Assembly (NCBI RefSeq): GCF_014652235.1
Contig: NZ_BMYK01000004.1
Location: forward strand, 124,001 to 188,000
Length of the DNA stretch: 64,000 bases
Direction: 5' to 3'
Source of the DNA: Pseudorhodoferax aquiterrae
Lineage (GTDB): Bacteria; Pseudomonadota; Gammaproteobacteria; Burkholderiales; Burkholderiaceae_C
This document shows positions 1 through 64,000 of this stretch, piece after piece. The stretch's first letter is position 1, and each line of letters opens with the position of its first letter. The position numbers were made by a program, and so were the translations under genes. The notes under the pieces are model-generated. The model did not search any database. It was not told the origin of the DNA and worked only from the letters and a program-made list of their open reading frames with translations.

Positions 1-155
1 AAGCCCTGCAACAGCTCCTGCAGCACCAGGCCTGTCGTCACGACCGTGTCTGCCCCGGCGAGCGCCTCGCGCAGCAGCTGAACTTCCGGCGCCGTCGCGG
101 TTCCGTCGCGCCGCAGCGCAAGCGACCACACGCTAGTGTCGACCAGCAGGCTCAC
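1..155 (-). CDS. vapC: VapC-type PIN-domain toxin, N-terminal part (cut by window edge)
   Basis: The reverse strand from a GTG at 155 reads (M)SLLVDTSVWSLALRRDGTA and continues to the window edge, so only about 51 residues are visible. The opening LLVDTSVW with its first conserved aspartate is the hallmark of PIN-domain ribonucleases, the toxins of VapBC systems, which cleave RNA (often tRNA) using a Mg-binding acidic pocket. The later acidic residues lie outside the window, so catalytic completeness cannot be judged. The antitoxin gene is immediately upstream at 274-474. Between them lie two copies of a roughly 60-bp repeat, the second of which ends exactly at this start codon. The start is supported by the PIN motif beginning at once, but GTG use makes it slightly uncertain. 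Confidence 0.85.
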   Translation of the reverse strand, partial: MSLLVDTSVWSLALRRDGTATAPEVQLLREALAGADTVVTTGLVLQELLQG

Positions 156-277
156 GGAGTACCTTCGCGCTGCGCGCTGCGGTGCTGAGCACCTCGGAGC
201 GGCCCGGCGGTGCTCACTGGAGTACCTTCGGCTTCGCCTGCGGTGCGAGCGCCTTCGGGCGGCCGGGCGGCGCTCAT
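156..277 (-). repeat. Two tandem imperfect 60/62-bp units between vapB and vapC
   Basis: Read on the minus strand, unit 1 (277 to 218) and unit 2 (217 to 156) are clearly related. Each begins (A/G)TGAGC followed by a GCCG/CGGCC-rich segment and a GCTC...CACCGCAG segment. Each ends in GAAGGTACTCC just before the next GTGAGC. The first unit begins inside the vapB stop (ATGA overlap) and the second runs into the vapC start, so vapC appears to take its GTG and upstream AAGG from the repeat end. The units differ in length by 2 bp and do not keep one reading frame through to vapC. Confidence 0.7.
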
Positions 278-474
278 GCGCGGCTGCGTTCCGCCTTGTG
301 GTCGTAGCTGGCATCCCAGTCGAGCTTGCCGAACAGCTCCGCCAGCTTGTGCTGTTCACGGCGTGCCACGAATTCCTTCAAGGCCAGTGTGACGGCGGCC
401 TTCTTGGTCGGCTCTCCACTGAGTTCCAGAACCTGGTCCAGCAGCCGGGGATCGAGTGCAAGGTTGGTTGCCAT
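274..474 (-). CDS. vapB: VapB-family antitoxin
   Basis: A 66-residue protein beginning MATNLALDPRLLDQVLELSG. The short strand-forming N-terminus followed by EPTKKAAVTLALKEFVARRE matches the ribbon-helix-helix antitoxins paired with PIN toxins (VapB / DUF2191 type). The basic-hydrophobic N-terminal half should bind operator DNA as a dimer. The C-terminal half (LAELFGKLDWDASYDHKAER) is the usual toxin-wrapping tail with its aromatic and acidic residues. An excellent Shine-Dalgarno AAGGAGG lies 6 bases ahead of the ATG. The partner PIN toxin is downstream on the same strand, but unusually separated by about 120 bp of repeats instead of overlapping. An imperfect palindrome at 487-504 sits in the leader and is the probable autoregulatory site. 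Confidence 0.88.
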   Translation of the reverse strand: MATNLALDPRLLDQVLELSGEPTKKAAVTLALKEFVARREQHKLAELFGKLDWDASYDHKAERSRA

Positions 475-486
475 GTGTGCCTCCTT

Positions 487-504
487 GTGTGGAAGTCTAC
501 ACAC
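487..504. promoter_or_regulatory. Probable VapB(C) operator
   Basis: GTGTGGA-AGTC-TACACAC is an inverted repeat with 7-bp arms and one mismatch, located 13-30 bp upstream of the vapB start codon. Toxin-antitoxin operons are typically autorepressed through such a leader palindrome; the role here is inferred from position and symmetry. Confidence 0.5.
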
Positions 505-570
505 GCCGTTCCGACGTTGCGAGGGGCAGGGGCATCGGCGTTGCAGGACGCCTGTGCGAGCATGCAGGCC

Positions 571-1104
571 ATGCCCGATCTGCGCCAGCTGTCCCGCCAG
601 TTCCCCCATGCCGGCCGCGTGCAGGCCATCGTGCTGCGGCCCGCGCGCGACGCGCCGGCGCTGTCGGTGCAGCGTGCGCTGGCGCTGCCGGAGCGCGGCC
701 TGCAGGGCGACCGCAGCGCCGCGCGGCCTTCCGCGCGCCCGGGTGGCGGCAAGCGGCAGGTCACGCTGCTGCAGGCCGAGCACCTGCCGCTGCTCGCGGC
801 ATGGACCCGGTTGCCGCACATCGCGCCCACGCTGCTGCGCCGCAACCTCGTGGTCGAAGGGCTGAACCTCGTCGCGGCACGCACGCTGTTCGCCGACCAG
901 GCGCTGGAACTGCACATCGGCGCAGCTGTGGTGCTGCAGCTGACCGGCCCCTGCGATCCCTGCTCGAAGATGGAGGCTGCGCTGGGGCCGGGCGGCTACA
1001 ACGCACTGCGCGGCCATGGCGGCATGACGGCACGCGTGCTGCAGGGCGGGGAGATCGCGGTGGGGGATGCGGTGCGGGTGGTGGCCGTGCCGGCCGGCAC
1101 CTGA
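571..1104 (+). CDS. MOSC domain-containing protein
   Basis: About 177 residues, starting MPDLRQLSRQFPHAGRVQAI. The body matches the MOSC (molybdenum cofactor sulfurase C-terminal) fold, a small beta-rich domain that binds sulfur or molybdopterin and occurs alone in bacterial YiiM-like proteins. Visible signatures are the early GRVQAIVLRP strand, LPERGLQGDRS, RNLVVEGLNL, and the conserved cysteine region LTGPCDPCSKME followed by GHGGMTARVLQGGEIAVGD. These proteins are linked to detoxification of hydroxylated or N-oxidised compounds, but substrate cannot be told from sequence. An ATG three codons upstream (562) is an equally possible start. It is divergent from vapB and not obviously part of an operon. 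Confidence 0.82.
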   Translation: MPDLRQLSRQFPHAGRVQAIVLRPARDAPALSVQRALALPERGLQGDRSAARPSARPGGGKRQVTLLQAEHLPLLAAWTRLPHIAPTLLRRNLVVEGLNLVAARTLFADQALELHIGAAVVLQLTGPCDPCSKMEAALGPGGYNALRGHGGMTARVLQGGEIAVGDAVRVVAVPAGT

Positions 1105-1134
1105 CCGGCCACTTCGTCGGCGCGCAGGGCCGCC

Positions 1135-1698
1135 TCAGCCCTCTGCCGACTCCTGCAGCGCGCGGATCTCGGCCTCGCTCCAGCGCGGCGTGATGTGCTG
1201 CGGGCAGTTCCAGTCGAAGGCCTGCAGCCGCAGCCGCACGATGCGCTCGGGCCGGCCGCGGTAGCCCGGCACCGCGACCCGGGCGGTCAGCGCCGGGTCG
1301 GCGTCGAGCGCGAGCGTCTCGGCGTGGGCGTAGACCTTGAGCCGCGCGCGGCGCCGGTAGTCCATCAGGAACAGGCAGACCTTGTCGCTGGCCTGCAGGT
1401 TGCCGGTGCTGATGTACTGCCGGTTGCCGCGGAAGTCGGCAAAGGCCAGCGTGCGCTCGTCCAGCAGCTTCAGGAAGCCGCGCGGCCCGCCGCGGTGCTG
1501 CATGTAGGGCCAGCCCGTCTCCGACACCGTGGCCATGTAGAAGCTGTCGCGCTCGGCGATGAAGGCGGCCTCGGCTTCGGTGAAGCGGTCGAAGCTGCGG
1601 TCGTCCCGCACGTCGGTCCACAGGTGGTCGGCGCCCATCGCCGCCTGCGCGGCGCGCACGCTGGGGGTGATGGCGATGTCGAGGAATCCGTAGGACAT
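1135..1698 (-). CDS. Pyridoxamine 5'-phosphate oxidase (PPOX) family flavoprotein
   Basis: A 187-residue protein of the split-barrel FMN-binding family. It has FIAERDSFYMATVSETGWPYMQHRGGPRGFL near residues 45-75, the typical first barrel strands that hold flavin phosphate, and then FADFRGNRQYISTGNL and KVCLFLMDY. Members reduce or oxidise small molecules with FMN or F420, and many remain uncharacterised. It is too divergent from PdxH to be called the vitamin B6 enzyme. The gene is divergent from a LysR regulator (1803) across a 104-bp gap with inverted repeats, which suggests that LysR controls it. Family is certain, substrate unknown. Confidence 0.87.
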   Translation of the reverse strand: MSYGFLDIAITPSVRAAQAAMGADHLWTDVRDDRSFDRFTEAEAAFIAERDSFYMATVSETGWPYMQHRGGPRGFLKLLDERTLAFADFRGNRQYISTGNLQASDKVCLFLMDYRRRARLKVYAHAETLALDADPALTARVAVPGYRGRPERIVRLRLQAFDWNCPQHITPRWSEAEIRALQESAEG

Positions 1699-1723
1699 GG
1701 TGTTCTCCTGGTGGAGTTGCCAT

Positions 1724-1771
1724 GGTGCACCTTTCCATCTGATTTGATAATCCGGTTCTGGGAAGAATCAG
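1724..1771. promoter_or_regulatory. Divergent promoter/operator region between PPOX gene and LysR gene
   Basis: The 104-bp gap contains the palindrome GGTGCACC (1724-1731) and an inverted repeat CTGATT (1739-1744) / AATCAG (1766-1771) flanking a TTGATAATCC segment that resembles a -10 hexamer. LysR proteins usually bind such interrupted dyads (T-N11-A type) between themselves and a divergent target; assignment is by position and symmetry only. Confidence 0.4.
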
Positions 1772-1802
1772 TCTCCCGAAATCTGGAAGGATGCGCCGGC
1801 CC

Positions 1803-2726
1803 ATGGACCGTCTGAAAGCGATGGCGATGCTCGTGAAGGTCACGGAGACCGGCAGCCTGTCGGCCGCCGGACGGGCGCTGCAGATGCCGCTGGCCACGCT
1901 GAGCCGCCGCATCTCGGACCTGGAGGCGCAGCTGGGCACGCGGCTGTTGACCCGCACCACGCGCAAGCTCACGCTGACGGATGCGGGCCAGGCCTACGTG
2001 GCCGCCGCGCGCCGCATCCTGGACCTGGTGGACGCGGCTGAGCAGGAGGCCACGGGCGAGTTCACGGCGCCCAAGGGCGATCTGGTCGTCACCGCGCCCG
2101 TGCTGTTCGGCCGGCTGCATGTGCTGCCCATCGTGGCCGATTTCCTCGCGGCGTTCACGCAGATCGACATCCGGCTGGTGCTGGCCGACCGCAACGTGGA
2201 TCTGGTCGACGACCACATCGACATGGCCGTGCGCATCGGCCACCTGCCGGACAGCGCCATGGTCGCGACCCAGGTCGGCGTGTTGCGCACGGTGGCCTGC
2301 GCCAGTCCGGCGCTGCTGGCCCGGCTGGGTGCACCGTACGCACCCGAGGATCTGGCGCAGTGGCCCTGCATCGCGGTGGACGCGCCCGGGCCGGCATCGT
2401 CCTGGCGCTTCGGCGACCCGCGGTCGGCCGGGGCACGCGAGGTGGTGGTCCGGCCCCGCCTGCGCGTCACGCATCCAGAGGCCGCTGCAGACGCGGCGGT
2501 GCGCGGCATCGGCATCGCGCGGCTGCTGCACTACCAGGCGGTGGATGCGCTGCGCCGTGGCGCGCTGCAGCTGGTGCTCGAACCCTGGGAGCCGCCGCCG
2601 GTGCCGGTGCACCTGGTGCATGCATCGCGCGGGCAGATGCCCCTCAAGATGCGCCGCTTCCTGGACACCGCGGCGCCGCGGCTGCGGCAGGTGCTGGCGG
2701 AGATCGGCGGCGCGCCGTCCGCCTAG
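1803..2726 (+). CDS. LysR-family transcriptional regulator
   Basis: About 307 residues beginning MDRLKAMAMLVKVTETGSLS. The N-terminal winged helix-turn-helix is classic: SAAGRALQMPLATLSRRISDLEAQLGTRLLTR then KLTLTDAGQAY. It is followed by a periplasmic-binding-like effector domain from about residue 88 (GDLVVTAPVLFGRLHVLPIV). The subgroup with LATLSRRI...ARRLLHYQAVDALRRGAL resembles DhcR/AaeR-like regulators that control divergent oxidoreductases. An upstream ATG at 1791 is in frame, but the GGAAGG ribosome site abuts it directly, so 1803 is preferred. The divergent PPOX gene is the likely target. The effector is unknown. Confidence 0.9.
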   Translation: MDRLKAMAMLVKVTETGSLSAAGRALQMPLATLSRRISDLEAQLGTRLLTRTTRKLTLTDAGQAYVAAARRILDLVDAAEQEATGEFTAPKGDLVVTAPVLFGRLHVLPIVADFLAAFTQIDIRLVLADRNVDLVDDHIDMAVRIGHLPDSAMVATQVGVLRTVACASPALLARLGAPYAPEDLAQWPCIAVDAPGPASSWRFGDPRSAGAREVVVRPRLRVTHPEAAADAAVRGIGIARLLHYQAVDALRRGALQLVLEPWEPPPVPVHLVHASRGQMPLKMRRFLDTAAPRLRQVLAEIGGAPSA

Positions 2727-2747
2727 CGGGCCGAGCCCAGGCCGCGC

Positions 2748-3989
2748 TCATGGCGCCGGCAGCGCCATTGCGCGCAGCGCCTGCAGCGCGGCGCGGCGTT
2801 CGCGTTCGCGCGTGCCACCGCGCAGCTGGTCCGCCACCCATGCGGCGCGGCCCAACGCGATGCCACCGCGGCTGCGCCAGGCGAGTGCCTCGGCATCGGG
2901 CCGGTGCAGCATGGCCGCCAGCCACACGGCCTGCGCTGGCGCCAGTTGCCGCGCGCTGCGCCCGAAGTAGCCGCGCGCCGCGGCCTCGGCACCGCACAGC
3001 CCGCTGCCCCAGGGCGCGTTGTCCAGGTACAGCTGCAGGATGCGTGCCTTGCCCAGCGTCTGCTCCATCTCCACGGCGTACAGCAGCTCGCGCAGCTTGC
3101 GCGTGGCGCTGCGTTCGTCGCCCGTCACGAGGCGTTTGGCCAGTTGCTGGCTCAGCGAGCTGCCGCCCCGTCGCACCGCGCCCGCAATCTGGTTGCCCTG
3201 CAGCGCGGCCTGCAGTTCCACCAGGTCGTAGCCAGGATGCTCGAAGAAGCGCTGGTCTTCGGCGGCGAGCACGGCACGCACCAGCCAGTCGTGCTGACGC
3301 AGCCGGCTCGGTGCGCCGCAGCTGCTTGCCGCGTGGGCCAGCGCTTCGGTGCCCAGTCCCTGGACGGCGAAACCTTCGATCTGCGGCACCACGCGCAGCG
3401 CGCCCCCGGGCAGCTGCAACTGCACGCGCAGGGCCACCTGGCCGTCGATGCGCGCCTGGGCCAGCTCGGGCAGCTGCGGCGCCAGCACGGCATAGGCGTC
3501 GGCGATCGGCGTGGCGGGCAGGCGCAGATGCAGCGCCAGGCCGCCTTGCTGCAGCCGGCCTGTGAACCAGGCCTGCAGGGCCGGGCCGCCGGCCGTTCCC
3601 GCGTCGGCCCGCAGCCGGCCCTGCACGGTCTCGAAGTCACGGAACAGCGAGAGCTGCAGCCGCTGCAGCTGCAGCGGCGCGCTGCCCAGCGCGGGCGCGG
3701 GCAACGCACACGGCGCGCACTGCAGGTGCAGGCTGCGGTCGGCCGCTTGCCAGTGCAGCTGCACCGGTCCCCAGCGCGTGGCCAGGCGGCGGCCATCGAG
3801 CCAGCGCGCAAACGGCGCGGCCGTGGCGAGCCGCAGCGCGGCCGGCACGCTGACGTCGGTGCGCCAGGGGCCGAGGCGCACGGAGGTCGCCCACTCGCCG
3901 GGGCGTGGCGCCAGCAGGTAAAGCGTCACCGCGATGGCGAGCAGCGCGGCGACGAGCAGGCCCGCCAGAGCGGCCAGCAGCCCGCGCAT
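2748..3989 (-). CDS. GT51 peptidoglycan glycosyltransferase-domain protein of the exosortase operon
   Basis: About 413 residues, with one N-terminal membrane anchor (residues 4-24, LLAALAGLLVAALLAIAVTLY). A long middle region of about 200 residues of unknown function follows, then a C-terminal transglycosylase (GT51) domain. Its signatures are visible: VLAAEDQRFFEHPGYD with the catalytic Glu, GGSSLSQQLAKRL, KLRELLYAVEMEQTLGKARILQLYLDNAPWG, and GYFGRSARQL. There is no transpeptidase domain, so it resembles monofunctional MtgA but with an extra insert. A GTG at 4007, overlapping the stop of the upstream gene, is an alternative start. It is the last of four overlapping genes with the exosortase, so it may remodel the wall for export or anchoring of the VIT-vWA protein. 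Confidence 0.85.
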   Translation of the reverse strand: MRGLLAALAGLLVAALLAIAVTLYLLAPRPGEWATSVRLGPWRTDVSVPAALRLATAAPFARWLDGRRLATRWGPVQLHWQAADRSLHLQCAPCALPAPALGSAPLQLQRLQLSLFRDFETVQGRLRADAGTAGGPALQAWFTGRLQQGGLALHLRLPATPIADAYAVLAPQLPELAQARIDGQVALRVQLQLPGGALRVVPQIEGFAVQGLGTEALAHAASSCGAPSRLRQHDWLVRAVLAAEDQRFFEHPGYDLVELQAALQGNQIAGAVRRGGSSLSQQLAKRLVTGDERSATRKLRELLYAVEMEQTLGKARILQLYLDNAPWGSGLCGAEAAARGYFGRSARQLAPAQAVWLAAMLHRPDAEALAWRSRGGIALGRAAWVADQLRGGTRERERRAALQALRAMALPAP

Positions 3990-4003
3990 GGCGCGCCGGG
4001 TGG

Positions 4004-4588
4004 TCACAGCAGGCCCCGGGCTGCGATGGGCGTGGCCGTCGTCACCGCCAGCCAGGGACCGGTGGACTGGCCGCGCAGGGCCGCCCAGTACCAGGCCGAG
4101 GTGTCGGTGAAGGCCCGGCCCTGGGCGTCGGTCGTGCGTTCGCACACGCGCAGCGCCTGGTCGCCCCGGCGCGTGGCGGTGAAGCAGCGCCACAGCTGTG
4201 CGTGGGCATCGTGCTCGAGCCGGGCGCTGGCGATGCCGTAGCCCAGCGCGCGGTAGCAGTCCTCGGCGGGATGCAGCATGCGCGTGGGCGCGGTCACGTG
4301 GCGCAGCACCAGCACGCGTTCGCCGTCGGTCATGCGCGCGATGGCGCCCGGGAACTGCCGCGCGAAGCGCTGCTCCACCGGCCCCAGGGCCAGAGGCCGC
4401 AGCGTGGCGCCTTCCCAGTGGCTCGGCCATTCCCAGGCCGTGGCCTCGGCCGGCGCCGCGGCGGCGGGCCAGACGGCCTGGGCCGCGCTCCAGAGCAGGC
4501 ACCAGGCCAGGCCGGTGGCGAAGACGGTCTTGTGCAGCACGCGCTGCACGAAGCGGTTGGCGAACAGGGTTTCAAGCCGCGTGGGCAT
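4004..4588 (-). CDS. EpsI-like exosortase-associated protein
   Basis: A 194-residue protein starting MPTRLETLFANRFVQ, with a hydrophobic segment at residues 21-45 that anchors it in the inner membrane. The periplasmic part contains HPAEDCYRALGYGI, matching the conserved C-terminal exosortase/EpsI motif (P-x-x-C...G-W/Y), then LWRCFTATRRGDQALRVCERTT and AWYWAAL. EpsI-type proteins work with exosortases in processing PEP-CTERM proteins or polysaccharide export. The start codon lies inside the end of the exosortase gene (17-bp overlap), so the two are translated together. In other exosortases this domain is often fused at the C-terminus; here it is a separate polypeptide. The match is by motif, so the family name is moderately sure. 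Confidence 0.72.
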   Translation of the reverse strand: MPTRLETLFANRFVQRVLHKTVFATGLAWCLLWSAAQAVWPAAAAPAEATAWEWPSHWEGATLRPLALGPVEQRFARQFPGAIARMTDGERVLVLRHVTAPTRMLHPAEDCYRALGYGIASARLEHDAHAQLWRCFTATRRGDQALRVCERTTDAQGRAFTDTSAWYWAALRGQSTGPWLAVTTATPIAARGLL

Positions 4589-5444
4589 GGCGCACTCCGA
4601 GGGACAGGGGGTGGACAACGGGCCGCTGGACCTGCCAGGCGACAGCGGCACAGACCGCGCCGAGCACCGCCAGGCCCAGCGCTTCGTGGCCCCAGGCCGG
4701 CAGCGGCCGGCCCGCGCCCTCGGCCGCCACGAGCAGCGTGTTGCGCAGCACGTTGCCAGCCAGCACCGTGAGGCCCACGAACGGCAGGCGGGCCAGCACC
4801 GTGCGGTCGGCCAGGCCCGCCCACAGCGCCGTGGCAGCGGCCGTGAAGTAGCCCAGCCAAGCCATCTGCACCCCCGAGCAGGGTGCGTCCACGATGACGA
4901 GGCGGCCGTCCACGCGCAGCGTGCTGCCCTCGCGCCAGACCGTGAAGAACGGCGCCAGCAGCCAATGCGCGGCCTCGGCCGTGAGCACGCGCAGCGGGTA
5001 GCCGGCGTAGAACTGCAGCGAGGACAGCAGCGGCAGCGCCAGCACCGCGAGCAGCAGCACGGGCGTGGCCGCCACCTGGCGCGGCAGGAAGGCCAGCAGC
5101 GCCGCGGCCAGCGCGAGCACGGCCAGCAGACTGGCCAGCAGCGGCGCCAGCGTGCCGCGCAGCATCGTGGCGGCAAGCGTCAGCGCCGCGGCGGCGGCCA
5201 GCCAGCCCAGCGCGGGCGAAGCACGCAAGGCCTTGCGGTGCACGCCGACCAGCGTGGCGAGCGCGGCCAGCGCGAGCAGGCCCAGCGGGTCGTCGGCGCC
5301 ATCGGCCAAGCGCCGCGCCATCCAGACCCAGGCGGGCAGCAGGGCCAGCGCCTGCAGCGCGATCCAGGCCCCCGCGGGCAGGCGGTCGAAGGCGATGCCC
5401 CAGCGCACGAAGCGCGGGTTGCGGACCAGGTCGTGGGCGGTCAT
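4572..5444 (-). CDS. Exosortase (XrtQ-like, dedicated to the adjacent VIT-vWA protein)
   Basis: A 290-residue polytopic membrane protein with about eight hydrophobic helices. The three exosortase/archaeosortase active-site residues are all in the expected contexts: Cys189 in VDAPCSGVQMAW, Arg234 in GNVLRNTLL, and His253 in WGHEALGL. Exosortases recognise a C-terminal PEP tripartite signal, cleave it in the periplasmic face of the inner membrane and pass the protein to the outer envelope. The start ATG overlaps the TGA of the VIT-vWA gene (ATGA), and that protein ends in a PEP signal, so enzyme and substrate are encoded together. No exopolysaccharide genes are nearby, unlike the general EpsH type. 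Assignment to subtype Q rests on gene context and is less certain than the exosortase call. Confidence 0.88.
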   Translation of the reverse strand: MTAHDLVRNPRFVRWGIAFDRLPAGAWIALQALALLPAWVWMARRLADGADDPLGLLALAALATLVGVHRKALRASPALGWLAAAAALTLAATMLRGTLAPLLASLLAVLALAAALLAFLPRQVAATPVLLLAVLALPLLSSLQFYAGYPLRVLTAEAAHWLLAPFFTVWREGSTLRVDGRLVIVDAPCSGVQMAWLGYFTAAATALWAGLADRTVLARLPFVGLTVLAGNVLRNTLLVAAEGAGRPLPAWGHEALGLAVLGAVCAAVAWQVQRPVVHPLSLGVRHAHAA

Positions 5445-7510
5445 CGCGTGAAGCTCCTATTGCGCGTGCGCTGGGCGCGGCGGCGCAGCATGGCCAGCAC
5501 CGAGAGCACCAGCAGCACGGCCCCCAGGGTCTCGGGCTCGGGCGTGCTGGGCACCTCGGCGCCGGCGATCGCCAGCGCGCTTTCCTCCACACCCTGGGGC
5601 AGCGGCTGCGGCTGCTGCACGTGCCGGCTGGCGCCCGGCGCCGGGTTGCGCACCACCTGGTCGACCGCGATGAAGCTCGTGTAGGGCGTCAGCAGCGCAT
5701 AGTCCAGGCCGAGCTGGGTGATCGCGGCGCGCTGGGCGTCGCCGCCTTCCAGGGCCTCCTGGTCGGCCAGCTGGGCGATGCGGTGGCGGGCCCAGAGCGC
5801 CGGCAGCGCGGCGGCCTGGCCGGGCGGGGCCGGCTGCACCTCCACGCTCTGCGCCCAAGGGCCGGCGGCTGTGTGGCCTTGCACCCGCATGCGGCCCTGC
5901 GGCTGGCCGCGCCATTTGCCGAACACCACCACGGGGCGCTCGCCCAGCACGTCGGGCTGCACGGCGGGTTCGAGGTCATACACGTCCAGGCCCTCGAACT
6001 GCAGCTGCACGCCGGTCAGCACGGGCGACTCCACCATGCGCCGGAAACGCGCCGCCTGCTCGGGCGCCTGCACCGGGTCGGTGATGACGAAGGGCTCGCC
6101 GCCACCGGCGCGGGCCAGGCCTTCGAGCAGCGCGCGGTTGACCGCCGAGCCGATGCCGAAGGCGAACAGGTTGGCCTGGTTCAAGTGGCGTCGCACGAGC
6201 GCAAAGGCCTCCTGCTCCACCGTCACGTAGCCGTCGGTCACGACGACGATGGTGCGCGCCACGGCGGGCGCCTTGGGCTGGTCGTAGACGCGGCGCAGCG
6301 CCGGGATCAGCTCGGTGCCGCCCGCGCCCATGGTCTGGTCGAGCGCCGCCAGTGCGCGGGCGATGTGGGCCTGCGTGGCCGGCACCGACTGGGGCGCCAG
6401 CATGCGGCTGCTGCCCGAGAACAGCAGCACGTTGAAGCGGTCGCCGGGCCGCATGCCTTTCAGAAGGCGCTGCAGCATGGCCTTGGCCGTGTCCAGCGGA
6501 AAGCCGTGCATGGAGCCCGAGATGTCGACCACGAAGATGTATTCGCGCGGCGCGATCTGCGTGGCCGCGACGGCCTTGGGCGGCGCGACCAGCGCGAGGA
6601 AGAAGTTCTCGGCGTTCGGGCCCCGGCCTTCGGACAGCAGGAGGCCGGCGGCCAGTTCGTCGCCGGCCAGGCCGTAGTCGAGCACGAAGTCGCGGTCGTT
6701 GGCCGGGCCGCGGCCTTCGGCCAGGCGCACGCTGGCGTGGCGGGGCCGCTCCTGCGTCTGCACCACGTCGATGGCGTGCGTGCGCGAGCGGATGTCCTGC
6801 AGCGGCAGCGGCGCGTCCAGCTGCATCTGCAGCGTGAAGCGGCTCGCAGGTGGCTCGCCGGCACGCAGCGTGGGCTGGGCCGCCCAGGTGGCGCCGCCCT
6901 GGCTGGCCGCATGCGCGTAGCGCGGGCCGACGACGGTGGGGAAGACGAAGGCGTAGCGCCCGTCCTGCGGCAGCAGCAACTCGGTGTAGCGCAGCTCCAC
7001 CTGCACGTCGTCGCCTGGCAGGATGTTGGCCACCCGCATCTGGAACACGTTGGACCGGTGCTGCTCGAGCAGCGCGGCGGTCCTGCCCTCCTGCTTGGCG
7101 GCTGCGAATTCGATGCGCGCCTGCTGCTTCTCGCGGATCTGCGCGGTGACGACACGCTCGCCCAGCCGCACCTGCAGCCCGCCCACGGCGGCGCGCGTGG
7201 AGCCCGGGAACACATAGTCGGCCTCGATGGCCGCCTGGCCCTCGTTGCGGTAGTGCTGCACCACTCGGACTTCGGCGATCACGCCGGAGACCTGCACCGA
7301 GACCTCGGTGCCCTTGAGCGGCAGCTGGTCCACGCCCGTCGCGGCGCCCCGCACGAGGAAGTAGGGGCTCTCGGTCTGCTGGCGCGGGCCGTCGGCATCG
7401 CGCGTCTGCGCATCGACGGGGCGGTGCAGCAGCGCCGCGCACAGCGCCAGCATCGCCGCGGCGAGCCAGCGCCCGGTGGCGCTCTGGGGAAGGAGGAGGA
7501 AGGCGATCAC
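5441..7510 (-). CDS. VIT and vWA domain surface protein with PEP-type exosortase sorting signal
   Basis: About 689 residues from a GTG at 7510. A signal peptide (residues 15-35, WLAAAMLALCAALLHRPVDA) is followed by a VIT domain (about 50-190). That domain includes VVQHYRNEGQAAIEADYVFP and the K-Q-x-A-R-I-x-F-A-A-A-K-Q-E-G-R run before LLEQHRSNVFQM. A vWA domain (about 322-500) has the intact metal-binding motif D329-I-S-G-S and a later TDG. The C-terminus has PEP at 657-659, a hydrophobic stretch GAVLLVLSVLAML and an arginine-rich tail, which together form the exosortase signal. The exosortase is the next gene. Proteins of this VIT-vWA type probably mediate metal-dependent adhesion outside the cell. 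The start is uncertain; longer frames would run into the divergent gene. Confidence 0.88.
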   Translation of the reverse strand: MIAFLLLPQSATGRWLAAAMLALCAALLHRPVDAQTRDADGPRQQTESPYFLVRGAATGVDQLPLKGTEVSVQVSGVIAEVRVVQHYRNEGQAAIEADYVFPGSTRAAVGGLQVRLGERVVTAQIREKQQARIEFAAAKQEGRTAALLEQHRSNVFQMRVANILPGDDVQVELRYTELLLPQDGRYAFVFPTVVGPRYAHAASQGGATWAAQPTLRAGEPPASRFTLQMQLDAPLPLQDIRSRTHAIDVVQTQERPRHASVRLAEGRGPANDRDFVLDYGLAGDELAAGLLLSEGRGPNAENFFLALVAPPKAVAATQIAPREYIFVVDISGSMHGFPLDTAKAMLQRLLKGMRPGDRFNVLLFSGSSRMLAPQSVPATQAHIARALAALDQTMGAGGTELIPALRRVYDQPKAPAVARTIVVVTDGYVTVEQEAFALVRRHLNQANLFAFGIGSAVNRALLEGLARAGGGEPFVITDPVQAPEQAARFRRMVESPVLTGVQLQFEGLDVYDLEPAVQPDVLGERPVVVFGKWRGQPQGRMRVQGHTAAGPWAQSVEVQPAPPGQAAALPALWARHRIAQLADQEALEGGDAQRAAITQLGLDYALLTPYTSFIAVDQVVRNPAPGASRHVQQPQPLPQGVEESALAIAGAEVPSTPEPETLGAVLLVLSVLAMLRRRAQRTRNRSFTR

Positions 7511-7668
7511 GGGGTGTCCGCTGGAAGTGGCCGTGCGACGGTGCACGGCGCCACTGTCGGCCGCGTCTGAGAAGCCAGTGCGAAGGCGCCGGGCTTGTGT
7601 GAAGTCGGCGTGAAATGCTGCGGCGCCGGGCCCAGAATGGACGCAAGCCGTTTCCCTGGAGGACCACC

Positions 7669-7716
7669 ATGCGCTGCTGCTGCCCGCCCCATCCCCTGCG
7701 CTGTCCGGCATGCTGA
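7669..7716 (+). CDS. Cysteine-rich upstream ORF (leader peptide) coupled to the GFA gene
   Basis: A 15-codon ORF, MRCCCPPHPLRCPAC, with five cysteines, preceded by a strong GGAGG six bases ahead of its ATG. Its stop (TGA at 7714-7716) overlaps the first codons of the GFA gene (ATG at 7710), which itself has no good ribosome site. The CCC-PP arrangement should be slow to translate when cysteinyl-tRNA is short. Polycysteine upstream ORFs act as cysteine-responsive attenuators in other bacteria; the role here is inference from composition and arrangement. Confidence 0.5.
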   Translation: MRCCCPPHPLRCPAC

Positions 7717-8108
7717 CCGGCGGCTGCCTCTGCGGCGCTGTTCGCTACGAAGCGGGCGGCACGCCGTTCCACCTGACCTTCTGCCACTGCACGGTCTGCC
7801 GCCGCAGCACGGGCGCCCCGTGCGTGGCCTGGTTCAGTGTGCCGAAGACGGCATGGCGCATCGTGCAGGGCAGGCCCACGCGGTTCCGCTCGAGCCCGCA
7901 CGCCACGCGCAGCTTCTGCGGCACCTGCGGTACCCAGCTCACGTTCGAGGACGACGAGGCCAGCGCGGAGATCGACGTCACCACCTGCAGCCTGGACGAT
8001 CCGGAGCGCCTGCCGCCCGCGGACCACACCCACGCCGGCAGCAAGCTCGCGTGGACCGTGCTGGGGGACGGCCTGCCCGTGCACCGCGCCGCGCGTCCGG
8101 CGGATTGA
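7710..8108 (+). CDS. GFA-family (glutathione-dependent formaldehyde-activating-like) zinc protein
   Basis: A 132-residue protein, MLTGGCLCGAVRYEAGG. All conserved zinc ligands of the GFA/Mss4-like fold are present: GCLCG near residue 5, FCHCTVCRRSTGAPC near residue 28, and SFCGTCGT near residue 70. The family is named after an enzyme that binds glutathione and condenses it with formaldehyde, but most members have no tested activity. The start codon lacks an obvious ribosome site and overlaps the end of a well-signalled cysteine-rich leader ORF, so expression is probably coupled to translation of that leader. No formaldehyde dehydrogenase gene is nearby. Family certain, reaction not. Confidence 0.9.
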   Translation: MLTGGCLCGAVRYEAGGTPFHLTFCHCTVCRRSTGAPCVAWFSVPKTAWRIVQGRPTRFRSSPHATRSFCGTCGTQLTFEDDEASAEIDVTTCSLDDPERLPPADHTHAGSKLAWTVLGDGLPVHRAARPAD

Positions 8109-8177
8109 GCGCTCCACACGCGCAGGACGCTCCTGCGCACCTGGCCGCTGCGGGCGGCGCGGCGACGGGGATGCCGA

Positions 8178-9272
8178 TCAGCCGACGACCGGCACGGTGC
8201 GCGCCCCTCCCACCAACTGCAGGGCCCGGCCGCCGCCCTGCGCGCGGCCGACGTCGCCCGGCGCCACGCGCAGAATGGGCCGCCAGGCGGACTGCCACTG
8301 CGCCAGCGCACGGCCGTCCTGCGCGAAGACGAGGTCCAGGAAGGCCAGGCCCAGCTCCGCGGTCGCGCGCTTGGCCTGGGCGTTCAGGGCGGCCCCCCCG
8401 GTGCGCGACCGGTCGGTGAACATGCTGTGCGAGCCGCCCTCGAACACGGCGAGCAGCTTGCGCGGGTGCGCGATCGCGTCGAAGACGGCCAGCCGGTCCT
8501 GCAGATCGGAGTGGTAGCCGGGGATGTGGATCACGTCGTCGGTGCAGGTCACGTGCACGGTCGGCACGTCGATGCCGCGCAGCACGGCCGCCGGATCGGG
8601 CTCGCCGTGGAAGGGCGGGGCGGACAGCACGATGGCCGCGCGCAGGCGCGCGTCCCGGCAGTCGATGGTCCGTCCGCCGCGCACCACCTGCGCACCCACG
8701 GCCAGCAGCGTGGTGTTGGCGCCGTACGAGTGGCCCGCGGCCACCAGGCGGCCGCGGTCCACGGCCGCACCCAGGCCGGCGCTGTCGTCCGAGAGCATGC
8801 GGTCCAGCGCGAAGCGGATGTCGGCGGTGCGCGCGAGCGCCTCGGCTTCCTGCGCCGCAGCCTGCAGCCGGCCCAGCATGCCGAACGGGTTGCCGCGCCA
8901 CAGGGCCGCATCGCTGCCCACGTGCTGCACGTGCAGGCTGGCCACGCCGTGGGCCGACCAGTGGCGGCCCAGGTAGCTGTAGCCGTTGCGCGAACCGCCG
9001 ATGCCGTGCGAGAACACGACCAGCGGCACGGGCTGCGCGGGCGTGGCGGCGGCGGGCCAGTACAGGCGCACGGGCACGGGGCGCTCCCGGGCGGCGTCGA
9101 ACCAGTCGAAGTCCAGCACGCGCGGGGCCGGGCCGGCAGCGGGCTCAGACGCGGCCAGGCCGGGGATTGCCAGCGCGGCCAGCAGCATGGCGCTCATCCT
9201 GCGCCGGCCCAGGTCGGGTGCCGCACGCGACGGCAGGCGCGCTGCTGGCGCGGTGATCGGGGTTGGCGGCAT
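8178..9272 (-). CDS. Secreted alpha/beta hydrolase (dienelactone-hydrolase/PAF-acetylhydrolase-like)
   Basis: 364 residues. The N-terminus carries RRRMSAMLLAALAIPGLAAS, a probable export signal. If so, either the ATG at 9272 or the one at 9197 could be the start. The catalytic parts of an alpha/beta hydrolase are clear: oxyanion loop VVFSHGIGGSRNGY, nucleophile elbow AAGHSYGAN, acid region VTCTDDVIH, and histidine in FEGGSHSMFTD. The order and the SHGIGGSR motif resemble predicted dienelactone hydrolases and platelet-activating-factor acetylhydrolase-type esterases. It lies 6 bp downstream of the SDR gene on the same strand, so both are probably controlled by the divergent TetR protein. Substrate unknown. 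Confidence 0.82.
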   Translation of the reverse strand: MPPTPITAPAARLPSRAAPDLGRRRMSAMLLAALAIPGLAASEPAAGPAPRVLDFDWFDAARERPVPVRLYWPAAATPAQPVPLVVFSHGIGGSRNGYSYLGRHWSAHGVASLHVQHVGSDAALWRGNPFGMLGRLQAAAQEAEALARTADIRFALDRMLSDDSAGLGAAVDRGRLVAAGHSYGANTTLLAVGAQVVRGGRTIDCRDARLRAAIVLSAPPFHGEPDPAAVLRGIDVPTVHVTCTDDVIHIPGYHSDLQDRLAVFDAIAHPRKLLAVFEGGSHSMFTDRSRTGGAALNAQAKRATAELGLAFLDLVFAQDGRALAQWQSAWRPILRVAPGDVGRAQGGGRALQLVGGARTVPVVG

Positions 9273-9278
9273 GGCGCG

Positions 9279-10271
9279 TCAGGCAGGCTGGACTTGGGAG
9301 AGGGCCACCCCCAGGCGCGCACGGTGCGCCGTGGCCGATGGCGGTGCGGCAGGGCTGTCGCCGAACTGCGCGCCGGTGAGCTGCTGCGACACGGCCCACA
9401 GGCGGGCCGCAGTGGCCGTCTCCAGTGCCTGCGCCGGCACGCGGGCCGGCGCCGGATGGCCGCGCGTCTCGCCGAGCCGGTCCGGGCCGTAGTAGTGGCC
9501 GCCTTGGGCTTGCGGCGCGGTGGCGGCGTACAGCGTCGGCAGGGCGCCCTGGGCGGCGGGCTGGAACAGGAACCAGAGCCAGCGGCGCGCCAGGCCCGGC
9601 AGGCTGGCCGGGCCGGCCCCGTTGGGCAGCAGGTCGGTGCGGGCGATACCCGGGTGCGCCGCCATGCTCTGCAGGCCCCAGCCCGCGGCATCGCTGCGGC
9701 GCTGCAGTTCCAGCGCGAACAGCAGGCAGGCGAGCTTGGACTGGGCGTAGGCCTGCATGGGCACGTAACGCCGCCGGGCCTGCAGGTCGTCGAAATCGAT
9801 GCGGCCGCTGCGCGCGGCGATGCTGGAGACGCTGACCACGCGCGGCGCAGGGCTCTTGCGCAGCAGCGGCAGCAGCGCGGCGGTCAGCGCGAAGTGGCCC
9901 AGGTGGTTGGTGCCGAACTGCAGTTCGAAGCCGTCGGCGGTCTGCCGGCGTTCGGGTGGCGTCATCACGGCGGCGTTGTTGATCAGCAGGTCGATGCGCG
10001 CGTGCGAGCCGCGCAGCGCCGCGCCGAAGGCCGCCACCGACGCCAGGCTGGCCAGATCCAGCGGCGCGAACTCGGCCTGTGCCTGCGGCACGCTGCGGCG
10101 GATCTGCTGCAGCGCGTCCCGGCCCTTGGCCGGGTTGCGGCCGGCCAGCACCACGCGCGCGCCGGCACGCGCCAGGGCCAGCGCGTCCTGCAGGCCGAGG
10201 CCGCCGGTGCCGGTCACCACGGCCGTGCGGCCGTGCAGGGGAGGGATGTCGGAGGCGGTCCAGTGGTTCAT
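9279..10271 (-). CDS. Short-chain dehydrogenase/reductase (retinol-dehydrogenase-like)
   Basis: 330 residues with a complete SDR Rossmann domain. The dinucleotide-binding loop [17 protein letters not shown] is near residue 18, NNAAVMTP near 97, and the catalytic Ser-Tyr-Lys is seen in [11 protein letters not shown] and [14 protein letters not shown]. The long C-terminal part with [15 protein letters not shown] resembles the WW-oxidoreductase/retinol-dehydrogenase branch of classical SDRs that use NADP(H) on hydrophobic alcohols or ketones. The typical TGxxxGxG pattern is slightly changed (TGTGGLGL) but functional. It is divergent from a tetR gene with two operator palindromes in the gap, and is followed closely by a hydrolase gene. 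Confidence 0.9.
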
Positions 10272-10310
10272 GGCGATGGGCGGTAGGGGCTAAACTGGGT
10301 GGTCAATAAA

Positions 10311-10344
10311 TGCACTGAGTGCAAACTTTATTGCACCAAGTGCA
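10311..10344. promoter_or_regulatory. Tandem TetR operators (two 13-bp palindromes, 21 bp apart)
   Basis: TGCACTGAGTGCA (10311-10323, perfect 6-bp arms) and TGCACCAAGTGCA (10332-10344, perfect 5-bp arms) lie in the 94-bp gap between the divergent SDR and tetR genes. Their centres are exactly 21 bp apart, about two helical turns, so two dimers would sit on one face of the DNA. Repression of both directions by the TetR protein is the natural reading. Confidence 0.72.
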
Positions 10345-10365
10345 GATTTGCAAGAGACCCCGGCC

Positions 10366-10980
10366 ATGTCAGGAATTTCCCCAAACACGGGCGCCGCGCC
10401 CGCCGAAGAAGGGCTGCGCGAACGCAAGCGCCGCGAGACCCGCCAGCGCATCGCCGAGGTGGCGCAGCGCCTGTTCCTCGCCCAGGGCTACGAGGGCACG
10501 ACGCTGGACGCCATCGCGGCCGAGGCCGGCATCTCGCGCCGCGCCTTCTTCTCGCACTTCAAGTCCAAGGACGAGATCATCGTGTTCTGGCAGGCCGCCG
10601 ATTCGGCCCGCCTGGTGGACGATCTGCGCAAGGCCTCGCCCGACCAGGCGCCGCTGGACGCGGTGCGCGACGTGATGGTCAAGCACATCGCGCGCTACAC
10701 CACCGAGGAGATGACGGCGGTAGACAACCTCATGCGTTCCAGCGACGCGCTGCTGGCGCGCAAGCAGGCCTTCTATGCGCAGCAGGAGGTGGTGCTGTTC
10801 GAGGTGCTGTGCGAAGTCTGGCGCCAGCCCGAGCGCCGCGCTGCGCTGCGCATGGTGGCCATGGTGTCCATCGGCGCGATGCGGCTGGCGCTGCAGTCCT
10901 GGCGCGAGCAGGCCGGCCCGCGCAAGCCGGCGGCCAAGTTCCTGCGCGAGGCGTTCGACAGCCTGAAGACGGAACTCTGA
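10366..10980 (+). CDS. TetR/AcrR-family regulator
   Basis: About 204 residues from the ATG at 10366; a TTG six codons earlier is possible but weaker. The DNA-binding domain is standard: RRETRQRIAEVAQRLFLAQGYEGTTLDAIAAEAGISRRAFFSHFKSKDEII. The C-terminal ligand-binding helices (residues 75-204) are not specific enough to predict an effector. The gene is divergent from the SDR-hydrolase pair, and the shared gap holds two near-identical palindromes with helical spacing. The protein most likely represses both itself and the SDR operon until a substrate-like ligand binds. Confidence 0.9.
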   Translation: MSGISPNTGAAPAEEGLRERKRRETRQRIAEVAQRLFLAQGYEGTTLDAIAAEAGISRRAFFSHFKSKDEIIVFWQAADSARLVDDLRKASPDQAPLDAVRDVMVKHIARYTTEEMTAVDNLMRSSDALLARKQAFYAQQEVVLFEVLCEVWRQPERRAALRMVAMVSIGAMRLALQSWREQAGPRKPAAKFLREAFDSLKTEL

Positions 10981-10995
10981 GGCCGGCGGCGGGCG

Positions 10996-12444
10996 TCAAC
11001 GCCGCAGCGGCAAGGCCAGCGTCGCCAGCGCACCGCCGTCCGGCGCGTTGTCCAGCAGCGCCTGCCCGCCGTGCTGCTGCGCGATCTCGCGCACGAAGGC
11101 CAGGCCCAGCCCTGTGCTCTTCTTGCCGCCGCCCGGTCGCGCCAGCGAATAGAACTTCTCGAACACCTTGTTGCGTGCGTACTCGGGGATGCCGGGACCC
11201 TGGTCGCGCACCGTGATGCGGGCCTGGCCTGCATCGGCCTGCAATGCCAGCGCGATGCGGCTGCCGGCCGGCGCGAAGTCCAGCGCATTGGCCAGCAGGT
11301 TGCTCACGGCGCGGCGCAGCAGAAAGGCATCGCCCCACACGGTAGGACTGGCCTGCAGCACCAGCTCGATGCGCAGGCCGCGCGCCGCAGCCGCGGCCTC
11401 GTGGCCGGCCGCGAGTTCCTCCAGCAGCGGCGCCAGCGCGACGGGGCCGGCATGCTCGAGCACGCGCCGGCTTTCCAGCGCGGTCAGCTCCATCATGCGG
11501 TCCACGATCTCCTGGATGCGCTGGGTCTCGCCCGTGATGTTGGCCAGGAAATGCGCGCGGGCGTCGGCCGGCATGGCAGCGTCTTCCAGCAGTTCGGCGG
11601 CGCCGCGGATGGCCGACAGCGGGCTCTTGATCTCGTGCGTGAGCGTGGCCACATGGTCGGCCACGGTGTTGCGGCCGGTCAGCGCGTCGCGCGTTTCGTG
11701 CAGGCCGGCCCGCAGCGTCGCCACGGCGTGGCGCAACATGGGCCGCAGGCGCAGCCGCGACTGCGTGCGCAGCCAGGCCAGGTAGTCGCGCACGAGGCCG
11801 AAGGGCCGCACCAGCCAGACCGAGACGATCAACGCGCCGACCAGCAGCGCCAGCGCCGAGCCCACGCCGACCCAGATCGTGCGCCAGCGCGCGTCCTGCA
11901 CGAACTTGCCGAAGCTCTGCACGGGCTTGCCCACGCTGACCACGCCGATGGTCACCTGGGCACGGTTGCGCACGGGCGCGGCCACGTACATGACCGAGGT
12001 GCTGGCGTCGCTGGCCACGTCGCGCGAGGTGCGCGCGCCGTACAGGCCGTCCAGCGTGTAGCGCACGTCGCGCCAGTCGAGGAAGTTCTCGCCCAGGTGC
12101 TGGCCCAGGCGGCCGCGCTGCGCGTCGAACAGCACGCGGCCATCGGCATCGGTCACGTACAGGCGCAGGTCCACGCGCGTCTTGCGCAGCCCGTAGATCT
12201 CGGCGTCGAACCGGCGCGCGTACAGCGTGCGCAGCAGCGGCTCCAGCCGCGCGGGGTCGATGCGGTCGCCCTGCAGGTCCTGCTCCACGAGGCTGGCCAC
12301 GAGGTTGGCGGTGTCCACCAGCGATTCCTCGGCCGACTCGCGGTAGCGCGGGTCGATGTCGCCGACCACGCGGTACAGCAGCAGCGCGATGCCGGCGACG
12401 TAGATCGCCAGGATGCCGACGAAGATGCGCGTGCGGCGGCTCAC
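10996..12444 (-). CDS. creC: Sensor histidine kinase CreC
   Basis: 482 residues from a GTG that overlaps the creB stop (GTGA). It has an N-terminal membrane helix (10-27), a periplasmic sensor of about 150 residues, a second helix (about 190-211) and a kinase core. The sensor shows YVTDADGRVLFDA, a W-x-D-V-x-x-T-L-x-G-x-YGAR stretch and TSVMYVAAPV, which are close to E. coli CreC. The H-box is TLTHEIKSPLSAIRGAAELL with His270. N, G1 and G2 boxes follow (SNLLANALDFAP, RDQGPGIPEY, STGLGLAFV). CreBC responds to carbon source and fermentation metabolites in enterobacteria. No creD gene follows here, so the local target is unknown. Confidence 0.9.
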   Translation of the reverse strand: MSRRTRIFVGILAIYVAGIALLLYRVVGDIDPRYRESAEESLVDTANLVASLVEQDLQGDRIDPARLEPLLRTLYARRFDAEIYGLRKTRVDLRLYVTDADGRVLFDAQRGRLGQHLGENFLDWRDVRYTLDGLYGARTSRDVASDASTSVMYVAAPVRNRAQVTIGVVSVGKPVQSFGKFVQDARWRTIWVGVGSALALLVGALIVSVWLVRPFGLVRDYLAWLRTQSRLRLRPMLRHAVATLRAGLHETRDALTGRNTVADHVATLTHEIKSPLSAIRGAAELLEDAAMPADARAHFLANITGETQRIQEIVDRMMELTALESRRVLEHAGPVALAPLLEELAAGHEAAAAARGLRIELVLQASPTVWGDAFLLRRAVSNLLANALDFAPAGSRIALALQADAGQARITVRDQGPGIPEYARNKVFEKFYSLARPGGGKKSTGLGLAFVREIAQQHGGQALLDNAPDGGALATLALPLRR

Positions 12445-13190
12445 GGCGCGGCGGTGGGCGAGGGCGGCAGGTCCTCGTGCAGCGCGTAGCCGGTGCCGCG
12501 CAGCGTGCGGATGGGTTCGACCTCGGGCGCCACCGCCTTGAGCTTGGCGCGCAGGGTCTTGACGTGGGCGTCCACCGTGCGGTCCAGGCTCTGGGCGGCG
12601 TCGTCCCAGACCATGTCCAGCAGCTCGTCGCGCGTGTAGACGCGGCCGGGCCGCTGCACCAGCAGGGCCAGCAGGCCGTATTCGTAGCGCGAGAGTTCGA
12701 GCGGCTGGCCGTAGTAGCGGATGCGGCGGCGCTCGCCGTCGATCTGGAACACGGGCGCGGGGCCGCCCGGTGCGACGGGCGCCGGCGCCGCCGTGCCGCC
12801 GCGCGCGCTGCGGCGCAGGATGCTGCGCACGCGCGCCACCAGCTCGCGCGGCGAGAAGGGCTTGGCGATGTAGTCGTCGGCGCCCAGCTCCAGGCCGACC
12901 ACGCGGTCGATCTCGTCGCTGCGCGCGGTGAGGAACAGCATGGGCACGCCGTCGGCGCCAGGCAGTTCGTGCAGGCGGCGGAACAGCTCGAAGCCGTTCA
13001 TGTCGGGCAGGCCCACGTCGAGGATGGCCAGGTCGGGCTTGCAGGCGCGGTACTGGGCCAGCGCCTCGCCGGCCGTGGCGCACCAGATGGGTTCGTAGCC
13101 GTCGGCACGCAGCACGTAGGCCAGCGTGTCGGCGATGCCGGATTCGTCCTCGGCGATCAGGATGCGGGGGCGGTAAGCGGGCGCAGACAT
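12441..13190 (-). CDS. creB: Two-component response regulator CreB
   Basis: 249 residues of the OmpR/PhoB class. The receiver domain has the acidic pair ED (residues 14-15), phospho-acceptor Asp58 in LAILDVGLPDMNGFE, Thr in FLTARSDEIDR, and Lys in GADDYIAKPFSPREL. The C-terminal winged helix contains LELSRYEYGLLALLVQRPGRVYTRDELLDMVW and RTVDAHVKTLRAKL, ending RTLRGTGYALHE. The D-E-I-D-R-V-V-G-L-E-L-G-A-D-D-Y region and the kinase next door identify it as CreB rather than a generic regulator. A proline/alanine-rich linker of about 25 residues between domains is longer than in E. coli. It is co-translated with creC. Confidence 0.9.
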   Translation of the reverse strand: MSAPAYRPRILIAEDESGIADTLAYVLRADGYEPIWCATAGEALAQYRACKPDLAILDVGLPDMNGFELFRRLHELPGADGVPMLFLTARSDEIDRVVGLELGADDYIAKPFSPRELVARVRSILRRSARGGTAAPAPVAPGGPAPVFQIDGERRRIRYYGQPLELSRYEYGLLALLVQRPGRVYTRDELLDMVWDDAAQSLDRTVDAHVKTLRAKLKAVAPEVEPIRTLRGTGYALHEDLPPSPTAAP

Positions 13191-13244
13191 GGCCGCATGG
13201 TAGCCACGGGCACGGCGCGCCCGCGTGGACGCGATGGGCCCGAA

Positions 13245-13259
13245 GAACCATAATGGTTC
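13245..13259. promoter_or_regulatory. Autoregulatory operator of the FitAB-like toxin-antitoxin pair
   Basis: GAACCATAATGGTTC is a perfect 15-bp palindrome (7-bp arms around one A) starting 33 bp upstream of the antitoxin ATG. Its centre CATAAT resembles a -10 hexamer, so a bound antitoxin-toxin complex would block RNA polymerase, as in FitAB and VapBC systems. Confidence 0.65.
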
Positions 13260-13277
13260 CGTTTTGGAGTCTCTGCC

Positions 13278-13523
13278 ATGCCCACCACCCTGACGTTGAA
13301 GAACATTCCCGATGCGGTGTACCAGCGCTTGAAGGAGTCCGCACTGGCCAACCGGCGCAGCTTGAACAGCGAGGCCATCGTGCGGCTCGAATCCGTGCTG
13401 CTGCCGCAGCAGCCCGACACCGGCGCGCGCCTGGCGCGTGCGCGCGCGCTGCGGCAGGCGCTGCCGGCAGCCGCCTTCAGCGCGCAGGGGGTGGATGCGA
13501 TGAAGCGCCAGGGCCGCGCATGA
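13278..13523 (+). CDS. FitA-like ribbon-helix-helix antitoxin
   Basis: 81 residues: MPTTLTLKNIPDAVYQRLKESALANRRSLNSEAIVRLE. The N-terminal strand TLTLKNIP, helix VYQRLKESA and second helix RSLNSEAIVRLESVL define the Arc/MetJ ribbon-helix-helix fold of FitA-type antitoxins. The C-terminal 35 residues (LARARALRQALPAAAFSAQGVDAMKRQGRA) should bind the PIN toxin. A GGAG ribosome site precedes the ATG. The stop overlaps the toxin start (ATGA), typical of co-translated pairs, and a perfect operator palindrome lies just upstream. It has no sequence similarity to the VapB at 274-474, so the window holds two independent PIN-toxin modules. Confidence 0.9.
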   Translation: MPTTLTLKNIPDAVYQRLKESALANRRSLNSEAIVRLESVLLPQQPDTGARLARARALRQALPAAAFSAQGVDAMKRQGRA

Positions 13524-13915
13524 TCGTCGTCGACACGAACGTGCTGGCCTACCTGTACCTGCCGACCGAGTTCTCCGCCAACGCCGAAGCCTTGCTGGAG
13601 CACGACCCGCAGTGGGTGGCACCGCTGCTGTGGCGCAGCGAATTCCGCAACATCCTGGCCGGCTACCTGCGCCGCGGCAGCTTGCGGTTCGAACAGGTGC
13701 TGGCCTTGCAGGAGGAGGCCCAGGCGCTGTTGGTGGACCACGAATACGAGGTCGAATCGCGCGCCGTGCTCGAGTTGGTGCGTGACAGCGACTGCTCCGC
13801 CTACGACTGCGAGTTCGTGGCGCTCGCCATGCAACTGGGCGTTCCGCTCGTCACGATGGACCGCAAGCTGTTGAAAGCCTTCCCGCAATGTGCGGAGTCG
13901 CTGAAGGGGCCGTGA
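13520..13915 (+). CDS. vapC: PIN-domain toxin (FitB/VapC type)
   Basis: 131 residues: MIVVDTNVLAYLYLPTEFS. The PIN catalytic acidic residues are present: Asp5 in VVDTNVL, Glu in LLWRSEFRNILAGYL near residue 40, Asp in SDCSAYDCEFVALAMQLG near residue 97, and the final Asp in PLVTMDRKLLKAFP. This is an intact Mg-dependent endoribonuclease fold; toxins of this kind block translation by cutting tRNA or rRNA. The ATG overlaps the antitoxin TGA. Length is normal for the family. Confidence 0.92.
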   Translation: MIVVDTNVLAYLYLPTEFSANAEALLEHDPQWVAPLLWRSEFRNILAGYLRRGSLRFEQVLALQEEAQALLVDHEYEVESRAVLELVRDSDCSAYDCEFVALAMQLGVPLVTMDRKLLKAFPQCAESLKGP

Positions 13916-14000
13916 GTGCGGATGGGGCTCCGTCGCGCTGGAGCCCTCCTGCGCCGGTCCGTGGCGCGCCGCCAGAGCGCGCACGGCCGCCCATGGCTTC

Positions 14001-16910
14001 TCAATACCCGCGCAGGTCGTCGACGGCCAGCGGCAGCTTTCTGCCGCCGCGGATGCGCTGCAGCGTGCGCGTGACGACGTCCACGTCGTTGTCGAAACTG
14101 CCATGCGCGGGCGCCTGCGTGGCGATGGGCTGGCCAGCGGCGTCCACGGCCGTGGCGATGCGCTCGGCGTCCAGCACCGTGGTGCGCTTGGCCAGGTCCA
14201 CCTGCGCGGCCGCGGCGCGCCAGGTGGCCAGGGCTTCGCCGGTGTCCGAGGTGCCGTCCCAGCCGCTGTAGCCGGTGTCGTGGATGCGGTCCAGGCCCAG
14301 GATGGGCAGGCGCAGGTCGGTCTCCAGTGCGTTCGAGACGAAGTACAGCAACGACTTGCGGTACACCGCGCCCACGCTGTCCTTGCGTTCCACGCGGTCG
14401 GACAGCACGTCGATGTAGAGCCGCTCCATCACGTGCGCGTTGCGCGCATAGCGCGCGTTGGCGAAGGGCACGCTGCAGGCCGGCGCGTACAGGTGCACCG
14501 AGGCCAGCTTGTCGTGCAGACCGGCATCGCGGCCTTCGGCCTTGCGCCGTGCCAGCGCGGCGATCAGGTGGCCCAGCGCGATGGAGCCGGCCGAATGGCC
14601 GACCACGTGCAGCTCGAAGGCGTCGCCCCAGGTGCTGGACAGGGCCTGCAGCGCATCCAGCAGCAGGTCGCCGCCGCGGCGCGGTGCGAAGGCCAGGTCG
14701 GCGTTCTCCTTCATCTCGCTCCAGATCGGCCGCGCGAGCGTGCGGCCGACGGTCTTCTCGAGCAGCAGGTCGGTCTTCTCGCTGATCCATTCGCCCAGGC
14801 CCGCGCCGGCCAGGCCGCGCTCCTTCTGCCGGCTGTCCTGCAGGATGTTGGCCAGGGTCTCGAACAGCCCGGTCTTCCAGACCAGGAACAAGGGGTAGCA
14901 GCCGTTGGCCACGAAGTAGCGGCCCATGGCGCTGGCGCGCTTGATGGCCGCGCCTTCGTCGTTGAGGCCGCCGTGCACGTACAGCACCAGGCGCTTGGTC
15001 TTGTCCTTCTGCGCGCGGAACCACTCGTCGGGCAGCGTGGTGCACTGGTGCTGCAGCTTGCGCGGCTGCTCGTCCTGCGTGAGGTAGCGGCTCACGCGGC
15101 CGTCGTTGCCCAGCACCACGCTGTGCTGGTAGGCCAGGCCCTGGTCCCACCACTTGGTGCGGTCGGTGCCCGCGAGCGCGCCGGCCTGGCCGTGCGAGAC
15201 GGCGAGCCGGCCCGCCACCACGCCCGGCACGCCCAGCGCGACGACCCAGGCGTCCATGCCGTTGGCCAGCCAGTCCAGGTAGCTGATCACGCCGAAGCCG
15301 CCCGCGCCCCAGCTGTCGCCCCAGGAGTTCTGCACGATGAAGCCGACGGCGTTGAAGCCCACCAGTGCGAAGGCGTGGCCGCCGTCCTGCGAGGGGCGGC
15401 CGTCGAACGGGATCTCGGGCAGGTCGGCATGGTCCTGCGGCACCTGCCTGCGCGTGCGCACCTGGTTCCAGCCGTCGTGCGTGAAGGCCGAGACGAACAC
15501 CGCCCAGTGCTGGTGGATGGCGGCCTGCATGTCGGTGATCGACTTGGTGTCGATGCGGTAGTACACGCCCAGCGTGTTCTGCACGGCGCGGTCGGCGAAG
15601 CCGTAGCGCGCCGGGTTGGCCTTGTCGGGCGCGTAGGGCCAGTCGCTCTCCAGGCACACGCCGTTGTTGAACCAGCCCTTGAGCGCGCCGCGGCAGGACG
15701 AGCCGTCGTAGTTCTCGCCCTCGTACTCGTCGTGCCGGCGCGCCAGCGTATAGAGCATGCGCGGGCTGACGGACTCCATCTGCACCGGGTTGCCGGCCTT
15801 GATCCAGCGCAGGTAGTTGACCACGCAGGCCAGGCCGAAGCCGGTGCAGGCGCCTTCCTGGCCCTGGTCCAGGATCAGGCCGGCGGCCGTGTAGCCGGGC
15901 AGGAAGCGGCTGATGTCCTGCGGCGTGGGCACCTGGTCGGGCAGCGTGATGGCGGCGGGCTGGAACTGGCGGTCGCGCAGGTCGGCCGCGTCCTTGCGCG
16001 TGTGCAGGTTGCGCGGCTTGCGGGGCACGGGCTGGATGGCGGCCAGTGCCGCGGCCTTGCCCTTGGCCGCACCCTTGCGGGCGGGCGCACGCGCCGGGGC
16101 CGGCGGCCAGACCGCGGCTGCTCGCTTGAACACATCCGAGAAGCTCTCCAGCCCATGCGATCCGCCGTTGACGAGCCGGCGCGCGGCGCGCAGGTCGCCC
16201 GCGGCCACGGCGGCGCGGAACTTGGTGGCCTTGTCGGCCAGGAACTGCGCCAGGATGACGGCCGCCACCTCGGGCGCGTTGGCCCGGTCGGGGAAGGCCA
16301 CGAGGTCGATGCCGATGCGCTTGCCGTAGGTGGCGTAGTTGGCCTTGCCCGTCAGCTGCACGAAGCCGCGGCCGCGGTAGCGCTCACCGTCGCCGCGCGC
16401 GCCGTTGCCGATGTCCTTGCGCATGTCGTACAGCGAGAACGGCGCGCCGCCGGGCGGGGTGTTGTACTTGGAGGGCAGCTCGGCGATGGGCACAAAGCCC
16501 TCGGTCTCGGCGCGGATCGTGCCGAGCGCGCCGATGACCATGGCCGTGTCGGTGAGTTCTGCGGCGCCCAGGGCCGCCTCCACATAGGGCAGGTAGCGCG
16601 CGATGTTGGCCGGCCGCGTGGCCGGGAACAGCCGGCACACGTCGCCCACGTTGAGCGGCGGCTGCAGCGGCACGGGGGGCGCCAGTTCCAGCAGCACCTG
16701 GCAGCGCGGGCCGACGATGCCGTCGGCGATCAGGCCCACGCCGGACTGCCAACGCCGGATGGCCGCGTCGAAGTCCTCGTCGATGGGGCTGCCCGGCGGG
16801 GCGGCGAGCGAGGGGAAGGCCTTGGCGTCGGCGGCCAGCAGCGTGAACAGGGTGGCGCGCAAGAGGTCGACGTCGGAACCAGCGTCGCCCTTGGTCAGAA
16901 GATGCTTCAT
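14001..16910 (-). CDS. Giant four-domain hydrolase: PG-binding + GH19-like + papain-like (C1) peptidase + alpha/beta hydrolase
   Basis: 969 residues with no signal peptide or membrane helix. Domain 1 (5-75) is a peptidoglycan_binding_1-like repeat (AAIRRWQSGVGLIADGIVGP). Domain 2 (about 100-270) is GH19/lysozyme-like with Glu135 in GTIRAETEGF and YRGRGFVQLTGKANY (178-192). A basic Ala-Lys-Pro linker (270-300) follows. Domain 3 (about 320-565) is a C1-type cysteine peptidase with Cys355 in LDQGQEGACTGFGLA, His512 in GGHAFALVGFN and Asn528 in VQNSWGDSWG. Domain 4 (about 640-900) is an alpha/beta hydrolase with LYVHGGLND and nucleophile Ser773 in VVGHSAGS. The gene stands alone. A wall hydrolase, a protease and a lipase-like domain in one chain suggest an envelope-attacking effector or toxin, but no secretion marker is visible; a housekeeping role cannot be excluded. 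Confidence 0.85.
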   Translation of the reverse strand: MKHLLTKGDAGSDVDLLRATLFTLLAADAKAFPSLAAPPGSPIDEDFDAAIRRWQSGVGLIADGIVGPRCQVLLELAPPVPLQPPLNVGDVCRLFPATRPANIARYLPYVEAALGAAELTDTAMVIGALGTIRAETEGFVPIAELPSKYNTPPGGAPFSLYDMRKDIGNGARGDGERYRGRGFVQLTGKANYATYGKRIGIDLVAFPDRANAPEVAAVILAQFLADKATKFRAAVAAGDLRAARRLVNGGSHGLESFSDVFKRAAAVWPPAPARAPARKGAAKGKAAALAAIQPVPRKPRNLHTRKDAADLRDRQFQPAAITLPDQVPTPQDISRFLPGYTAAGLILDQGQEGACTGFGLACVVNYLRWIKAGNPVQMESVSPRMLYTLARRHDEYEGENYDGSSCRGALKGWFNNGVCLESDWPYAPDKANPARYGFADRAVQNTLGVYYRIDTKSITDMQAAIHQHWAVFVSAFTHDGWNQVRTRRQVPQDHADLPEIPFDGRPSQDGGHAFALVGFNAVGFIVQNSWGDSWGAGGFGVISYLDWLANGMDAWVVALGVPGVVAGRLAVSHGQAGALAGTDRTKWWDQGLAYQHSVVLGNDGRVSRYLTQDEQPRKLQHQCTTLPDEWFRAQKDKTKRLVLYVHGGLNDEGAAIKRASAMGRYFVANGCYPLFLVWKTGLFETLANILQDSRQKERGLAGAGLGEWISEKTDLLLEKTVGRTLARPIWSEMKENADLAFAPRRGGDLLLDALQALSSTWGDAFELHVVGHSAGSIALGHLIAALARRKAEGRDAGLHDKLASVHLYAPACSVPFANARYARNAHVMERLYIDVLSDRVERKDSVGAVYRKSLLYFVSNALETDLRLPILGLDRIHDTGYSGWDGTSDTGEALATWRAAAAQVDLAKRTTVLDAERIATAVDAAGQPIATQAPAHGSFDNDVDVVTRTLQRIRGGRKLPLAVDDLRGY

Positions 16911-17006
16911 GGTTTGCCTCGCTCCGGTGGTGGATCGCGGCGCCTATCATCGCGCGCTTGTCCCACTCCTGCGCGTGCCTTGAGTCACCGCGCATTGACC
17001 AAAGTG

Positions 17007-17396
17007 ATGAGCAAGCGCATCCGCATCAGCTCCGGCTCCACCTTCGAGGAGCAGATGGCCTATTCGCGTGCCGTGGTCGACGGCGAGTGGGTCTTCGTCT
17101 CCGGCACCACGGGCTTCGACTACACAGCGATGACGATCACGGACGACATCGTGGCCCAGGCCGACCAGTGCTTTCGCAACATCGACGCGGCGCTCCAGCA
17201 GGCCGGCAGCAGCCTGGCGGACGTGGTGCGCGTGACCTACGTGCTGCCGGACGCCAGCCTGTTCCCGCAGTGCTGGCCGGTCATGCGCCAGTACCTGGGT
17301 GAGGTGAAGCCGGCGGCCATGATGATCAGCGCCGGCCTGGCCGATCCGCGCATGAAGATCGAGATCGAGGTGACGGCGCGCCGGCAGGTGGCCTGA
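17007..17396 (+). CDS. RidA-family protein (YjgF/YER057c/UK114)
   Basis: 129 residues, MSKRIRISSGSTFEEQMAYSRAVVDGEWVFVSGTTGFDYT. The YjgF fold is recognisable through VSGTTG, QADQCFRNIDAALQQAGSSLADVVRVTYVLPD, and the C-terminal PAAMMISAGLADPRMKIEIEVTARR. RidA proteins hydrolyse reactive enamine/imine intermediates made by PLP enzymes. The final region has M-K-I-E-I-E rather than the strict R-V-E-I-E of archetypal RidA, so it may belong to an Rid1-7 subgroup with different substrate range. It ends directly against the convergent Lrp gene with no gap. A GTG one codon earlier is also possible. Confidence 0.9.
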   Translation: MSKRIRISSGSTFEEQMAYSRAVVDGEWVFVSGTTGFDYTAMTITDDIVAQADQCFRNIDAALQQAGSSLADVVRVTYVLPDASLFPQCWPVMRQYLGEVKPAAMMISAGLADPRMKIEIEVTARRQVA

Positions 17397-17873
17397 TCAG
17401 GCGTAGTCCAGCGGCAGCGCCGTCGTGAACTTGATCTGCTCCATCGCGAAGCTGGAGCTCACGTCGGACAGCTCCACCTCGCGGATCAGCCGCTGGTAGA
17501 CCGCGTCGTAGCCCTTGATGTCGGGCACGACCACGCGCAGCAGGTAGTCGATCTCGCCGCTCATGCGGTAGAACTCGACGATCTCGGGGATGGCCGTCAC
17601 CACGGCCGTGAACTTCTTCGCCCACTTCTCGTTGTGCTGGTTGGTGCGCACGGCGACGAACACCGTCACGCCCACGTTGAGCTTGGCCGGATTCAGCAAG
17701 GCCACGCGCTGCTGGATGTAGCCCTCGCGCTCGAGCCGCTGGATGCGGCGCCAGCAGGGCGTGGCCGACAGGTGCACGCGTTCGCTGATCTCCTGCAGTG
17801 AGGCCGTGGCGTTGGTCTGCAGCGCATCGAGGATGGCCTTGTCGATCTTGTCCAGGGGCGGGCGCGGTTCCAT
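17397..17873 (-). CDS. Lrp/AsnC-family transcriptional regulator
   Basis: 158 residues. The N-terminal helix-turn-helix reads LDKIDKAILDALQTNATASLQEISERVHLSATPCWRRIQRLEREGYI. The C-terminal RAM effector domain contains VFVAVRTNQHNEKWAKKF, VEFYRMSGEIDYLLRVVVPDIKGYDAVYQRLI and FAMEQIKFTTALPL. It is divergent from the cysteine desulfurase-rhodanese gene, with a 13-bp perfect palindrome in between, so that gene is the likely target. The neighbouring RidA gene converges and may also belong to the regulon. Amino acids, perhaps cysteine, are the expected ligands for this family; this is inference. Confidence 0.92.
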   Translation of the reverse strand: MEPRPPLDKIDKAILDALQTNATASLQEISERVHLSATPCWRRIQRLEREGYIQQRVALLNPAKLNVGVTVFVAVRTNQHNEKWAKKFTAVVTAIPEIVEFYRMSGEIDYLLRVVVPDIKGYDAVYQRLIREVELSDVSSSFAMEQIKFTTALPLDYA

Positions 17874-17905
17874 GGGTAAAAGTTTTCTAGGATCAGCGGG
17901 TTCTG

Positions 17906-17918
17906 GAAATTGAATTTC
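17906..17918. promoter_or_regulatory. Palindromic operator candidate for the Lrp-type regulator
   Basis: GAAATTGAATTTC is a perfect 13-bp palindrome (6-bp arms) within an AT-rich island of the otherwise GC-rich 112-bp gap between the divergent lrp-like and desulfurase genes. Lrp-family proteins favour such AT-rich dyads; binding is inferred. Confidence 0.5.
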
Positions 17919-17985
17919 ACGGGTGGCCCCGCAGGAGCTGGATTTTGAACCCATGTTCTCCGACGTGGCCGGCAAAATTTTCGCC

Positions 17986-19491
17986 ATGGAAATCTACCTC
18001 GATGCCAACGCCACCACGCCGGTGCTCGCGCAGGCCCGCAGCGCGGCCTTGGCCGCCATGTCCGAATCGTTCGGCAACCCCAGCAGCATCCACGGCGCCG
18101 GGCTGAAGGCCAGGGCGCTGCTCGACGGCGTGCGTGCCAGCGCGCGCCGTGTGCTGGGCGTGCCGACCGGCCGCCTGCTGTTCACGAGCGGTGCGACCGA
18201 AGGCATCCAGACCGCCGTGCTGTCGGCCCTGAGGGCACTGCGTGACCGCCGCGAGGCCGGCCAGGCCGTCCCCGCACTGCTGCTGTACGGCGCCACCGAG
18301 CACAAGGCCGTGCCCGAGGCGCTGCGGCACTGGAATGCGCTGCTCGGCCTCGACCTGCGCGTGCAGGCCATTCCCGTGGGCCTGGACGGCCGGCACGACC
18401 TGGATTGGCTGCGCCGCCACGCCGCCCAGGCCGGCCTGGTCTGCACCATGGCCGCCAACAACGAGACCGGCGCCATCAGCGACCTGGATGGCATCGCCGC
18501 GGCGCTGGCCGGCAGCCCGGCGCTGTGGCTGGTCGACGGCGTGCAGGCCCTGGGCAAGCTGGACCTGCGCCTGATGGACCGGCGCATCGACTACGCACCC
18601 TTCTCCGGCCACAAGCTCTATGCGCCCAAGGGCGTCGGCATGCTCTACGTGCGCGACGGCGCACCGTTCACCCCGCTGCAGGCCGGCGGCGGCCAGGAGA
18701 GCGGCCAGCGCGCCGGCACCGAGAACATGGCCGGCATCGCCGCGCTGGGTGCGGTGCTGCAGGCGCTGGAACAAGGTGGCGTGTTCGCGGACCACGCCAC
18801 GCTGCAGGCGCACCGCGCGCAACTGGCCGATGCGCTGCGCGCGGCTTTCCCTGGCCTGGTCTTCAACGCACCGTTTGCCACCAGCCTGCCGACCACGCTC
18901 AATATCGCCGTGCCGGGCGTCGCCGCGCAGGACCTGATCGCGCTGTTCGACGCGGCCGGCGTGCGCGTGAGCGGCGGCTCGGCCTGCGGCGCTGCGCGCG
19001 CCGAGCCGAGCTACGTGTTGCAGGCCATGGGCGTGCCGGACTGGCAGGCGGCGGCGGCCGTGCGCCTGTCGTTCGGCGCCGCCGACGGCGCGGCCTTCGT
19101 CGAGGCTGCCTGCGCGCGCCTGCGGGCCTGCGGCGAGGCGCTGCGCGCTGGCGCGGTGCTGGACGAGGCCGCGCATGCCGCGCTGGAGATCCAGGCGCCG
19201 GCCGTGCGCGAGGCGCTGCAGGCCGCGCCGCGGCCGCTGGTGGTCGACGTGCGCGAGGCGGACGAGCAGCGCCAGCAGCCCGCCACCGGCCTCGCCGCCG
19301 AGCAGGTGCCGCTGTCCGCGCTGGCCGATGCGCTGCCGCGCTGGTGCGCGCTGCCGGCTGCGACGCCCGTGATCTTCGTCTGCCGCAGCGGCCGGCGCAG
19401 TGCCCAGGCCGCCGACGCGCTGCGCCGCCAGGGGCATGCCAACGCCTGGAGCCTGGCCGGCGGGCTGGCGCAATGGACGGCCGGAGCATGA
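17986..19491 (+). CDS. Cysteine desulfurase (class V aminotransferase) fused to a rhodanese domain
   Basis: 501 residues beginning MEIYLDANATTPVLAQA. The NifS/IscS-like part (1-385) has FTSGATEGIQTAV, a PLP-phosphate site, PLP lysine Lys210 in FSGHKLYAPKGVGML, RAGTENMAG, and the catalytic persulfide cysteine Cys334 in VSGGSACGAARAE. The C-terminal rhodanese domain (about 415-500) has PLVVDVREADE and active Cys466 in VIFVCRSGRRSA. The two domains could pass sulfur as persulfide from Cys334 to Cys466 within one molecule. In-frame ATGs at 17953 and 17923 are possible but would add residues before the usual family start. It is divergent from the Lrp regulator. No iscU or tRNA-thiolation gene is adjacent. 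Confidence 0.88.
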   Translation: MEIYLDANATTPVLAQARSAALAAMSESFGNPSSIHGAGLKARALLDGVRASARRVLGVPTGRLLFTSGATEGIQTAVLSALRALRDRREAGQAVPALLLYGATEHKAVPEALRHWNALLGLDLRVQAIPVGLDGRHDLDWLRRHAAQAGLVCTMAANNETGAISDLDGIAAALAGSPALWLVDGVQALGKLDLRLMDRRIDYAPFSGHKLYAPKGVGMLYVRDGAPFTPLQAGGGQESGQRAGTENMAGIAALGAVLQALEQGGVFADHATLQAHRAQLADALRAAFPGLVFNAPFATSLPTTLNIAVPGVAAQDLIALFDAAGVRVSGGSACGAARAEPSYVLQAMGVPDWQAAAAVRLSFGAADGAAFVEAACARLRACGEALRAGAVLDEAAHAALEIQAPAVREALQAAPRPLVVDVREADEQRQQPATGLAAEQVPLSALADALPRWCALPAATPVIFVCRSGRRSAQAADALRRQGHANAWSLAGGLAQWTAGA

Positions 19492-19514
19492 GGGCGCGCA
19501 CCGCCATGCACCGC

Positions 19515-19554
19515 GATGGCCCCTGGCCCCCACGGGTTGAGGGCCATGGCCATC
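19515..19554 (+). terminator. GC-rich hairpin after the desulfurase-rhodanese gene
   Basis: GATGGCC (19515-19521) pairs with GGCCATC (19548-19554), with an inner GGCCC/GGGCC stem. No T-tract follows, so it is a pause or 3'-end hairpin rather than a classical intrinsic terminator. The rest of the 255-bp gap up to 19746 shows no other gene. Confidence 0.35.
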
Positions 19555-19746
19555 CTGTGCCCAGCGCCGCGCGTGGAAAATCCTTCCCCTTGGCGCGCGT
19601 GTGCCGCATGGGTTGGGAAAAGTTCTGCTGAGATTCGACCTTCAGTGAAAGAAGAAACCAACGTCATGCAATGTCATGGGCATGGCTTGCTCAATGGCAT
19701 GGCGATTGCGTCAACCAGGTTTTTTCAATCTCACCAAGGAATCTTC

Positions 19747-20748
19747 ATGCTGGACCTGTTCAAGAACGCGCGCCGCGCTGCCCCCGTCCTGGCCGCCTGC
19801 CTGGCGCTGGGCGCCGCGGCCGCCCATGCCGAGGCCAACTGGCCGACCAAGCCCGTCACGCTGATCATGGGTTTCCCGGCCGGCTCGGGCGTGGACGTGG
19901 TGGCGCGCGCGATCCAGGACCCGCTGTCCAAGTCGCTGGGCCAGCCCGTCATCATCGACTACAAGTCCGGCGCGGCCGGCAACATCGCCTCCGAGTACGT
20001 GGCGCGCGCCAAGGCCGATGGCTACACCCTGTCCTTCGGCACGGCCGCCACGCACGGCAGCAATGCCGCGCTGTACAAGAAGCTGCCCTTCGACGTGGAG
20101 GCCGACTTCGTGCCCGTGGCGCCCGTGCTGGACGTCTCCAATGTGCTGACGATCAACCCCAGCGTGATGCCGGTCAAGACCTTCAAGGAGTTCGTCGACC
20201 TGGTCAAGGCCAACCCGGGCAAGTACAACTACGCCTCCACCGGCAACGGCGCCGGCACCCACATGGCCTTCGCCGAGCTGAATTCGCGCCTGGGCCTGGA
20301 CATGGTGCACGTGCCCTACAAGGGCGGGCCCGAGGCCCTGACGGCCGTGGTGCGCGGCGAGACCTGCTGCATCATGAACCAGGTGCAGACCGTGCTGCCC
20401 CAGTACAAGGCCGGCACCGTGCGCCTGCTGGCCGTGACCACGGCCAAGCCCGTCGCAGCCGTCTCCGAGGTGCCGACGATCGCGTCCACCGGCCTGCCTG
20501 GCACCAAGGGCTTCGACAGCTCGATCTGGTTCGGCGTGTTCGCGCCCAAGGGCACGGACCCGGCCATCGTCGACAAGCTCAACGCCGCCATCAGCGCCGC
20601 CGTGCAGCAGCCCGAGGTGCGTGCGCGCTTCGAGAGCCAGGGCAACAGCATCCGCGTGGAAACGCCCGCGCAATTCAAGCAGACCGTGCACGACAACCGC
20701 GCCAAGTGGGCCGAGGTCGTGAAGGCCGCCAACATCGAACTGAACTGA
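19747..20748 (+). CDS. Bug-family tripartite tricarboxylate transporter substrate-binding protein
   Basis: 333 residues with a clear signal peptide (MLDLFKNARRAAPVLAACLA then HAEA, about residues 1-28). The mature part opens NWPTKPVTLIMGFPAGSGVDVVARAIQDPL and shows GAAGNIASEYVARAKADGYTL and AFAELNSRLGLDMVHVPYKGGPEA, all standard for the Bug/TctC receptors that are greatly expanded in Bordetella and Comamonadaceae. It binds a small carboxylate or amide in the periplasm. No TctA/TctB membrane genes are nearby, so it must share a transporter encoded elsewhere. It leads an operon with a flavin monooxygenase, a CMD-domain protein and a lipoyl carrier, whose substrate it probably recognises. AAGGA precedes the ATG. 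Confidence 0.92.
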   Translation: MLDLFKNARRAAPVLAACLALGAAAAHAEANWPTKPVTLIMGFPAGSGVDVVARAIQDPLSKSLGQPVIIDYKSGAAGNIASEYVARAKADGYTLSFGTAATHGSNAALYKKLPFDVEADFVPVAPVLDVSNVLTINPSVMPVKTFKEFVDLVKANPGKYNYASTGNGAGTHMAFAELNSRLGLDMVHVPYKGGPEALTAVVRGETCCIMNQVQTVLPQYKAGTVRLLAVTTAKPVAAVSEVPTIASTGLPGTKGFDSSIWFGVFAPKGTDPAIVDKLNAAISAAVQQPEVRARFESQGNSIRVETPAQFKQTVHDNRAKWAEVVKAANIELN

Positions 20749-20759
20749 TCCAACACCGC

Positions 20760-22229
20760 ATGCCGACCCAAGCACCGAACACCCTCGATCCGAACGCCGG
20801 CCTGGCAGCGCTGGAGCAGCGCCTGGCGCAGGACATGCTGTACCTGGGCCTGCCGCCGCGCGCCTGGGTGCCGCCGCGCCAGGCGGACGGGCAGCCGGTG
20901 CTGGACGTGGTGGTCATCGGCGCTGGCCAGGCCGGCCTGGCCGCGGCCATCGGCCTGGCCCAGCAGGGCATCGCCGCCGTGGTGCTGGACCGCGCCGAAG
21001 AGGGCTTCGAAGGCCCCTGGGCGACCACCGCCCGCATGGAAACGCTGCGCTCGCCCAAGGAACTCGTGGGCCCGGCCATGGGCCTGCCGGCGCTGACCTT
21101 CCGCGCCTGGTTCGTGGCGCAATTCGGCGAAGAGGCCTGGGACGCGCTCGACAAGATCCCGCGCTTGCAGTGGATGGACTATTTGCGCTGGGTGCGCCGC
21201 GTGATGCGCGTGGACGTGCGCAACGGCACGGCCGTCACCGAGATCGCGCCGCGCGCCGACGGCCTCGTGCACCTGGCGCTGCGCACGGCCAGCGGCGAGG
21301 GCAGCCTGCTCGCGCGCCGCGTGGTCGTCGCCACCGGGCGCGACGGCCTGGGCGGCCCGGCGCTGCCGGCCTTCCTCCAGGGCCTGCCGCGCAGGCTGTG
21401 GGCCCACTCGTCCGACGCCAACGACTACACGGCCTTGCGCGGCAAGCGCGTGGCCGTGGTCGGTGCCGGCTCCTCGGCCATGGACAGCGCGGCCACCGCG
21501 CTGGAGATGGGCGCGGCCAGCGTGGACCTGCTGATCCGCCGCGCCGATCTGCCGCGCGTGAACAAGAGCAAGGGCTCCATCGTGGCCGGCCTCACGCACG
21601 GCCACCACGACCTGCCCGATGCCGACAAATGGCGGCTGCGCCAATACATCAACGCGACCCAGGTGCCACCGCCGCGCGGCAGCACGCTGCGCGTGTCGCG
21701 CCATCCCAACGTGCGCTTCCTGCTGGGCTGTCCGGTGCAGAGCGTGCAGGCACAGGGCGACGGGCTGCTCGTGCGCACTGCCAAGGGCGAACTCGCCTAC
21801 GACTTCCTGATCGTCTCCACAGGCTTTCAGATCGACTGGGCGCGCCGGCCCGAGTTCGACCGCATCGCGCCGCACATCCGTGTCTGGTCCGAGCGCTACC
21901 AGCCGCCGGCCGCGCTGCACGACCGGGAGCTGGCCGATTCGCCCGTGCTGGGCCCGGCCTTCGAATTCCAGGAGAAGACGCCCGGCAGCTGTCCCGGCCT
22001 GTCGCACGTGCACTGCTTCTGCTACCCGGCCACGCTGTCGCACGGCGCGCTGGCCGGCGACATCCCCAACATCAGCGACGGTGCGCGCCGCCTGGCGGCC
22101 GGCATCGCGAGCCACTTCTACCGCGAAGACTTCGAACAGCACTTCGCCAACCTGCAGGCCTACGCCGAGCCCGAACTGCTGGGCGACGAGTGGGTGCCTG
22201 CCGAATTCCCGGCCACCGCGCCGGTGTGA
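20760..22229 (+). CDS. FAD-dependent, NAD(P)-binding monooxygenase (flavin-containing type)
   Basis: 489 residues. An N-terminal FAD site VVVIGAGQAGLAAAIGLA (from residue 51) is followed by the second dinucleotide site KRVAVVGAGSSAMDSAATAL. This two-Rossmann layout is that of class B flavin monooxygenases (FMO/BVMO) and related oxidoreductases. The Baeyer-Villiger fingerprint FxGxxxHxxxW is not evident; at that place the sequence reads LPRRLWAHSSDANDY. The C-terminal part GLSHVHCFCYPATLSHGALAGDIPNISDGARRLA is typical of SidA/IucD-Trk-like predicted oxidoreductases. It starts 12 bp after the Bug receptor gene and precedes the CMD gene, so it probably attacks the imported substrate. Confidence 0.83.
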   Translation: MPTQAPNTLDPNAGLAALEQRLAQDMLYLGLPPRAWVPPRQADGQPVLDVVVIGAGQAGLAAAIGLAQQGIAAVVLDRAEEGFEGPWATTARMETLRSPKELVGPAMGLPALTFRAWFVAQFGEEAWDALDKIPRLQWMDYLRWVRRVMRVDVRNGTAVTEIAPRADGLVHLALRTASGEGSLLARRVVVATGRDGLGGPALPAFLQGLPRRLWAHSSDANDYTALRGKRVAVVGAGSSAMDSAATALEMGAASVDLLIRRADLPRVNKSKGSIVAGLTHGHHDLPDADKWRLRQYINATQVPPPRGSTLRVSRHPNVRFLLGCPVQSVQAQGDGLLVRTAKGELAYDFLIVSTGFQIDWARRPEFDRIAPHIRVWSERYQPPAALHDRELADSPVLGPAFEFQEKTPGSCPGLSHVHCFCYPATLSHGALAGDIPNISDGARRLAAGIASHFYREDFEQHFANLQAYAEPELLGDEWVPAEFPATAPV

Positions 22230-22263
22230 TCCCTTCCGCTTCCCTCCGAAAGACAAGACCGAC

Positions 22264-23430
22264 ATGACCTCTTCCGAGACCTTGCCCGTGGACGTGATCG
22301 ACCAGGCCGTGCCGCTGGCCGAAGGCGATGCGCTCTACGCGCTGCGCCGCCAGCGGCCCAAGATCGTCGACGCCACGCAGGGCAGCTATGCCGCCATGTT
22401 CGCGCCCACGGTGACCGGCGTGTCCGTGGTCGAGCGCCTGCTGATCGCGCTGCACGCCTGCCACCTGAGCGGCGCCGCCACGCTGGCCGCCCACTACCGT
22501 GCGCGGCTGCAGGCCGAAGGTGCCGACGCGGCGCTCGTGGCCGCGGCCGAGGGCGGTGCGGCTGCGGCCGACGACCGCGTGGCCACGCTGCTGGCCTTCA
22601 CGGCCAAGCTCATCGTGCGGCCCATCGAGGGCGACCGCCGCGCCGTGCAGTCGCTGGCCGACGCCGGCCTGGCGCCGGCGGCCATCGTGGCCGTGGGCCA
22701 GCTGATCGCCTTCCTGTCCTACCAGATCCGCGTGGTCGCGGGCCTGCAGTCGCTGGCCGCGGCCGGCGGCGAAGGCCCCGCCACCGCGCAGCCGCCCGAG
22801 GCGCGCGGCGGTCACACCGTGCCCAGCCCGATCCGCATCCGCGGCTTCACCAACGAGGTGCTGGACTGGACGCCCTGGGCCGAGCCCGTGCGCCTGGAGG
22901 ACGCCACGCCCGAGCAGATGGCCGCGCTGCACGAGATGAGCCCCACGGCCAAGGACCAGGCCTACTTCCGCCTGCTGGCGCACCAGCCGGAGATGCTGCT
23001 GCAGCGCTCCATCGCCTTCAACGCCATCATGTTCGCGCCGGGCGGCATGCCGCGCGCCGAGCGCGAACTGGGCGCCACCGTGGAGTCGCGCCTGAACGGC
23101 TGCGTCTACTGCGCCTCGGTGCACGCCCAGCGCTTCGAGCAGCTGGCCAAGCGCAACGACGTGATCGTGCAGCTGTTCGAAGACCCGGCCACGGCCGGCA
23201 CCACGCCGCGCGAGAAGGCCATCGTGCAGTTCTCGGCCCGGCATGGCCTGGCGCCTGCCGAGCTCGGTGCGGCCGATGTGCAGGCACTGCGTGCGGCCGG
23301 CCTGACCGACGGCGAGACGCTGGATCTGGTGCACGCCGTGGCGCTGTTCGCCTGGGCCAACCGGCTCATGCTGAACCTGGGCGAGCCCATCCACAAGGAC
23401 GGCACGCTGGCCGAGAAGGCACGCCTGTGA
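22264..23430 (+). CDS. Double carboxymuconolactone-decarboxylase/AhpD-domain protein (Avi_7170-Avi_7169-like fusion)
   Basis: 388 residues with two alkylhydroperoxidase-like halves. The N-terminal half (1-165) lacks a CxxC pair, with only Cys66 in LHACHLSG. The C-terminal half (185-388) has E268, C280, C283 and H287 in ERELGATVESRLNGCVYCASVH. This spacing is exactly that of the AhpD catalytic signature (E-x11-C-x-x-C-x3-H), with Tyr replacing the histidine next to the second Cys. The halves look like the separate Agrobacterium vitis proteins Avi_7170 and Avi_7169, known as neighbours of flavin monooxygenases. The stop overlaps the start of a lipoyl carrier gene. AhpD of Mycobacterium is reduced through a lipoyl protein, so a peroxidase role fed by that carrier is plausible. 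Confidence 0.82.
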   Translation: MTSSETLPVDVIDQAVPLAEGDALYALRRQRPKIVDATQGSYAAMFAPTVTGVSVVERLLIALHACHLSGAATLAAHYRARLQAEGADAALVAAAEGGAAAADDRVATLLAFTAKLIVRPIEGDRRAVQSLADAGLAPAAIVAVGQLIAFLSYQIRVVAGLQSLAAAGGEGPATAQPPEARGGHTVPSPIRIRGFTNEVLDWTPWAEPVRLEDATPEQMAALHEMSPTAKDQAYFRLLAHQPEMLLQRSIAFNAIMFAPGGMPRAERELGATVESRLNGCVYCASVHAQRFEQLAKRNDVIVQLFEDPATAGTTPREKAIVQFSARHGLAPAELGAADVQALRAAGLTDGETLDLVHAVALFAWANRLMLNLGEPIHKDGTLAEKARL

Positions 23431-23792
23431 TCCGCTACACCGCAGAGCATTTCTGGGTCCGCCTCGAAGCCGGCGGAACGGCCGTGGCCGGCATCACACG
23501 GCATGCGCAGGACACGCTGGGCGACATCGTCGTGGTCGACGTGACGGCGCGCGGCCGGCAGGCCGAGAACACCGTCATCGGCGTGGTCGAGTCGGTCAAG
23601 ACCGCATCGGACCTGCACATGCCGCTGGACGCGGAGATCACCGAGGTCAACGCCGCGCTGGCCGACAACCCGGCGCTGGTCAACGAGGACCCCATGGGCG
23701 CGGGCTGGATGCTGCGCCTGTCGCACGTGGACGAGGCCCGCTTCGCCACGCTGCTCGACGAAGCCGCCTACGACGCACTGACGGCGGGCTGA
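23427..23792 (+). CDS. GcvH-like lipoyl carrier protein, orphan
   Basis: 121 residues from a GTG that overlaps the previous stop (GTGA). The fold is the glycine-cleavage H-protein: FWVRLEAGGTAVAGITRHAQDTLGDIVVVDV, lipoylation site Lys58 in GVVESVKTASDLHMPL, and NAALADNPALVNEDPMGAGWMLRL. The GDI, ESVK and N-x-x-L-x-x-x-P-x-L-V-N features are all intact, so it should be lipoylated. No gcvT or gcvP gene is nearby. Its place after an AhpD-like gene in a monooxygenase operon suggests that it shuttles electrons or a one-carbon/acyl unit for that pathway rather than for glycine cleavage. It ends against the convergent amidase gene with no gap. Confidence 0.85.
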   Translation: MIRYTAEHFWVRLEAGGTAVAGITRHAQDTLGDIVVVDVTARGRQAENTVIGVVESVKTASDLHMPLDAEITEVNAALADNPALVNEDPMGAGWMLRLSHVDEARFATLLDEAAYDALTAG

Positions 23793-25127
23793 TCAGCCCA
23801 GCGCAGCCTCCACGGCCAGCGCCACGGCCGCCAGGCGTGCGTCGTCGCCGCGCACCGACGACAGCATCAGCCCGGCCGGCAGCTCGCCGGCGTCGTGGCA
23901 GGGCAGGCTGAACGAACACCCATCGAGGAAGTTGATTGCGAAGGTGTTGCGCAACAGCATGCCGTTGGCCTGGAAGAAGGCCTCGTCGGTCGCCAGTGCG
24001 GCGATGGCGGGCGCGGCGATCGGCACCGTGGGGCACAGCAGCGCGTCGAAGCCCTGCAGCGCGCCCTCCATGCGCGCGATCCAGTCGGCGCGGCGCTGCT
24101 GCATGGTGATGTAGTCGGCCGCGCTGACCGTCATGCCGAGGTCGATGCGGGCCGCCACGCGGCTGTCGTAGTCGGCGCGGTGCTCGGCGATGGTCGCGCG
24201 GTGCACGGCCGCGGCCTCGACCGGCGAGAAGCCACCCGGTGCATTGATCTTGGCCACCTCGGCCAGCTCTGCCAGCGTGATGTCCACGACCTGGGCACCG
24301 GCCGCCGAGAGCTTGGACACGGCGCGCTGGAAGGCGCGTGCCGTGGGCCGGTCGATGCCGTCGAACATCAGCGTGCTCGGCACGGCCAGGCGCAGGCCCT
24401 GCAGCGGCCGGCGGCGCACTGCCAGCGGCGCATCGGCCAGCGCGGCGTCGGCCACCAGGCAGTCCTCCACCGAGCGGGCCATGGCGCAGACGGTATCCAG
24501 CGTCTGCGACAGCGGGAAGGCGCCCGTGCGCGGCGTGCGTGCCTGCGTGCTCTTGAAGCCCACGATGCCGCACAGCGCGGCCGGGATGCGGATGGAGCCG
24601 CCCGTGTCCGAGCCCAGGCCGACCACCGAAAGACCCAGGGCCACCGACACCGCGGCACCGGACGAGGAGCCGCCCGGAATGCGCGCGATCTCCGGATCGG
24701 CCGGATTGCGCGGCGTGCCGTAGTGCGGGTTGATGCCCACGCCCGAGAACGCGAACTCGGTCATGTTGGTCTTGCCCACGATGGCAGCGCCCTGCGCACG
24801 CAGGCGCTGCACGGCCACGCTGTCCTGGCTGGCGGGCGCTGCGCTGCGCCGCACGATGGAGCCGGCCAGCGTGGTCTCGCCGGCCACGTCGTAGAGGTCC
24901 TTGACCGAGACCGGCAGGCCGGCCAGCGGCGCCAGCTGCACGCCGGCCTTGCGCGCGGCATCGGCATGGCGCGCAGCCGCGAGCGCGGCGTCGGTGTACA
25001 GGCGGGTGAAGACATGTTCGGCCGCCGGCAGCTGCGCGCCTTCCAGCGCCTGCGTGACGAGGGCCTCGTGCGAGGCGTTGCCCGCGTCGAGCCGCGCGCG
25101 CATGGCAGCGATCACGGGCCGCGTCAT
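23793..25127 (-). CDS. Amidase-signature family hydrolase
   Basis: 444 residues. The Ser-cisSer-Lys triad regions are clear: Lys in LPVSVKDLYDVAGETT near residue 77 and GGSSSGAAVSVALGLSVVGLGSDTGGSIRIPAALCGIVGFK near 153-190. The enzyme hydrolyses an amide, giving a carboxylate and ammonia or amine. It shows no C-terminal extra domain. It overlaps the DUF2848 gene (ATGA) and is the last gene of the minus-strand operon containing a TRAP transporter, a cupin and a DUF1445 hydro-lyase, so its substrate is likely the compound imported by that transporter. It is one of four amidase-signature enzymes in the window. Confidence 0.9.
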   Translation of the reverse strand: MTRPVIAAMRARLDAGNASHEALVTQALEGAQLPAAEHVFTRLYTDAALAAARHADAARKAGVQLAPLAGLPVSVKDLYDVAGETTLAGSIVRRSAAPASQDSVAVQRLRAQGAAIVGKTNMTEFAFSGVGINPHYGTPRNPADPEIARIPGGSSSGAAVSVALGLSVVGLGSDTGGSIRIPAALCGIVGFKSTQARTPRTGAFPLSQTLDTVCAMARSVEDCLVADAALADAPLAVRRRPLQGLRLAVPSTLMFDGIDRPTARAFQRAVSKLSAAGAQVVDITLAELAEVAKINAPGGFSPVEAAAVHRATIAEHRADYDSRVAARIDLGMTVSAADYITMQQRRADWIARMEGALQGFDALLCPTVPIAAPAIAALATDEAFFQANGMLLRNTFAINFLDGCSFSLPCHDAGELPAGLMLSSVRGDDARLAAVALAVEAALG

Positions 25128-25840
25128 GCCACCACTTCCAGAACCTGCACCGCATAGCGGTGCACGATGCTGCGGTGCAGCCGCGGGTCGTGCAGCGTGA
25201 TCTCCATCTCGGCAGCGGGGCGGATGCCTTCGCCCTTGGCATTGGGCAGCGCGCCCAGGGTTCCACAGGTCATGATGCTTCCTTCTTCGGGAACCGCATC
25301 GTAAATGCCATCGCGCAGGCTCGCGAGCGGACGGATGGTGGCCAGGGTGCCCTGCTGGTAGTCGACCCAGCGGCCGTCCTCGAGGATGCGCGAGGACAGC
25401 TGCAGCTCGTCCTGGTAGGCCGCCACGTCGGACCAGCGCCAGGCGGCGGTGGCCACCGGCTTGGCGCACAGCTGCTTGGAGACGGCGACCGAGTAGGTCT
25501 CGACCTGCCGGTCGGTGTGGTCCGAGCCCACCGTGAGCCACCACTGGCCATCGGCGAAGAACAGCGTGGGCTCGGCCTCGCCCGAGCTTTGCGCACCCAG
25601 GGCCTCGATCTGCGCGGCCTGGGTCAGCAGCGATGTGCCCATGCGGTAGTACAGCGGCACGCTGGACGGCGGCGGCACGCCCAGGGCCTGCAGCTCCTCG
25701 ATGTGGTGGTCGATGGCGGCGCGGTCGCGGCCGGTCCAGCCCGCGACGATCAGGCGGCGCGGCACGACGGGCAGCACGCGCGTGGAGCGCACGCCGTCGG
25801 CGGCCACGGATTCGCAGGCGAAATGGAGGGTGTGGGTCAT
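25124..25840 (-). CDS. DUF2848 family protein
   Basis: 238 residues, MTHTLHFACESVAADG. The family is recognised by VVPRRLIVAGWTGRDRAAIDHHIEELQALGVPPPSSVPLYYRMG, then FFADGQWWLTVGSDHTDRQVETYSVAVSKQLCAKPVA and MTCGTLGALPNAKGEGIRPA. The SDHTDR-x-x-E region with many acidic/histidine residues suggests a metal-dependent enzyme, possibly related to fumarylacetoacetate hydrolase-like proteins, but the function of DUF2848 is not established. It is co-translated with the amidase downstream and lies 15 bp after dctM, so it is part of the same catabolic pathway. Confidence 0.85.
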   Translation of the reverse strand: MTHTLHFACESVAADGVRSTRVLPVVPRRLIVAGWTGRDRAAIDHHIEELQALGVPPPSSVPLYYRMGTSLLTQAAQIEALGAQSSGEAEPTLFFADGQWWLTVGSDHTDRQVETYSVAVSKQLCAKPVATAAWRWSDVAAYQDELQLSSRILEDGRWVDYQQGTLATIRPLASLRDGIYDAVPEEGSIMTCGTLGALPNAKGEGIRPAAEMEITLHDPRLHRSIVHRYAVQVLEVVA

Positions 25841-25855
25841 GGTGGGAAGCGCGGT

Positions 25856-27250
25856 TTACATCGCGATGGAAGGGAGCCACAGCGCGATGGCGGGAAAGAC
25901 CATCAGCACGACGATGGCCAGCATGTAGACGAGCATGAAGGGCATGACGCCGGAGAACACGTCGGTGATGGGGCCGGGCTGGCGCCGCATGCCCTGCAGC
26001 ACGTAGAGCACGGTGCCGTCGGGCGGGCTGATCATGGCGATCTCCACCAGCATGGTGATGACCACGCCGAACCAGATCGGGTCGTAGCCCAGGGCCGTGA
26101 CGACCGGGAACACCAGCGGGATCGTGGTGATGACCATGGCCATGCCTTCCATGAAGGTGCCCATGGCGATGTAGAAGCCGATGATCACCAGCATCACCAC
26201 CCAGCCCGGGAACGGCAGTTCGGTCAGGAACTTGGCCAGCATCTGCGGGATGCCCAGGGAGGACAGGATGTAGTTCAGGAAGTAGGCACCGAACAGGATC
26301 AGCGCGATCATGGACGTGGTGCGTGCCGTGGCGTGCATGGACTCGGCCAGCATCTTCCATTTCAGCTTGCGGTCCACCAGGGCCAGCACCAGGCTGCCGG
26401 CCACGCCGAGTGCGGCCGACTCCGTGGGCGTGGCCCAGCCCGCGTAGATCGTGCCCAGCACCAGCGCGATCAAGAGGGCCGTGGGCACCAGGTCCGACAG
26501 GCTGGCCAGGCGCTGGGCCGCCGTCGGCCTGGCGCCACCGGCGTCGCCATGCAGCTTGAGCTTCCAGCTGTAGTACAGGATCACCGCGATGAAGAGGGCG
26601 ATCACCAGGATGCTGGGGCCCACCGCGGCCAGGTACAGCGCGCCCACCGAGGTCTCGGTCAACAGGCCGTAGATGATGAAGGTGATGCCGGGCGGGATCA
26701 GGTTGCCCAAGGCGCCGCCGGCCGCCAGCGAGCCCAGCACCAGCTTGGGCGGATAGTGGCTCTTCTCGAAGTAGGGCAGCGCCACCGAGCCCATGGTCGC
26801 CGCCGTCGCCACGCTGGAGCCGGCCACGGCCGAGAACACACCGCAGGACACGATGTTGGTGTGCAACAGCCCGCCAGGCAGCCGGCCCATCCAGACGTTC
26901 ATCGCGCGGTACAGGCGCTCCGAGAGGCCCGCGCGCAGCATGATCTCGCCCATCAGCAGGAACAGCGGCACCGAGACCAGCACGAAGTTGGTCGAGGGGT
27001 TCCAGATCATCTCGCCGATGAAGTTCCAGAACGGCCGGTCCGACAGGCCGAAGCCCGCCAGCAGCGACAGCAGCGCGAGCGCGGCCCCCACGTAGATGCC
27101 ACCGGCGAAGAAGCCGATGAAGGCCGCCAGCACGCTGGCCAGCGCCCACCAGGGCACGGCGGCCGCGGTGGAGGCCGGCACCTGCACGCCGAACAGCGAG
27201 GCACCGCCGATCAAGAGGCCGATGGCGACGATGAAGACGATGGCGATCAT
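25856..27250 (-). CDS. dctM: TRAP transporter large permease (DctM)
   Basis: 464 residues with about twelve hydrophobic helices. TRAP DctM motifs are visible: FSAVAGSSVATAATMGSVALPYFEKSHYPPKLVLGSLAAGGALGNLIPPGI and the symmetric half ILFGAYFLNYILSSLGIPQML...GMALVITTIPLVFPVV. It forms the Na-driven translocation channel with the small permease encoded upstream, with an ATGA overlap. The DctP receptor gene is the third component. In the context of amidase, DUF2848, DUF1445 and cupin genes it probably imports an amide- or lactam-containing carboxylate. Confidence 0.93.
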   Translation of the reverse strand: MIAIVFIVAIGLLIGGASLFGVQVPASTAAAVPWWALASVLAAFIGFFAGGIYVGAALALLSLLAGFGLSDRPFWNFIGEMIWNPSTNFVLVSVPLFLLMGEIMLRAGLSERLYRAMNVWMGRLPGGLLHTNIVSCGVFSAVAGSSVATAATMGSVALPYFEKSHYPPKLVLGSLAAGGALGNLIPPGITFIIYGLLTETSVGALYLAAVGPSILVIALFIAVILYYSWKLKLHGDAGGARPTAAQRLASLSDLVPTALLIALVLGTIYAGWATPTESAALGVAGSLVLALVDRKLKWKMLAESMHATARTTSMIALILFGAYFLNYILSSLGIPQMLAKFLTELPFPGWVVMLVIIGFYIAMGTFMEGMAMVITTIPLVFPVVTALGYDPIWFGVVITMLVEIAMISPPDGTVLYVLQGMRRQPGPITDVFSGVMPFMLVYMLAIVVLMVFPAIALWLPSIAM

Positions 27251-27861
27251 GCGGCGGCCCTCCGGGCGGTGGCGGGTGGTGTGTCCATGCCCTGCTGGGC
27301 GTCGGCCACGGCCTCCAGGGTCTCGGCGGCCTCGTCGACGTAGGTGCGTGCCATCAGCATGCGGTCCATGCCGTCGGCGTCACCCGTGGCCAGCTGGCGC
27401 ACGGCGCGCGCACCGATGGCCAGACCGGCCAGCAGCAGCAAGGCCAGGCCCGCGGCCCACAGGCCCTGGGGGATGGCCAGCGGCGTGTGCATGGCCGACA
27501 GGTCGGTGGAGCCGAAGTCCCAGGAGTCCTTGGCCAGCGAGAACGCGCCGTAGACGAAGAAGCCCGTGGCCACCAGCAGCGCCGCGAGCGAGGCCAGGTG
27601 CAGCCAGACGCGGACCTTCAGCGGCAGCTTTTGCACCAGCACGTCGATGCGCACATGGCCGCGCTCGAACAGCGTGCCCGCCAGGCCCCAGCTCATGCCC
27701 ACCGCCATCAGGTAGCCGGTCAGCTCGGCCGTGGCCTCGGTGGAAAAGCCCAACAGCCGCCGGGCCAGGATGTCGAAGCAGATCAGGGCGGTGATCAAGA
27801 GGTAGCACCAGCCGGCGACGGTCATCGCGCGGCGGCTCAGCCATTCGAGCGCGCGGAACAT
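27247..27861 (-). CDS. dctQ: TRAP transporter small permease (DctQ)
   Basis: 204 residues with four hydrophobic helices in the N-terminal 155 residues, as expected of DctQ. The conserved VLARRLLGFSTEATAELTGYLMAVGMSWGLAGTLFERGHVRIDVLVQKLP region is present in near-standard form. The C-terminal 45 residues (DADGMDRMLMARTYVDEAAETLEAVADAQQG...) are a hydrophilic extension longer than usual. The gene overlaps dctM and follows dctP by 1 bp, so the three are one unit. Confidence 0.92.
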   Translation of the reverse strand: MFRALEWLSRRAMTVAGWCYLLITALICFDILARRLLGFSTEATAELTGYLMAVGMSWGLAGTLFERGHVRIDVLVQKLPLKVRVWLHLASLAALLVATGFFVYGAFSLAKDSWDFGSTDLSAMHTPLAIPQGLWAAGLALLLLAGLAIGARAVRQLATGDADGMDRMLMARTYVDEAAETLEAVADAQQGMDTPPATARRAAA

Positions 27862-27862
27862 G

Positions 27863-28918
27863 TCACTTCGCCGTGTACTTGATGCCGGTGATGGGTGCGA
27901 TCACGTCGTTGTAGACGCCCTCGCAGCGGCCACCGCAGCGCTTGATCCAGCCCGGCAGCACCTCGCCGGCCAGGTGCTGCTGCAGCGAGGCGGCGACGTT
28001 GGCGGCTGGCTTGACCTCGGCCATGGGCTTCTTCATGAGCGCGTGCATCCTGCAGCCCTCGGCGCGGCCCACATTGCAGGCGATGCCGTCCTCGGTGGCT
28101 TCCACGCCCAGCGACCATTGGGCTTCCTGCACCTCGGAGAAGGTCTTCTCGAACTGCGTGCGGATGGCCGGGTCGAGCTTGTTCCACCAGCCGAGGTTGA
28201 CGAAGTAGCCGGCCGTGGACCAGGACACGGGCATGGTGTACAGGTGCGTCGTGACCTCGGGCCACTTGACGCCGTTGCCCGAGCCCGAGCCCGTGATGCC
28301 GCAGTCCACCGTGCCGCGCTCCAGCGCCGTATAGACCTCGCCGAAGGCCAGCGAGACGGGCTGGCCGCCGTAGGACTTGATCAGGTCCGAGGCCGAGGGA
28401 CCGTTGGTGCGCACCTTCAGGCCCTTCAAGTCTTCCAGGCCCGTGATGGGCTTGCGGCAGAACAGCATCTGGCCCGAGAACGGGTAGGTGGCGACGAGCT
28501 TGATGCCCAGGCGCTCGAGTTCCTTGTTGGCCACCGGCCCCATGGCGTCGGCCACCTTGCGGGCCTGCTTGATGTCGATGTTCATGCCGGCCAGGTCCAC
28601 GCCGTCCAGCATGGGCACGTCGCCTGAAACCGTGGTCAGCGGCCCGGCCGCGATGTCGACCTGGCCCGAACGCACCAGGCGCAGCACCTCGGGGCCGTTG
28701 ACATTGCGCTCGGGCCAGGACGACAGCGTGATTTCCACGCGGCCGCCCGTGGCCTTGGCCATGCCGTCGCGCAGCAGCGGCTGGTCGACCTTGGTGTACT
28801 GCGGCAGGTTGGGCGCGACCTGGGTGATGGCCTGGACGGCGATCTTCGGTTGGGCTACGGCCAGCGTGGCGGTCAGCGCGAGCGTGGTGGCGCAGAGAAG
28901 TGTGAACGGGGCTTGCAT
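27863..28918 (-). CDS. dctP: TRAP transporter substrate-binding protein (DctP)
   Basis: 351 residues with a signal peptide (MQAPFTLLCATTLALTATLAVA). The DctP fold appears in GGRVEITLSSWPERNVNGPEVLRLVRSGQVDIAAGPLTTVSGDVP, LKGLKVRTNGPSASDLIKSYGGQPVSLAFGEVYTALERGTVDCGITGS and AGYFVNLGWWNKL. The arginine in KGLKVRTNG normally salt-bridges a substrate carboxylate, so the ligand probably has one. Two cysteine pairs near the C-terminus (ACNVGRAEGC and RCGGRC) are unusual and could form periplasmic disulfides. It precedes dctQ directly. Confidence 0.92.
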   Translation of the reverse strand: MQAPFTLLCATTLALTATLAVAQPKIAVQAITQVAPNLPQYTKVDQPLLRDGMAKATGGRVEITLSSWPERNVNGPEVLRLVRSGQVDIAAGPLTTVSGDVPMLDGVDLAGMNIDIKQARKVADAMGPVANKELERLGIKLVATYPFSGQMLFCRKPITGLEDLKGLKVRTNGPSASDLIKSYGGQPVSLAFGEVYTALERGTVDCGITGSGSGNGVKWPEVTTHLYTMPVSWSTAGYFVNLGWWNKLDPAIRTQFEKTFSEVQEAQWSLGVEATEDGIACNVGRAEGCRMHALMKKPMAEVKPAANVAASLQQHLAGEVLPGWIKRCGGRCEGVYNDVIAPITGIKYTAK

Positions 28919-28961
28919 GGGCGCTCCTTGGAAGGGATGGGACGGGGCGGGGAGGGGAGGG

Positions 28962-29771
28962 TCAGAAACTGGCGATGCGGTGGTTCAGCAGATCGGTCAC
29001 GAGCATGCAGCCGGGTGCGTGCGTGATGCAGAAAGCGGGCCGTGCCGCCATCACCACGGACTGCGGCGTCACGCCGCAGGCCCAGAACACGGGCAGCTCG
29101 TCGTCGGCCACGGCCACGGCATCGCCGAAGTCGGGGCGGGCCAGGTCGGCGATGCCGATCAGGGCCGGGTCGCCGATGTGCACGGGCGCGCCGTGCACCT
29201 GCGGAAAGCGCGAGGTGACCTGCACGGCGCGGATCGCGTCCGCCGCCTTCATGGGCCGCATGGACACCACCATGGGGCCGTGGAACCTGCCCGCCGGCGT
29301 GGTCGGCAGGCTGGTGCGGTACATGGCCACGTTGCGGCCCTCGGCCACATGGCGCAGCGGCACGCCGGCCTGCAGCAGTGCCTCCTCGAACGAGAACGAG
29401 CAGCCGATCGCGAAGCCGACCAGGTCGTCGCGCCAGAGCGCCGCGATGTCGTCCACCTCGTCCACGAGGTCGCCATCGCGCCAGACGCGGTAGCGTGGCA
29501 GATCGCTGCGCAGGTCCAGGCCATCGCCCAGCGCGGGCAGCAGCGGGTCGCCGGGTTCGGTGACCGCGAGCAGGGGACAGGGCTTGGGGTTGCGCTGGCA
29601 AAAGCGCAGGAAGTCGTCGGCCTCGCGGCGCGGCAGGATGGCCAGGTTGGCCTGCACGTGGCCGGGCGCCATGCCGGCCGTGTGGCCGTTGTAGGCGCCG
29701 CTGCGCATGAGCTGGCGTGCGGCGCGGCCGTCGGGGGCCAGGCGCGCGAGGTCGGAGCGGGGCCGGGTCAT
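28962..29771 (-). CDS. DUF1445 putative hydro-lyase / D-glutamate cyclase-like protein
   Basis: 269 residues beginning [25 protein letters not shown]. The family is recognised by [52 protein letters not shown], then [18 protein letters not shown] and [28 protein letters not shown], ending [34 protein letters not shown]. The bacterial and mitochondrial relatives interconvert 5-oxo-D-proline and D-glutamate, but the family as a whole is annotated only as putative hydro-lyase. It overlaps the cupin gene (ATGA) and lies 43 bp ahead of dctP. A lactam or hydroxy-acid substrate is a reasonable guess. Confidence 0.87.
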
Positions 29772-30151
29772 GCGTAGTACTGGATTTCGAACAGCACGCA
29801 ACCGCCGCGCGTCGTGAACGGGCCGTGCAGCGCGCCGGGCGGGCGGCAGGCGAAGGTGTAGGCGCCGAAGCTTTCGCCGCCTTGGCCCTCGGCGTCGCAG
29901 CCGACCACGAAGTCGCCCTCGACGATGAAGACCTCCTCGTGGAAGTCGTGCACGACGGGGCGGGCTATCAGCGCGCCGGCCGACCAGCGGGCCAGCCGCG
30001 TGCGCGAACCGGTGCCGGTGGCGGGGTCGAAGTTGTCGGCCAGCACGGTCTCTTCGATGCGGCCGGCGCTGCAGGGAACGGGCGTCCAGGCCGCGTCGCT
30101 GCGGTCGATGGCGAAGAACTCGCGGTGTCGTTTGGGCAGGGATGTCGGCAT
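29768..30151 (-). CDS. Cupin-domain protein
   Basis: 127 residues. The cupin motif 1 has the metal ligands in [19 protein letters not shown], and a second-strand histidine is seen in [24 protein letters not shown] single small beta-barrel like this usually binds Fe, Mn or Ni and acts as an isomerase, hydrolase or dioxygenase. It is the first gene of the TRAP/amidase operon, 152 bp downstream of the LysR gene, and is co-translated with the DUF1445 protein, so it may prepare the substrate for that enzyme. Confidence 0.86.
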
Positions 30152-30198
30152 GGGGGCGCAGTGTTGTCGCGCCCCCCACCCGGGTCAAACGGGAAATT

Positions 30199-30234
30199 CT
30201 TGTGCCGGTCCAACAGATTTGGTGATGGCACAAG
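30199..30234. promoter_or_regulatory. Inverted repeat in the cupin-operon leader
   Basis: CTTGTGCC (30199-30206) and GGCACAAG (30227-30234) are perfect 8-bp inverted arms with 20 bp between, 48-83 bp upstream of the cupin start. The position fits an activator or repressor site, possibly for the adjacent LysR protein. Confidence 0.45.
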
Positions 30235-30250
30235 GCTGGCGCATGGCGCG

Positions 30251-30286
30251 CCCCAGGCTGGGGCCGAAGCTGCACCCGCCGGGTGC
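30251..30286 (-). terminator. Paired hairpins downstream of the LysR gene
   Basis: CCCCAGGCTGGGG (30251-30263, perfect) and GCACCCGCCGGGTGC (30272-30286, 6-bp arms, 3-nt loop) lie 18-53 bp after the LysR stop. There is no T-tract. They may attenuate read-through from lysR into the cupin operon. Confidence 0.35.
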
Positions 30287-30303
30287 GGGAATACCCTGGC
30301 GCC

Positions 30304-31221
30304 CTACGCCGCGAGGATGTCCGGCCGGCTCGCTGCGACGAAATCGTCGCTGGCCGATTGCGCCATGGCCACCAGCGCCTCGGCCATGGGCGAGGCCGGC
30401 TCCATGCGGAAGCTGGCCACCAGCGGCAGCGGCGCGGGCAGCGGGGTCACGTCCAGCAGCACGAGGCGGCCCTGCTCCAGATCCTGCTGGATCGCGCCGA
30501 TGGGCAGCAGCGCGGCACCGAAGCCCGAGCGCGCCATGTCCACCATCGCGCCCAGCGAGGAGAAGTAGCTCACGCGCAGGTTGGCGCAGCCGGCCGTGTT
30601 CTGCGCGATGTTGCGGTACACGCTGGACTCGCGGTGGAACGAGATGATGGGATGCTGCGCGATGTCGGCGAACGAGAGCTGTGTGCGCGTGGGAAAGGTC
30701 AGCGCGCGTGCCGGGCTGGCCACCCAGCCCATCGCGAAGTTGGCCAGGCGCCGGTTGTCGATGAAGCCCTGCGTGATCTCCTCGGACAGGATGGCGCAGT
30801 CCAGCGTGCCGCGCAGCAGTTCGTCGCGCAGGCGCGGCGTGGTGTCGGAGATCAGCTCCAGCGTGGCGTTGGGGTAGCGCTCGGCGAAGCGCGAGAGCAG
30901 CGCGGGCAACCAGGTGTGGGCGATGGTCTCGATCACGCCGATGCGCAGCATGCCCGAGAAGGCCTCAGGCTGGCCCATGGCGGCCATCATGCGGGCCTGC
31001 AGCTCGATCATGCGCTCGGCATGCGGCATGAGCTCGGTGCCGTGCCAGGTCAGCATCACGCCGCGGTGCTCGCGCTCGAACAGGCGCACGCCGAACTGCT
31101 CCTCGAGCGTGGCGATGCGGCTGGAGATGCCGGCCTGCGTGGTGTGCAGCTTCTCGGCCGCAGCCTTGAAGCTGCCGAGCTTGGCCACCCAGACGAAGGC
31201 TTCGAGGAAACGCACGTTCAT
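30304..31221 (-). CDS. LysR-family regulator of the TRAP/amidase operon
   Basis: 305 residues. The N-terminal helix-turn-helix reads [58 protein letters not shown], followed by the effector domain from about residue 90 ([23 protein letters not shown]). It faces the same way as the cupin-DUF1445-TRAP-DUF2848-amidase genes, which is less usual than the divergent LysR layout, but a palindromic leader separates them. It probably senses the transported compound. Start at MNVRFLEAF matches the family start. Confidence 0.92.
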
Positions 31222-31281
31222 GGCGGCGGTGGCGTGGCGGGGGAGGGGCGCCGAGCTTAGCGGAACGTGTCCACCGGCTTG

Positions 31282-31596
31282 TCAGTGGTAGTCCTCTTCG
31301 CGTTGGTGCCGGACCGCCAGCACGACCTCGCGCGAGGCGCTCGCAATCTCGTACAGGGCCACGTAGCCCGTGGCGCCGAAGGGGATGATCAACTCGCGCC
31401 GGGTTGGGCTGGCGCCCACCTTGCGGAAGATGTAGGGCGTGGTGCCCAGGCGGTCCAGCACGGCCGACCGGACAGCCTGCAGCGCGGCGTCGGCCCGGGC
31501 CAGGTCTTCCAGGGTCTGGGCGCTGTCCAGCAAAAAGTCGAAGAGGCGCGCCAGATCCTCGTCAGCCTGCGGGCTGAACAGCACCTCGAAGCTCAT
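31282..31596 (-). CDS. parE: RelE/ParE-family toxin
   Basis: 104 residues: MSFEVLFSPQADEDLARLFDFLLDSAQTLEDLARADAALQAV, then PYIFRKVGASPTRRELIIPFGATGYVALYEIASASREVVLAVRHQREEDY. The two N-terminal helices followed by an antiparallel sheet, the R-R-E-L-I-I-P strand and the final VLAVRHQREEDYH signature identify the ParE/RelE plasmid-stabilisation family. The C-terminal RHQREEDYH is the ParE-like ending. The start overlaps the antitoxin stop (ATGA). RelE-like ribosome cleavage or ParE-like gyrase inhibition cannot be separated from sequence alone. Confidence 0.9.
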   Translation of the reverse strand: MSFEVLFSPQADEDLARLFDFLLDSAQTLEDLARADAALQAVRSAVLDRLGTTPYIFRKVGASPTRRELIIPFGATGYVALYEIASASREVVLAVRHQREEDYH

Positions 31597-31865
31597 GGGC
31601 CCAATTGCTTGCGTCTGGCATCCAGCCGGGCCTGCAGCTTGCCGAGGACCCGCGCTGCCGGCACGGCCTCGCCGGTGCGCTGAAAGTTCTCCCAGGCCAC
31701 CTGCCCGCGCGCAAGAAAATCGGTCTGGGCCTGTCGCACCTCGACGGCACGGCGCACGGAGGCTTCGACGAACTCCGACAGCGTTTCGTCCGGTCCCAGC
31801 ACGGCCTCGAGCTGGGCGCGCAGGCCGGGGTCCACGCGCACCTGGGGAATGACGGCGGTTTTCAT
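31593..31865 (-). CDS. Antitoxin of the ParE-like pair (ribbon-helix-helix type)
   Basis: 90 residues: MKTAVIPQVRVDPGLRAQLEAVLGPDETLSEFVEASVRRAVEVRQAQ. The beta strand AVIPQVRVDP, helix GLRAQLEAVL and helix ETLSEFVEASVRRAVE form a ribbon-helix-helix domain as in ParD or YlcI/YnfO-type antitoxins. The C-terminal half (FLARGQVAWENFQRTGEAVPAARVLGKLQARL) is the toxin-binding segment and is typical for partners of ParE proteins. Co-translated with the toxin. A short inverted repeat ATTGC...GCAAT (31877-31895) lies just upstream and may be its operator. Confidence 0.83.
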   Translation of the reverse strand: MKTAVIPQVRVDPGLRAQLEAVLGPDETLSEFVEASVRRAVEVRQAQTDFLARGQVAWENFQRTGEAVPAARVLGKLQARLDARRKQLGP

Positions 31866-31950
31866 GGACTCAGTGTATTGCGTTTGGATTGCAATGACAC
31901 CCGGCGCACGGTCATTCGGAGGCCACCCAATGGCACGTTGCTTGCATCTC

Positions 31951-31966
31951 ATCATGTACACATGAT
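31951..31966. promoter_or_regulatory. 16-bp palindrome upstream of allophanate hydrolase gene (GntR-type operator candidate)
   Basis: ATCATGTACACATGAT consists of perfect 7-bp arms around AC, ending 28 bp before the ATG at 31995. Operators of FCD-type GntR regulators commonly have this ATnnTGT-ACAnnAT look, and such a regulator is encoded at the far end of the cluster (46182). Confidence 0.55.
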
Positions 31967-31994
31967 TGGATGCCTCAAAGTGGTGCAACTCAAG

Positions 31995-33680
31995 ATGCCT
32001 TCCTCTGTTGCCGACGCCTGGCCCGAGAACGCCTGGATCTCGCGCGCCGAACGGCCCGTGCAGACCGCCACCAGCGGCCCGCTGGCGGGCCTGCGCTTCG
32101 CGGCCAAGGACAACATCGACGCGGCCGGCTTCGCCACCACGGCCGCCTGCCCGGCCTTCGCCTACGAGCCTGCGCGGCACGCCAGCGTGGTGCAGCGCCT
32201 GCTCGATGCCGGTGCAGCCCTCTTGGGCAAGACCAACCTGGACCAGTTCGCCTGTGGGCTGAACGGCACACGCTCGCCCTACGGTGCGGTGCCCAATGCC
32301 ATCGACCCGGCCTATGTGTCGGGCGGCTCCAGCTCGGGCTCGGCCTACGTGGTGGCGACGGGCGAGGCCGACTTCGCGCTCGGCACCGACACGGCCGGCT
32401 CGGGCCGCGTGCCGGCCGGCCTCAACAACATCGTGGGGATCAAGCCCAGCAAGGGCCTCATCAGTGCGCGCGGCGTGGTGCCCGCTGCGCAGAGCGTGGA
32501 CTGCGTCTCCATCTTCGCGCGCACGGTGGACGTGGCGGCCCGCGTGCTGGCCGTGGCCCAGGGCCACGACGCCGAAGACCCCTATGCGCGCCGCCTGGCC
32601 ATGGCCACCACGCCGCTGCCGGCCGCGTTCCGCTTCGGCGTGCCGGCGCCGCTGGCGTTCTGCGGCGACGCGCTGGCCGAGCAGGCCTTCGCCGAAGCCG
32701 TCGAACGCCTGCGCGCGCTGGGTGGCACGCCGGTGGCCATCGACTACGCACCGCTGGCCGGCGCCGCTGCGCTGCTCTACGAGAGCGCGCTCGTTGCCGA
32801 GCGCTACGCCGCCGTGCGCGGCTTCGTCGACGCGCACGACGACCAGATCGTCGAGCCCGTGCGCAGCATCCTCTTGGCCGGCAAGGGCTACAGCGCGGCC
32901 GACCTCGTCGACGCCCAGACCCGACTGCGCGCCTTCGGCCAGCAGGCCGCCGCGATGTGGGATGGCATCGACGTGCTGCTGGTGCCCACCGCGCCCACGC
33001 ACTACACCGTGGCGCAGATGCAGGCCGACCCGGTGGCGCTGAACCGCAACCTGGGCGCCTACACCAACTTCGTCAACCTGCTGGACTATGCCGCGATCTC
33101 CGTGCCCAGCAGCCTGCGGCCCGATGGCCTGCCCTTCGGCATCACGCTGATCGGCCCGGCCGGCAGCGACTGGCAGCTGGCCGATCTGGGCCAGCGTTAC
33201 CACCATGCCACCGGGCTGACGCTGGGCGCGACCGGCCTGCCGCTGCCGCCGCCCGTGCCGATCGCCGCGCTGCAGCCGGCCGCCACCGTCGACGTGGTCG
33301 TCGTCGGCGCCCACCTGTCCGGCCTGCCGCTCAACAGCCAGCTGACCGAGCGCGGTGCGGTGCTGCTGCGTGCCGACGAGACCGCGCCCGACTACCGGCT
33401 GTTCGCGCTGCCCGGCACGGTGCCGCCCAAGCCCGGCCTGCTGCGCGTGGCGCCGGGCCGCGGCGCGCGCATCGCGGTGGAGGTCTGGCGCATGCCGGCC
33501 ACGGCCTACGGCAGCTTCGTCGCGCTGATCCCGCCGCCGCTGGGCATCGGCACCTTGTCCTTGGCCGACGGCAGCCAGGCCCAGGGCTTCGTCTGCGAAC
33601 CCCTGGCGCTGGAAGGCGCGCAGGACATCAGCCACTTCGGCGGCTGGCGCGCGTTCCTGCGCGACCGTGCCACCGCCTGA
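31995..33680 (+). CDS. atzF: Allophanate hydrolase (AtzF/TrzF type)
   Basis: 561 residues. The N-terminal amidase domain has LAGLRFAAKDNIDAAGFATTAACPAF and the specific GGSSSGSAYVVATGEADFALGTDTAGSGRVPAGLNNIVGIKPSKG with the Ser-cisSer-Lys triad. A linker leads to the C-terminal domain (about 430-561: VDVVVVGAHLSGLPLNSQLTERGA...) seen in allophanate hydrolases, which removes the second carbamoyl group. The reaction is allophanate to two ammonia and two CO2. The downstream transporter, AtzG, AtzE, AtzH-like, and biuret-hydrolase genes complete a biuret/cyanurate-type route. A GTG four codons earlier is an alternative start. No urea carboxylase is nearby. Confidence 0.9.
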   Translation: MPSSVADAWPENAWISRAERPVQTATSGPLAGLRFAAKDNIDAAGFATTAACPAFAYEPARHASVVQRLLDAGAALLGKTNLDQFACGLNGTRSPYGAVPNAIDPAYVSGGSSSGSAYVVATGEADFALGTDTAGSGRVPAGLNNIVGIKPSKGLISARGVVPAAQSVDCVSIFARTVDVAARVLAVAQGHDAEDPYARRLAMATTPLPAAFRFGVPAPLAFCGDALAEQAFAEAVERLRALGGTPVAIDYAPLAGAAALLYESALVAERYAAVRGFVDAHDDQIVEPVRSILLAGKGYSAADLVDAQTRLRAFGQQAAAMWDGIDVLLVPTAPTHYTVAQMQADPVALNRNLGAYTNFVNLLDYAAISVPSSLRPDGLPFGITLIGPAGSDWQLADLGQRYHHATGLTLGATGLPLPPPVPIAALQPAATVDVVVVGAHLSGLPLNSQLTERGAVLLRADETAPDYRLFALPGTVPPKPGLLRVAPGRGARIAVEVWRMPATAYGSFVALIPPPLGIGTLSLADGSQAQGFVCEPLALEGAQDISHFGGWRAFLRDRATA

Positions 33681-33712
33681 TCCTTGACCCATTGCCTTTG
33701 CAGGAGAGCACC

Positions 33713-34714
33713 ATGCTGAACCGACCTCTCACCCCGTCCCGTCGCCGCCTGCTCCAGACGGCCGGTGCCTCGGCCGCGCTGGCCGCGCTCGGCGCGCCGC
33801 TGGCCGTGCACGCCCAGGCCGGCCCCAAGATCCGCATCGGCTACTGGCCCATCGCGGCCGGCCTGCCGTTCTATGCGGCCGTGGAGCTGGGCTACTTCAA
33901 GGAGGCCGGTCTGAACGTGGAGGCGCTCAAGTTCGCGGGCGCCCAGCAGGTCATGGAGGGCATGCTGTCCGACCGCGCCGACGGCAGTGCCAACGGCACG
34001 GGCTCGGCCAACATCGCCATCGGCGAGATCGCCGCGCCGGGCAGTTTCAAGATCTTCTGCTCCAACCCCAGCAACGCCAAGAACGTGCTGGACCAGGTCA
34101 TCGTGCCGGCCGGCAGCACGGCCAAGACGATGGCCGATCTCAAGGGCAAACGCGTGGGCTCGGGCCCCGGCATCCAGAACGTCACGCTGGCCAAGACCGT
34201 GCTGGAACGCGGCGGTGCCACGGGCGCCACGGTGGTCGAGCTGCCGATCGGCCAGCATGTGGCGGCCCTGGCCGCCGGCCAGCTGGACGGCTGCTACACG
34301 CTGGAGCCCACGGGCACCATCGGCCGCATGAACGGCACCACCCGCGTGCTGGAGTCCGGCGTGATCGCCAAGTACGTGCTGGGCGACCCGATGGCGCCCT
34401 GGTTCGGCGGCTCCGCCTCGCTGACCTCGGCCTTCATCAAGAAGAACCCGGCCGAGGCCAGGAAGTTCATCGCGGCCTATGCCAAGGGCGTGGCCTACGT
34501 GCGCAGCAAGCCCGACGAGGCGCGCCAGTACCTCAAGGGCTACACCGCCATCGAAGGGCCGCTGACCGGCGAGGTGCCGCTGGCCGCCTACACGCTGTAC
34601 GACGAGTTCAAGCCCGCCGACATCGCGCACTTCCAGAAGTTCTTCGACCTGTTCAGCGAGAAGGGCATCTTCTCTTCGCGACTGATGGTCGAGTCCATGC
34701 TCTACAAAGGCTGA
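33713..34714 (+). CDS. NitT/TauT-type ABC transporter substrate-binding protein
   Basis: 333 residues. A twin-arginine-like signal (PSRRRLLQTAGASAALAAL) leads into IRIGYWPIAAGLPFYAAVELGYFKEAGLNVEALKFAGAQQ. The SsuA/TauA/ThiY-like fold is supported by ADLKGKRVGSGPGIQNVTLAKTVLERGG and AALAAGQLDGCYTLEPTGTI. It is the periplasmic receptor for the permease and ATPase genes that follow at once. Given allophanate hydrolase, AtzE and AtzG around it, the ligand may be biuret, cyanurate or another N-rich compound. A GGAG lies ahead of the ATG. Confidence 0.9.
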   Translation: MLNRPLTPSRRRLLQTAGASAALAALGAPLAVHAQAGPKIRIGYWPIAAGLPFYAAVELGYFKEAGLNVEALKFAGAQQVMEGMLSDRADGSANGTGSANIAIGEIAAPGSFKIFCSNPSNAKNVLDQVIVPAGSTAKTMADLKGKRVGSGPGIQNVTLAKTVLERGGATGATVVELPIGQHVAALAAGQLDGCYTLEPTGTIGRMNGTTRVLESGVIAKYVLGDPMAPWFGGSASLTSAFIKKNPAEARKFIAAYAKGVAYVRSKPDEARQYLKGYTAIEGPLTGEVPLAAYTLYDEFKPADIAHFQKFFDLFSEKGIFSSRLMVESMLYKG

Positions 34715-34719
34715 CGGCC

Positions 34720-35547
34720 ATGGCCGCGACGCCCTCCACCGTGAAGCCCTGGACGCCGCCGGCGGTCCAGGCCAGCACCAGTGCGCCCCGGCCACCGGTG
34801 TGGAACAAGGTGCTGCCCTGCATCGGCCCCCTCGTGCTGTTCATCCTGTGGGACCTTGCAGTGCGCACGGGCATGATCAAGGCGCTGCTGCTGCCGCCGC
34901 CGCTCGATGCGCTGGGCACGCTCGTCAAGGGCCTGTGGGGCGGGCCGCTGCTGACGGACTTCGCCGTCACGGTCTGGCGCACGCTGCAGGCCTTCCTGAT
35001 CGCCGCCATCGTCGGCATGCCGCTGGGCGTGCTGCTGGGCAGCAACGAGAAGGCCTACCGCAGCGTGGAGTTCCTGATCGACTTCTTCCGCTCCACGCCA
35101 TCATCGGCGCTGATCCCGCTGTTCCTGATGATCTTCGGTGTGTCCGACGTCAACAAGGTCGCCATCGCGGCCTTCGGCGCGCTGCTGATCGTGGTCTTCA
35201 ACAGCGCCTATGGCGTGATCAACGCGCGCAAGCAGCGCGTGATGGCGGCCCGGGTCATGGGCGCCACGCGCTGGCAGGTGTTCAAGGACGTGCTGGTCTG
35301 GGAAAGCCTGCAGCCCAGCTTCGTGGGCCTGCGCTCGGCCGTGTCCATGGCGCTCGTGATCGTGATCGTGGCCGAGATGTTCATCGGCGCCGATTCGGGC
35401 CTCGGAAACCGCATCATCAATTCGCAGCAGGTCATGAACGTGCGCGACATGTACGCGTCCATCCTCGCGGCGGGCGCCCTGGGCTATGCGCTCAACATCC
35501 TGTTCCTGGTGCTGGAACGCAAGATCGTGCATTGGAGTGGACGATGA
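34720..35547 (+). CDS. NitT/TauT-type ABC transporter permease
   Basis: 275 residues with six hydrophobic helices and the EAA loop GATRWQVFKDVLVWESLQPSFVGLRSAVSMALVIVIVAEM, which couples to the ATPase. This matches the SsuC/TauC binding-protein-dependent permease family. It starts 5 bp after the receptor gene and overlaps the ATPase start (ATGA). An N-terminal proline/alanine-rich tail of about 25 residues (STVKPWTPPAVQASTSAPRPP) precedes the first helix, longer than usual but similar tails exist in other members. Confidence 0.92.
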   Translation: MAATPSTVKPWTPPAVQASTSAPRPPVWNKVLPCIGPLVLFILWDLAVRTGMIKALLLPPPLDALGTLVKGLWGGPLLTDFAVTVWRTLQAFLIAAIVGMPLGVLLGSNEKAYRSVEFLIDFFRSTPSSALIPLFLMIFGVSDVNKVAIAAFGALLIVVFNSAYGVINARKQRVMAARVMGATRWQVFKDVLVWESLQPSFVGLRSAVSMALVIVIVAEMFIGADSGLGNRIINSQQVMNVRDMYASILAAGALGYALNILFLVLERKIVHWSGR

Positions 35548-36365
35548 GTGCCGTGCTGAACGCCCCCGTGGTCGCCGATGTGCCCAAACCGCCGTTCCAG
35601 CCGGGACCGGCCGGCACCCACATCACCATCCGCGGCCTGACCAAGTACTTCGCGGGCTGGCCGCTGTACGAGAACTTCGACCTCGACATCCCCAAGCACC
35701 AGATCGTCTCGGTGTTCGGCCCCAACGGTTGCGGCAAGAGCACGCTGATCAACATGATCGCCGGGCTGATCCCGATCGACGCGGGCGAGATCCTGTTCGA
35801 CGGCAAGTCGCTCAAGGACACCAAGATCGGCTATGTGTTCCAGAACTACCGCGAGGCCATGTTTCCGTGGATGCGCACCATCGACAACATCGCCTACCCG
35901 CTCAAGCTGGAGGGCCGCAGCAAGTCCGAGGTGGACCGGCGCATGGCCGAGCTGGTGGCCAGCTTCGACGTGAAGTTCGACCTGAACCGCTTCCCTTACG
36001 AGCTCTCGGGCGGGCAGCAGCAGACCGCTTCCATCATGCGCGCGCTGGCGCCCAAGCCGGAGGTGCTGTTCCTGGACGAGCCCTTCTCGGCACTCGATTT
36101 CGAGATGACGCTCTTCATCCGCGAGAAGCTGCAGGAGGTCTTCATGCAGACCGGCACCACCATGCTGCTGGTCTCGCACGACCTGGAGGAGGCCGTCTAC
36201 CTGGCCGACCAGGTGCTGCTGCTGACCAAGCGGCCGACCAGGGTGGCAGAGATCTTGCCTTACGAGGATCCGCGCCCGCGCACCGTGGCCACGCTGACGG
36301 AGCCGAGCTTCGTCGCGGCCAAGAAGCGGAGCCTGGAGATCTTCCAAAGAGAGGTGCGGCGTTGA
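35544..36365 (+). CDS. NitT/TauT-type ABC transporter ATP-binding protein
   Basis: 273 residues. Walker A is FGPNGCGKSTLINMIAG, the Q-loop is YVFQNYREAMFPWM, the signature is LSGGQQQTASIMRALA, Walker B is VLFLDEPFSALDFEM and the switch histidine is in LLVSHDLEEAVYLADQ. It is an SsuB/TauB/NrtD-type ATPase. The start overlaps the permease stop. Its own stop overlaps the TTG start of the AtzG gene, which ties transport to the hydrolase subunits by translation. Confidence 0.94.
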   Translation: MSAVLNAPVVADVPKPPFQPGPAGTHITIRGLTKYFAGWPLYENFDLDIPKHQIVSVFGPNGCGKSTLINMIAGLIPIDAGEILFDGKSLKDTKIGYVFQNYREAMFPWMRTIDNIAYPLKLEGRSKSEVDRRMAELVASFDVKFDLNRFPYELSGGQQQTASIMRALAPKPEVLFLDEPFSALDFEMTLFIREKLQEVFMQTGTTMLLVSHDLEEAVYLADQVLLLTKRPTRVAEILPYEDPRPRTVATLTEPSFVAAKKRSLEIFQREVRR

Positions 36366-36565
36366 CCCCACAGCAGACCGAAGCCTACGTGGACGCCGCG
36401 GCGTCCGCCCTGGGCCTGGCCCTGGACCCCGCACACCGCCCCGGCGTGCTGCAATTCTTCGCGCTCGCGTCCGCCATGGCCGACACCGTGGCGCGCGTGC
36501 CGCTTGCGCCGCACGACGAGACGGCCGTGCACTTCACACCCATCGCGCCCGAGGACGCGCCATGA
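36362..36565 (+). CDS. atzG: AtzG-like small subunit (DUF4089)
   Basis: 67 residues from a TTG that overlaps the ATPase stop (TTGA): TPQQTEAYVDAAASALGLALDPAHRPGVLQFFALASAMADTV. This is the DUF4089 family, of which AtzG from Pseudomonas sp. ADP forms a heterotetramer with AtzE and stabilises it. The helix pair resembles GatC, which does the same for GatA in the amidotransferase encoded later in this window. The stop overlaps the AtzE start (ATGA). A GTG or ATG start is not available in a sensible place, so TTG is the best choice. Confidence 0.85.
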   Translation: MTPQQTEAYVDAAASALGLALDPAHRPGVLQFFALASAMADTVARVPLAPHDETAVHFTPIAPEDAP

Positions 36566-37983
36566 CCGCCGCCGAATTGCTGCTGGCCGACGGAGCCACC
36601 ATGGCCGCGGCCGTGCGTTCGGGCGCGGTCGGTGCCGTGGCGCTGGCCGAGGCCAGCCTGGCCCGCATCGCCGCGACCGATGGCCGCGTGAACGCCTTCA
36701 CCGACCTGGTGCGCGAACGGGCGCTGGCGCGCGCGGCCGCGCTCGACGCCCGCGTGGCCGCCGGTGCCGACCTGTCGGCACTGCCGCTGCTGGGCGTGCC
36801 CTTCGCGGTCAAGAACCTGTTCGACATCGCCGGGCTGCGCACGCTGGCCGGCTCCAAGATCGAACGCGACAGCGCCCCCGCCCGTGCCGACGGCGTGCTG
36901 GTGCAGCGCCTGGAGGCGGCCGGCGCCGTGCTGGTGGGCGCGCTCAACATGGACGAGTACGCCTACGGCTTCACGACCGAGAACAGCCACGCGGGGCCGT
37001 GCCGCAACCCGCACGACCTGGACTGCGTGGCCGGCGGCTCCTCGGGCGGCTCGGGTGCGGCGGTGGCGGCCGGCCAGGTGCCGATCACGCTGGGCTCGGA
37101 CACCAACGGCTCCATCCGCGTGCCCGCGTCGCTGTGCGGCGTGTTCGGCTTGAAGCCGACCTTCGGCCGGCTGCCGCGCAGCGGCAGCTATCCCTTCATC
37201 TCCAGCCTGGACCACCTGGGCCCGTTCGCGCGCTCGGTGCGCGATCTGGCGCTGAGCTACGACGCCATGCAGGGCCCGGAATCCGGCCCGCTGCGCGATC
37301 CGGGCTGTGCGCAGCGCGCGGCCGAGCCCGTGATGCCGCTGCTGGGCCAGGGCGTGGCTGGCCTGCGCGTGGGTGTGCTGGACGGCTGGTTCCGCGACAA
37401 CGCATTGCCCGAGGCGCTGGCCGCCCTCGACCGCGTGGCCGAGGCGCTGGGCGCCGGCACGCGCGTCACGCTGCCGCTGGTGGAGGAGGGCCGCGCCGCG
37501 GCCTTTCTGATCACCAACGCCGAAGCCGGCTCGCTGCACCTGGACGACCTGCGCCGGCGCGCGCAGGACTTCGAGCCGCATTCGCGCGACCGCTTCCTGG
37601 CCGGTGCGCTGCTGCCTGCCGCCTGGGTGGCACGCGCCCAGCGCGTGCGCCGGCTGTACGCCGAGGCGGTTGCGCGCGCGTTCCGCGACTTCGACCTGTT
37701 GCTGGCGCCGTCCACGCCCTGCGCCGCCACGCCCATCGGCACCGAATGGCTGACGCTGGGCGAGCGCCGCTTGCCCCTGCGCCCCAGCATGGGCCTGCTC
37801 ACGCAGCCGATCTCGTGCATCGGCCTGCCGGTCTGCGGCGTGCCGGTCTGGGACGCGCATCCGCGCATGCCCATCGGCGTGCAACTCATCGCCGCGCCTT
37901 GGCGCGAAGACATCGCGCTGCGTGCCGCCGCTGCGCTGGAGGGCCTGGGTGTGGTGCGGGCGCCTGTGGCGTCGCTGCCATGA
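36562..37983 (+). CDS. atzE: AtzE-family amidohydrolase (1-carboxybiuret/oxalurate-type)
   Basis: 473 residues of the amidase-signature family. Lys is in [20 protein letters not shown] near residue 85. The Ser-cisSer region is [45 protein letters not shown]. The specific AtzE features are [17 protein letters not shown] and the preceding DUF4089 partner. AtzE converts 1-carboxybiuret to 1,3-dicarboxyurea, which decays to allophanate, the substrate of the AtzF at 31995. A close relative (HpxY) acts in oxalurate catabolism, so the true substrate could be either. Confidence 0.88.
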
Positions 37984-38036
37984 AGCTCGTCGTTGTGTTA
38001 CCTGGTGCATTGGCGTGGGGGCGCCACCACGCCGAC

Positions 38037-38121
38037 GGCGTACTCCGCTCCGCGAATGTCTCCCGCCCCGGGCCGCAGGCGGCCCGGGGCTCCTCCTTGA
38101 TCTCGCTGCGCGGAGCACGCC
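38037..38121 (+). repeat. Palindromic intergenic element, copy A
   Basis: An 85-bp unit bounded by near-perfect 11-bp inverted ends, GGCGTACTCCG and CGGAGCACGCC. The inside carries GCGAATGTC, a GGGCCGC/GCGGCCC-type hairpin and CTCCTCCTT...TCGCTGCG. The same internal landmarks recur in opposite orientation in copy B, 70 bp away. Together they fill most of the 340-bp gap between atzE and the AtzH-like gene, in which no ORF is seen. Confidence 0.65.
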
Positions 38122-38191
38122 ATCGCCGTGGTCCACGGGCATTGCGTCGCAGGGGACCGCACGGCGCGACGTGCCCAGGGTCGAGGACATC

Positions 38192-38260
38192 GGGTGGCCT
38201 TCGCAGCGAAATAAAGGAGGAGGCCGCCAGGCCGGGGGACATTCGCGGAGAAGGCCACCC
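38192..38260 (-). repeat. Palindromic intergenic element, copy B (inverted)
   Basis: A 69-bp unit with perfect 10-bp inverted ends GGGTGGCCTT / AAGGCCACCC. Read on the minus strand it contains CGCGAATGTCCCC, a GGCC...GGCC hairpin, then CTCCTCCTTTATTTCGCTGCG, close to copy A (CTCCTCCTTGATCTCGCTGCG). The size, ends and intergenic place resemble REP/MITE-like elements that are frequent in Comamonadaceae. Confidence 0.65.
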
Positions 38261-38323
38261 GGTGGCGTCGACCCACACGCAACCGAAGCACGCATCGCAA
38301 GCAACACACTGCTGAACAACAAC

Positions 38324-38704
38324 ATGACCCATGCCATCAACCTCCCCGACGTGCTGGCCGAAGTGACGGCCGCGTTCGCGCAGTACGAAGACGCCCTCGT
38401 GCACAACAAGGTCGAGGTGCTGGACGCACTGTTCTGGAACAGCCCGCACACGCTGCGCTACGGCGCCGGCGAGAACCTGTACGGCTACGACGAGATCCAG
38501 GCCTTCCGCGCCGCCCGCCCGTCGCAGGGCCTGGCGCGCACGGTCACGCGCACGGCCATCACCACCTATGGCCGCGACTTCGCCACCACCAACATCGAAT
38601 TCCAGCGCGAAGGCAGCCCGCGCATCGGCCGCCAGAGCCAGACCTGGCTGCGCCTGCCGGAGGGCTGGCGCGTGGTGTCCGCCCACGTGAGCCTCATGAC
38701 CTGA
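38324..38704 (+). CDS. AtzH/HpxZ-like protein (DUF3225, NTF2 fold)
   Basis: 126 residues: [66 protein letters not shown]. The conserved W-N-S-P-x-T-L-R-Y-G-x-x-E-x-L-Y-G-x-x-I pattern is that of HpxZ (oxalurate catabolism) and AtzH, small cone-shaped NTF2-like proteins that accompany AtzE/HpxY amidohydrolases. A direct catalytic role is unproven, though decarboxylase-like functions have been suggested. It follows atzE after a repeat-filled gap and still belongs to the island by content. Confidence 0.85.
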
Positions 38705-38831
38705 GACGGTGCGCAGCGGCCAGCCAACGCAGGCACGCGATTTGCGTCCATTCATGTATCCAAGTGGAAGTTCAAGATCGACGCACCGCTTTGATGCAGC
38801 CCCAACCCCGACCGCAAATGGAGTCAGCCCC

Positions 38832-39944
38832 ATGGACAAGATGAACCGCCGCGCTTCGCTCAAGACCCTGGCCGCCGTGGGCGCCAGCGGTGCACTGGGA
38901 GGCCTGCATGGCCTGGCGGCCGCACAGGCCCCGCTCACGGTCGGTGTGATCTACGTCGGCCCGCGCGACGACTACGGCTACAACCAGGCCCATGCCCAGG
39001 CCGCGGCCGAGGTCAAGAAGATGCCCGGCATCAAGGTGGTCGAGGAAGAGAACGTGCCCGAGACCGCGGCCGTGCAGAAGAGCATGACCGGCATGATCGC
39101 GCAGGACGGCGCCAAGCTGCTGTTTCCCACCTCGTTCGGCTACTTCGACCCGCACCTGCTGGCGCTGGCCGCCAAGTACCCGGACGTGCGCTTCTCGCAC
39201 TGCGGCGGCATGTGGACCGAGGGCAAGCACCCCAAGAACGCGGGCAGCTTCTTCGGCTACATCGACGAGGCGCAGTTTCTCAACGGTGTGGTGGCCGGCC
39301 ACCTGAGCAAGAGCGGCAAGATCGCCTTCGTCGCGGCCAAGCCCATTCCGCAGGTGCTGCGCAACATCAACGCCTTCACCTTGGGCGCGCGCTCGGTCAA
39401 GCCCGGCATCACCTGCAGCGTGATCTTCACGGGCGACTGGTCCATGGCCGTCAAGGAGGCCGAAGCCACCAACAGCCTGGCGGACCAGGGCTGCGACGTG
39501 TTCACCATGCACGTGGACGGGCCCAAGGTCGTGGTGGAGACCGCCGCCAAACGCGGCAAGATGGTCTGCGGCTACCACGCGAGCCAGGCCAAGCTCGCGC
39601 CCCAGGCCTACCTCACGGGCGCCGAGTGGAACTGGATCACCGCCTACAAGACCATCATCGACGCGGCCCGCACGGGCAAGCCGCATCCCAATTTCCTGCG
39701 TGGCGGCATGAAGGAGGGCTTCGTGAAGATGTCGGCCTACGGCCCGGCCGTGACCGACGCGGCCAAGAAGCAGGCCGACGACACCAAGGCCAAGATGCTG
39801 GCCGGCCAGTTCGACATCTGGAAGGGCCCGCTCAAGGACAACAAGGGCAAGGAGGTCATCGCCGCGGGCCAGGTGCAAAAGCAGACCGACCTCGCGCTGG
39901 AAGGCATGAACTACCTGGTCGAGGGCGTGCAGGGCAGCTTCTGA
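38832..39944 (+). CDS. BMP-family (Med/PnrA-like) ABC substrate-binding protein
   Basis: 370 residues. The N-terminal twin-arginine-like signal MDKMNRRASLKTLAAVGASG is followed by LTVGVIYVGPRDDYGYNQAHAQAAAEVKKMPGIKVVEEENVPE and a type-1 periplasmic fold. BMP features are GDWSMAVKEAEATNSLADQGCDVFTMHVDGPKVVVETAAKRGKMVCGYH and the GGMKEGFVKMSAYGPAVTDAAKKQ end. BMP receptors mostly bind nucleosides, but relatives take other purine- or pyrimidine-derived compounds. Two permease genes and a double ATPase gene complete the transporter, with the formamidase and cysteine hydrolase genes embedded between them. Confidence 0.9.
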   Translation: MDKMNRRASLKTLAAVGASGALGGLHGLAAAQAPLTVGVIYVGPRDDYGYNQAHAQAAAEVKKMPGIKVVEEENVPETAAVQKSMTGMIAQDGAKLLFPTSFGYFDPHLLALAAKYPDVRFSHCGGMWTEGKHPKNAGSFFGYIDEAQFLNGVVAGHLSKSGKIAFVAAKPIPQVLRNINAFTLGARSVKPGITCSVIFTGDWSMAVKEAEATNSLADQGCDVFTMHVDGPKVVVETAAKRGKMVCGYHASQAKLAPQAYLTGAEWNWITAYKTIIDAARTGKPHPNFLRGGMKEGFVKMSAYGPAVTDAAKKQADDTKAKMLAGQFDIWKGPLKDNKGKEVIAAGQVQKQTDLALEGMNYLVEGVQGSF

Positions 39945-39959
39945 TCCCGCGGAGCCCGC

Positions 39960-41063
39960 ATGAACTCCCTCGCCAAGGACATCGGCCTGCCGGTCGCCGC
40001 GATCGCCGCGGCGCTGCTGCTGTTCGGCCTGTTCGTCGCCTTCGCCGGGGTCGACCCGGTGGAGGTCTGGACGCTGCTGTTCAAGGGCGCCTTCGGCGAC
40101 TGGTTCTCCTGGCAGAACACCTTGCAGCGCGCCGCGCCGCTGATGCTCACGGCGCTGTGCGTGGCCATCCCGGCGCGCGCCGGCCTGGTCGTGATCGGCG
40201 GTGAGGGGGCGCTGGTGCTGGGCGGGCTGGGCTGCGCCGCATTGCCTTACCTGGTGCCGCTGCCGGCCAATGCCGTCGGCACGCTGCTGGTCTGCGTGGC
40301 CGGTGCGGTGCTGGGCGCGCTGTGGATCGCACTGGCCGGCTGGCTGCGCCAATACCGCGGCATCAACGAGACCATCAGCAGCCTGCTGCTGGCCTATGTG
40401 GCCATCGGCTTGTTCAAGCACCTCGTGGAAGGACCGCTGCGCGATCCGGCCAGCCTGAACAAGCCCTCCACGCTGCCGCTGGACGAGGGCCTGCGCATCA
40501 CGGGCATGCTGGGTTCGGACGTGCACTGGGGCCTGGCCATCGGCGTGCTCGCCTGCCTGGGCTTGTGGATCTGGCTGCGCAGCACGGCCTCGGGTTTCTC
40601 GGTGCGTGTGGTGGGCGGCAACCCGCGCACGGCGCAGCTGGTGGGCTTGCCGGCGTCCCGGCTCATCCTCGGAGCCTGCGCGCTGGGCGGCGCCTGCGCG
40701 GGCCTGGCCGGTGCAGTCGAGGTGGCGGCCGTACACACCAATGCCAACGCCTCCATCATCGCGGGCTACGGCTACGCCGGCATCCTGGTGGCCTTCATGG
40801 CACGGCACAACCCCATCGCCATCATCCCGGTGGCCATCCTGTTCGGCGGCTTCGGTGCGGCCGGCAGCTTGCTGCAGCGCCGCGTGGGCCTGCCCGACGC
40901 CTCGGTGCTGGTGCTGCAGGGCATTGCCTTCGTGCTGATCCTGGCCAGCGAGGCGCTGCGGCATGTCGATGGCAAGGTGGTGCTGTGCAAGCTGTTCGCG
41001 CGGCCCTACGAAGAGCTCGAGCAGCGCCCGGCGCCGGGCAAGCTGCAGGGAGCGCTGGCATGA
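39960..41063 (+). CDS. BMP-type ABC transporter permease 1
   Basis: 367 residues with about nine hydrophobic helices, of the BPD_transp_2 (RbsC/LivH-like) family. ERNA-type motifs include LVVIGGEGALVLGGLGCAALPYL, a SLLLAYVAIGLF segment and FSVRVVGGNPRTAQLVGLPASRLIL, the cytoplasmic coupling loop. It begins 15 bp after the receptor gene and overlaps the second permease (ATGA). Forms a heterodimeric channel with it, as in YufPQ/NupPQ nucleoside systems. Confidence 0.92.
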   Translation: MNSLAKDIGLPVAAIAAALLLFGLFVAFAGVDPVEVWTLLFKGAFGDWFSWQNTLQRAAPLMLTALCVAIPARAGLVVIGGEGALVLGGLGCAALPYLVPLPANAVGTLLVCVAGAVLGALWIALAGWLRQYRGINETISSLLLAYVAIGLFKHLVEGPLRDPASLNKPSTLPLDEGLRITGMLGSDVHWGLAIGVLACLGLWIWLRSTASGFSVRVVGGNPRTAQLVGLPASRLILGACALGGACAGLAGAVEVAAVHTNANASIIAGYGYAGILVAFMARHNPIAIIPVAILFGGFGAAGSLLQRRVGLPDASVLVLQGIAFVLILASEALRHVDGKVVLCKLFARPYEELEQRPAPGKLQGALA

Positions 41064-41980
41064 CTTCCGACCAATGGCTCGCCCTGTTCGCCGCCATCGT
41101 GGGCGGCGCGCTGCGCGTGGGCGTGCCCTTCCTGTTCGTGAGTCTGGGCGAATGCCTGACCGAGAAGGCCGGCCGCATCAACCTGGGGCTGGAGGGCGTG
41201 CTGGTGCTGTCGGCCATGGCGGCCTTCGGCGGCGCCTATGGGAGCGGCTCGCCCTGGATCGGCGTGCTGGTCGGTGCGGCGGTCGGCGCGCTGCTGGCCA
41301 CGCTGCACGGCGTGCTGTGCTCGCTGACGGGCGTCAACGACGTGGCCACCGGCATCGCGCTGATGCTGCTGGGCATGGGCCTGGCGTTCTACCTGGGCAA
41401 GCCGCTGATCCAGCCGCAGGCGCCGCAGTTGCCGGCCATCCCGCTCGGGGGCTGGAGCGATTCGCCGGTGGTGCAGGCGGCGCTGCAGATCAACGCGCTG
41501 CTGCCCGTGGGCATCGTGCTCGCGGTGGTCTTGTGGTGGGCCTTCGGCCGCACGCGCTGGGGACTGCTGGTGCGACTGGCCGGCGACTCGGCCATGGCCA
41601 CCAAGGCGCTGGGCTACTCGGTCAACGGCATCCGCATCGCGGCCACGGCGGCGGGCGGGGCCATCGCCGGCCTGGGCGGGGCCTCGCTGACGCTGTTCTA
41701 TCCGGGCAGCTGGAACGAGGGCATTTCCAGCGGCCAGGGCCTGATCGCCGTGGCGCTCGTGATCTTCGCGCGCTGGAGCCCGCTGCGCTGCGTGGGCGCG
41801 GCGCTGTTGTTCGGCGGTGCCGGCGCGATCGGTCCGGCCATGCAGTCCATCGGCGTCTCCTGGGGCTACCACCTGTTCAACACCGTGCCCTATGTGCTGA
41901 CGCTGCTGATCCTCGTGGTCACCTGCAGGCCCGGCAGCGTGGCCGTGGGCAGCCCGGGCGAACTGTCGTCTGCGCGATGA
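41060..41980 (+). CDS. BMP-type ABC transporter permease 2
   Basis: 306 residues with eight to nine hydrophobic helices. The start of BPD_transp_2 permeases of the NupQ class is visible: [41 protein letters not shown]. The conserved [27 protein letters not shown] follows, with coupling loop [19 protein letters not shown]. Partner of the permease at 39960. The C-terminus is short and hydrophilic, and formamidase follows after 13 bp. Confidence 0.92.
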
Positions 41981-41993
41981 AAGGACCGATGCG

Positions 41994-42995
41994 ATGAGTG
42001 GATTGGGTGGTTTGAACAAGTCCAGGGCCGGCGTGGTGCTGGGCCTGGTGCAGCTGCAGCTGCCGGTGGTCGCGACGCCGCAGGACCTCGCGGCGCAGAC
42101 GCGGCGCATCTGCGAACTGGTGGGCAAGGCGCGCCGCAACATGGCGACCATGGACCTCGTGGTGTTCCCCGAGTACGCGCTGCACGGCCTGTCCATGGAC
42201 ACCAACCCCCAGATCATGTGCACGCTGGACGGGCCCGAGGTGGCGGCGTTCCAGGCCGCTTGCGTGGAGCACCGCATCTGGGGCTGCTTCTCCATCATGG
42301 AGGCCAACCCGGGCGGCAATCCCTACAACAGCGGGATCGTCATCGACGACCAGGGCGCCATCCGGCTGTACTACCGCAAGCTGCATCCCTGGGTGCCGGT
42401 GGAGCCCTGGGAGCCCGGCAACCTGGGCGTGCCGGTCTGCGAGGGGCCCAACGGCGTCAAGCTGGCCCTCATCATCTGCCACGACGGCATGTTCCCCGAG
42501 ATGGCGCGCGAGGCCGCGTACAGGGGCGCCGAGGTGATCCTGCGCACCGCCGGCTACACCGCGCCGATCCGCCATGCCTGGCGCATCACCAACCAGAGCA
42601 ACGCCTTCCAGAACCTGGCCTACACGGCTAGCGTCTGCATGTGCGGCAGCGACGGCAGCTTCGACTCCATGGGCGAGGGCATGTTCTGCAGCTTCGACGG
42701 CACGGTGATGGTCGAGGGCGGTGGCCGCCCGGACGAGATCGTCACGGCCGAACTGCGGCCCGACCTCGTGCGCGAGGCGCGCGCGGGCTGGGGCGTGGAG
42801 AACAACCCCTACCAGCTCTGGCACCGCGGCTACGTGGCGGTGCAGGGTGGTGCGCAGGACTGTCCCTACACCTTCATGCACGACATGGTGGCTGGCCGCT
42901 ACCGGCTGCCCTGGGCCGACACCGTGCAGGTGACCGATGGCACGTCCTGCGGCTTCGCGCCGCCGACGCGCCGCCATGCGGGAGGCAAGCGATGA
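41994..42995 (+). CDS. Formamidase (AmiF-like, nitrilase superfamily)
   Basis: 333 residues, the normal length of formamidase. The nitrilase triad is complete: Glu60 in [12 protein letters not shown], Lys129 in [20 protein letters not shown], and Cys162 in [26 protein letters not shown]. The [12 protein letters not shown] stretch and the C-terminal [33 protein letters not shown] are typical of AmiF/AmiE-type aliphatic amidases. It turns formamide into formate and ammonia; related amides are possible. It sits within the BMP transporter operon and overlaps the next cysteine hydrolase gene (ATGA), so the imported compound probably yields formamide or a similar amide. Confidence 0.86.
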
Positions 42996-43680
42996 CGCGC
43001 CAGGTGCACGCCGACCCCTACGCTTGGCCCTACGACGCCAGCCTGCGCCCCGACAACACGGCGCTCGTCGTGATCGACATGCAGACGGATTTCTGCGGCC
43101 AGGGCGGCTACGTGGACGTGATGGGTTACGACCTCTCGCTCACGCAGGCCCCCATCGCGCCGATCCAGCGGCTGCTCGCGGTCATGCGCCCGCTGGGCTA
43201 CACCATCCTCCACACGCGCGAAGGCCATCGGCCGGACCTGTCGGACCTGGCTGCCAACAAGCGCTGGCGCTCGCGCCAGATCGGCCAGGGCGGCCTGGGC
43301 ATCGGCGACGCGGGGCCCTGCGGCCGCATCCTCGTGCGCGGCGAGCCGGGCTGGGAGATCATTCCCGAACTCGCGCCGCTGCCAGGCGAGGTGGTCATCG
43401 ACAAGCCCGGCAAGGGCTCGTTCTACGCGACCGACCTGGAGCTCGTGCTGCGCTCGCGCGGCATCGTCAACCTGATCCTGGCCGGCATCACGACCGACGT
43501 GTGCGTGCACACCACCATGCGCGACGCGAACGACCGCGGCTTCGAATGCCTGCTGCTGTCGGACTGCACGGCGGCCACCGATCCGGCCAACCACCAGGCC
43601 GCGCTGAACATGGTGACCATGCAGGGCGGGGTGTTCGGCGCGCACGCAACGTCCGGGGCCTTGATCGAGGCCTTGCAGGC

Positions 43681-43684
<4 letters not shown>
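42992..43684 (+). CDS. Cysteine hydrolase, biuret amidohydrolase (BiuH)-like
   Basis: 230 residues of the isochorismatase-like superfamily. The triad appears as Asp29 in [11 protein letters not shown], Lys in [21 protein letters not shown], and Cys in [54 protein letters not shown] is close to the biuret hydrolase of Rhizobium leguminosarum, which converts biuret to allophanate and ammonia. The adjacent allophanate hydrolase gene supports that reading. It overlaps both neighbours (ATGA at each end). A second member lies at 45447. Confidence 0.82.
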
Positions 43685-45252
<1,568 letters not shown>

Positions 45253-45260
45253 TATGACGC

Positions 45261-45440
45261 CCCCCCGTTTGGATTTCTCACTGCGTGTAGAAATCCCATC
45301 CCCCCTACAGGGGGCGCCGCGAGCGCCCGGGCAGAGCCCGTTGCGCCGCGTCCGCTGGCATGGCCTGCTCCGCGGCCTTCGGAGCAGCGGCTGGCAAGCC
45401 GGTTCCATGTCCTGCGAGGGGCGCGCCGGCGCCATGGAGA
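45261..45440. repeat. Cluster of perfect hairpins in the gap before the second cysteine hydrolase
   Basis: The gap holds no ORF with coding character but several exact dyads: GGATTTCT (45271-45278) with AGAAATCC (45289-45296), CCCCCT/AGGGGG (45301-45314), and CTGCTCCG (45365-45372) with CGGAGCAG (45380-45387). It looks like a family-typical intergenic repeat that may end or stabilise the upstream ABC mRNA. Confidence 0.5.
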
Positions 45441-45446
45441 ACTGAC

Positions 45447-46142
45447 ATGCAAAGCGACGTGCGCGAGATCCGCAGCCTGGCCGTGCAGGCCCAGCCGTTC
45501 GACTTTCCGTTCGACCTGGCGACCACGGCCCTGGTCATCATCGACATGCAGCGCGACTTCATCGAGCCCGGTGGCTTCGGCGCGAGTCTGGGCAACGACG
45601 TGTCGCTGCTCGAGGCCATCGTGCCGGCCTGCCGGCGCACACTGCAGGCTTGGCGCGCGGCTGGCGGCCTGGTGCTGCACACGCGCGAGGCGCACCGGCC
45701 CGACCTGCGCGACTGCCCGCCCGCCAAGCGCCTGCGCGGCAACCCGAGCCTGCGCATCGGCGACGTGGGCCCCATGGGCCGCGTGCTGGTCAGCGGCGAG
45801 CCGGGCGTGGAGATCATCCCCGCACTCGCGCCGCTGCCGGGCGAGATCGTGGTCGACAAGCCCGGCAAGGGCATGTTCCACGGCACACCCGTGCAGAACC
45901 TGCTGCAGCAGGCCGGCATCCGTTCGCTGGTGTTCATGGGCGTCACCACCGAGGTCTGCGTGCAGACCAGCATGCGCGAGGCCAACGACCGCGGCTACGA
46001 ATGCCTGGTCCTGGAGGACTGCACCGAGAGCTACTTTCCGCAATTCAAGGCGGCCGCCCTGGAAATGATCCGGGCCCAGGGTGGCATCGTCGGCTGGACG
46101 GCCAGCAGCGCGCAGCTGCTGGCGGCCCTGCATTCGGAGTAA
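45447..46142 (+). CDS. Second cysteine hydrolase, BiuH-like (isochorismatase superfamily)
   Basis: 231 residues. The Asp-Lys-Cys triad is in [37 protein letters not shown] and [33 protein letters not shown]. It shares the [23 protein letters not shown] motif with the BiuH-like protein at 42992. The two are clearly paralogues, differing most in the N-terminal 25 residues. Possible substrates are biuret, triuret or ureidoacrylate-type compounds. It lies after a repeat-rich gap and before the gntR gene, so it still belongs to the island. Confidence 0.85.
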
Positions 46143-46181
46143 GGTAGCGGCCTTTTCCATCCTCCAGGCCCCACGCGCTCC

Positions 46182-46910
46182 GTGCCCCCCACCGTCTCCA
46201 AGAAGCCCCCGGCCGTGCAGGCCTCCGCCTACCGCTCGCGCGCCGACGAGGTCTACGAACAGCTCAAGCGCGATGTGGCCGAGTTCCAGCTGGTGCCGGG
46301 CGACCGGTTCACCGAGAACGAGATCAGCGAGCGCCTGGGCGTCTCGCGCACCCCCGTGCGCCAGGCGCTGTTCCGGCTGCAGCAGGAGGGCTTCGTCGAG
46401 GTGCTGTTCCGCGCCGGCTGGCGCGTGCTGCCCTTCGACTTCGACCAGTTCGAGCAGCTCTACGACCTGCGCATGGTGCTGGAGACCACGGCCATCCACC
46501 GGCTTTGCGAGGACGCGCTGCGCGTGGACCATGCGCTCATCGATGCGCTGGCCGCGGTCTGGCTGGTGCCGCCGGCCGAGCGCAGCAGCGACATGGCCCA
46601 GGTTTCGCAATGGGACGAGGAATTCCACTGCCAGATCGTGGCGGCGGCCGGCAACGCCGAGATGGCGCGTGTGCACCGCGACGTGACCGAGCGCATTCGC
46701 ATCATCCGCCGGCTCGACTTCACGCAGCAGCTGCGCATCGCCGCCACCTACGACGAGCATGCCAAGATCCTCAAGGCCGTGCAGCGCAGGCGCGGCGACC
46801 AAGCCGCGATGCTGATGCGCGCCCACATCGAGACCAGCCAGGCCGAGGTCCGCAAGATCACGCTGCACCAAGTGCACCTGGCGCGCCAGGGCGGCTACGG
46901 GCCGCGCTGA
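46182..46910 (+). CDS. GntR-family regulator (FCD type) of the biuret/allophanate island
   Basis: 242 residues from a GTG. The winged helix is YRSRADEVYEQLKRDVAEFQLVPGDRFTENEISERLGVSRTPVRQALFRLQQEGFVEVLFRAGWRVLP. The C-terminal all-helical FCD domain (about 95-230) includes LYDLRMVLETTAIHRL, the metal-ligand type WDEEFHCQIVAAAGN and DEHAKILKAVQRRRGDQAAMLMRAHIETS. Such proteins repress catabolic genes until a small acid binds near the metal. A matching palindrome is in front of allophanate hydrolase (31951-31966). It is the last plus-strand gene of the island. Confidence 0.92.
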   Translation: MPPTVSKKPPAVQASAYRSRADEVYEQLKRDVAEFQLVPGDRFTENEISERLGVSRTPVRQALFRLQQEGFVEVLFRAGWRVLPFDFDQFEQLYDLRMVLETTAIHRLCEDALRVDHALIDALAAVWLVPPAERSSDMAQVSQWDEEFHCQIVAAAGNAEMARVHRDVTERIRIIRRLDFTQQLRIAATYDEHAKILKAVQRRRGDQAAMLMRAHIETSQAEVRKITLHQVHLARQGGYGPR

Positions 46911-46971
46911 GGCCTGTGCCCTGCGTCGACGGCGAGGGCATTGCGATCGTCCGTGGGACGGATTGGCGCCG

Positions 46972-47856
46972 CTACAACGCCTGGATCTCGCCGACCAGCA
47001 AGTCCTTCATGAGCTGCACCCGCATCGGCTGGCGGCGGCGCCGCGGATGGACCAGCCAGGCGTGCTGTGCCGGCCCGCTCCACGCGGGCAACAGGCGCAC
47101 CAGTTCTCCGCGCTGCAGCAGGGCGTTGACCATCCAGCAGGGCTGGAACGCGATGCCGGCGCCTTGGCGCACCGCGTCCAGCAGCGCGACGGCGTGGTTG
47201 ACGCGGTAGCGCGTGGCGACCGGCAGGTCCACCCGGTCTTGGCCGCGGCTGAGCGTCACCACACCGTCGTTCCACCCGGGATAGCGCAGGAATCCGTGGC
47301 GCGCCAGGTCCGCCGGCGCTTCGGGCCGGCCGTGGGCTTGCACATAGCCGGGCGAGGCGACGATGTAGCGCGGCCAGGTCGCCAGCGCGCGCGCCACGAG
47401 GTCGGGTGGCAAGGGCCCGCCGATGCGCACGGTGAGGTCGAAGCGTTCTTCCACCGGGTCGACGAAACGGTCTTCCAGCACCAGGTCGATCTGCAGTTCG
47501 GGGTACTGCCGCAGCGTGCGCAGCATCAGCGGGTGCAGCCGGAGCTCGCCCAGCGCCACCGGCGCCGCGATGCGCACCAGGCCGCGCGGCTCGCGGGCGC
47601 GCTGGTCGAGCTTGGCGACGGCCTCCTCGTAGTCCTCGAGCAGGCGCCGCGCGCTGTCGGCGAAGCGCAGTCCTTCCTCGGTCAGCGCCGCGCGCGCGGG
47701 CCCGCGCTCGAGCAACTGCGCGCCCAGCGAGGCCTCCAGCGCGGCGATCAGCTTGCTGGCCGTGGGTTGGGTGGTGGAGAGCGAGCGGGCCGCCGCCGAC
47801 AGGCTGCCCAGCTCTGCGACCCTCACGAACATCTGCATCGCACGCAGCCGGTCCAT
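46972..47856 (-). CDS. LysR-family transcriptional regulator
   Basis: 294 residues. The helix-turn-helix is MDRLRAMQMFVRVAELGSLSAAARSLSTTQPTASKLIAALEASLGAQLLERG; the effector domain follows from about 88 (GLVRIAAPVALGELRLHPLMLRTL). The VRIAAP...RLHPLML and GAGIAFQPCWMVN stretches are typical of the LysR subgroup near transport or hydrolase genes. It is divergent from an SGNH hydrolase with a 76-bp gap and so probably regulates it. No clear palindrome stands out in that gap. Confidence 0.92.
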   Translation of the reverse strand: MDRLRAMQMFVRVAELGSLSAAARSLSTTQPTASKLIAALEASLGAQLLERGPARAALTEEGLRFADSARRLLEDYEEAVAKLDQRAREPRGLVRIAAPVALGELRLHPLMLRTLRQYPELQIDLVLEDRFVDPVEERFDLTVRIGGPLPPDLVARALATWPRYIVASPGYVQAHGRPEAPADLARHGFLRYPGWNDGVVTLSRGQDRVDLPVATRYRVNHAVALLDAVRQGAGIAFQPCWMVNALLQRGELVRLLPAWSGPAQHAWLVHPRRRRQPMRVQLMKDLLVGEIQAL

Positions 47857-47932
47857 GGCATTCCAGTTTCGAATGGAGAGGCTTCCACTTTGCCATCTTC
47901 TCGATGCGGATGGCATGGGCCACAGTGGCGCC

Positions 47933-49180
47933 ATGCAAGGCTCTCCCCGCTTCTTCCTCGCCGCTGCGCTCGTCGCGCTTCTGGGTTGGCCGGCTGTCGC
48001 CGCGCCGCCGCCGCCATGGCAGCCCAGCTGGTTCTCGCCTGCCCAGCCCGTGTGGGGCGAGGGTTGGGTCGTTCCGCTCGGCATGTCGGCCAGCCTGCGC
48101 GACGTGACACTGCGCCAGTCGCTGCGCAGCAGCCTGGGCGGCGAGCGTGTCCGGATCGTCGTCAGCAACGAATACGGTGGCGCACCGCTCACGCTGGGGC
48201 CGGTGGCGCTGCGCCAGGTCGGTGACGGGCCGGCGCGCGCGGTGCGTTTCCAGGGGGAGGACGGCACGGTCGTGCCCGCCGGTGCGCGGGTGGTCAGCGA
48301 CCCGCTTGTGCTGTCCGTCGCGGCTGGCGAGCGCCTGGAGGTCGATCTCCACCTGCCGCAGCCCACCGCGACCGCAGGCTTCCATTGGGATGCCCAGGAG
48401 CAGACGCTGTTGCTGCAGGGCAATGCCGTGGGCCACGGCACGGCCCCGGTCCTGCAGGTTCTGCAGACCCGCGCCTTCGTCTCCGGCCTGTGGGTCGACA
48501 CCGGACGCGCACCGGCGACCGTGGTCGCGCTGGGCGACTCCATCACCGACGGCAACGGCTCGGGCATCGGCACGGACCAGCGCTGGCCCGACCATCTCTC
48601 GCGGCGGCTGGCACAGCGCGGCGTCGCCGTGCTCAATGCCGGCATCGCGGGCAACCGCCTGCTGCGCGGCGGCTGGGGCGACAGTGCGCTGGCGCGGCTG
48701 GAGCGCGATGTGCTGGGCCACCCCGGCGTGCGCGCCGTCGTGGTGCTGATCGGCACCAACGACATCGGTTTTCCCGGCAGCCCCTTCGCGCCGGACGAGG
48801 CACCGGCCGCGCTGGCCGAACTGCAGGCCGGGCTGCGCCAGCTCGTCACGCAGGCGCATGCGCGCGGCGTGCGCGTGATGGCCGGCACGCTGCCGCCGTT
48901 CGAGCGTGCGCTGGAGGGCACGCCTCTGGAGGGGCACCACAGCCCGGGCAAGGAGGCGCAGCGCCAGGCGCTGAACGCATGGATCCGCCAGGCCGGCGTG
49001 TTCGATGCCGTGGTCGATTTCGACGCCGTGCTGCGCGACCCTGCCCATCCCGGCCGGCTGGCGCCGGCGCTCGATTCGGGCGACCACCTGCATCCGGGCG
49101 ACGCCGGCTACCGGCGCATGGCCGAGGCGATCGACCTGGATGCCTTGCTCGGTCCATCCGCCGAAAAGGTGCGGCCATGA
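47933..49180 (+). CDS. Secreted SGNH/GDSL-family hydrolase
   Basis: 415 residues with a signal peptide (MQGSPRFFLAAALVALLGWPAVAA). An N-terminal beta-rich domain of about 180 residues (SLGGERVRIVVSNEYGGAPLTLGPVALRQV) precedes the catalytic domain. Block I is VALGDSITDGNGSG, the oxyanion Gly and Asn are in LNAGIAGNRLL and LIGTNDIGFPGSP, and the catalytic Asp-His is in GDHLHPGDAGYRRMAEAIDL. Such enzymes are lipases or carbohydrate esterases; the extra N-terminal domain is common in rhamnogalacturonan-acetylesterase-like members. An ATG six codons upstream (47915) is possible. Confidence 0.88.
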   Translation: MQGSPRFFLAAALVALLGWPAVAAPPPPWQPSWFSPAQPVWGEGWVVPLGMSASLRDVTLRQSLRSSLGGERVRIVVSNEYGGAPLTLGPVALRQVGDGPARAVRFQGEDGTVVPAGARVVSDPLVLSVAAGERLEVDLHLPQPTATAGFHWDAQEQTLLLQGNAVGHGTAPVLQVLQTRAFVSGLWVDTGRAPATVVALGDSITDGNGSGIGTDQRWPDHLSRRLAQRGVAVLNAGIAGNRLLRGGWGDSALARLERDVLGHPGVRAVVVLIGTNDIGFPGSPFAPDEAPAALAELQAGLRQLVTQAHARGVRVMAGTLPPFERALEGTPLEGHHSPGKEAQRQALNAWIRQAGVFDAVVDFDAVLRDPAHPGRLAPALDSGDHLHPGDAGYRRMAEAIDLDALLGPSAEKVRP

Positions 49181-49220
49181 GCGGCGTTCCGCGCGCCGCG
49201 GCGGCCCTGGGCGCGCTGCC

Positions 49221-50012
49221 TCAGAGCTGGAGGTCGTAGTCGATGGTCAGCGGCGCGTGGTCGCTGAACCGCTGGTCCTTGAACACGGCGGCACTGCGCG
49301 CGTGCGTGGCCATGGCGGGCGTGGCCAGGTGGTAGTCCAGCCGCCACCCCACGTTGTTGGCCCAGGCCTGGCCGCGGTTGCTCCACCACGTGTAGCACTC
49401 GCTCGTGGTTTCGGGGTGCAGGCGGCGGTAGACGTCGACCAGGCCCGTTTCGGACAGCAGCTTGGTCATCCAGGCACGCTCTTCGGGCAGGAAGCCGCTG
49501 TTCTTCTGGTTGCTGCGCCAGTTCTTGAGGTCGATGGGCTGGTGCGCGATGTTGATGTCGCCGCACAGGATGAATTCGCGCTCGCGCTTGAGCGCGACGA
49601 GGTAGGGATCGAACAGGTCCAGGAAGCGGAACTTGGCGGCCTGGCGCTCCTCGCCCGAGGAACCGCTCGGGAAGTAGCAGCTGATCAGCGAAAACTTGCG
49701 GCCGGGCGTGTCGAAGCGCAGCTCGAGGTAGCGGCCTTCGTCGTCGAACTCGGGGGCGCCGAAGCCGATCCGTACATCGCTCGGCGCATGCCGGCTGTAG
49801 ATCCCCACGCCCGAATAGCCCTTCTTCTGCGCAAAGTGGAAGTAGCCTTGCATGCCGGCCAACTGCTCGAAACGTCCCGCCACGTCGGCCTGCTGGGCCT
49901 TGACTTCCTGTACACAAATACAATCCGGGCCCGTTGCCGAGATCCAGGCTTCGACGCCCTTGGTGGTGGCCGAACGGATGCCGTTGAGATTCAGGCTGGT
50001 CAACTTGAACAA
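49221..50012 (-). CDS. xth: Exodeoxyribonuclease III
   Basis: 263 residues from a TTG at 50012: [22 protein letters not shown]. All AP-endonuclease/Exo III blocks are present: [63 protein letters not shown] and the final [12 protein letters not shown]. The enzyme cuts DNA at abasic sites and removes 3'-blocked ends. A GGGAG lies just ahead of the TTG, and the family start at FKL supports it; an ATG at 50024 would add four residues. That ATG overlaps the opposite pyrE ATG (CCATGG), so the two genes share their translation-start region. Confidence 0.93.
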
Positions 50013-50022
50013 GGAAGCTCCC

Positions 50023-50739
50023 ATGGTGGAACACAAGGTCGGCGCAGCGGATGCCGGCCAGAAAGATAGCTTGGCCCAGGACTTCGTGCGCTTCGCGGTC
50101 GAGACCGGTGTGCTGCGCTTCGGGGAGTTCAAGACCAAGGCGGGCCGCATGAGCCCGTACTTCTTCAACGCAGGCCTGTTCGACGACGGCGTCAAGCTGG
50201 CCCGGCTCGCGGAATTCTATGCCTCGGCCCTGGAGGCCAGCGGCACCGAATTCGACATGGTCTTCGGCCCGGCCTACAAGGGCATTCCGCTGGCCGCCGC
50301 GCTGGCCGTGGAGTTCGCGCGGCGCGGCCGCAACCTGCCGTTCGCCTACAACCGCAAGGAAGCCAAGGACCACGGCGAGGGCGGCACGCTGGTCGGCGCG
50401 CCGCTCAAGGGCCGCGTGCTGGTGGTGGACGACGTGATGTCGGCCGGCACTGCGGTGCGCGAGTCCATCGCCATGATCCGCGCGGCCGGTGCCACGCCGC
50501 ATGCGGTGGTCATCGCGCTGGACCGCCAGGAGATGGCGACAGAGGACGGCCGCGACGTGCCGCACAGCGCCGTGCAGTACGTGCGCGGGCAGCTGGGCCT
50601 GCAGGTCTGCGCGATCGCCCGGCTGCAGGACCTGCTGCAGTACCTGGCCGATGGCAGCCAGGCCGCGCTGGCCGAACACCATGGCCGTGTGCTGGCCTAC
50701 CGCCAGCGCTACGGCGTGCAGGAGGGCGCCGGCTCGTGA
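50023..50739 (+). CDS. pyrE: Orotate phosphoribosyltransferase
   Basis: 238 residues. The PRPP-binding motif [17 protein letters not shown] is near residue 137, and [39 protein letters not shown] and [20 protein letters not shown] (flexible loop) match PyrE. It converts orotate and PRPP to OMP in pyrimidine synthesis. The ribosome site AAGGAAG (50011-50017) lies over the start codon of the divergent exonuclease gene, so the two promoters must lie inside each other's coding regions. The stop overlaps the next gene's GTG. Confidence 0.95.
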
Positions 50740-51380
50740 CCGGTGCGGGCACCCGCGTGGCGCTCGGCCTGCTCGGCGCAGGCTGGGCCATGCTGGTGCA
50801 GGCGCAGGGCATCTACACCTGCGTGGACGGGCAGGGCCGGCGCATCACCTCGGACCGGCCCATCAAGGAATGCATCGACCGCGCGCAGAAGGAGCTCAAC
50901 CCGAGCGGCAGCGTGCGGCGCGAGGTCGGCCCCTCGCTGACGGCCAGCGAGCGGGCGCAGATCGAGGCGCGCGAACGCAAGGCGGCCGAGGAATTGGCAC
51001 GCCACAACGAAGAAGCCCGGCGCAGCCGCGCGATGCTTTCGCGCTACCGTGACCAGGCCGCGCACGACCGCGCGCGCGCCGACGCGTTGGCCCCGGTCGA
51101 TGGTGTGCTGGCACTGGCCCAGCAGCGCATGCAGGCGCTGGACAAGCAGCGCCAGCTGCTGGACCGCGAACTGGAGTTCTATCCCAACACCCCGCCCGAG
51201 AAGCTGCCGCCCAAGCTGCGCAGCCTGCTCGACGAGCACCAGGCCAGCGTGGCCGCGCAGCAGCGCGTGATCGCCGAGCAGGAGGCCGAACGCAAGCGTG
51301 TGAACGAGCGCTACGACGAGGAGCTTGCGCGGCTGCGCGTGCTGTGGGCCGAGCAGACGCAGCCCGGCCGGCCGCGCTGA
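50736..51380 (+). CDS. DUF4124 domain-containing exported protein
   Basis: 214 residues from a GTG overlapping the pyrE stop (GTGA). A signal peptide ([18 protein letters not shown]) precedes the DUF4124 motif [25 protein letters not shown], with its two cysteines. The remainder (about 60-214) is highly charged and helical, with a likely coiled coil, ending [25 protein letters not shown]. The function of DUF4124 proteins is unknown; they are common periplasmic proteins in betaproteobacteria. Position after pyrE is probably incidental co-transcription. Confidence 0.85.
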
Positions 51381-51392
51381 GCGGCAGGGGCG

Positions 51393-52883
51393 TCAGCCCC
51401 CGAGCTTCTTGCGCAGCAGCGCGTTGACCTGGGCCGGGTTGGCCTTGCCCTTGCTGGCCTTCATGGCCTGGCCAACCAGCGCGTTGAAGGCCTTGTCCTT
51501 GCCGGCCTTGAACTGCGCCACGTTGTCGGGGTTGGCGGCGATGACCGCGTCGAGGATGGCCTCGAGCGCACCGTCGTCGTTCATCTGCTTGAGGCCCTTG
51601 GCCTCGATGACGGCGTCCACGTCCTGGCCGTCGCCCGTCCACAACGCGTCGAACACCTGGCGTGCCGCGTTGTTGGAAATGGTGTTGTCGGCGATGCGGC
51701 CCAGCAGTGCGGCCAGCTGCGCGGCCGAGACCGGTGCCTGGTCGATCGCCAGTTCGCCCGCGTTGAGCCGGCGCGAGATCTCGCCCATGACCCAGTTGCT
51801 GGCCAGCTTGGCCTGGCCGCTGGCCTTCGCGGCCTGCTCGAAGTAGGCGGCGGTGGACTTGCTCGCGGTCAGCTGCGTGGCGTCGTAGGCCGGCAGGCCG
51901 TAGTCGGCGACGAAGCGCTGCGCCATGGCGCGCGGCAGCTCGGGCATCTCGCCGCGCACCTGGTCCACCCATTCGGGCGCGATGACCAGCGGCGGCAGGT
52001 CCGGGTCGGGGAAGTAGCGGTAGTCGGCCGCGTCTTCCTTGGTGCGCATGGCGCGCGTCTCGCCGGTGTCGGGGTCGAACAGCACGGTGGCCTGCTGGAT
52101 CGCGTGGCCGTCCTCGATCTGCTCGATCTGCCAGCGGATCTCGAAGTCGATGGCCTGCTGCATGAACTTGAAGCTGTTCAGGTTCTTGATTTCGCGCCGC
52201 GTGCCCAGCGGCTGGCCGGGTTTGCGCACCGAGACGTTGGCATCGCAGCGGAAACTGCCCTCCTGCATGTTGCCGTCGCAGATGCCGATCCAGGTCACGA
52301 TCTTGTGGAGCTCCTTGGCATAGGCCACGGCCTCGGCCGCCGAGCGGATGTCGGGCTCGGTCACGATCTCCAGCAGCGGCGTGCCGGCGCGGTTCAGGTC
52401 GATGCCGCTCTGGCCGACGAAGTCCTCGTGCAGCGACTTGCCCGCGTCTTCCTCCAGGTGGGCGCGCACCAGGCGCACGGTCTTCAGTTCTTCGCCAAGG
52501 TAGAAGCTCACCGTGCCGCCCTGCACCACCGGGATCTCGTACTGGCTGATCTGGTAGCCCTTGGGCAGGTCGGGGTAGAAGTAGTTCTTGCGCGCGAAGA
52601 TGCTGCGCGGCGCGATCGTCGAGCCCAGGGCCAGGCCGAGCCGGATGGCCCGCTCGACCGCGCCCTTGTTCATGACCGGCAGCGTGCCGGGCAGGGCCAG
52701 GTCGACGGCACAGGCCTGGGTGTTGGGCGCGGCACCGAAGGCGGTGGACGCGCGGCTGAAGATCTTGCTGGCGGTGGACAGCTGGGCGTGGGTCTCGAAG
52801 CCGATGATGACCTCGTAGCCCTGCACCAGCGGGCCCGTGGGACGGCCGGCCTGCGCGGCCGCGAAGGGGTTGGTTTCGCTCAT
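51393..52883 (-). CDS. gatB: Asp-tRNA(Asn)/Glu-tRNA(Gln) amidotransferase subunit B
   Basis: 496 residues. GatB motifs are complete: [40 protein letters not shown], the [10 protein letters not shown] region, [25 protein letters not shown], and [17 protein letters not shown]. The C-terminal helical YqeY-like tail ends [27 protein letters not shown]. It holds the kinase site that activates misacylated tRNA and receives ammonia from GatA. It starts 1 bp after the gatA stop. Confidence 0.97.
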
Positions 52884-52884
52884 G

Positions 52885-54351
52885 TCAGAAGCCCTCCGGC
52901 GTGCGGAGGTGGAAGTCGGTCGCCTGCTGGAAGCGGTGGGCCGCGTTGAGCAGCTTCGCCTCGCCGAAGTAGTTGCCCAGCAACTGCAGGCCCACGGGCA
53001 TGCCACTGTCGCCGAAGCCGGCTGGCAGGCTCATGCCCGGCAGGCCGGCCAGCGAGCCGGGCAGGGTGTAGATGTCGGCCAGGTAGTTGGCCACGGGGTC
53101 GTCGGACTTGTCGCCGAGCTTCCAGGCCACGGTGGGCGCCACCGGGCCGGCGATCACGTCGCAGGACGCAAAGGCCTGCTGGAAGTCGTCGGCGATCATG
53201 CGGCGGATCTGCTGCGCCTTGAGGTAGTAGGCGTCGTAGTAGCCGTGGCTCAGCACATAGGTGCCGACCATGATGCGGCGCTTGACCTCGTCGCCGAAGC
53301 CTTCGGCGCGCGTCTTCTTGTACATGTCCAGCAGGTCGCCGTACTGGGCGGCGCGGTGGCCGAACTTGACGCCGTCGAAGCGCGAGAGGTTCGAGCTGGC
53401 CTCGGCCGGCGCGATGATGTAGTAGACCGGAATCGCCAGCTCGGTGCGCGGCAGCGAGATCTCGACCAGGCGCGCGCCGAGCTTCTCGTACTCCTTGAGC
53501 GCAGCGTCGAGCGCCGCGCGCACGTCGGCGGCCAGGCCGTCGCCGAAGAACTCCTTGGGCACGCCGATGCGCAGGCCGTCCAGGCTGTCGTTCAAGCTGC
53601 GGCCGAAGTCCTCGGCCGGACGGTCCAGCGAGGTCGAGTCGCGGTCCAGGTCGGGGCCGCAGATGCTCGACAGCAGCAGCGCGCAGTCTTCGGCGCTGCG
53701 TGCCATCGGGCCGGCCTGGTCCAGGCTGGAGGCGAAGGCCACCATGCCGTAGCGCGAGGCGCGGCCGTAGGTCGGCTTGATGCCCGTGACGCCGCAGAAG
53801 GCGGCGGGCTGGCGGATCGAGCCGCCCGTGTCGGTGCCGGTCACGGCCGGGGCCAGGCGCGCGGCCACGGCCGCGGCGCTGCCGCCCGAGGAGCCGCCCG
53901 GGATGCGCGTGGCGTCCCAGGGGTTTTGCACGGCGCCATAGGCCGAGTTCTCGTTGGACGAGCCCATGGCGAACTCGTCGCAGTTGAGCTTGCCCAGCGT
54001 GACGGCGCCGGCTGCGGCGAGGCGGGCCACGGTGGTCGCGTCGAACGGCGAGCGGTAGCCCTGGAGCATCTTCGAGCCCGCCGTGGTCGGGAAGTCGCGC
54101 GTGACGAAGATGTCCTTGTGCGCGATGGGCACGCCGGCCAGCGGGCCGGCGTTGCCGGCGGCGATTGCCGCGTCGGCCGCGCGCGCCTGGGCCAGCGTGG
54201 CCTCGGGGTCGGTGGCGACGAAGGCGTTGAGGCCGCGGTGCGCGTCGATGCGGGCCAGGAAGTGCTGGGCGGCTTCGACGGCGGAGAGTTCGCGCGACCG
54301 GATGCGCGCGGCGATGGCGGCCACGGAGGCCTGGGTCAGGTCGAACGCCAT
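52885..54351 (-). CDS. gatA: Asp-tRNA(Asn)/Glu-tRNA(Gln) amidotransferase subunit A
   Basis: 488 residues, amidase-signature family. The Lys is in [22 protein letters not shown] near residue 75. The Ser-cisSer region is [63 protein letters not shown], which matches GatA almost word for word. It releases ammonia from glutamine for transfer to Asp-tRNA(Asn) or Glu-tRNA(Gln). It follows gatC by 3 bp and precedes gatB by 1 bp. Confidence 0.97.
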
Positions 54352-54354
54352 GGC

Positions 54355-54654
54355 TTACTCGATCACCTTGGGCACGAGGAACAGGCCGCGCTCGACGGCC
54401 GGGGCACTGCGCTGGTTGGCTTCGCGCGCATCGGGCTCGCTGACCACGTCCTCGCGCAGGCGCAGGGCGACGTCGGACACCACGTCGGCCGGGTGGGCCA
54501 GCGGCACCACGCCGGTGGTGTCGACCGCCTGCATGCGCTCCACGATGTCGAAGAAGCCGTTGATCTGGCCGAGCATGCGCGCACGCTCGGCGTCGTGCAG
54601 TTCCAGCCGCGCCAGGTTGGCGATGCGTGAGATGTCGTCGGAGGTCAGTGCCAT
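54355..54654 (-). CDS. gatC: Asp-tRNA(Asn)/Glu-tRNA(Gln) amidotransferase subunit C
   Basis: 99 residues: [55 protein letters not shown]. The helical pair, then V-x-P-x-x-H-P and [34 protein letters not shown] are diagnostic of GatC, which wraps the GatA-GatB interface. It is the first gene of gatCAB and divergent from mreB. Confidence 0.95.
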
Positions 54655-55902
<1,248 letters not shown>

Positions 55903-55918
55903 GTCCCAGGGGTAGGCG

Positions 55919-56863
55919 ATGCCACTCGGTACGCTGGACAGAACCCCGCCACCGTTCTTCAAGCAGGGCCCTTCCGCGCTCACCAAGCTCATGGTGTTCA
56001 GCGCGGTGGCCCTGTTCCTGATGGTGGCCGATGCGCGCTTCGCCTTGATGCGGCCGCTGCGCGCGGCGGTGGCCACCGTGCTCTATCCCGTGCAATGGGC
56101 CGCGCTCGGACCGGTGCGCCTGGTCCAGGGTGGCAGCGTCTATCTGGACAGCCTGACCGAGGTGCAGGCCCGCGCCGACGCGGCCGAGCGCCGCATGGCC
56201 GAACAGTCGCAGCGTGCCGGCCAGTCCGACCTGCTGCAACTGGAGAACGCGCAGCTGCGCAGCCTGCTGGGCCTGCGCGAGCGGCTGACCACACCGGGCC
56301 AGGCCGCCGAGGTGCTCTACGACGCGGCCGATCCCTATGTGCGCAAGGTCGTGATCGACCGCGGCCTCACGCATGGCGTGCAGGCCGGTGCGCCCGTGCT
56401 CGATGCGGGCGGTGTGCTGGGCCAGGTCACGCGCGTGCTGCCGCTGGTCAGCGAGGTCACGCTGCTGATCGACCGCGACCAGGCCATCCCCGTGCTCAAC
56501 GCGCGCACCGGCGCGCGCAGCGTGGCCTACGGCAACCCGGGCTACCTGGGCGGCGTGCTGGAGCTGCGCTTCATGGCCGGCAACTCCGACGTGCAGGTGG
56601 GCGACCTCCTGACCACCAGCGGTGTCGATGGCGTCTATCCGGGCGGCCTGCGCGTGGCCGTGGTCGAGGCCGTGGAGCGCCAGGCCGATTCCACCTTCGC
56701 GCGCATCTACTGCCGGCCGTTCGCACAGCTCACGGGCGTGCGCCACGTGATGGTGCTGGAGCCGCTGCGTCCGGCCGCGGAGTCCGCGGCGGTGGAGCCG
56801 CCGGCGGCCAAGGCCTCGGCGCCGGCGGCGAAGGCGGCCGCGGCCAAGGGGGCCACGAAATGA
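55919..56863 (+). CDS. mreC: Rod shape-determining protein MreC
   Basis: 314 residues. A short cytoplasmic segment and one membrane helix (LMVFSAVALFLMVADARF, about residues 23-40) are followed by a coiled coil (EVQARADAAERRMAEQSQ...LLQLENAQLRSLLGLRERL). The periplasmic beta-barrels include VVIDRGLTHGVQAGAPVLDAGGVLGQVTRVLPLVSEVTLLIDRD and GVDGVYPGGLRVAVV, matching MreC. The C-terminal 35 residues are Ala/Lys-rich and low-complexity. The stop overlaps the mreD start. Confidence 0.95.
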   Translation: MPLGTLDRTPPPFFKQGPSALTKLMVFSAVALFLMVADARFALMRPLRAAVATVLYPVQWAALGPVRLVQGGSVYLDSLTEVQARADAAERRMAEQSQRAGQSDLLQLENAQLRSLLGLRERLTTPGQAAEVLYDAADPYVRKVVIDRGLTHGVQAGAPVLDAGGVLGQVTRVLPLVSEVTLLIDRDQAIPVLNARTGARSVAYGNPGYLGGVLELRFMAGNSDVQVGDLLTTSGVDGVYPGGLRVAVVEAVERQADSTFARIYCRPFAQLTGVRHVMVLEPLRPAAESAAVEPPAAKASAPAAKAAAAKGATK

Positions 56864-57390
56864 TCATGCGCCCGGGCCAGCAGCTGCTGCTGCCGGCCAG
56901 CCCCGTCTTCATCTGGAGCAGCCTGGTCGTGGCGCTGCTGCTCAACATGGTCCAGAACATGGGCCTGTGGGGGCGCGCGGCCTGGGTGCCCGACCTCGTG
57001 GCCGTGGTGCTGGTGTTCTGGACCGTGCACCAGCCGCTGCGCGTGGGCGTGGGCACGGCCTTCGTGTTCGGCCTGTGCATGGACGTGCATCAGGCGGCGT
57101 GGCTGGGCCAGCACGCGCTGGCCTACACGGTGCTGAGCTACCTGGCCATCGCGATCCACCGGCGGCTGCTGTGGTTCAGCGTGCCATCGCAGGCCATGCA
57201 GGTGCTGCCGCTGTTCGTGATCGCCCATGCCATCGAGTGGGTGCTGCGCCTCTTGGGCGGCGGCATCTTCCCGGGCTGGTGGATGCTGCTGACGCCGGTG
57301 GTCGAGGCGGCGCTGTGGCCCGTGGTCAGTGTGGCCTTGCTGCTGCCGCAGCGGCGCGCGCCCGATCCGGACGACAATCGGCCGCTTTGA
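56860..57390 (+). CDS. mreD: Rod shape-determining protein MreD
   Basis: 176 residues with five hydrophobic helices. MRPGQQLLLPASPVFIWSSLVVALLLNMV opens the typical betaproteobacterial MreD. VPDLVAVVLVFWTVHQPLRVGVGTAFVFGLCMDVHQAAWLGQHALAYTVLSYLAI has the conserved W-x-x-H-x-P and G-L-x-x-D stretches. It is an inner-membrane partner of MreC and PBP2. Start overlaps the mreC stop; mrdA begins 25 bp downstream. Confidence 0.93.
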   Translation: MIMRPGQQLLLPASPVFIWSSLVVALLLNMVQNMGLWGRAAWVPDLVAVVLVFWTVHQPLRVGVGTAFVFGLCMDVHQAAWLGQHALAYTVLSYLAIAIHRRLLWFSVPSQAMQVLPLFVIAHAIEWVLRLLGGGIFPGWWMLLTPVVEAALWPVVSVALLLPQRRAPDPDDNRPL

Positions 57391-57415
57391 GGCCAGCCCC
57401 GCGCGCGCCACCCGC

Positions 57416-59446
57416 ATGACCGAGTTCAAGGACGTCGAACGCGAGCTCGCCGGCTTCCGCCGCCGGCTGGTCGTGGTCGGCCTGGTCGTGCTGCTGGCCT
57501 TCGCCGGCCTGTTCGCGCGGCTGGTGGTGCTGCAGGTCGGGCGCCATGAGGACCTGCGCGCGCAGGCCGAGCGCAACCGCACGGCCATCGTGCCGGTGGC
57601 GCCCACGCGCGGCCACATCCTGGACCGCAATGGCGTGGTGCTGGCCAGCAATTACTCGGCCTACACGCTGGAGATCACGCCGTCCAAGGTCGGCCCGCTG
57701 GAGCCGGCCATCGATGCGTTGTCCGAGGTCATCGAGATCACGCCGCGCGACCGCCGGCGCTTTCGCAAGCTGCTGGACGAATCGCGCAACTTCGAGTCGC
57801 TGCCGATCCGCACGCGGCTGTCCGACGAGGAGGTGGCGCGCTTCGCGGCCCAGCGCTACCGCTTCCCGGGCATGGACATCAAGGCACGGCTGTTCCGCCA
57901 CTACCCGCAGGGCGAGCTCGGGGCCCACGTGATCGGTTACATCGGACGCATCAACGCCGCCGAGAAAACGCGTCTGGAGGAAACCGACGACGAGGGCAAC
58001 TACAAGGGCACGGAGTACATCGGCAAACTCGGCATCGAACAGAGCTACGAGGCCGAACTGCACGGCAAGACGGGCGTGGAGCAGATCGAGACCTCGGCCG
58101 GTGGCCGCGCCGTGCGGCGCCTGGCCAGCAGCAAGGCAACGCCGGGCAACACCGTGGTGCTGTCCATCGACGCGCGGTTGCAAAAGCTCGTCGAAGACCT
58201 GTACGGCGAGCGCCGTGGCGCGCTGGTGGCGCTGGATCCCAAGACCGGCGAGGTGCTGGCCTTCGTCAGCAAGCCGACCTACGACCCCAACCTGTTCGTC
58301 GAAGGCATCGACCAGGAAAGCTGGACCGCGCTCAGCGAGTCGCTGGCCCGGCCGTTGCTGAACCGCGCCTTGCGCGGCACCTACCCGCCGGGCTCGACCT
58401 ACAAGCCCTTCATGGGCCTGGCCGCGCTGGAGACCGGCAAGCGCCGGCCCGGCGACATCACCAACGATGGCGGCTCCTGGACCTTCGGCGGCCACACCTA
58501 CCGCAGCCACGGCGACGGCGGCCTGGGTGCGGTGGACTTGCACCGCAGCATCGTCAAGTCGAGCAACGTCTACTACTACTCCCTGGCCAACGACATGGGC
58601 GTGGACGCCATCCACGATTTCATGGTGCCGCTGACCTTCGGCCAGCTCACGGGCCTGGACATCAACGGCGAGGTGCGCGGCGTGCTGCCCAGCCAGGCCT
58701 GGAAGCGCAAGGCCTACCGCCGGCCCGAGCACCAGAAGTGGTATGCGGGCGAGACCATCTCGCTGGGCATCGGCCAGGGCTACAACACCTTCACCATGCT
58801 GCAGCTGGCGCAGGCCACGGCCATCCTGGCCAACAACGGCATCAAGCACCGGCCGCACCTGGCGCTGGCCGTGGAGGACAGCGTGACCGGCGAGCGCCGC
58901 CCGGTGGTGCGCGAGCCCGGCGTGAACCTCAACTACAAGCCCGAGAACGTGGCGATCATCCGGCGCGCGCTGGTCGGTGTGACCCAGGAGGGCACGGCCA
59001 CGCGCGTGTTCTCCGGCGCTGCCTACCTGTCGGGCGGCAAGACCGGCACGGCCCAGGCCGTGACCATCGGTCAGAAGAGCAAGTACAACGCCGCCGCATT
59101 GGCCGAATACCAGCGCGACCACGCGCTGTACATGGCCTTCGCGCCGGCCGACAAGCCCACGATCGCGCTGGCGCTCATCGTCGAGAACGCAGGCTGGGGG
59201 GCCGAAGCCGCCGCGCCCATCGCGCGCCGTGTATTCGATTTCTGGGTGGCCGGCCTGTACCCCAGCGAGGCTGACCTGGCCCATGTTCGTGCCGGCAAGG
59301 GTGGCCCGCCGGTGGGCAAGCCGCGGCCCATCGCCGAGGTGCCCGACCTGCCGGCGCCGCCGAGCGTGGGCGCGTCGATGGCCGATGCGGCTGCGCCCGG
59401 CCCGGTGCAACTGGCGCAGACGCCGGTGCCGGCCATTGCCCGCTGA
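57416..59446 (+). CDS. mrdA: Penicillin-binding protein 2 (peptidoglycan transpeptidase MrdA)
   Basis: 676 residues with one membrane helix (about 17-40), the dimerisation domain (RNRTAIVPVAPTRGHILDRNGVVLASN) and the transpeptidase domain. The catalytic motifs are intact: S-x-x-K in YPPGSTYKPFMGLA, S-x-N in SIVKSSNVYYYSLAND, and K-T-G in LSGGKTGTAQ. It crosslinks side-wall peptidoglycan in the elongasome. The C-terminal tail of about 50 residues is proline/alanine-rich and likely disordered. A strong terminator follows, and rodA is not next, unlike in many relatives. Confidence 0.96.
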   Translation: MTEFKDVERELAGFRRRLVVVGLVVLLAFAGLFARLVVLQVGRHEDLRAQAERNRTAIVPVAPTRGHILDRNGVVLASNYSAYTLEITPSKVGPLEPAIDALSEVIEITPRDRRRFRKLLDESRNFESLPIRTRLSDEEVARFAAQRYRFPGMDIKARLFRHYPQGELGAHVIGYIGRINAAEKTRLEETDDEGNYKGTEYIGKLGIEQSYEAELHGKTGVEQIETSAGGRAVRRLASSKATPGNTVVLSIDARLQKLVEDLYGERRGALVALDPKTGEVLAFVSKPTYDPNLFVEGIDQESWTALSESLARPLLNRALRGTYPPGSTYKPFMGLAALETGKRRPGDITNDGGSWTFGGHTYRSHGDGGLGAVDLHRSIVKSSNVYYYSLANDMGVDAIHDFMVPLTFGQLTGLDINGEVRGVLPSQAWKRKAYRRPEHQKWYAGETISLGIGQGYNTFTMLQLAQATAILANNGIKHRPHLALAVEDSVTGERRPVVREPGVNLNYKPENVAIIRRALVGVTQEGTATRVFSGAAYLSGGKTGTAQAVTIGQKSKYNAAALAEYQRDHALYMAFAPADKPTIALALIVENAGWGAEAAAPIARRVFDFWVAGLYPSEADLAHVRAGKGGPPVGKPRPIAEVPDLPAPPSVGASMADAAAPGPVQLAQTPVPAIAR

Positions 59447-59488
59447 TGCCCTGTTCCAGGCGCCTGTTCCAGACGGTACAGGCGAAAA

Positions 59489-59512
59489 AAAACGCCGCAG
59501 ATGCGGCGTTTT
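59489..59512. terminator. Bidirectional intrinsic terminator
   Basis: AAAACGCCGCA (59489-59499) and TGCGGCGTTTT (59502-59512) form a perfect 11-bp stem around GA. The run of A continues upstream (59485-59492), which gives a long U-tract on the minus strand and a shorter one on the plus strand. It ends the mreBCD-mrdA mRNA and also any transcript coming from the minus strand on the right. Confidence 0.88.
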
Positions 59513-59640
59513 GAAGTTGGAAACATCTCGTACGGATGCCTGAGTGATGTGCTTGACTTGTTGGAATGTCTCCTCGGACCTCTCGTATCCAGTCGACAAG
59601 GCCGCCGGACAACATCAAGGACTTTAGGACAATTTGTTCA
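59513..59640 (-). ncRNA. Candidate structured RNA or 3' UTR ending at the terminator
   Basis: The segment is clearly lower in GC (about half) than the surrounding genes and has no convincing ORF. On the minus strand it runs into the U-rich side of the terminator. Long-range pairing is visible: CTTGA (59552-59556) with TCAAG (59615-59619), and TTGT (59558-59561) with ACAA (59609-59612). No promoter was recognised, so it may be the 3' UTR of the small gene at 59667. The SRP-RNA loop is absent, and a 6S-like layout is not evident. Confidence 0.3.
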
Positions 59641-59666
59641 GGGCGCGACTCGGGATTTACCCTGCG

Positions 59667-60122
59667 TCAGTTTGCCGTCAGCGCATGCGGCCTGGTTTCG
59701 GCGCCACTGCCGAAGCTCAGCTGCTGCTCGGCCATGAAGTCGCTGAGGCTGTAGTCGTCGGCACGTTCGTGTTGCGCGGCTTCGGCCTCGCGGCGCTGGG
59801 CCAGGGCCAGCAGCGACTTCAGCGCCATGGCCGTGCCCGGATCGAGGGCGCGTTCGCATTCGCGCAGGGCCTGTGCCAGGTCGTCGGCCACCAGGTGGGC
59901 CTTGGCAGGGTTGCGGTAGTCCAGCGCGCGCGTGAGCCGCTGCACGACGCGGCGCGTCGGCAGGAACCTGCTGCGCGCGAACTCGGGGCTCAGGCGGCTC
60001 AGCAGCAACGACAGGCCGCCCGCGGCGATCTGCATCTGCGTGAGCCCGGCGTCCTGCGTGATGCGGGGCAGCAGCAGCTCGGTGTTCCAGGGGCTTTCTT
60101 GTTGCAGCAGGGGCGAATCCAT
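59667..60122 (-). CDS. Hypothetical protein
   Basis: 151 residues, MDSPLLQQESPWNTELLLPRITQDAGLTQMQIAAGG. I do not recognise the family. It is soluble, largely helical by composition, with RRVVQRLTRALDYRNPAKAHLVADDLAQALRECERALDPGTAMALKSLLALAQRREAEAA in the middle and a short acidic-aromatic segment ADDYSLSDFMAEQQLSFGS near the end. No signal peptide or membrane helix. The codon use and GC match its neighbours. It lies between the mrdA terminator and an Lrp regulator, on the regulator's strand, 83 bp downstream of it. Confidence 0.7.
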   Translation of the reverse strand: MDSPLLQQESPWNTELLLPRITQDAGLTQMQIAAGGLSLLLSRLSPEFARSRFLPTRRVVQRLTRALDYRNPAKAHLVADDLAQALRECERALDPGTAMALKSLLALAQRREAEAAQHERADDYSLSDFMAEQQLSFGSGAETRPHALTAN

Positions 60123-60205
60123 GGCCGCCGATTCTCGGGGGGCGGCGGACGGCGCAAACCCGCCGCCAAGCGGGCAAAGGCCTGGCTTTTGCAGGCTTCG
60201 CTGGT

Positions 60206-60685
60206 TCAGCGCTGCTGCAGGTGGCCGAGCGGCAGCGCGCTGCTCTCCTTGACTTCGCCCAGCGAGAAGCTGGTGTGCAGGTCCTTCACGTTGGGCAGGT
60301 TGATCAACACTTCGCGCGCGAACTGCGCGAAGCTGTCCAGATCGCGCGAGACCACCTGCAGTTCGAAGGTGCCGGCGCCGCTGATGTAGTGGCAGGACAC
60401 GACCTCGGGCAGCTTGCGGATCGCGTCTTCGAGTTCGCGTGTGACGTTGCCGTTGTTGCGGTCGGCGTCCAGCCGCACGAAGGCCAGCACCCCCAGGCCG
60501 ATGCGGCGCCGGTCGATCTCGGCGTGGTAGCCCTTGATGAAGCCGGCGTCTTCCAGCGCCTTCACACGGCGCCAGCAGGGCGCGGCCGACAGGCCCACGC
60601 GCTGGGCCAGTTCGGCGTTGCTGAGCCGGCCGTCGGCCTGCAGTTCTTGCAGGATCGCGCGGTCGAACTTGTCGAGTGTTTCCAT
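60206..60685 (-). CDS. Lrp/AsnC-family transcriptional regulator
   Basis: 159 residues: METLDKFDRAILQELQADGRLSNAELAQRVGLSAAPCWRRVKALEDAGFIKGYHAEID. The RAM domain follows with VLAFVRLDADRNNGNVTRELEDAI, VVSCHYISGAGTFELQVVSRDLDSFAQFAREVL and SFSLGEVKESSALPL. It is divergent from a large indolepyruvate ferredoxin oxidoreductase gene, a standard pairing in betaproteobacteria, and so probably senses aromatic or branched-chain amino acids. An imperfect dyad AGAAGCTTTCT (60704-60714) is just ahead of the start. A TTG three codons upstream is a weaker start. Confidence 0.92.
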   Translation of the reverse strand: METLDKFDRAILQELQADGRLSNAELAQRVGLSAAPCWRRVKALEDAGFIKGYHAEIDRRRIGLGVLAFVRLDADRNNGNVTRELEDAIRKLPEVVSCHYISGAGTFELQVVSRDLDSFAQFAREVLINLPNVKDLHTSFSLGEVKESSALPLGHLQQR

Positions 60686-60835
60686 GAAGGTCAATTTACA
60701 GCAAGAAGCTTTCTGAAATGGCCGAAATCAAGGAAGCAAAAGCAAGGACATATCTGCGCCATCTCCCTACACTGTCCGGCAGAACCAGTGCCGGCCGCCA
60801 CGACGCGCCGGCGTCACTTTCCGGAGACCCCCACG

Positions 60836-63800
60836 ATGAACGCACCGCTGCCCGAGCACATCCGCAAGGCGCTAGAGACCGTCACGCTCGACGACAAGTA
60901 CAGCCTGGACCACGGCCGCGCCTTCATGAGCGGCGTGCAGGCCCTGGTCAAGCTGCCCATGCTGCAGCGCCTGCGCGATGCGCAGGTGGGCAAGAACACC
61001 GCCGGCTTCATCAGCGGCTACCGTGGGTCGCCGCTGGGCGGCTACGACCAGGCGCTCTGGAAGGCCAGCAAGTACCTCAAGGCGCAGAACATCGTGTTCC
61101 AGCCCGGCGTGAACGAGGAGCTGGCGGCCACGGCGCTGTGGGGCACGCAGCAGCTGGGCTTCTCCCCGCCGGGCACCAACAAGTTCGACGGCGTGTTCGG
61201 CATCTGGTACGGCAAGGGACCGGGCGTGGACCGCTGCTCGGACGTGTTCAAGCACGCCAACATGGCCGGCACCACGCCCTGGGGCGGTGTGATCGCGGTG
61301 GCCGGCGACGACCATGTCTCCAAGAGCTCGACCGCCGCGCACCAGAGCGACCACATCTTCAAGGCCTGCGGCCTGCCGGTGTTCTTCCCGACGAACGTGC
61401 AGGAGATCCTGGACCTGGGGCTGCACGCCTTCGCCATGAGCCGCTTCTCGGGCGTGTGGGCCGGCATGAAGACCATCCAGGAGATCGTCGAGTCCAGCGC
61501 CACGGCGATGATCGACCCGGACCGGGTGCAGATCCGCCTTCCCACCGACTTCGAGATGCCGCCCGGCGGCGTGCACATCCGCTGGCCCGACCATGCGCTC
61601 GAGCAGGAGGCCCGGCTGTTCCACTACAAGTGGTACGCCGCGCTGGCCTACATCCGCGCCAACCGGCTCAACCACAACGTGATCGAGGGCCCGAATGACC
61701 GCTACGGCCTGATCGCCAGCGGCAAGGCCTACAACGACACCCGCCAGGCCCTGCTCGACCTGGGCCTGGACGACGCCACCTGCCGCCAGCTCGGCATCCG
61801 GCTGCACAAGGTGGGCGTGGTCTGGCCACTGGAAGCCCAGCTCACGCGCGATTTCGCCACCGGCCTGCAGGAGATCCTGGTGGTGGAGGAAAAGCGCCAG
61901 GTCATCGAATACCAGCTCAAGGAAGAGCTGTACAACTGGCGCTCCGATGTGCGACCCAATGTGCTCGGCAAGTTCAACGAGGTCGAAGGCGACTTCTCGG
62001 GCGGCGAATGGTCCATGGCCAACCCCACGGCCAACACCTTGCTGCGCGCCAATGCCGACCTCTCGCCCGCGCTGATCGCCAAGGCGCTGGCCCAGCGGCT
62101 GCAGAAGACCGGCGTGCTGGCGGCCGGCGGGGCCGACATGGTGGCGCGCGTGGACGCGCAGCTGGCCATCCTGGAGGCCAAGGAACGTTCCATGCAAAAG
62201 CTGGAGCTGGGCGGCGTGCAGGGCGCCGACCGGCTGCCCTGGTTCTGCTCGGGCTGCCCGCACAACACCTCCACCAAGGTGCCCGAGGGTTCGCGCGCCA
62301 TGGGCGGCATCGGCTGCCATTTCATGGCCACCTGGATGGACCGCTCGACCATCGGATTCACCCAGATGGGCGGCGAGGGCGTGCCCTGGGTCGGCCAGCA
62401 GCCGTTCACGACCGACCAGCACATCTTCGCCAACCTGGGCGACGGCACCTACTTCCACAGCGGCCTGCTGGCGATCCGCCAGTCCATCGCGGCCGGCGTC
62501 AACATCACCTACAAGATCCTCTACAACGACGCGGTGGCCATGACCGGTGGCCAGCAGGTGGGCGAGCGGCCGGAAGGCCATTCGGTGCTGCAGATCGCCG
62601 AGAGCCTGCATGCGGAAGGCGCCAAGAAGGTCGTGGTCGTGACCGACGAGCCCGAGAAATACCAGGGCGTGGCGATCCCGGGCGACCAGGTCACCGTGCA
62701 CCACCGCGACCGGCTGGACGAGATCCAGCGCGAGTTCCGCGCCATTGCGGGCACCACGGCCATCATCTACGACCAGACCTGCGCCACCGAGAAGCGCCGC
62801 CGCCGCAAGCGCGGCACCGCGGTGGATCCGGCCAAGCGCGTGGTCATCAACGAACTCGTCTGCGAGGGCTGCGGCGACTGCAGCGTGCAATCCAACTGCC
62901 TGTCGGTGGAACCGCTGGAGACCGAGTTCGGCCGCAAGCGCCAGATCAACCAGAGCAGCTGCAACAAGGACATGAGCTGCCTCAAGGGCTTCTGCCCGAG
63001 CTTCGTGACCGTGGAGGGCGGCAAGCTCAAGGGCAAGTCCAAGGCGCAGGCACCGTCACCGTTCGATCTGGGCCCGCTGCCCGAGCCGCAGCTGCCGGCG
63101 CTGACGGGCACCTGGGGCATCGTGGTCGCCGGTGTCGGCGGCACCGGCGTCATCACGATCGGCCAGCTGCTGGGCGTGGCTGCCCACCTGGAGGGCAAGG
63201 GCATCGTCACGCAGGACGCGGCAGGCCTGGCGCAAAAGGGCGGCGCCACCTGGAGCCATGTGCTGATCGGTCCGCAGCAGGACGACATCCGCACCACGCG
63301 CGTGTCCATGGCCGCGGCCGACCTCATCCTCGGCTGCGACCCGCTGGTGACGGCGGGCAAGGAATCCACCATGCGCATGCGCGAGGGCCGCACGCATGTG
63401 GCGCTCAACGTGCACGGCGCGCCCACGGCCGCCTTCGTCAAGAACACCGAGTGGCAGAACCCGGCCGAGGCCTGCGCGGCCGAACTCGCGCAGATCGTGG
63501 GCGAGGCCGGCCTGGGCCGCTTCGACGCCGACGCCGCCGCCACCCGGCTCATGGGCGACACCATCTACGTGAACCCCATGATGCTGGGCTATGCCTGGCA
63601 GAAGGGCTGGATTCCGCTGGCCTTCGATTCGCTGATGCGCGCGATCGAACTCAACGCCGTGGCCGTGGAGCAGAACAAGGCCGCCTTCGCCTGGGGCCGC
63701 CGCGCGGCCGCCGAGCCGGCGGCGATGGAGCAACTGCTGGCCGGTGGCAGCGCCAAGGTGCAGGTCATCGACTTCAAGAAGCGCGAGACGCTGGACCAGC

Positions 63801-64000
63801 TCGTCGCGCGCCGCGTGGAGTTCCTGACCGGTTACCAGAACGCCGCCTACGCCGCCGAGTACCAGGCCTTCGTGGAGAAGGTGCGCGCGCGCGAGCAGGC
63901 CATGGGTGCGCCCAAACACCTGCCGCTCAGCGAGGCCGTGGCGCGCTACCTGTTCAAGCTCATGGCCTACAAGGACGAGTACGAGGTCGCGCGGCTGCAC
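60836..64000 (+). CDS. Indolepyruvate ferredoxin oxidoreductase, fused alpha-gamma type (3' end outside window)
   Basis: 1055 codons are open to the window edge; family members are about 1150-1200 residues, so the C-terminus is missing. The order is the N-terminal pyrimidine domain (TAGFISGYRGSPLGGYDQALW), and the ThDP region with LPWFCSGCPHNTSTKVPEGSRAMGGIGCHFMATWMDR and GDGTYFHSGLLAIRQSIAAGVNITYKILYNDAVAMTGGQ. Two cysteine clusters follow (CEGCGDCSVQSNC and CNKDMSCLKGFCPSF), then the gamma domain (GVGGTGVITIGQLLGVAAH). The enzyme oxidatively decarboxylates aryl- or branched 2-oxo acids to acyl-CoA. The divergent Lrp-type gene is its likely regulator. ATG 60836 is chosen for the family start MNAPLPEHIRKALE. 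Confidence 0.95.
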   Translation, partial: MNAPLPEHIRKALETVTLDDKYSLDHGRAFMSGVQALVKLPMLQRLRDAQVGKNTAGFISGYRGSPLGGYDQALWKASKYLKAQNIVFQPGVNEELAATALWGTQQLGFSPPGTNKFDGVFGIWYGKGPGVDRCSDVFKHANMAGTTPWGGVIAVAGDDHVSKSSTAAHQSDHIFKACGLPVFFPTNVQEILDLGLHAFAMSRFSGVWAGMKTIQEIVESSATAMIDPDRVQIRLPTDFEMPPGGVHIRWPDHALEQEARLFHYKWYAALAYIRANRLNHNVIEGPNDRYGLIASGKAYNDTRQALLDLGLDDATCRQLGIRLHKVGVVWPLEAQLTRDFATGLQEILVVEEKRQVIEYQLKEELYNWRSDVRPNVLGKFNEVEGDFSGGEWSMANPTANTLLRANADLSPALIAKALAQRLQKTGVLAAGGADMVARVDAQLAILEAKERSMQKLELGGVQGADRLPWFCSGCPHNTSTKVPEGSRAMGGIGCHFMATWMDRSTIGFTQMGGEGVPWVGQQPFTTDQHIFANLGDGTYFHSGLLAIRQSIAAGVNITYKILYNDAVAMTGGQQVGERPEGHSVLQIAESLHAEGAKKVVVVTDEPEKYQGVAIPGDQVTVHHRDRLDEIQREFRAIAGTTAIIYDQTCATEKRRRRKRGTAVDPAKRVVINELVCEGCGDCSVQSNCLSVEPLETEFGRKRQINQSSCNKDMSCLKGFCPSFVTVEGGKLKGKSKAQAPSPFDLGPLPEPQLPALTGTWGIVVAGVGGTGVITIGQLLGVAAHLEGKGIVTQDAAGLAQKGGATWSHVLIGPQQDDIRTTRVSMAAADLILGCDPLVTAGKESTMRMREGRTHVALNVHGAPTAAFVKNTEWQNPAEACAAELAQIVGEAGLGRFDADAAATRLMGDTIYVNPMMLGYAWQKGWIPLAFDSLMRAIELNAVAVEQNKAAFAWGRRAAAEPAAMEQLLAGGSAKVQVIDFKKRETLDQLVARRVEFLTGYQNAAYAAEYQAFVEKVRAREQAMGAPKHLPLSEAVARYLFKLMAYKDEYEVARLH

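Follow-up and report, generated by a model that had tools for sequence, protein, structure and literature searches.

The minus strand of the window, by which we mean the whole 64,000-nucleotide stretch that was analyzed (G000:C4:124001-188000, in a genome of 7.1 Mb), holds at 14001-16910 an open reading frame that, by the ORF list and its translation, encodes 969 amino acids. A sequence-only reading had described the product as a chain combining wall-binding, GH19-like, papain-like and lipase-like domains, and the check that it proposed, profile searches together with structure prediction, supports this anatomy: the protein joins PG_binding_1, GH19, a papain domain of the xylellain type and a divergent alpha/beta hydrolase (Table 1). 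The gene is real and under purifying selection, with a whole-gene dN/dS of 0.079-0.296 against five relatives. Antisense to it runs a longer ORF, in which an above-cut-off family match (RidA, PF01042; Pfam) lies at the end alone. A PIN-domain ORF converges on the gene; it matched neither the PIN-like neighbor family of Variovorax described below nor any other locus searched, the loci of near-identical relatives included.

Table 1. Features of the 969-residue gene, its convergent neighbor and a recurrent gene beside related loci (window coordinates unless a locus is named)
Feature	Residues	Coordinates	Strand	Expected catalytic residues	Evidence
Whole gene, leaderless multi-hydrolase, 969 aa		14001..16910	-		ORF, translation, homologues, dN/dS, upstream stop
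PG_binding_1 domain	1-82	16665..16910	-		Pfam E 0.016 in window protein, below cut-off
GH19 endolysin-type domain	84-272	16095..16661	-	E135, E144	Invariant in 38/38 full-length rows
Linker, predicted disordered, relaxed selection	273-299	16014..16094	-		pLDDT <50 at 272-312; dN/dS
Papain domain (C1, xylellain-type) with preceding conserved segment	300-562	15225..16013	-	Q349, C355, H512, N528	
Second disordered linker	563-585	15156..15224	-		pLDDT <50 at 562-584
Divergent alpha/beta hydrolase	586-969	14004..15155	-	S773 in GHSAG, H936, E841, D844	Invariant in 44/44 rows
PIN-domain ORF		13253..13915	+		Pfam E 3.8e-12
HExxH gene, L130		2731-4656	-		Motif by eye
HExxH gene, L149		10826-12688	+		Motif by eye
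HExxH gene, L129		9712-11517	+		Motif by eye

Four domains and their predicted active sites

Do the enzymes on this chain look intact? The earlier reading held that Glu135, the Cys355/His512/Asn528 triad and Ser773 in GHSAG are kept, and all of them are invariant in the 38 full-length rows of alignment A1, as are E144, Q349, E841, D844 and H936. The six core-only rows of the same alignment, which lack GH19 and enter the 44-row counts alone, also keep the eight expected catalytic residues outside GH19, so that these are unvarying in 44 of 44. Together, conservation and structure models support a leaderless chain that carries three enzyme types, all of them intact in appearance.

PG_binding_1 was matched at E ≤1 in 33 of the 44 aligned members (Pfam; best, 2.9e-8). 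The next domain has the GH19 fold, and E135 and E144 lie nine residues apart, the same spacing as E51/E60 of the endolysin PaGH19Lys, and align with endolysin Glu residues, though in a low-scoring segment. In the linker that follows, dN/dS rises to 0.38-0.61 in four of five comparisons and is zero against the closest relative. The papain domain shows the papain fold and scores above the Pfam threshold, with its Cys, His, Asn and Gln present in every one of the 44 rows, and the segment ahead of it is conserved as well (D307, D310, D313 and P318 are invariant). In xylellain, latency comes about through the segment before the protease. A caspase domain (Peptidase_C14) was absent from the window protein in the Pfam scan.

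The C-terminal domain is divergent. Its alpha/beta fold is called from VIA-align and secondary structure, because Foldseek gave no match below 1e-3 for its model, and its profile matched no PDB sequence up to E 0.1. At the level of sequence, the candidates for a Ser-acid-His site are S773, H936 and, as the acid, either E841 or D844. Even at an E of up to 1, the window protein showed no similarity to Pfam DUF900, which is weakly matched in 22 of the 44 aligned members (best E, 0.0043). NCBIfam returned a single match, at an E of 0.041 that is not meaningful.

The chain was also said to carry no signal peptide, and in the window, this is correct: 11 codons upstream of the ATG the frame is closed by a stop, and the first residues of the protein already belong to the PG-binding domain, which excludes a leader. 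At 48 other loci, the PG-binding domain starts within about 10 residues of an in-frame start codon, and since several of these loci have longer open frames upstream, the exclusion is strict solely where the frame is short.

Relatives, partners and neighbors

Near-identical copies, at 93-98%, occur in genomes recorded as Variovorax boronicumulans DE0202, Pseudorhodoferax sp. Leaf265, P. soli and P. sp. Leaf274, which makes Pseudorhodoferax, or something near it, the probable host. Across the genome collection, the four-domain order is kept in 47 of 57 loci, at 55-98% identity; two more show GH19-papain-hydrolase (L045, by choice of start codon, and L070, at a contig end), and the rest are core-only (papain and hydrolase), partial or cut. 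A search of the order found matches at E ≤1e-20 in 35 of 300 genomes, five of them full-length counting the window's own and the remainder cores or single modules. In the phylum, the hydrolase was found at E ≤1e-8 in 15 of 398 genomes, the window's included.

Several side observations belong with this survey. Some copies of the full-length or core gene are broken: at L128:6512-9381 (-), the copy is split over separate frames, L102:1474-3606 (+) has an internal stop, and internal stops also interrupt core genes of G058 (C17:29982-31865) and G204. The full-length gene of L043 is accompanied, about 5 kb away, by another relative of the alpha/beta hydrolase that stands alone (L043:13713-14903, -). 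A phage origin of the whole gene was rejected, as every phage record fell short of 80% coverage of the query (among the matches listed, 20 of 245, each covers one end or one module), and so was a plasmid-borne full-length copy, as 53 plasmid records matched but all stayed below 80%. The scan of viral contigs gave one core locus and two papain-only loci. Xylellain-like papain genes that stand alone lie in viral contigs at L093:1139-1912 and L094:4554-5741, and by eye, the L093 copy is surrounded by tail/baseplate and homing-endonuclease-like genes. On a Roseivivax plasmid, L090:4813-7788 (+) encodes a trypsin-like plus papain protein, of which the trypsin region matches a PADLOC nacht profile and the C-terminal region, judged by eye, could be a hydrolase that lacks the usual serine motif.

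Partners of the hydrolase vary. Among the 14 other phylum genomes that have it, a wall hydrolase sits in the same chain in five: once as PGB-GH19-papain-hydrolase (L169), once as GH19-papain-hydrolase without PG-binding (L172), once as a PF11860 muramidase followed by papain and hydrolase (L176; E 2.5e-61) and twice as Amidase_2-hydrolase-caspase (L178 and L179). Seven have papain-hydrolase alone and two have the hydrolase alone. The order search added three more caspase fusions (L129, L130 and L149); in L149, Pfam called the caspase alone, and the N terminus looks by eye like the amidase of the others. Directly after the hydrolase-caspase gene at these three loci stands a conserved gene with an HExxH motif, metallopeptidase-like by eye (Table 1), which is 51-56% identical among the loci and gave no Pfam match in the two copies scanned.

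Wall-related genes also occur separately beside the core. An Amidase_2/SH3 gene lies just upstream of it in L136; a PG_binding_1 gene lies upstream in L133, L134 and L103, where Pfam shows the binding domain alone and "lysozyme-like" is our own reading of the remainder; and in Sinorhizobium fredii L088, a PG_binding_1 gene with a sub-threshold CHAP match is divergent from the core. Such adjacency is not general: a recognized wall hydrolase adjoins 3 of the 23 core-only genes (L133, L134 and L136, among L131-L145, L150, L170, L171, L173-L175, L177 and L180), a count for which a minority of the neighbors were scanned. In L132, the adjacent slot holds a membrane-protein-like gene, and a PG-binding/GH19 relative is found about 11 kb off.

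How often, then, did the core acquire a wall cutter? In a core tree of 60 rows, the PGB-GH19 fusion forms a single, fully supported clade that includes none of the other wall-hydrolase partners. L176 belongs to a second group, whereas L172, L133/L134 and L136 are scattered through a third that also contains core-only genes; at least five changes are required to explain the labels. Because these unrelated partners are spread over the tree, the core joined wall hydrolases more than once: GH19 with PG-binding, another GH19 and the PF11860 muramidase within the chain, and Amidase_2 or PG-binding/lysozyme-like genes beside it. Joins and losses are not exactly countable around L172, L133 and L134, since these share one clade with core-only genes. 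In the hydrolase tree, the five caspase-variant members group together (support, 88), and the placement of that group, within the papain forms or apart from them, has a support of 37; L045 and L070 are labeled there by mistake as papain plus hydrolase, though both carry GH19. The two trees come from quick searches and contain some long branches.

The neighborhood of the full-length gene is not conserved. We clustered 1089 ORFs of at least 35 aa lying within 1.5 kb of 48 full-length genes, and the most widespread families are each present at 8 of these 48 loci. One overlaps the RidA gene, upstream in the window's genus and downstream in L037, L038 and L041; the other is a gene that looks PIN-like by eye, downstream in eight Variovorax-named loci, together with other frames of the same gene. 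Since no family extends past 8 of 48 loci, no candidate for an immunity gene emerges, and the search for conserved small neighbors that the earlier reading suggested for this purpose came back empty; an immunity gene or other fixed partner is ruled out as a conserved neighbor within this range.

Proposed release on lysis and its rivals

We favor, at a probability of roughly 0.4, the explanation that this is a leaderless, cytoplasm-made enzyme for dismantling cells, which would become active after release from a lysing cell. The N-terminal domain would hold peptidoglycan, GH19 would cleave its glycan strand, the papain domain would attack protein, and the serine hydrolase at the C terminus would act on an ester bond (lipid or acyl), all as rigid catalytic units tied by flexible linkers. 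In the living producer, the cytoplasm would keep wall and envelope beyond the reach of the chain, and the protease is probably held in a latent state by the stretch that precedes the papain domain. If the inner membrane gave way, through self-lysis, phage lysis or some other death route, the chain could reach its substrates and break down the cell and its contents, possibly its neighbors too.

We infer these activities, the latency, the release and the role from several lines of evidence. The recurring plan of wall cutter, cysteine protease and serine hydrolase points to a cell-dismantling enzyme, and the fact that wall hydrolases were recruited repeatedly speaks for joint action of protease, serine hydrolase and wall cutter. 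The absence of both a leader and an immunity gene fits an enzyme that is walled off from its substrate better than one aimed at kin. Self-lysis is brought in by analogy with PA0629 of Pseudomonas aeruginosa, a GH19 endolysin of self-lysis whose E51V mutant failed to lyse (PMC12329726, citing Turnbull et al.; PMC4834629). Some findings weigh against the lysis reading. No holin or death trigger was seen beside the gene, and an executor of self-lysis might have a fixed regulator, of which none is conserved. In addition, nine of the 14 other hydrolase-bearing phylum genomes have papain plus hydrolase (seven) or the hydrolase (two) alone, and the papain-hydrolase core could have a purely intracellular role.

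Is the protein instead injected? The sequence-only reading took it for an interbacterial effector or contact-dependent toxin, that is, an antibacterial protein delivered by a T6SS or another contact-dependent machine, its immunity protein unlinked or absent, and we consider this rather unlikely. What stands of that idea is the leaderless chain, the match of GH19 to the structure of the T6SS effector TseP (8xcl; profile E 3.8e-7; Foldseek E 9.5e-5) and the presence of TssC in 27 of 44 full-length carriers (4 of 6 plus 23 of 38 others), the window's genome among those with it. This share exceeds that in the sample of relatives, where 15 of 60 have TssC, which counts for injection and against release on lysis, although kinship and genome size confound the comparison. 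(The 26 of 45 of the T6SS search include seven genomes of other architectures, three positive, which were left out of the 23 of 38; L029-L032 were left out of the second search, their counterparts G002-G005 being already in the first.) What does not stand is any specific support. In 17 of 44 carriers, which include draft genomes, the search found no TssC, the strongest cases being G009, 100% complete on a single contig, and G302, likewise 100% on two contigs, which rules against a strict tie to T6SS as its cargo; the window's genome has TssC on contig C47 and the 969-aa gene on C4; and the neighbors, as described, reach at most 8 of 48 loci. MIX, WHIX, PAAR, Rhs and VgrG are marker or carrier domains of T6SS, and the Pfam scan found no injection or toxin marker domain in the protein (some markers may be outside Pfam). 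Release on lysis is favored over contact-dependent injection.

The same anatomy would serve a digestive or bacteriolytic enzyme that is spilled by lysis or vesicles as a weapon or scavenging aid against other bacteria, the producer not being the target. Many carriers do belong to environmental genera, such as Variovorax, Rhizobacter and Luteibacter, but the window shows no export signal and Gram-negative targets would be shielded by their outer membrane; we doubt this explanation.

Less probable still is a regulated suicide effector of a conflict or anti-phage system, in which the papain or caspase domain would be the signal-activated switch. The fusion of a related hydrolase to caspase and the nacht match of the trypsin-papain protein L090 speak for it, as does the caspase domain of VMAP conflict systems, which reportedly is always accompanied by an alpha/beta hydrolase gene next to it (PMC7159879). 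Against it, the protein matched no PADLOC family up to E 1, so that it was not identified as a known defense system, and no NTPase or sensor partner is conserved.

A decayed or neutral fusion without function as a unit, to which the broken copies in L128, G058 and G204 might point, is very improbable given the invariance of the expected catalytic residues, the dN/dS of the gene and its wholeness in 47 of 57 loci.

Beyond this one gene, we tentatively raise the possibility of an undescribed protein class built around one alpha/beta hydrolase family, in which wall hydrolase and papain or caspase were assembled more than once into a single-chain executor of lysis and digestion. A chain apparently able to cut wall, protein and ester, whose relatives carry unrelated wall cutters in the same place and sometimes a caspase instead of papain, suggests selection for the combined attack. 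It would make directly testable whether protease-linked death in bacteria includes the breakdown of wall and lipid, and it predicts when the enzymes turn active.

Known multi-enzyme lytic proteins

Open-access titles and the beginnings of abstracts named no protein with GH19, papain and hydrolase, nor did the parts of PMC10318531 and PMC3482391 consulted. The nearest precedents are perhaps the caspase plus Amidase_2 proteins noted in 2012 by Asplund-Samuelsson et al., one of which (of four, from Chitinophaga) also has a GDSL lipase and was likened to a "highly destructive weapon" (PMC3501461). As excerpted, they resemble ours in carrying a protease and a peptidoglycan hydrolase on a single chain, and they differ in having caspase, amidase and, in Chitinophaga, GDSL lipase where the 969-aa protein has papain, GH19 and alpha/beta hydrolase; the excerpts make no mention of the present hydrolase.

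TseP, an amidase-lysozyme T6SS effector with a VgrG2 carrier and a TsiP immunity protein, is likewise a multi-enzyme attacker of the wall, and its structure resembles our GH19 domain; it has two wall activities, and the part of its report consulted mentions neither protease nor esterase (PMC11893102). In the VMAP systems, a cysteine protease and an alpha/beta hydrolase are also repeatedly coupled, but as parts of NTP-dependent multi-gene systems, and the likeness is one of description.

The single modules have short counterparts. The GH19 endolysins PaGH19Lys (9eoi), SPN1S (4ok7) and PWe2 (9ms7) are lysins of 180-223 residues, whereas GH19 here lies within a four-domain protein; PaGH19Lys, with catalytic E51/E60, is described as a muramidase that does not cut chitin (PMC12329726). 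Xylellain-type peptidases are short bacterial enzymes, acquired by phages too according to passages of PMC10380794, and the substrate of xylellain is stated as unknown in the relevant part of PMC12090721; xylellain itself (3ois) is a C1 papain-like protease, and the papain domain here, unlike the short enzymes of that type, is internal and tied to a serine hydrolase.
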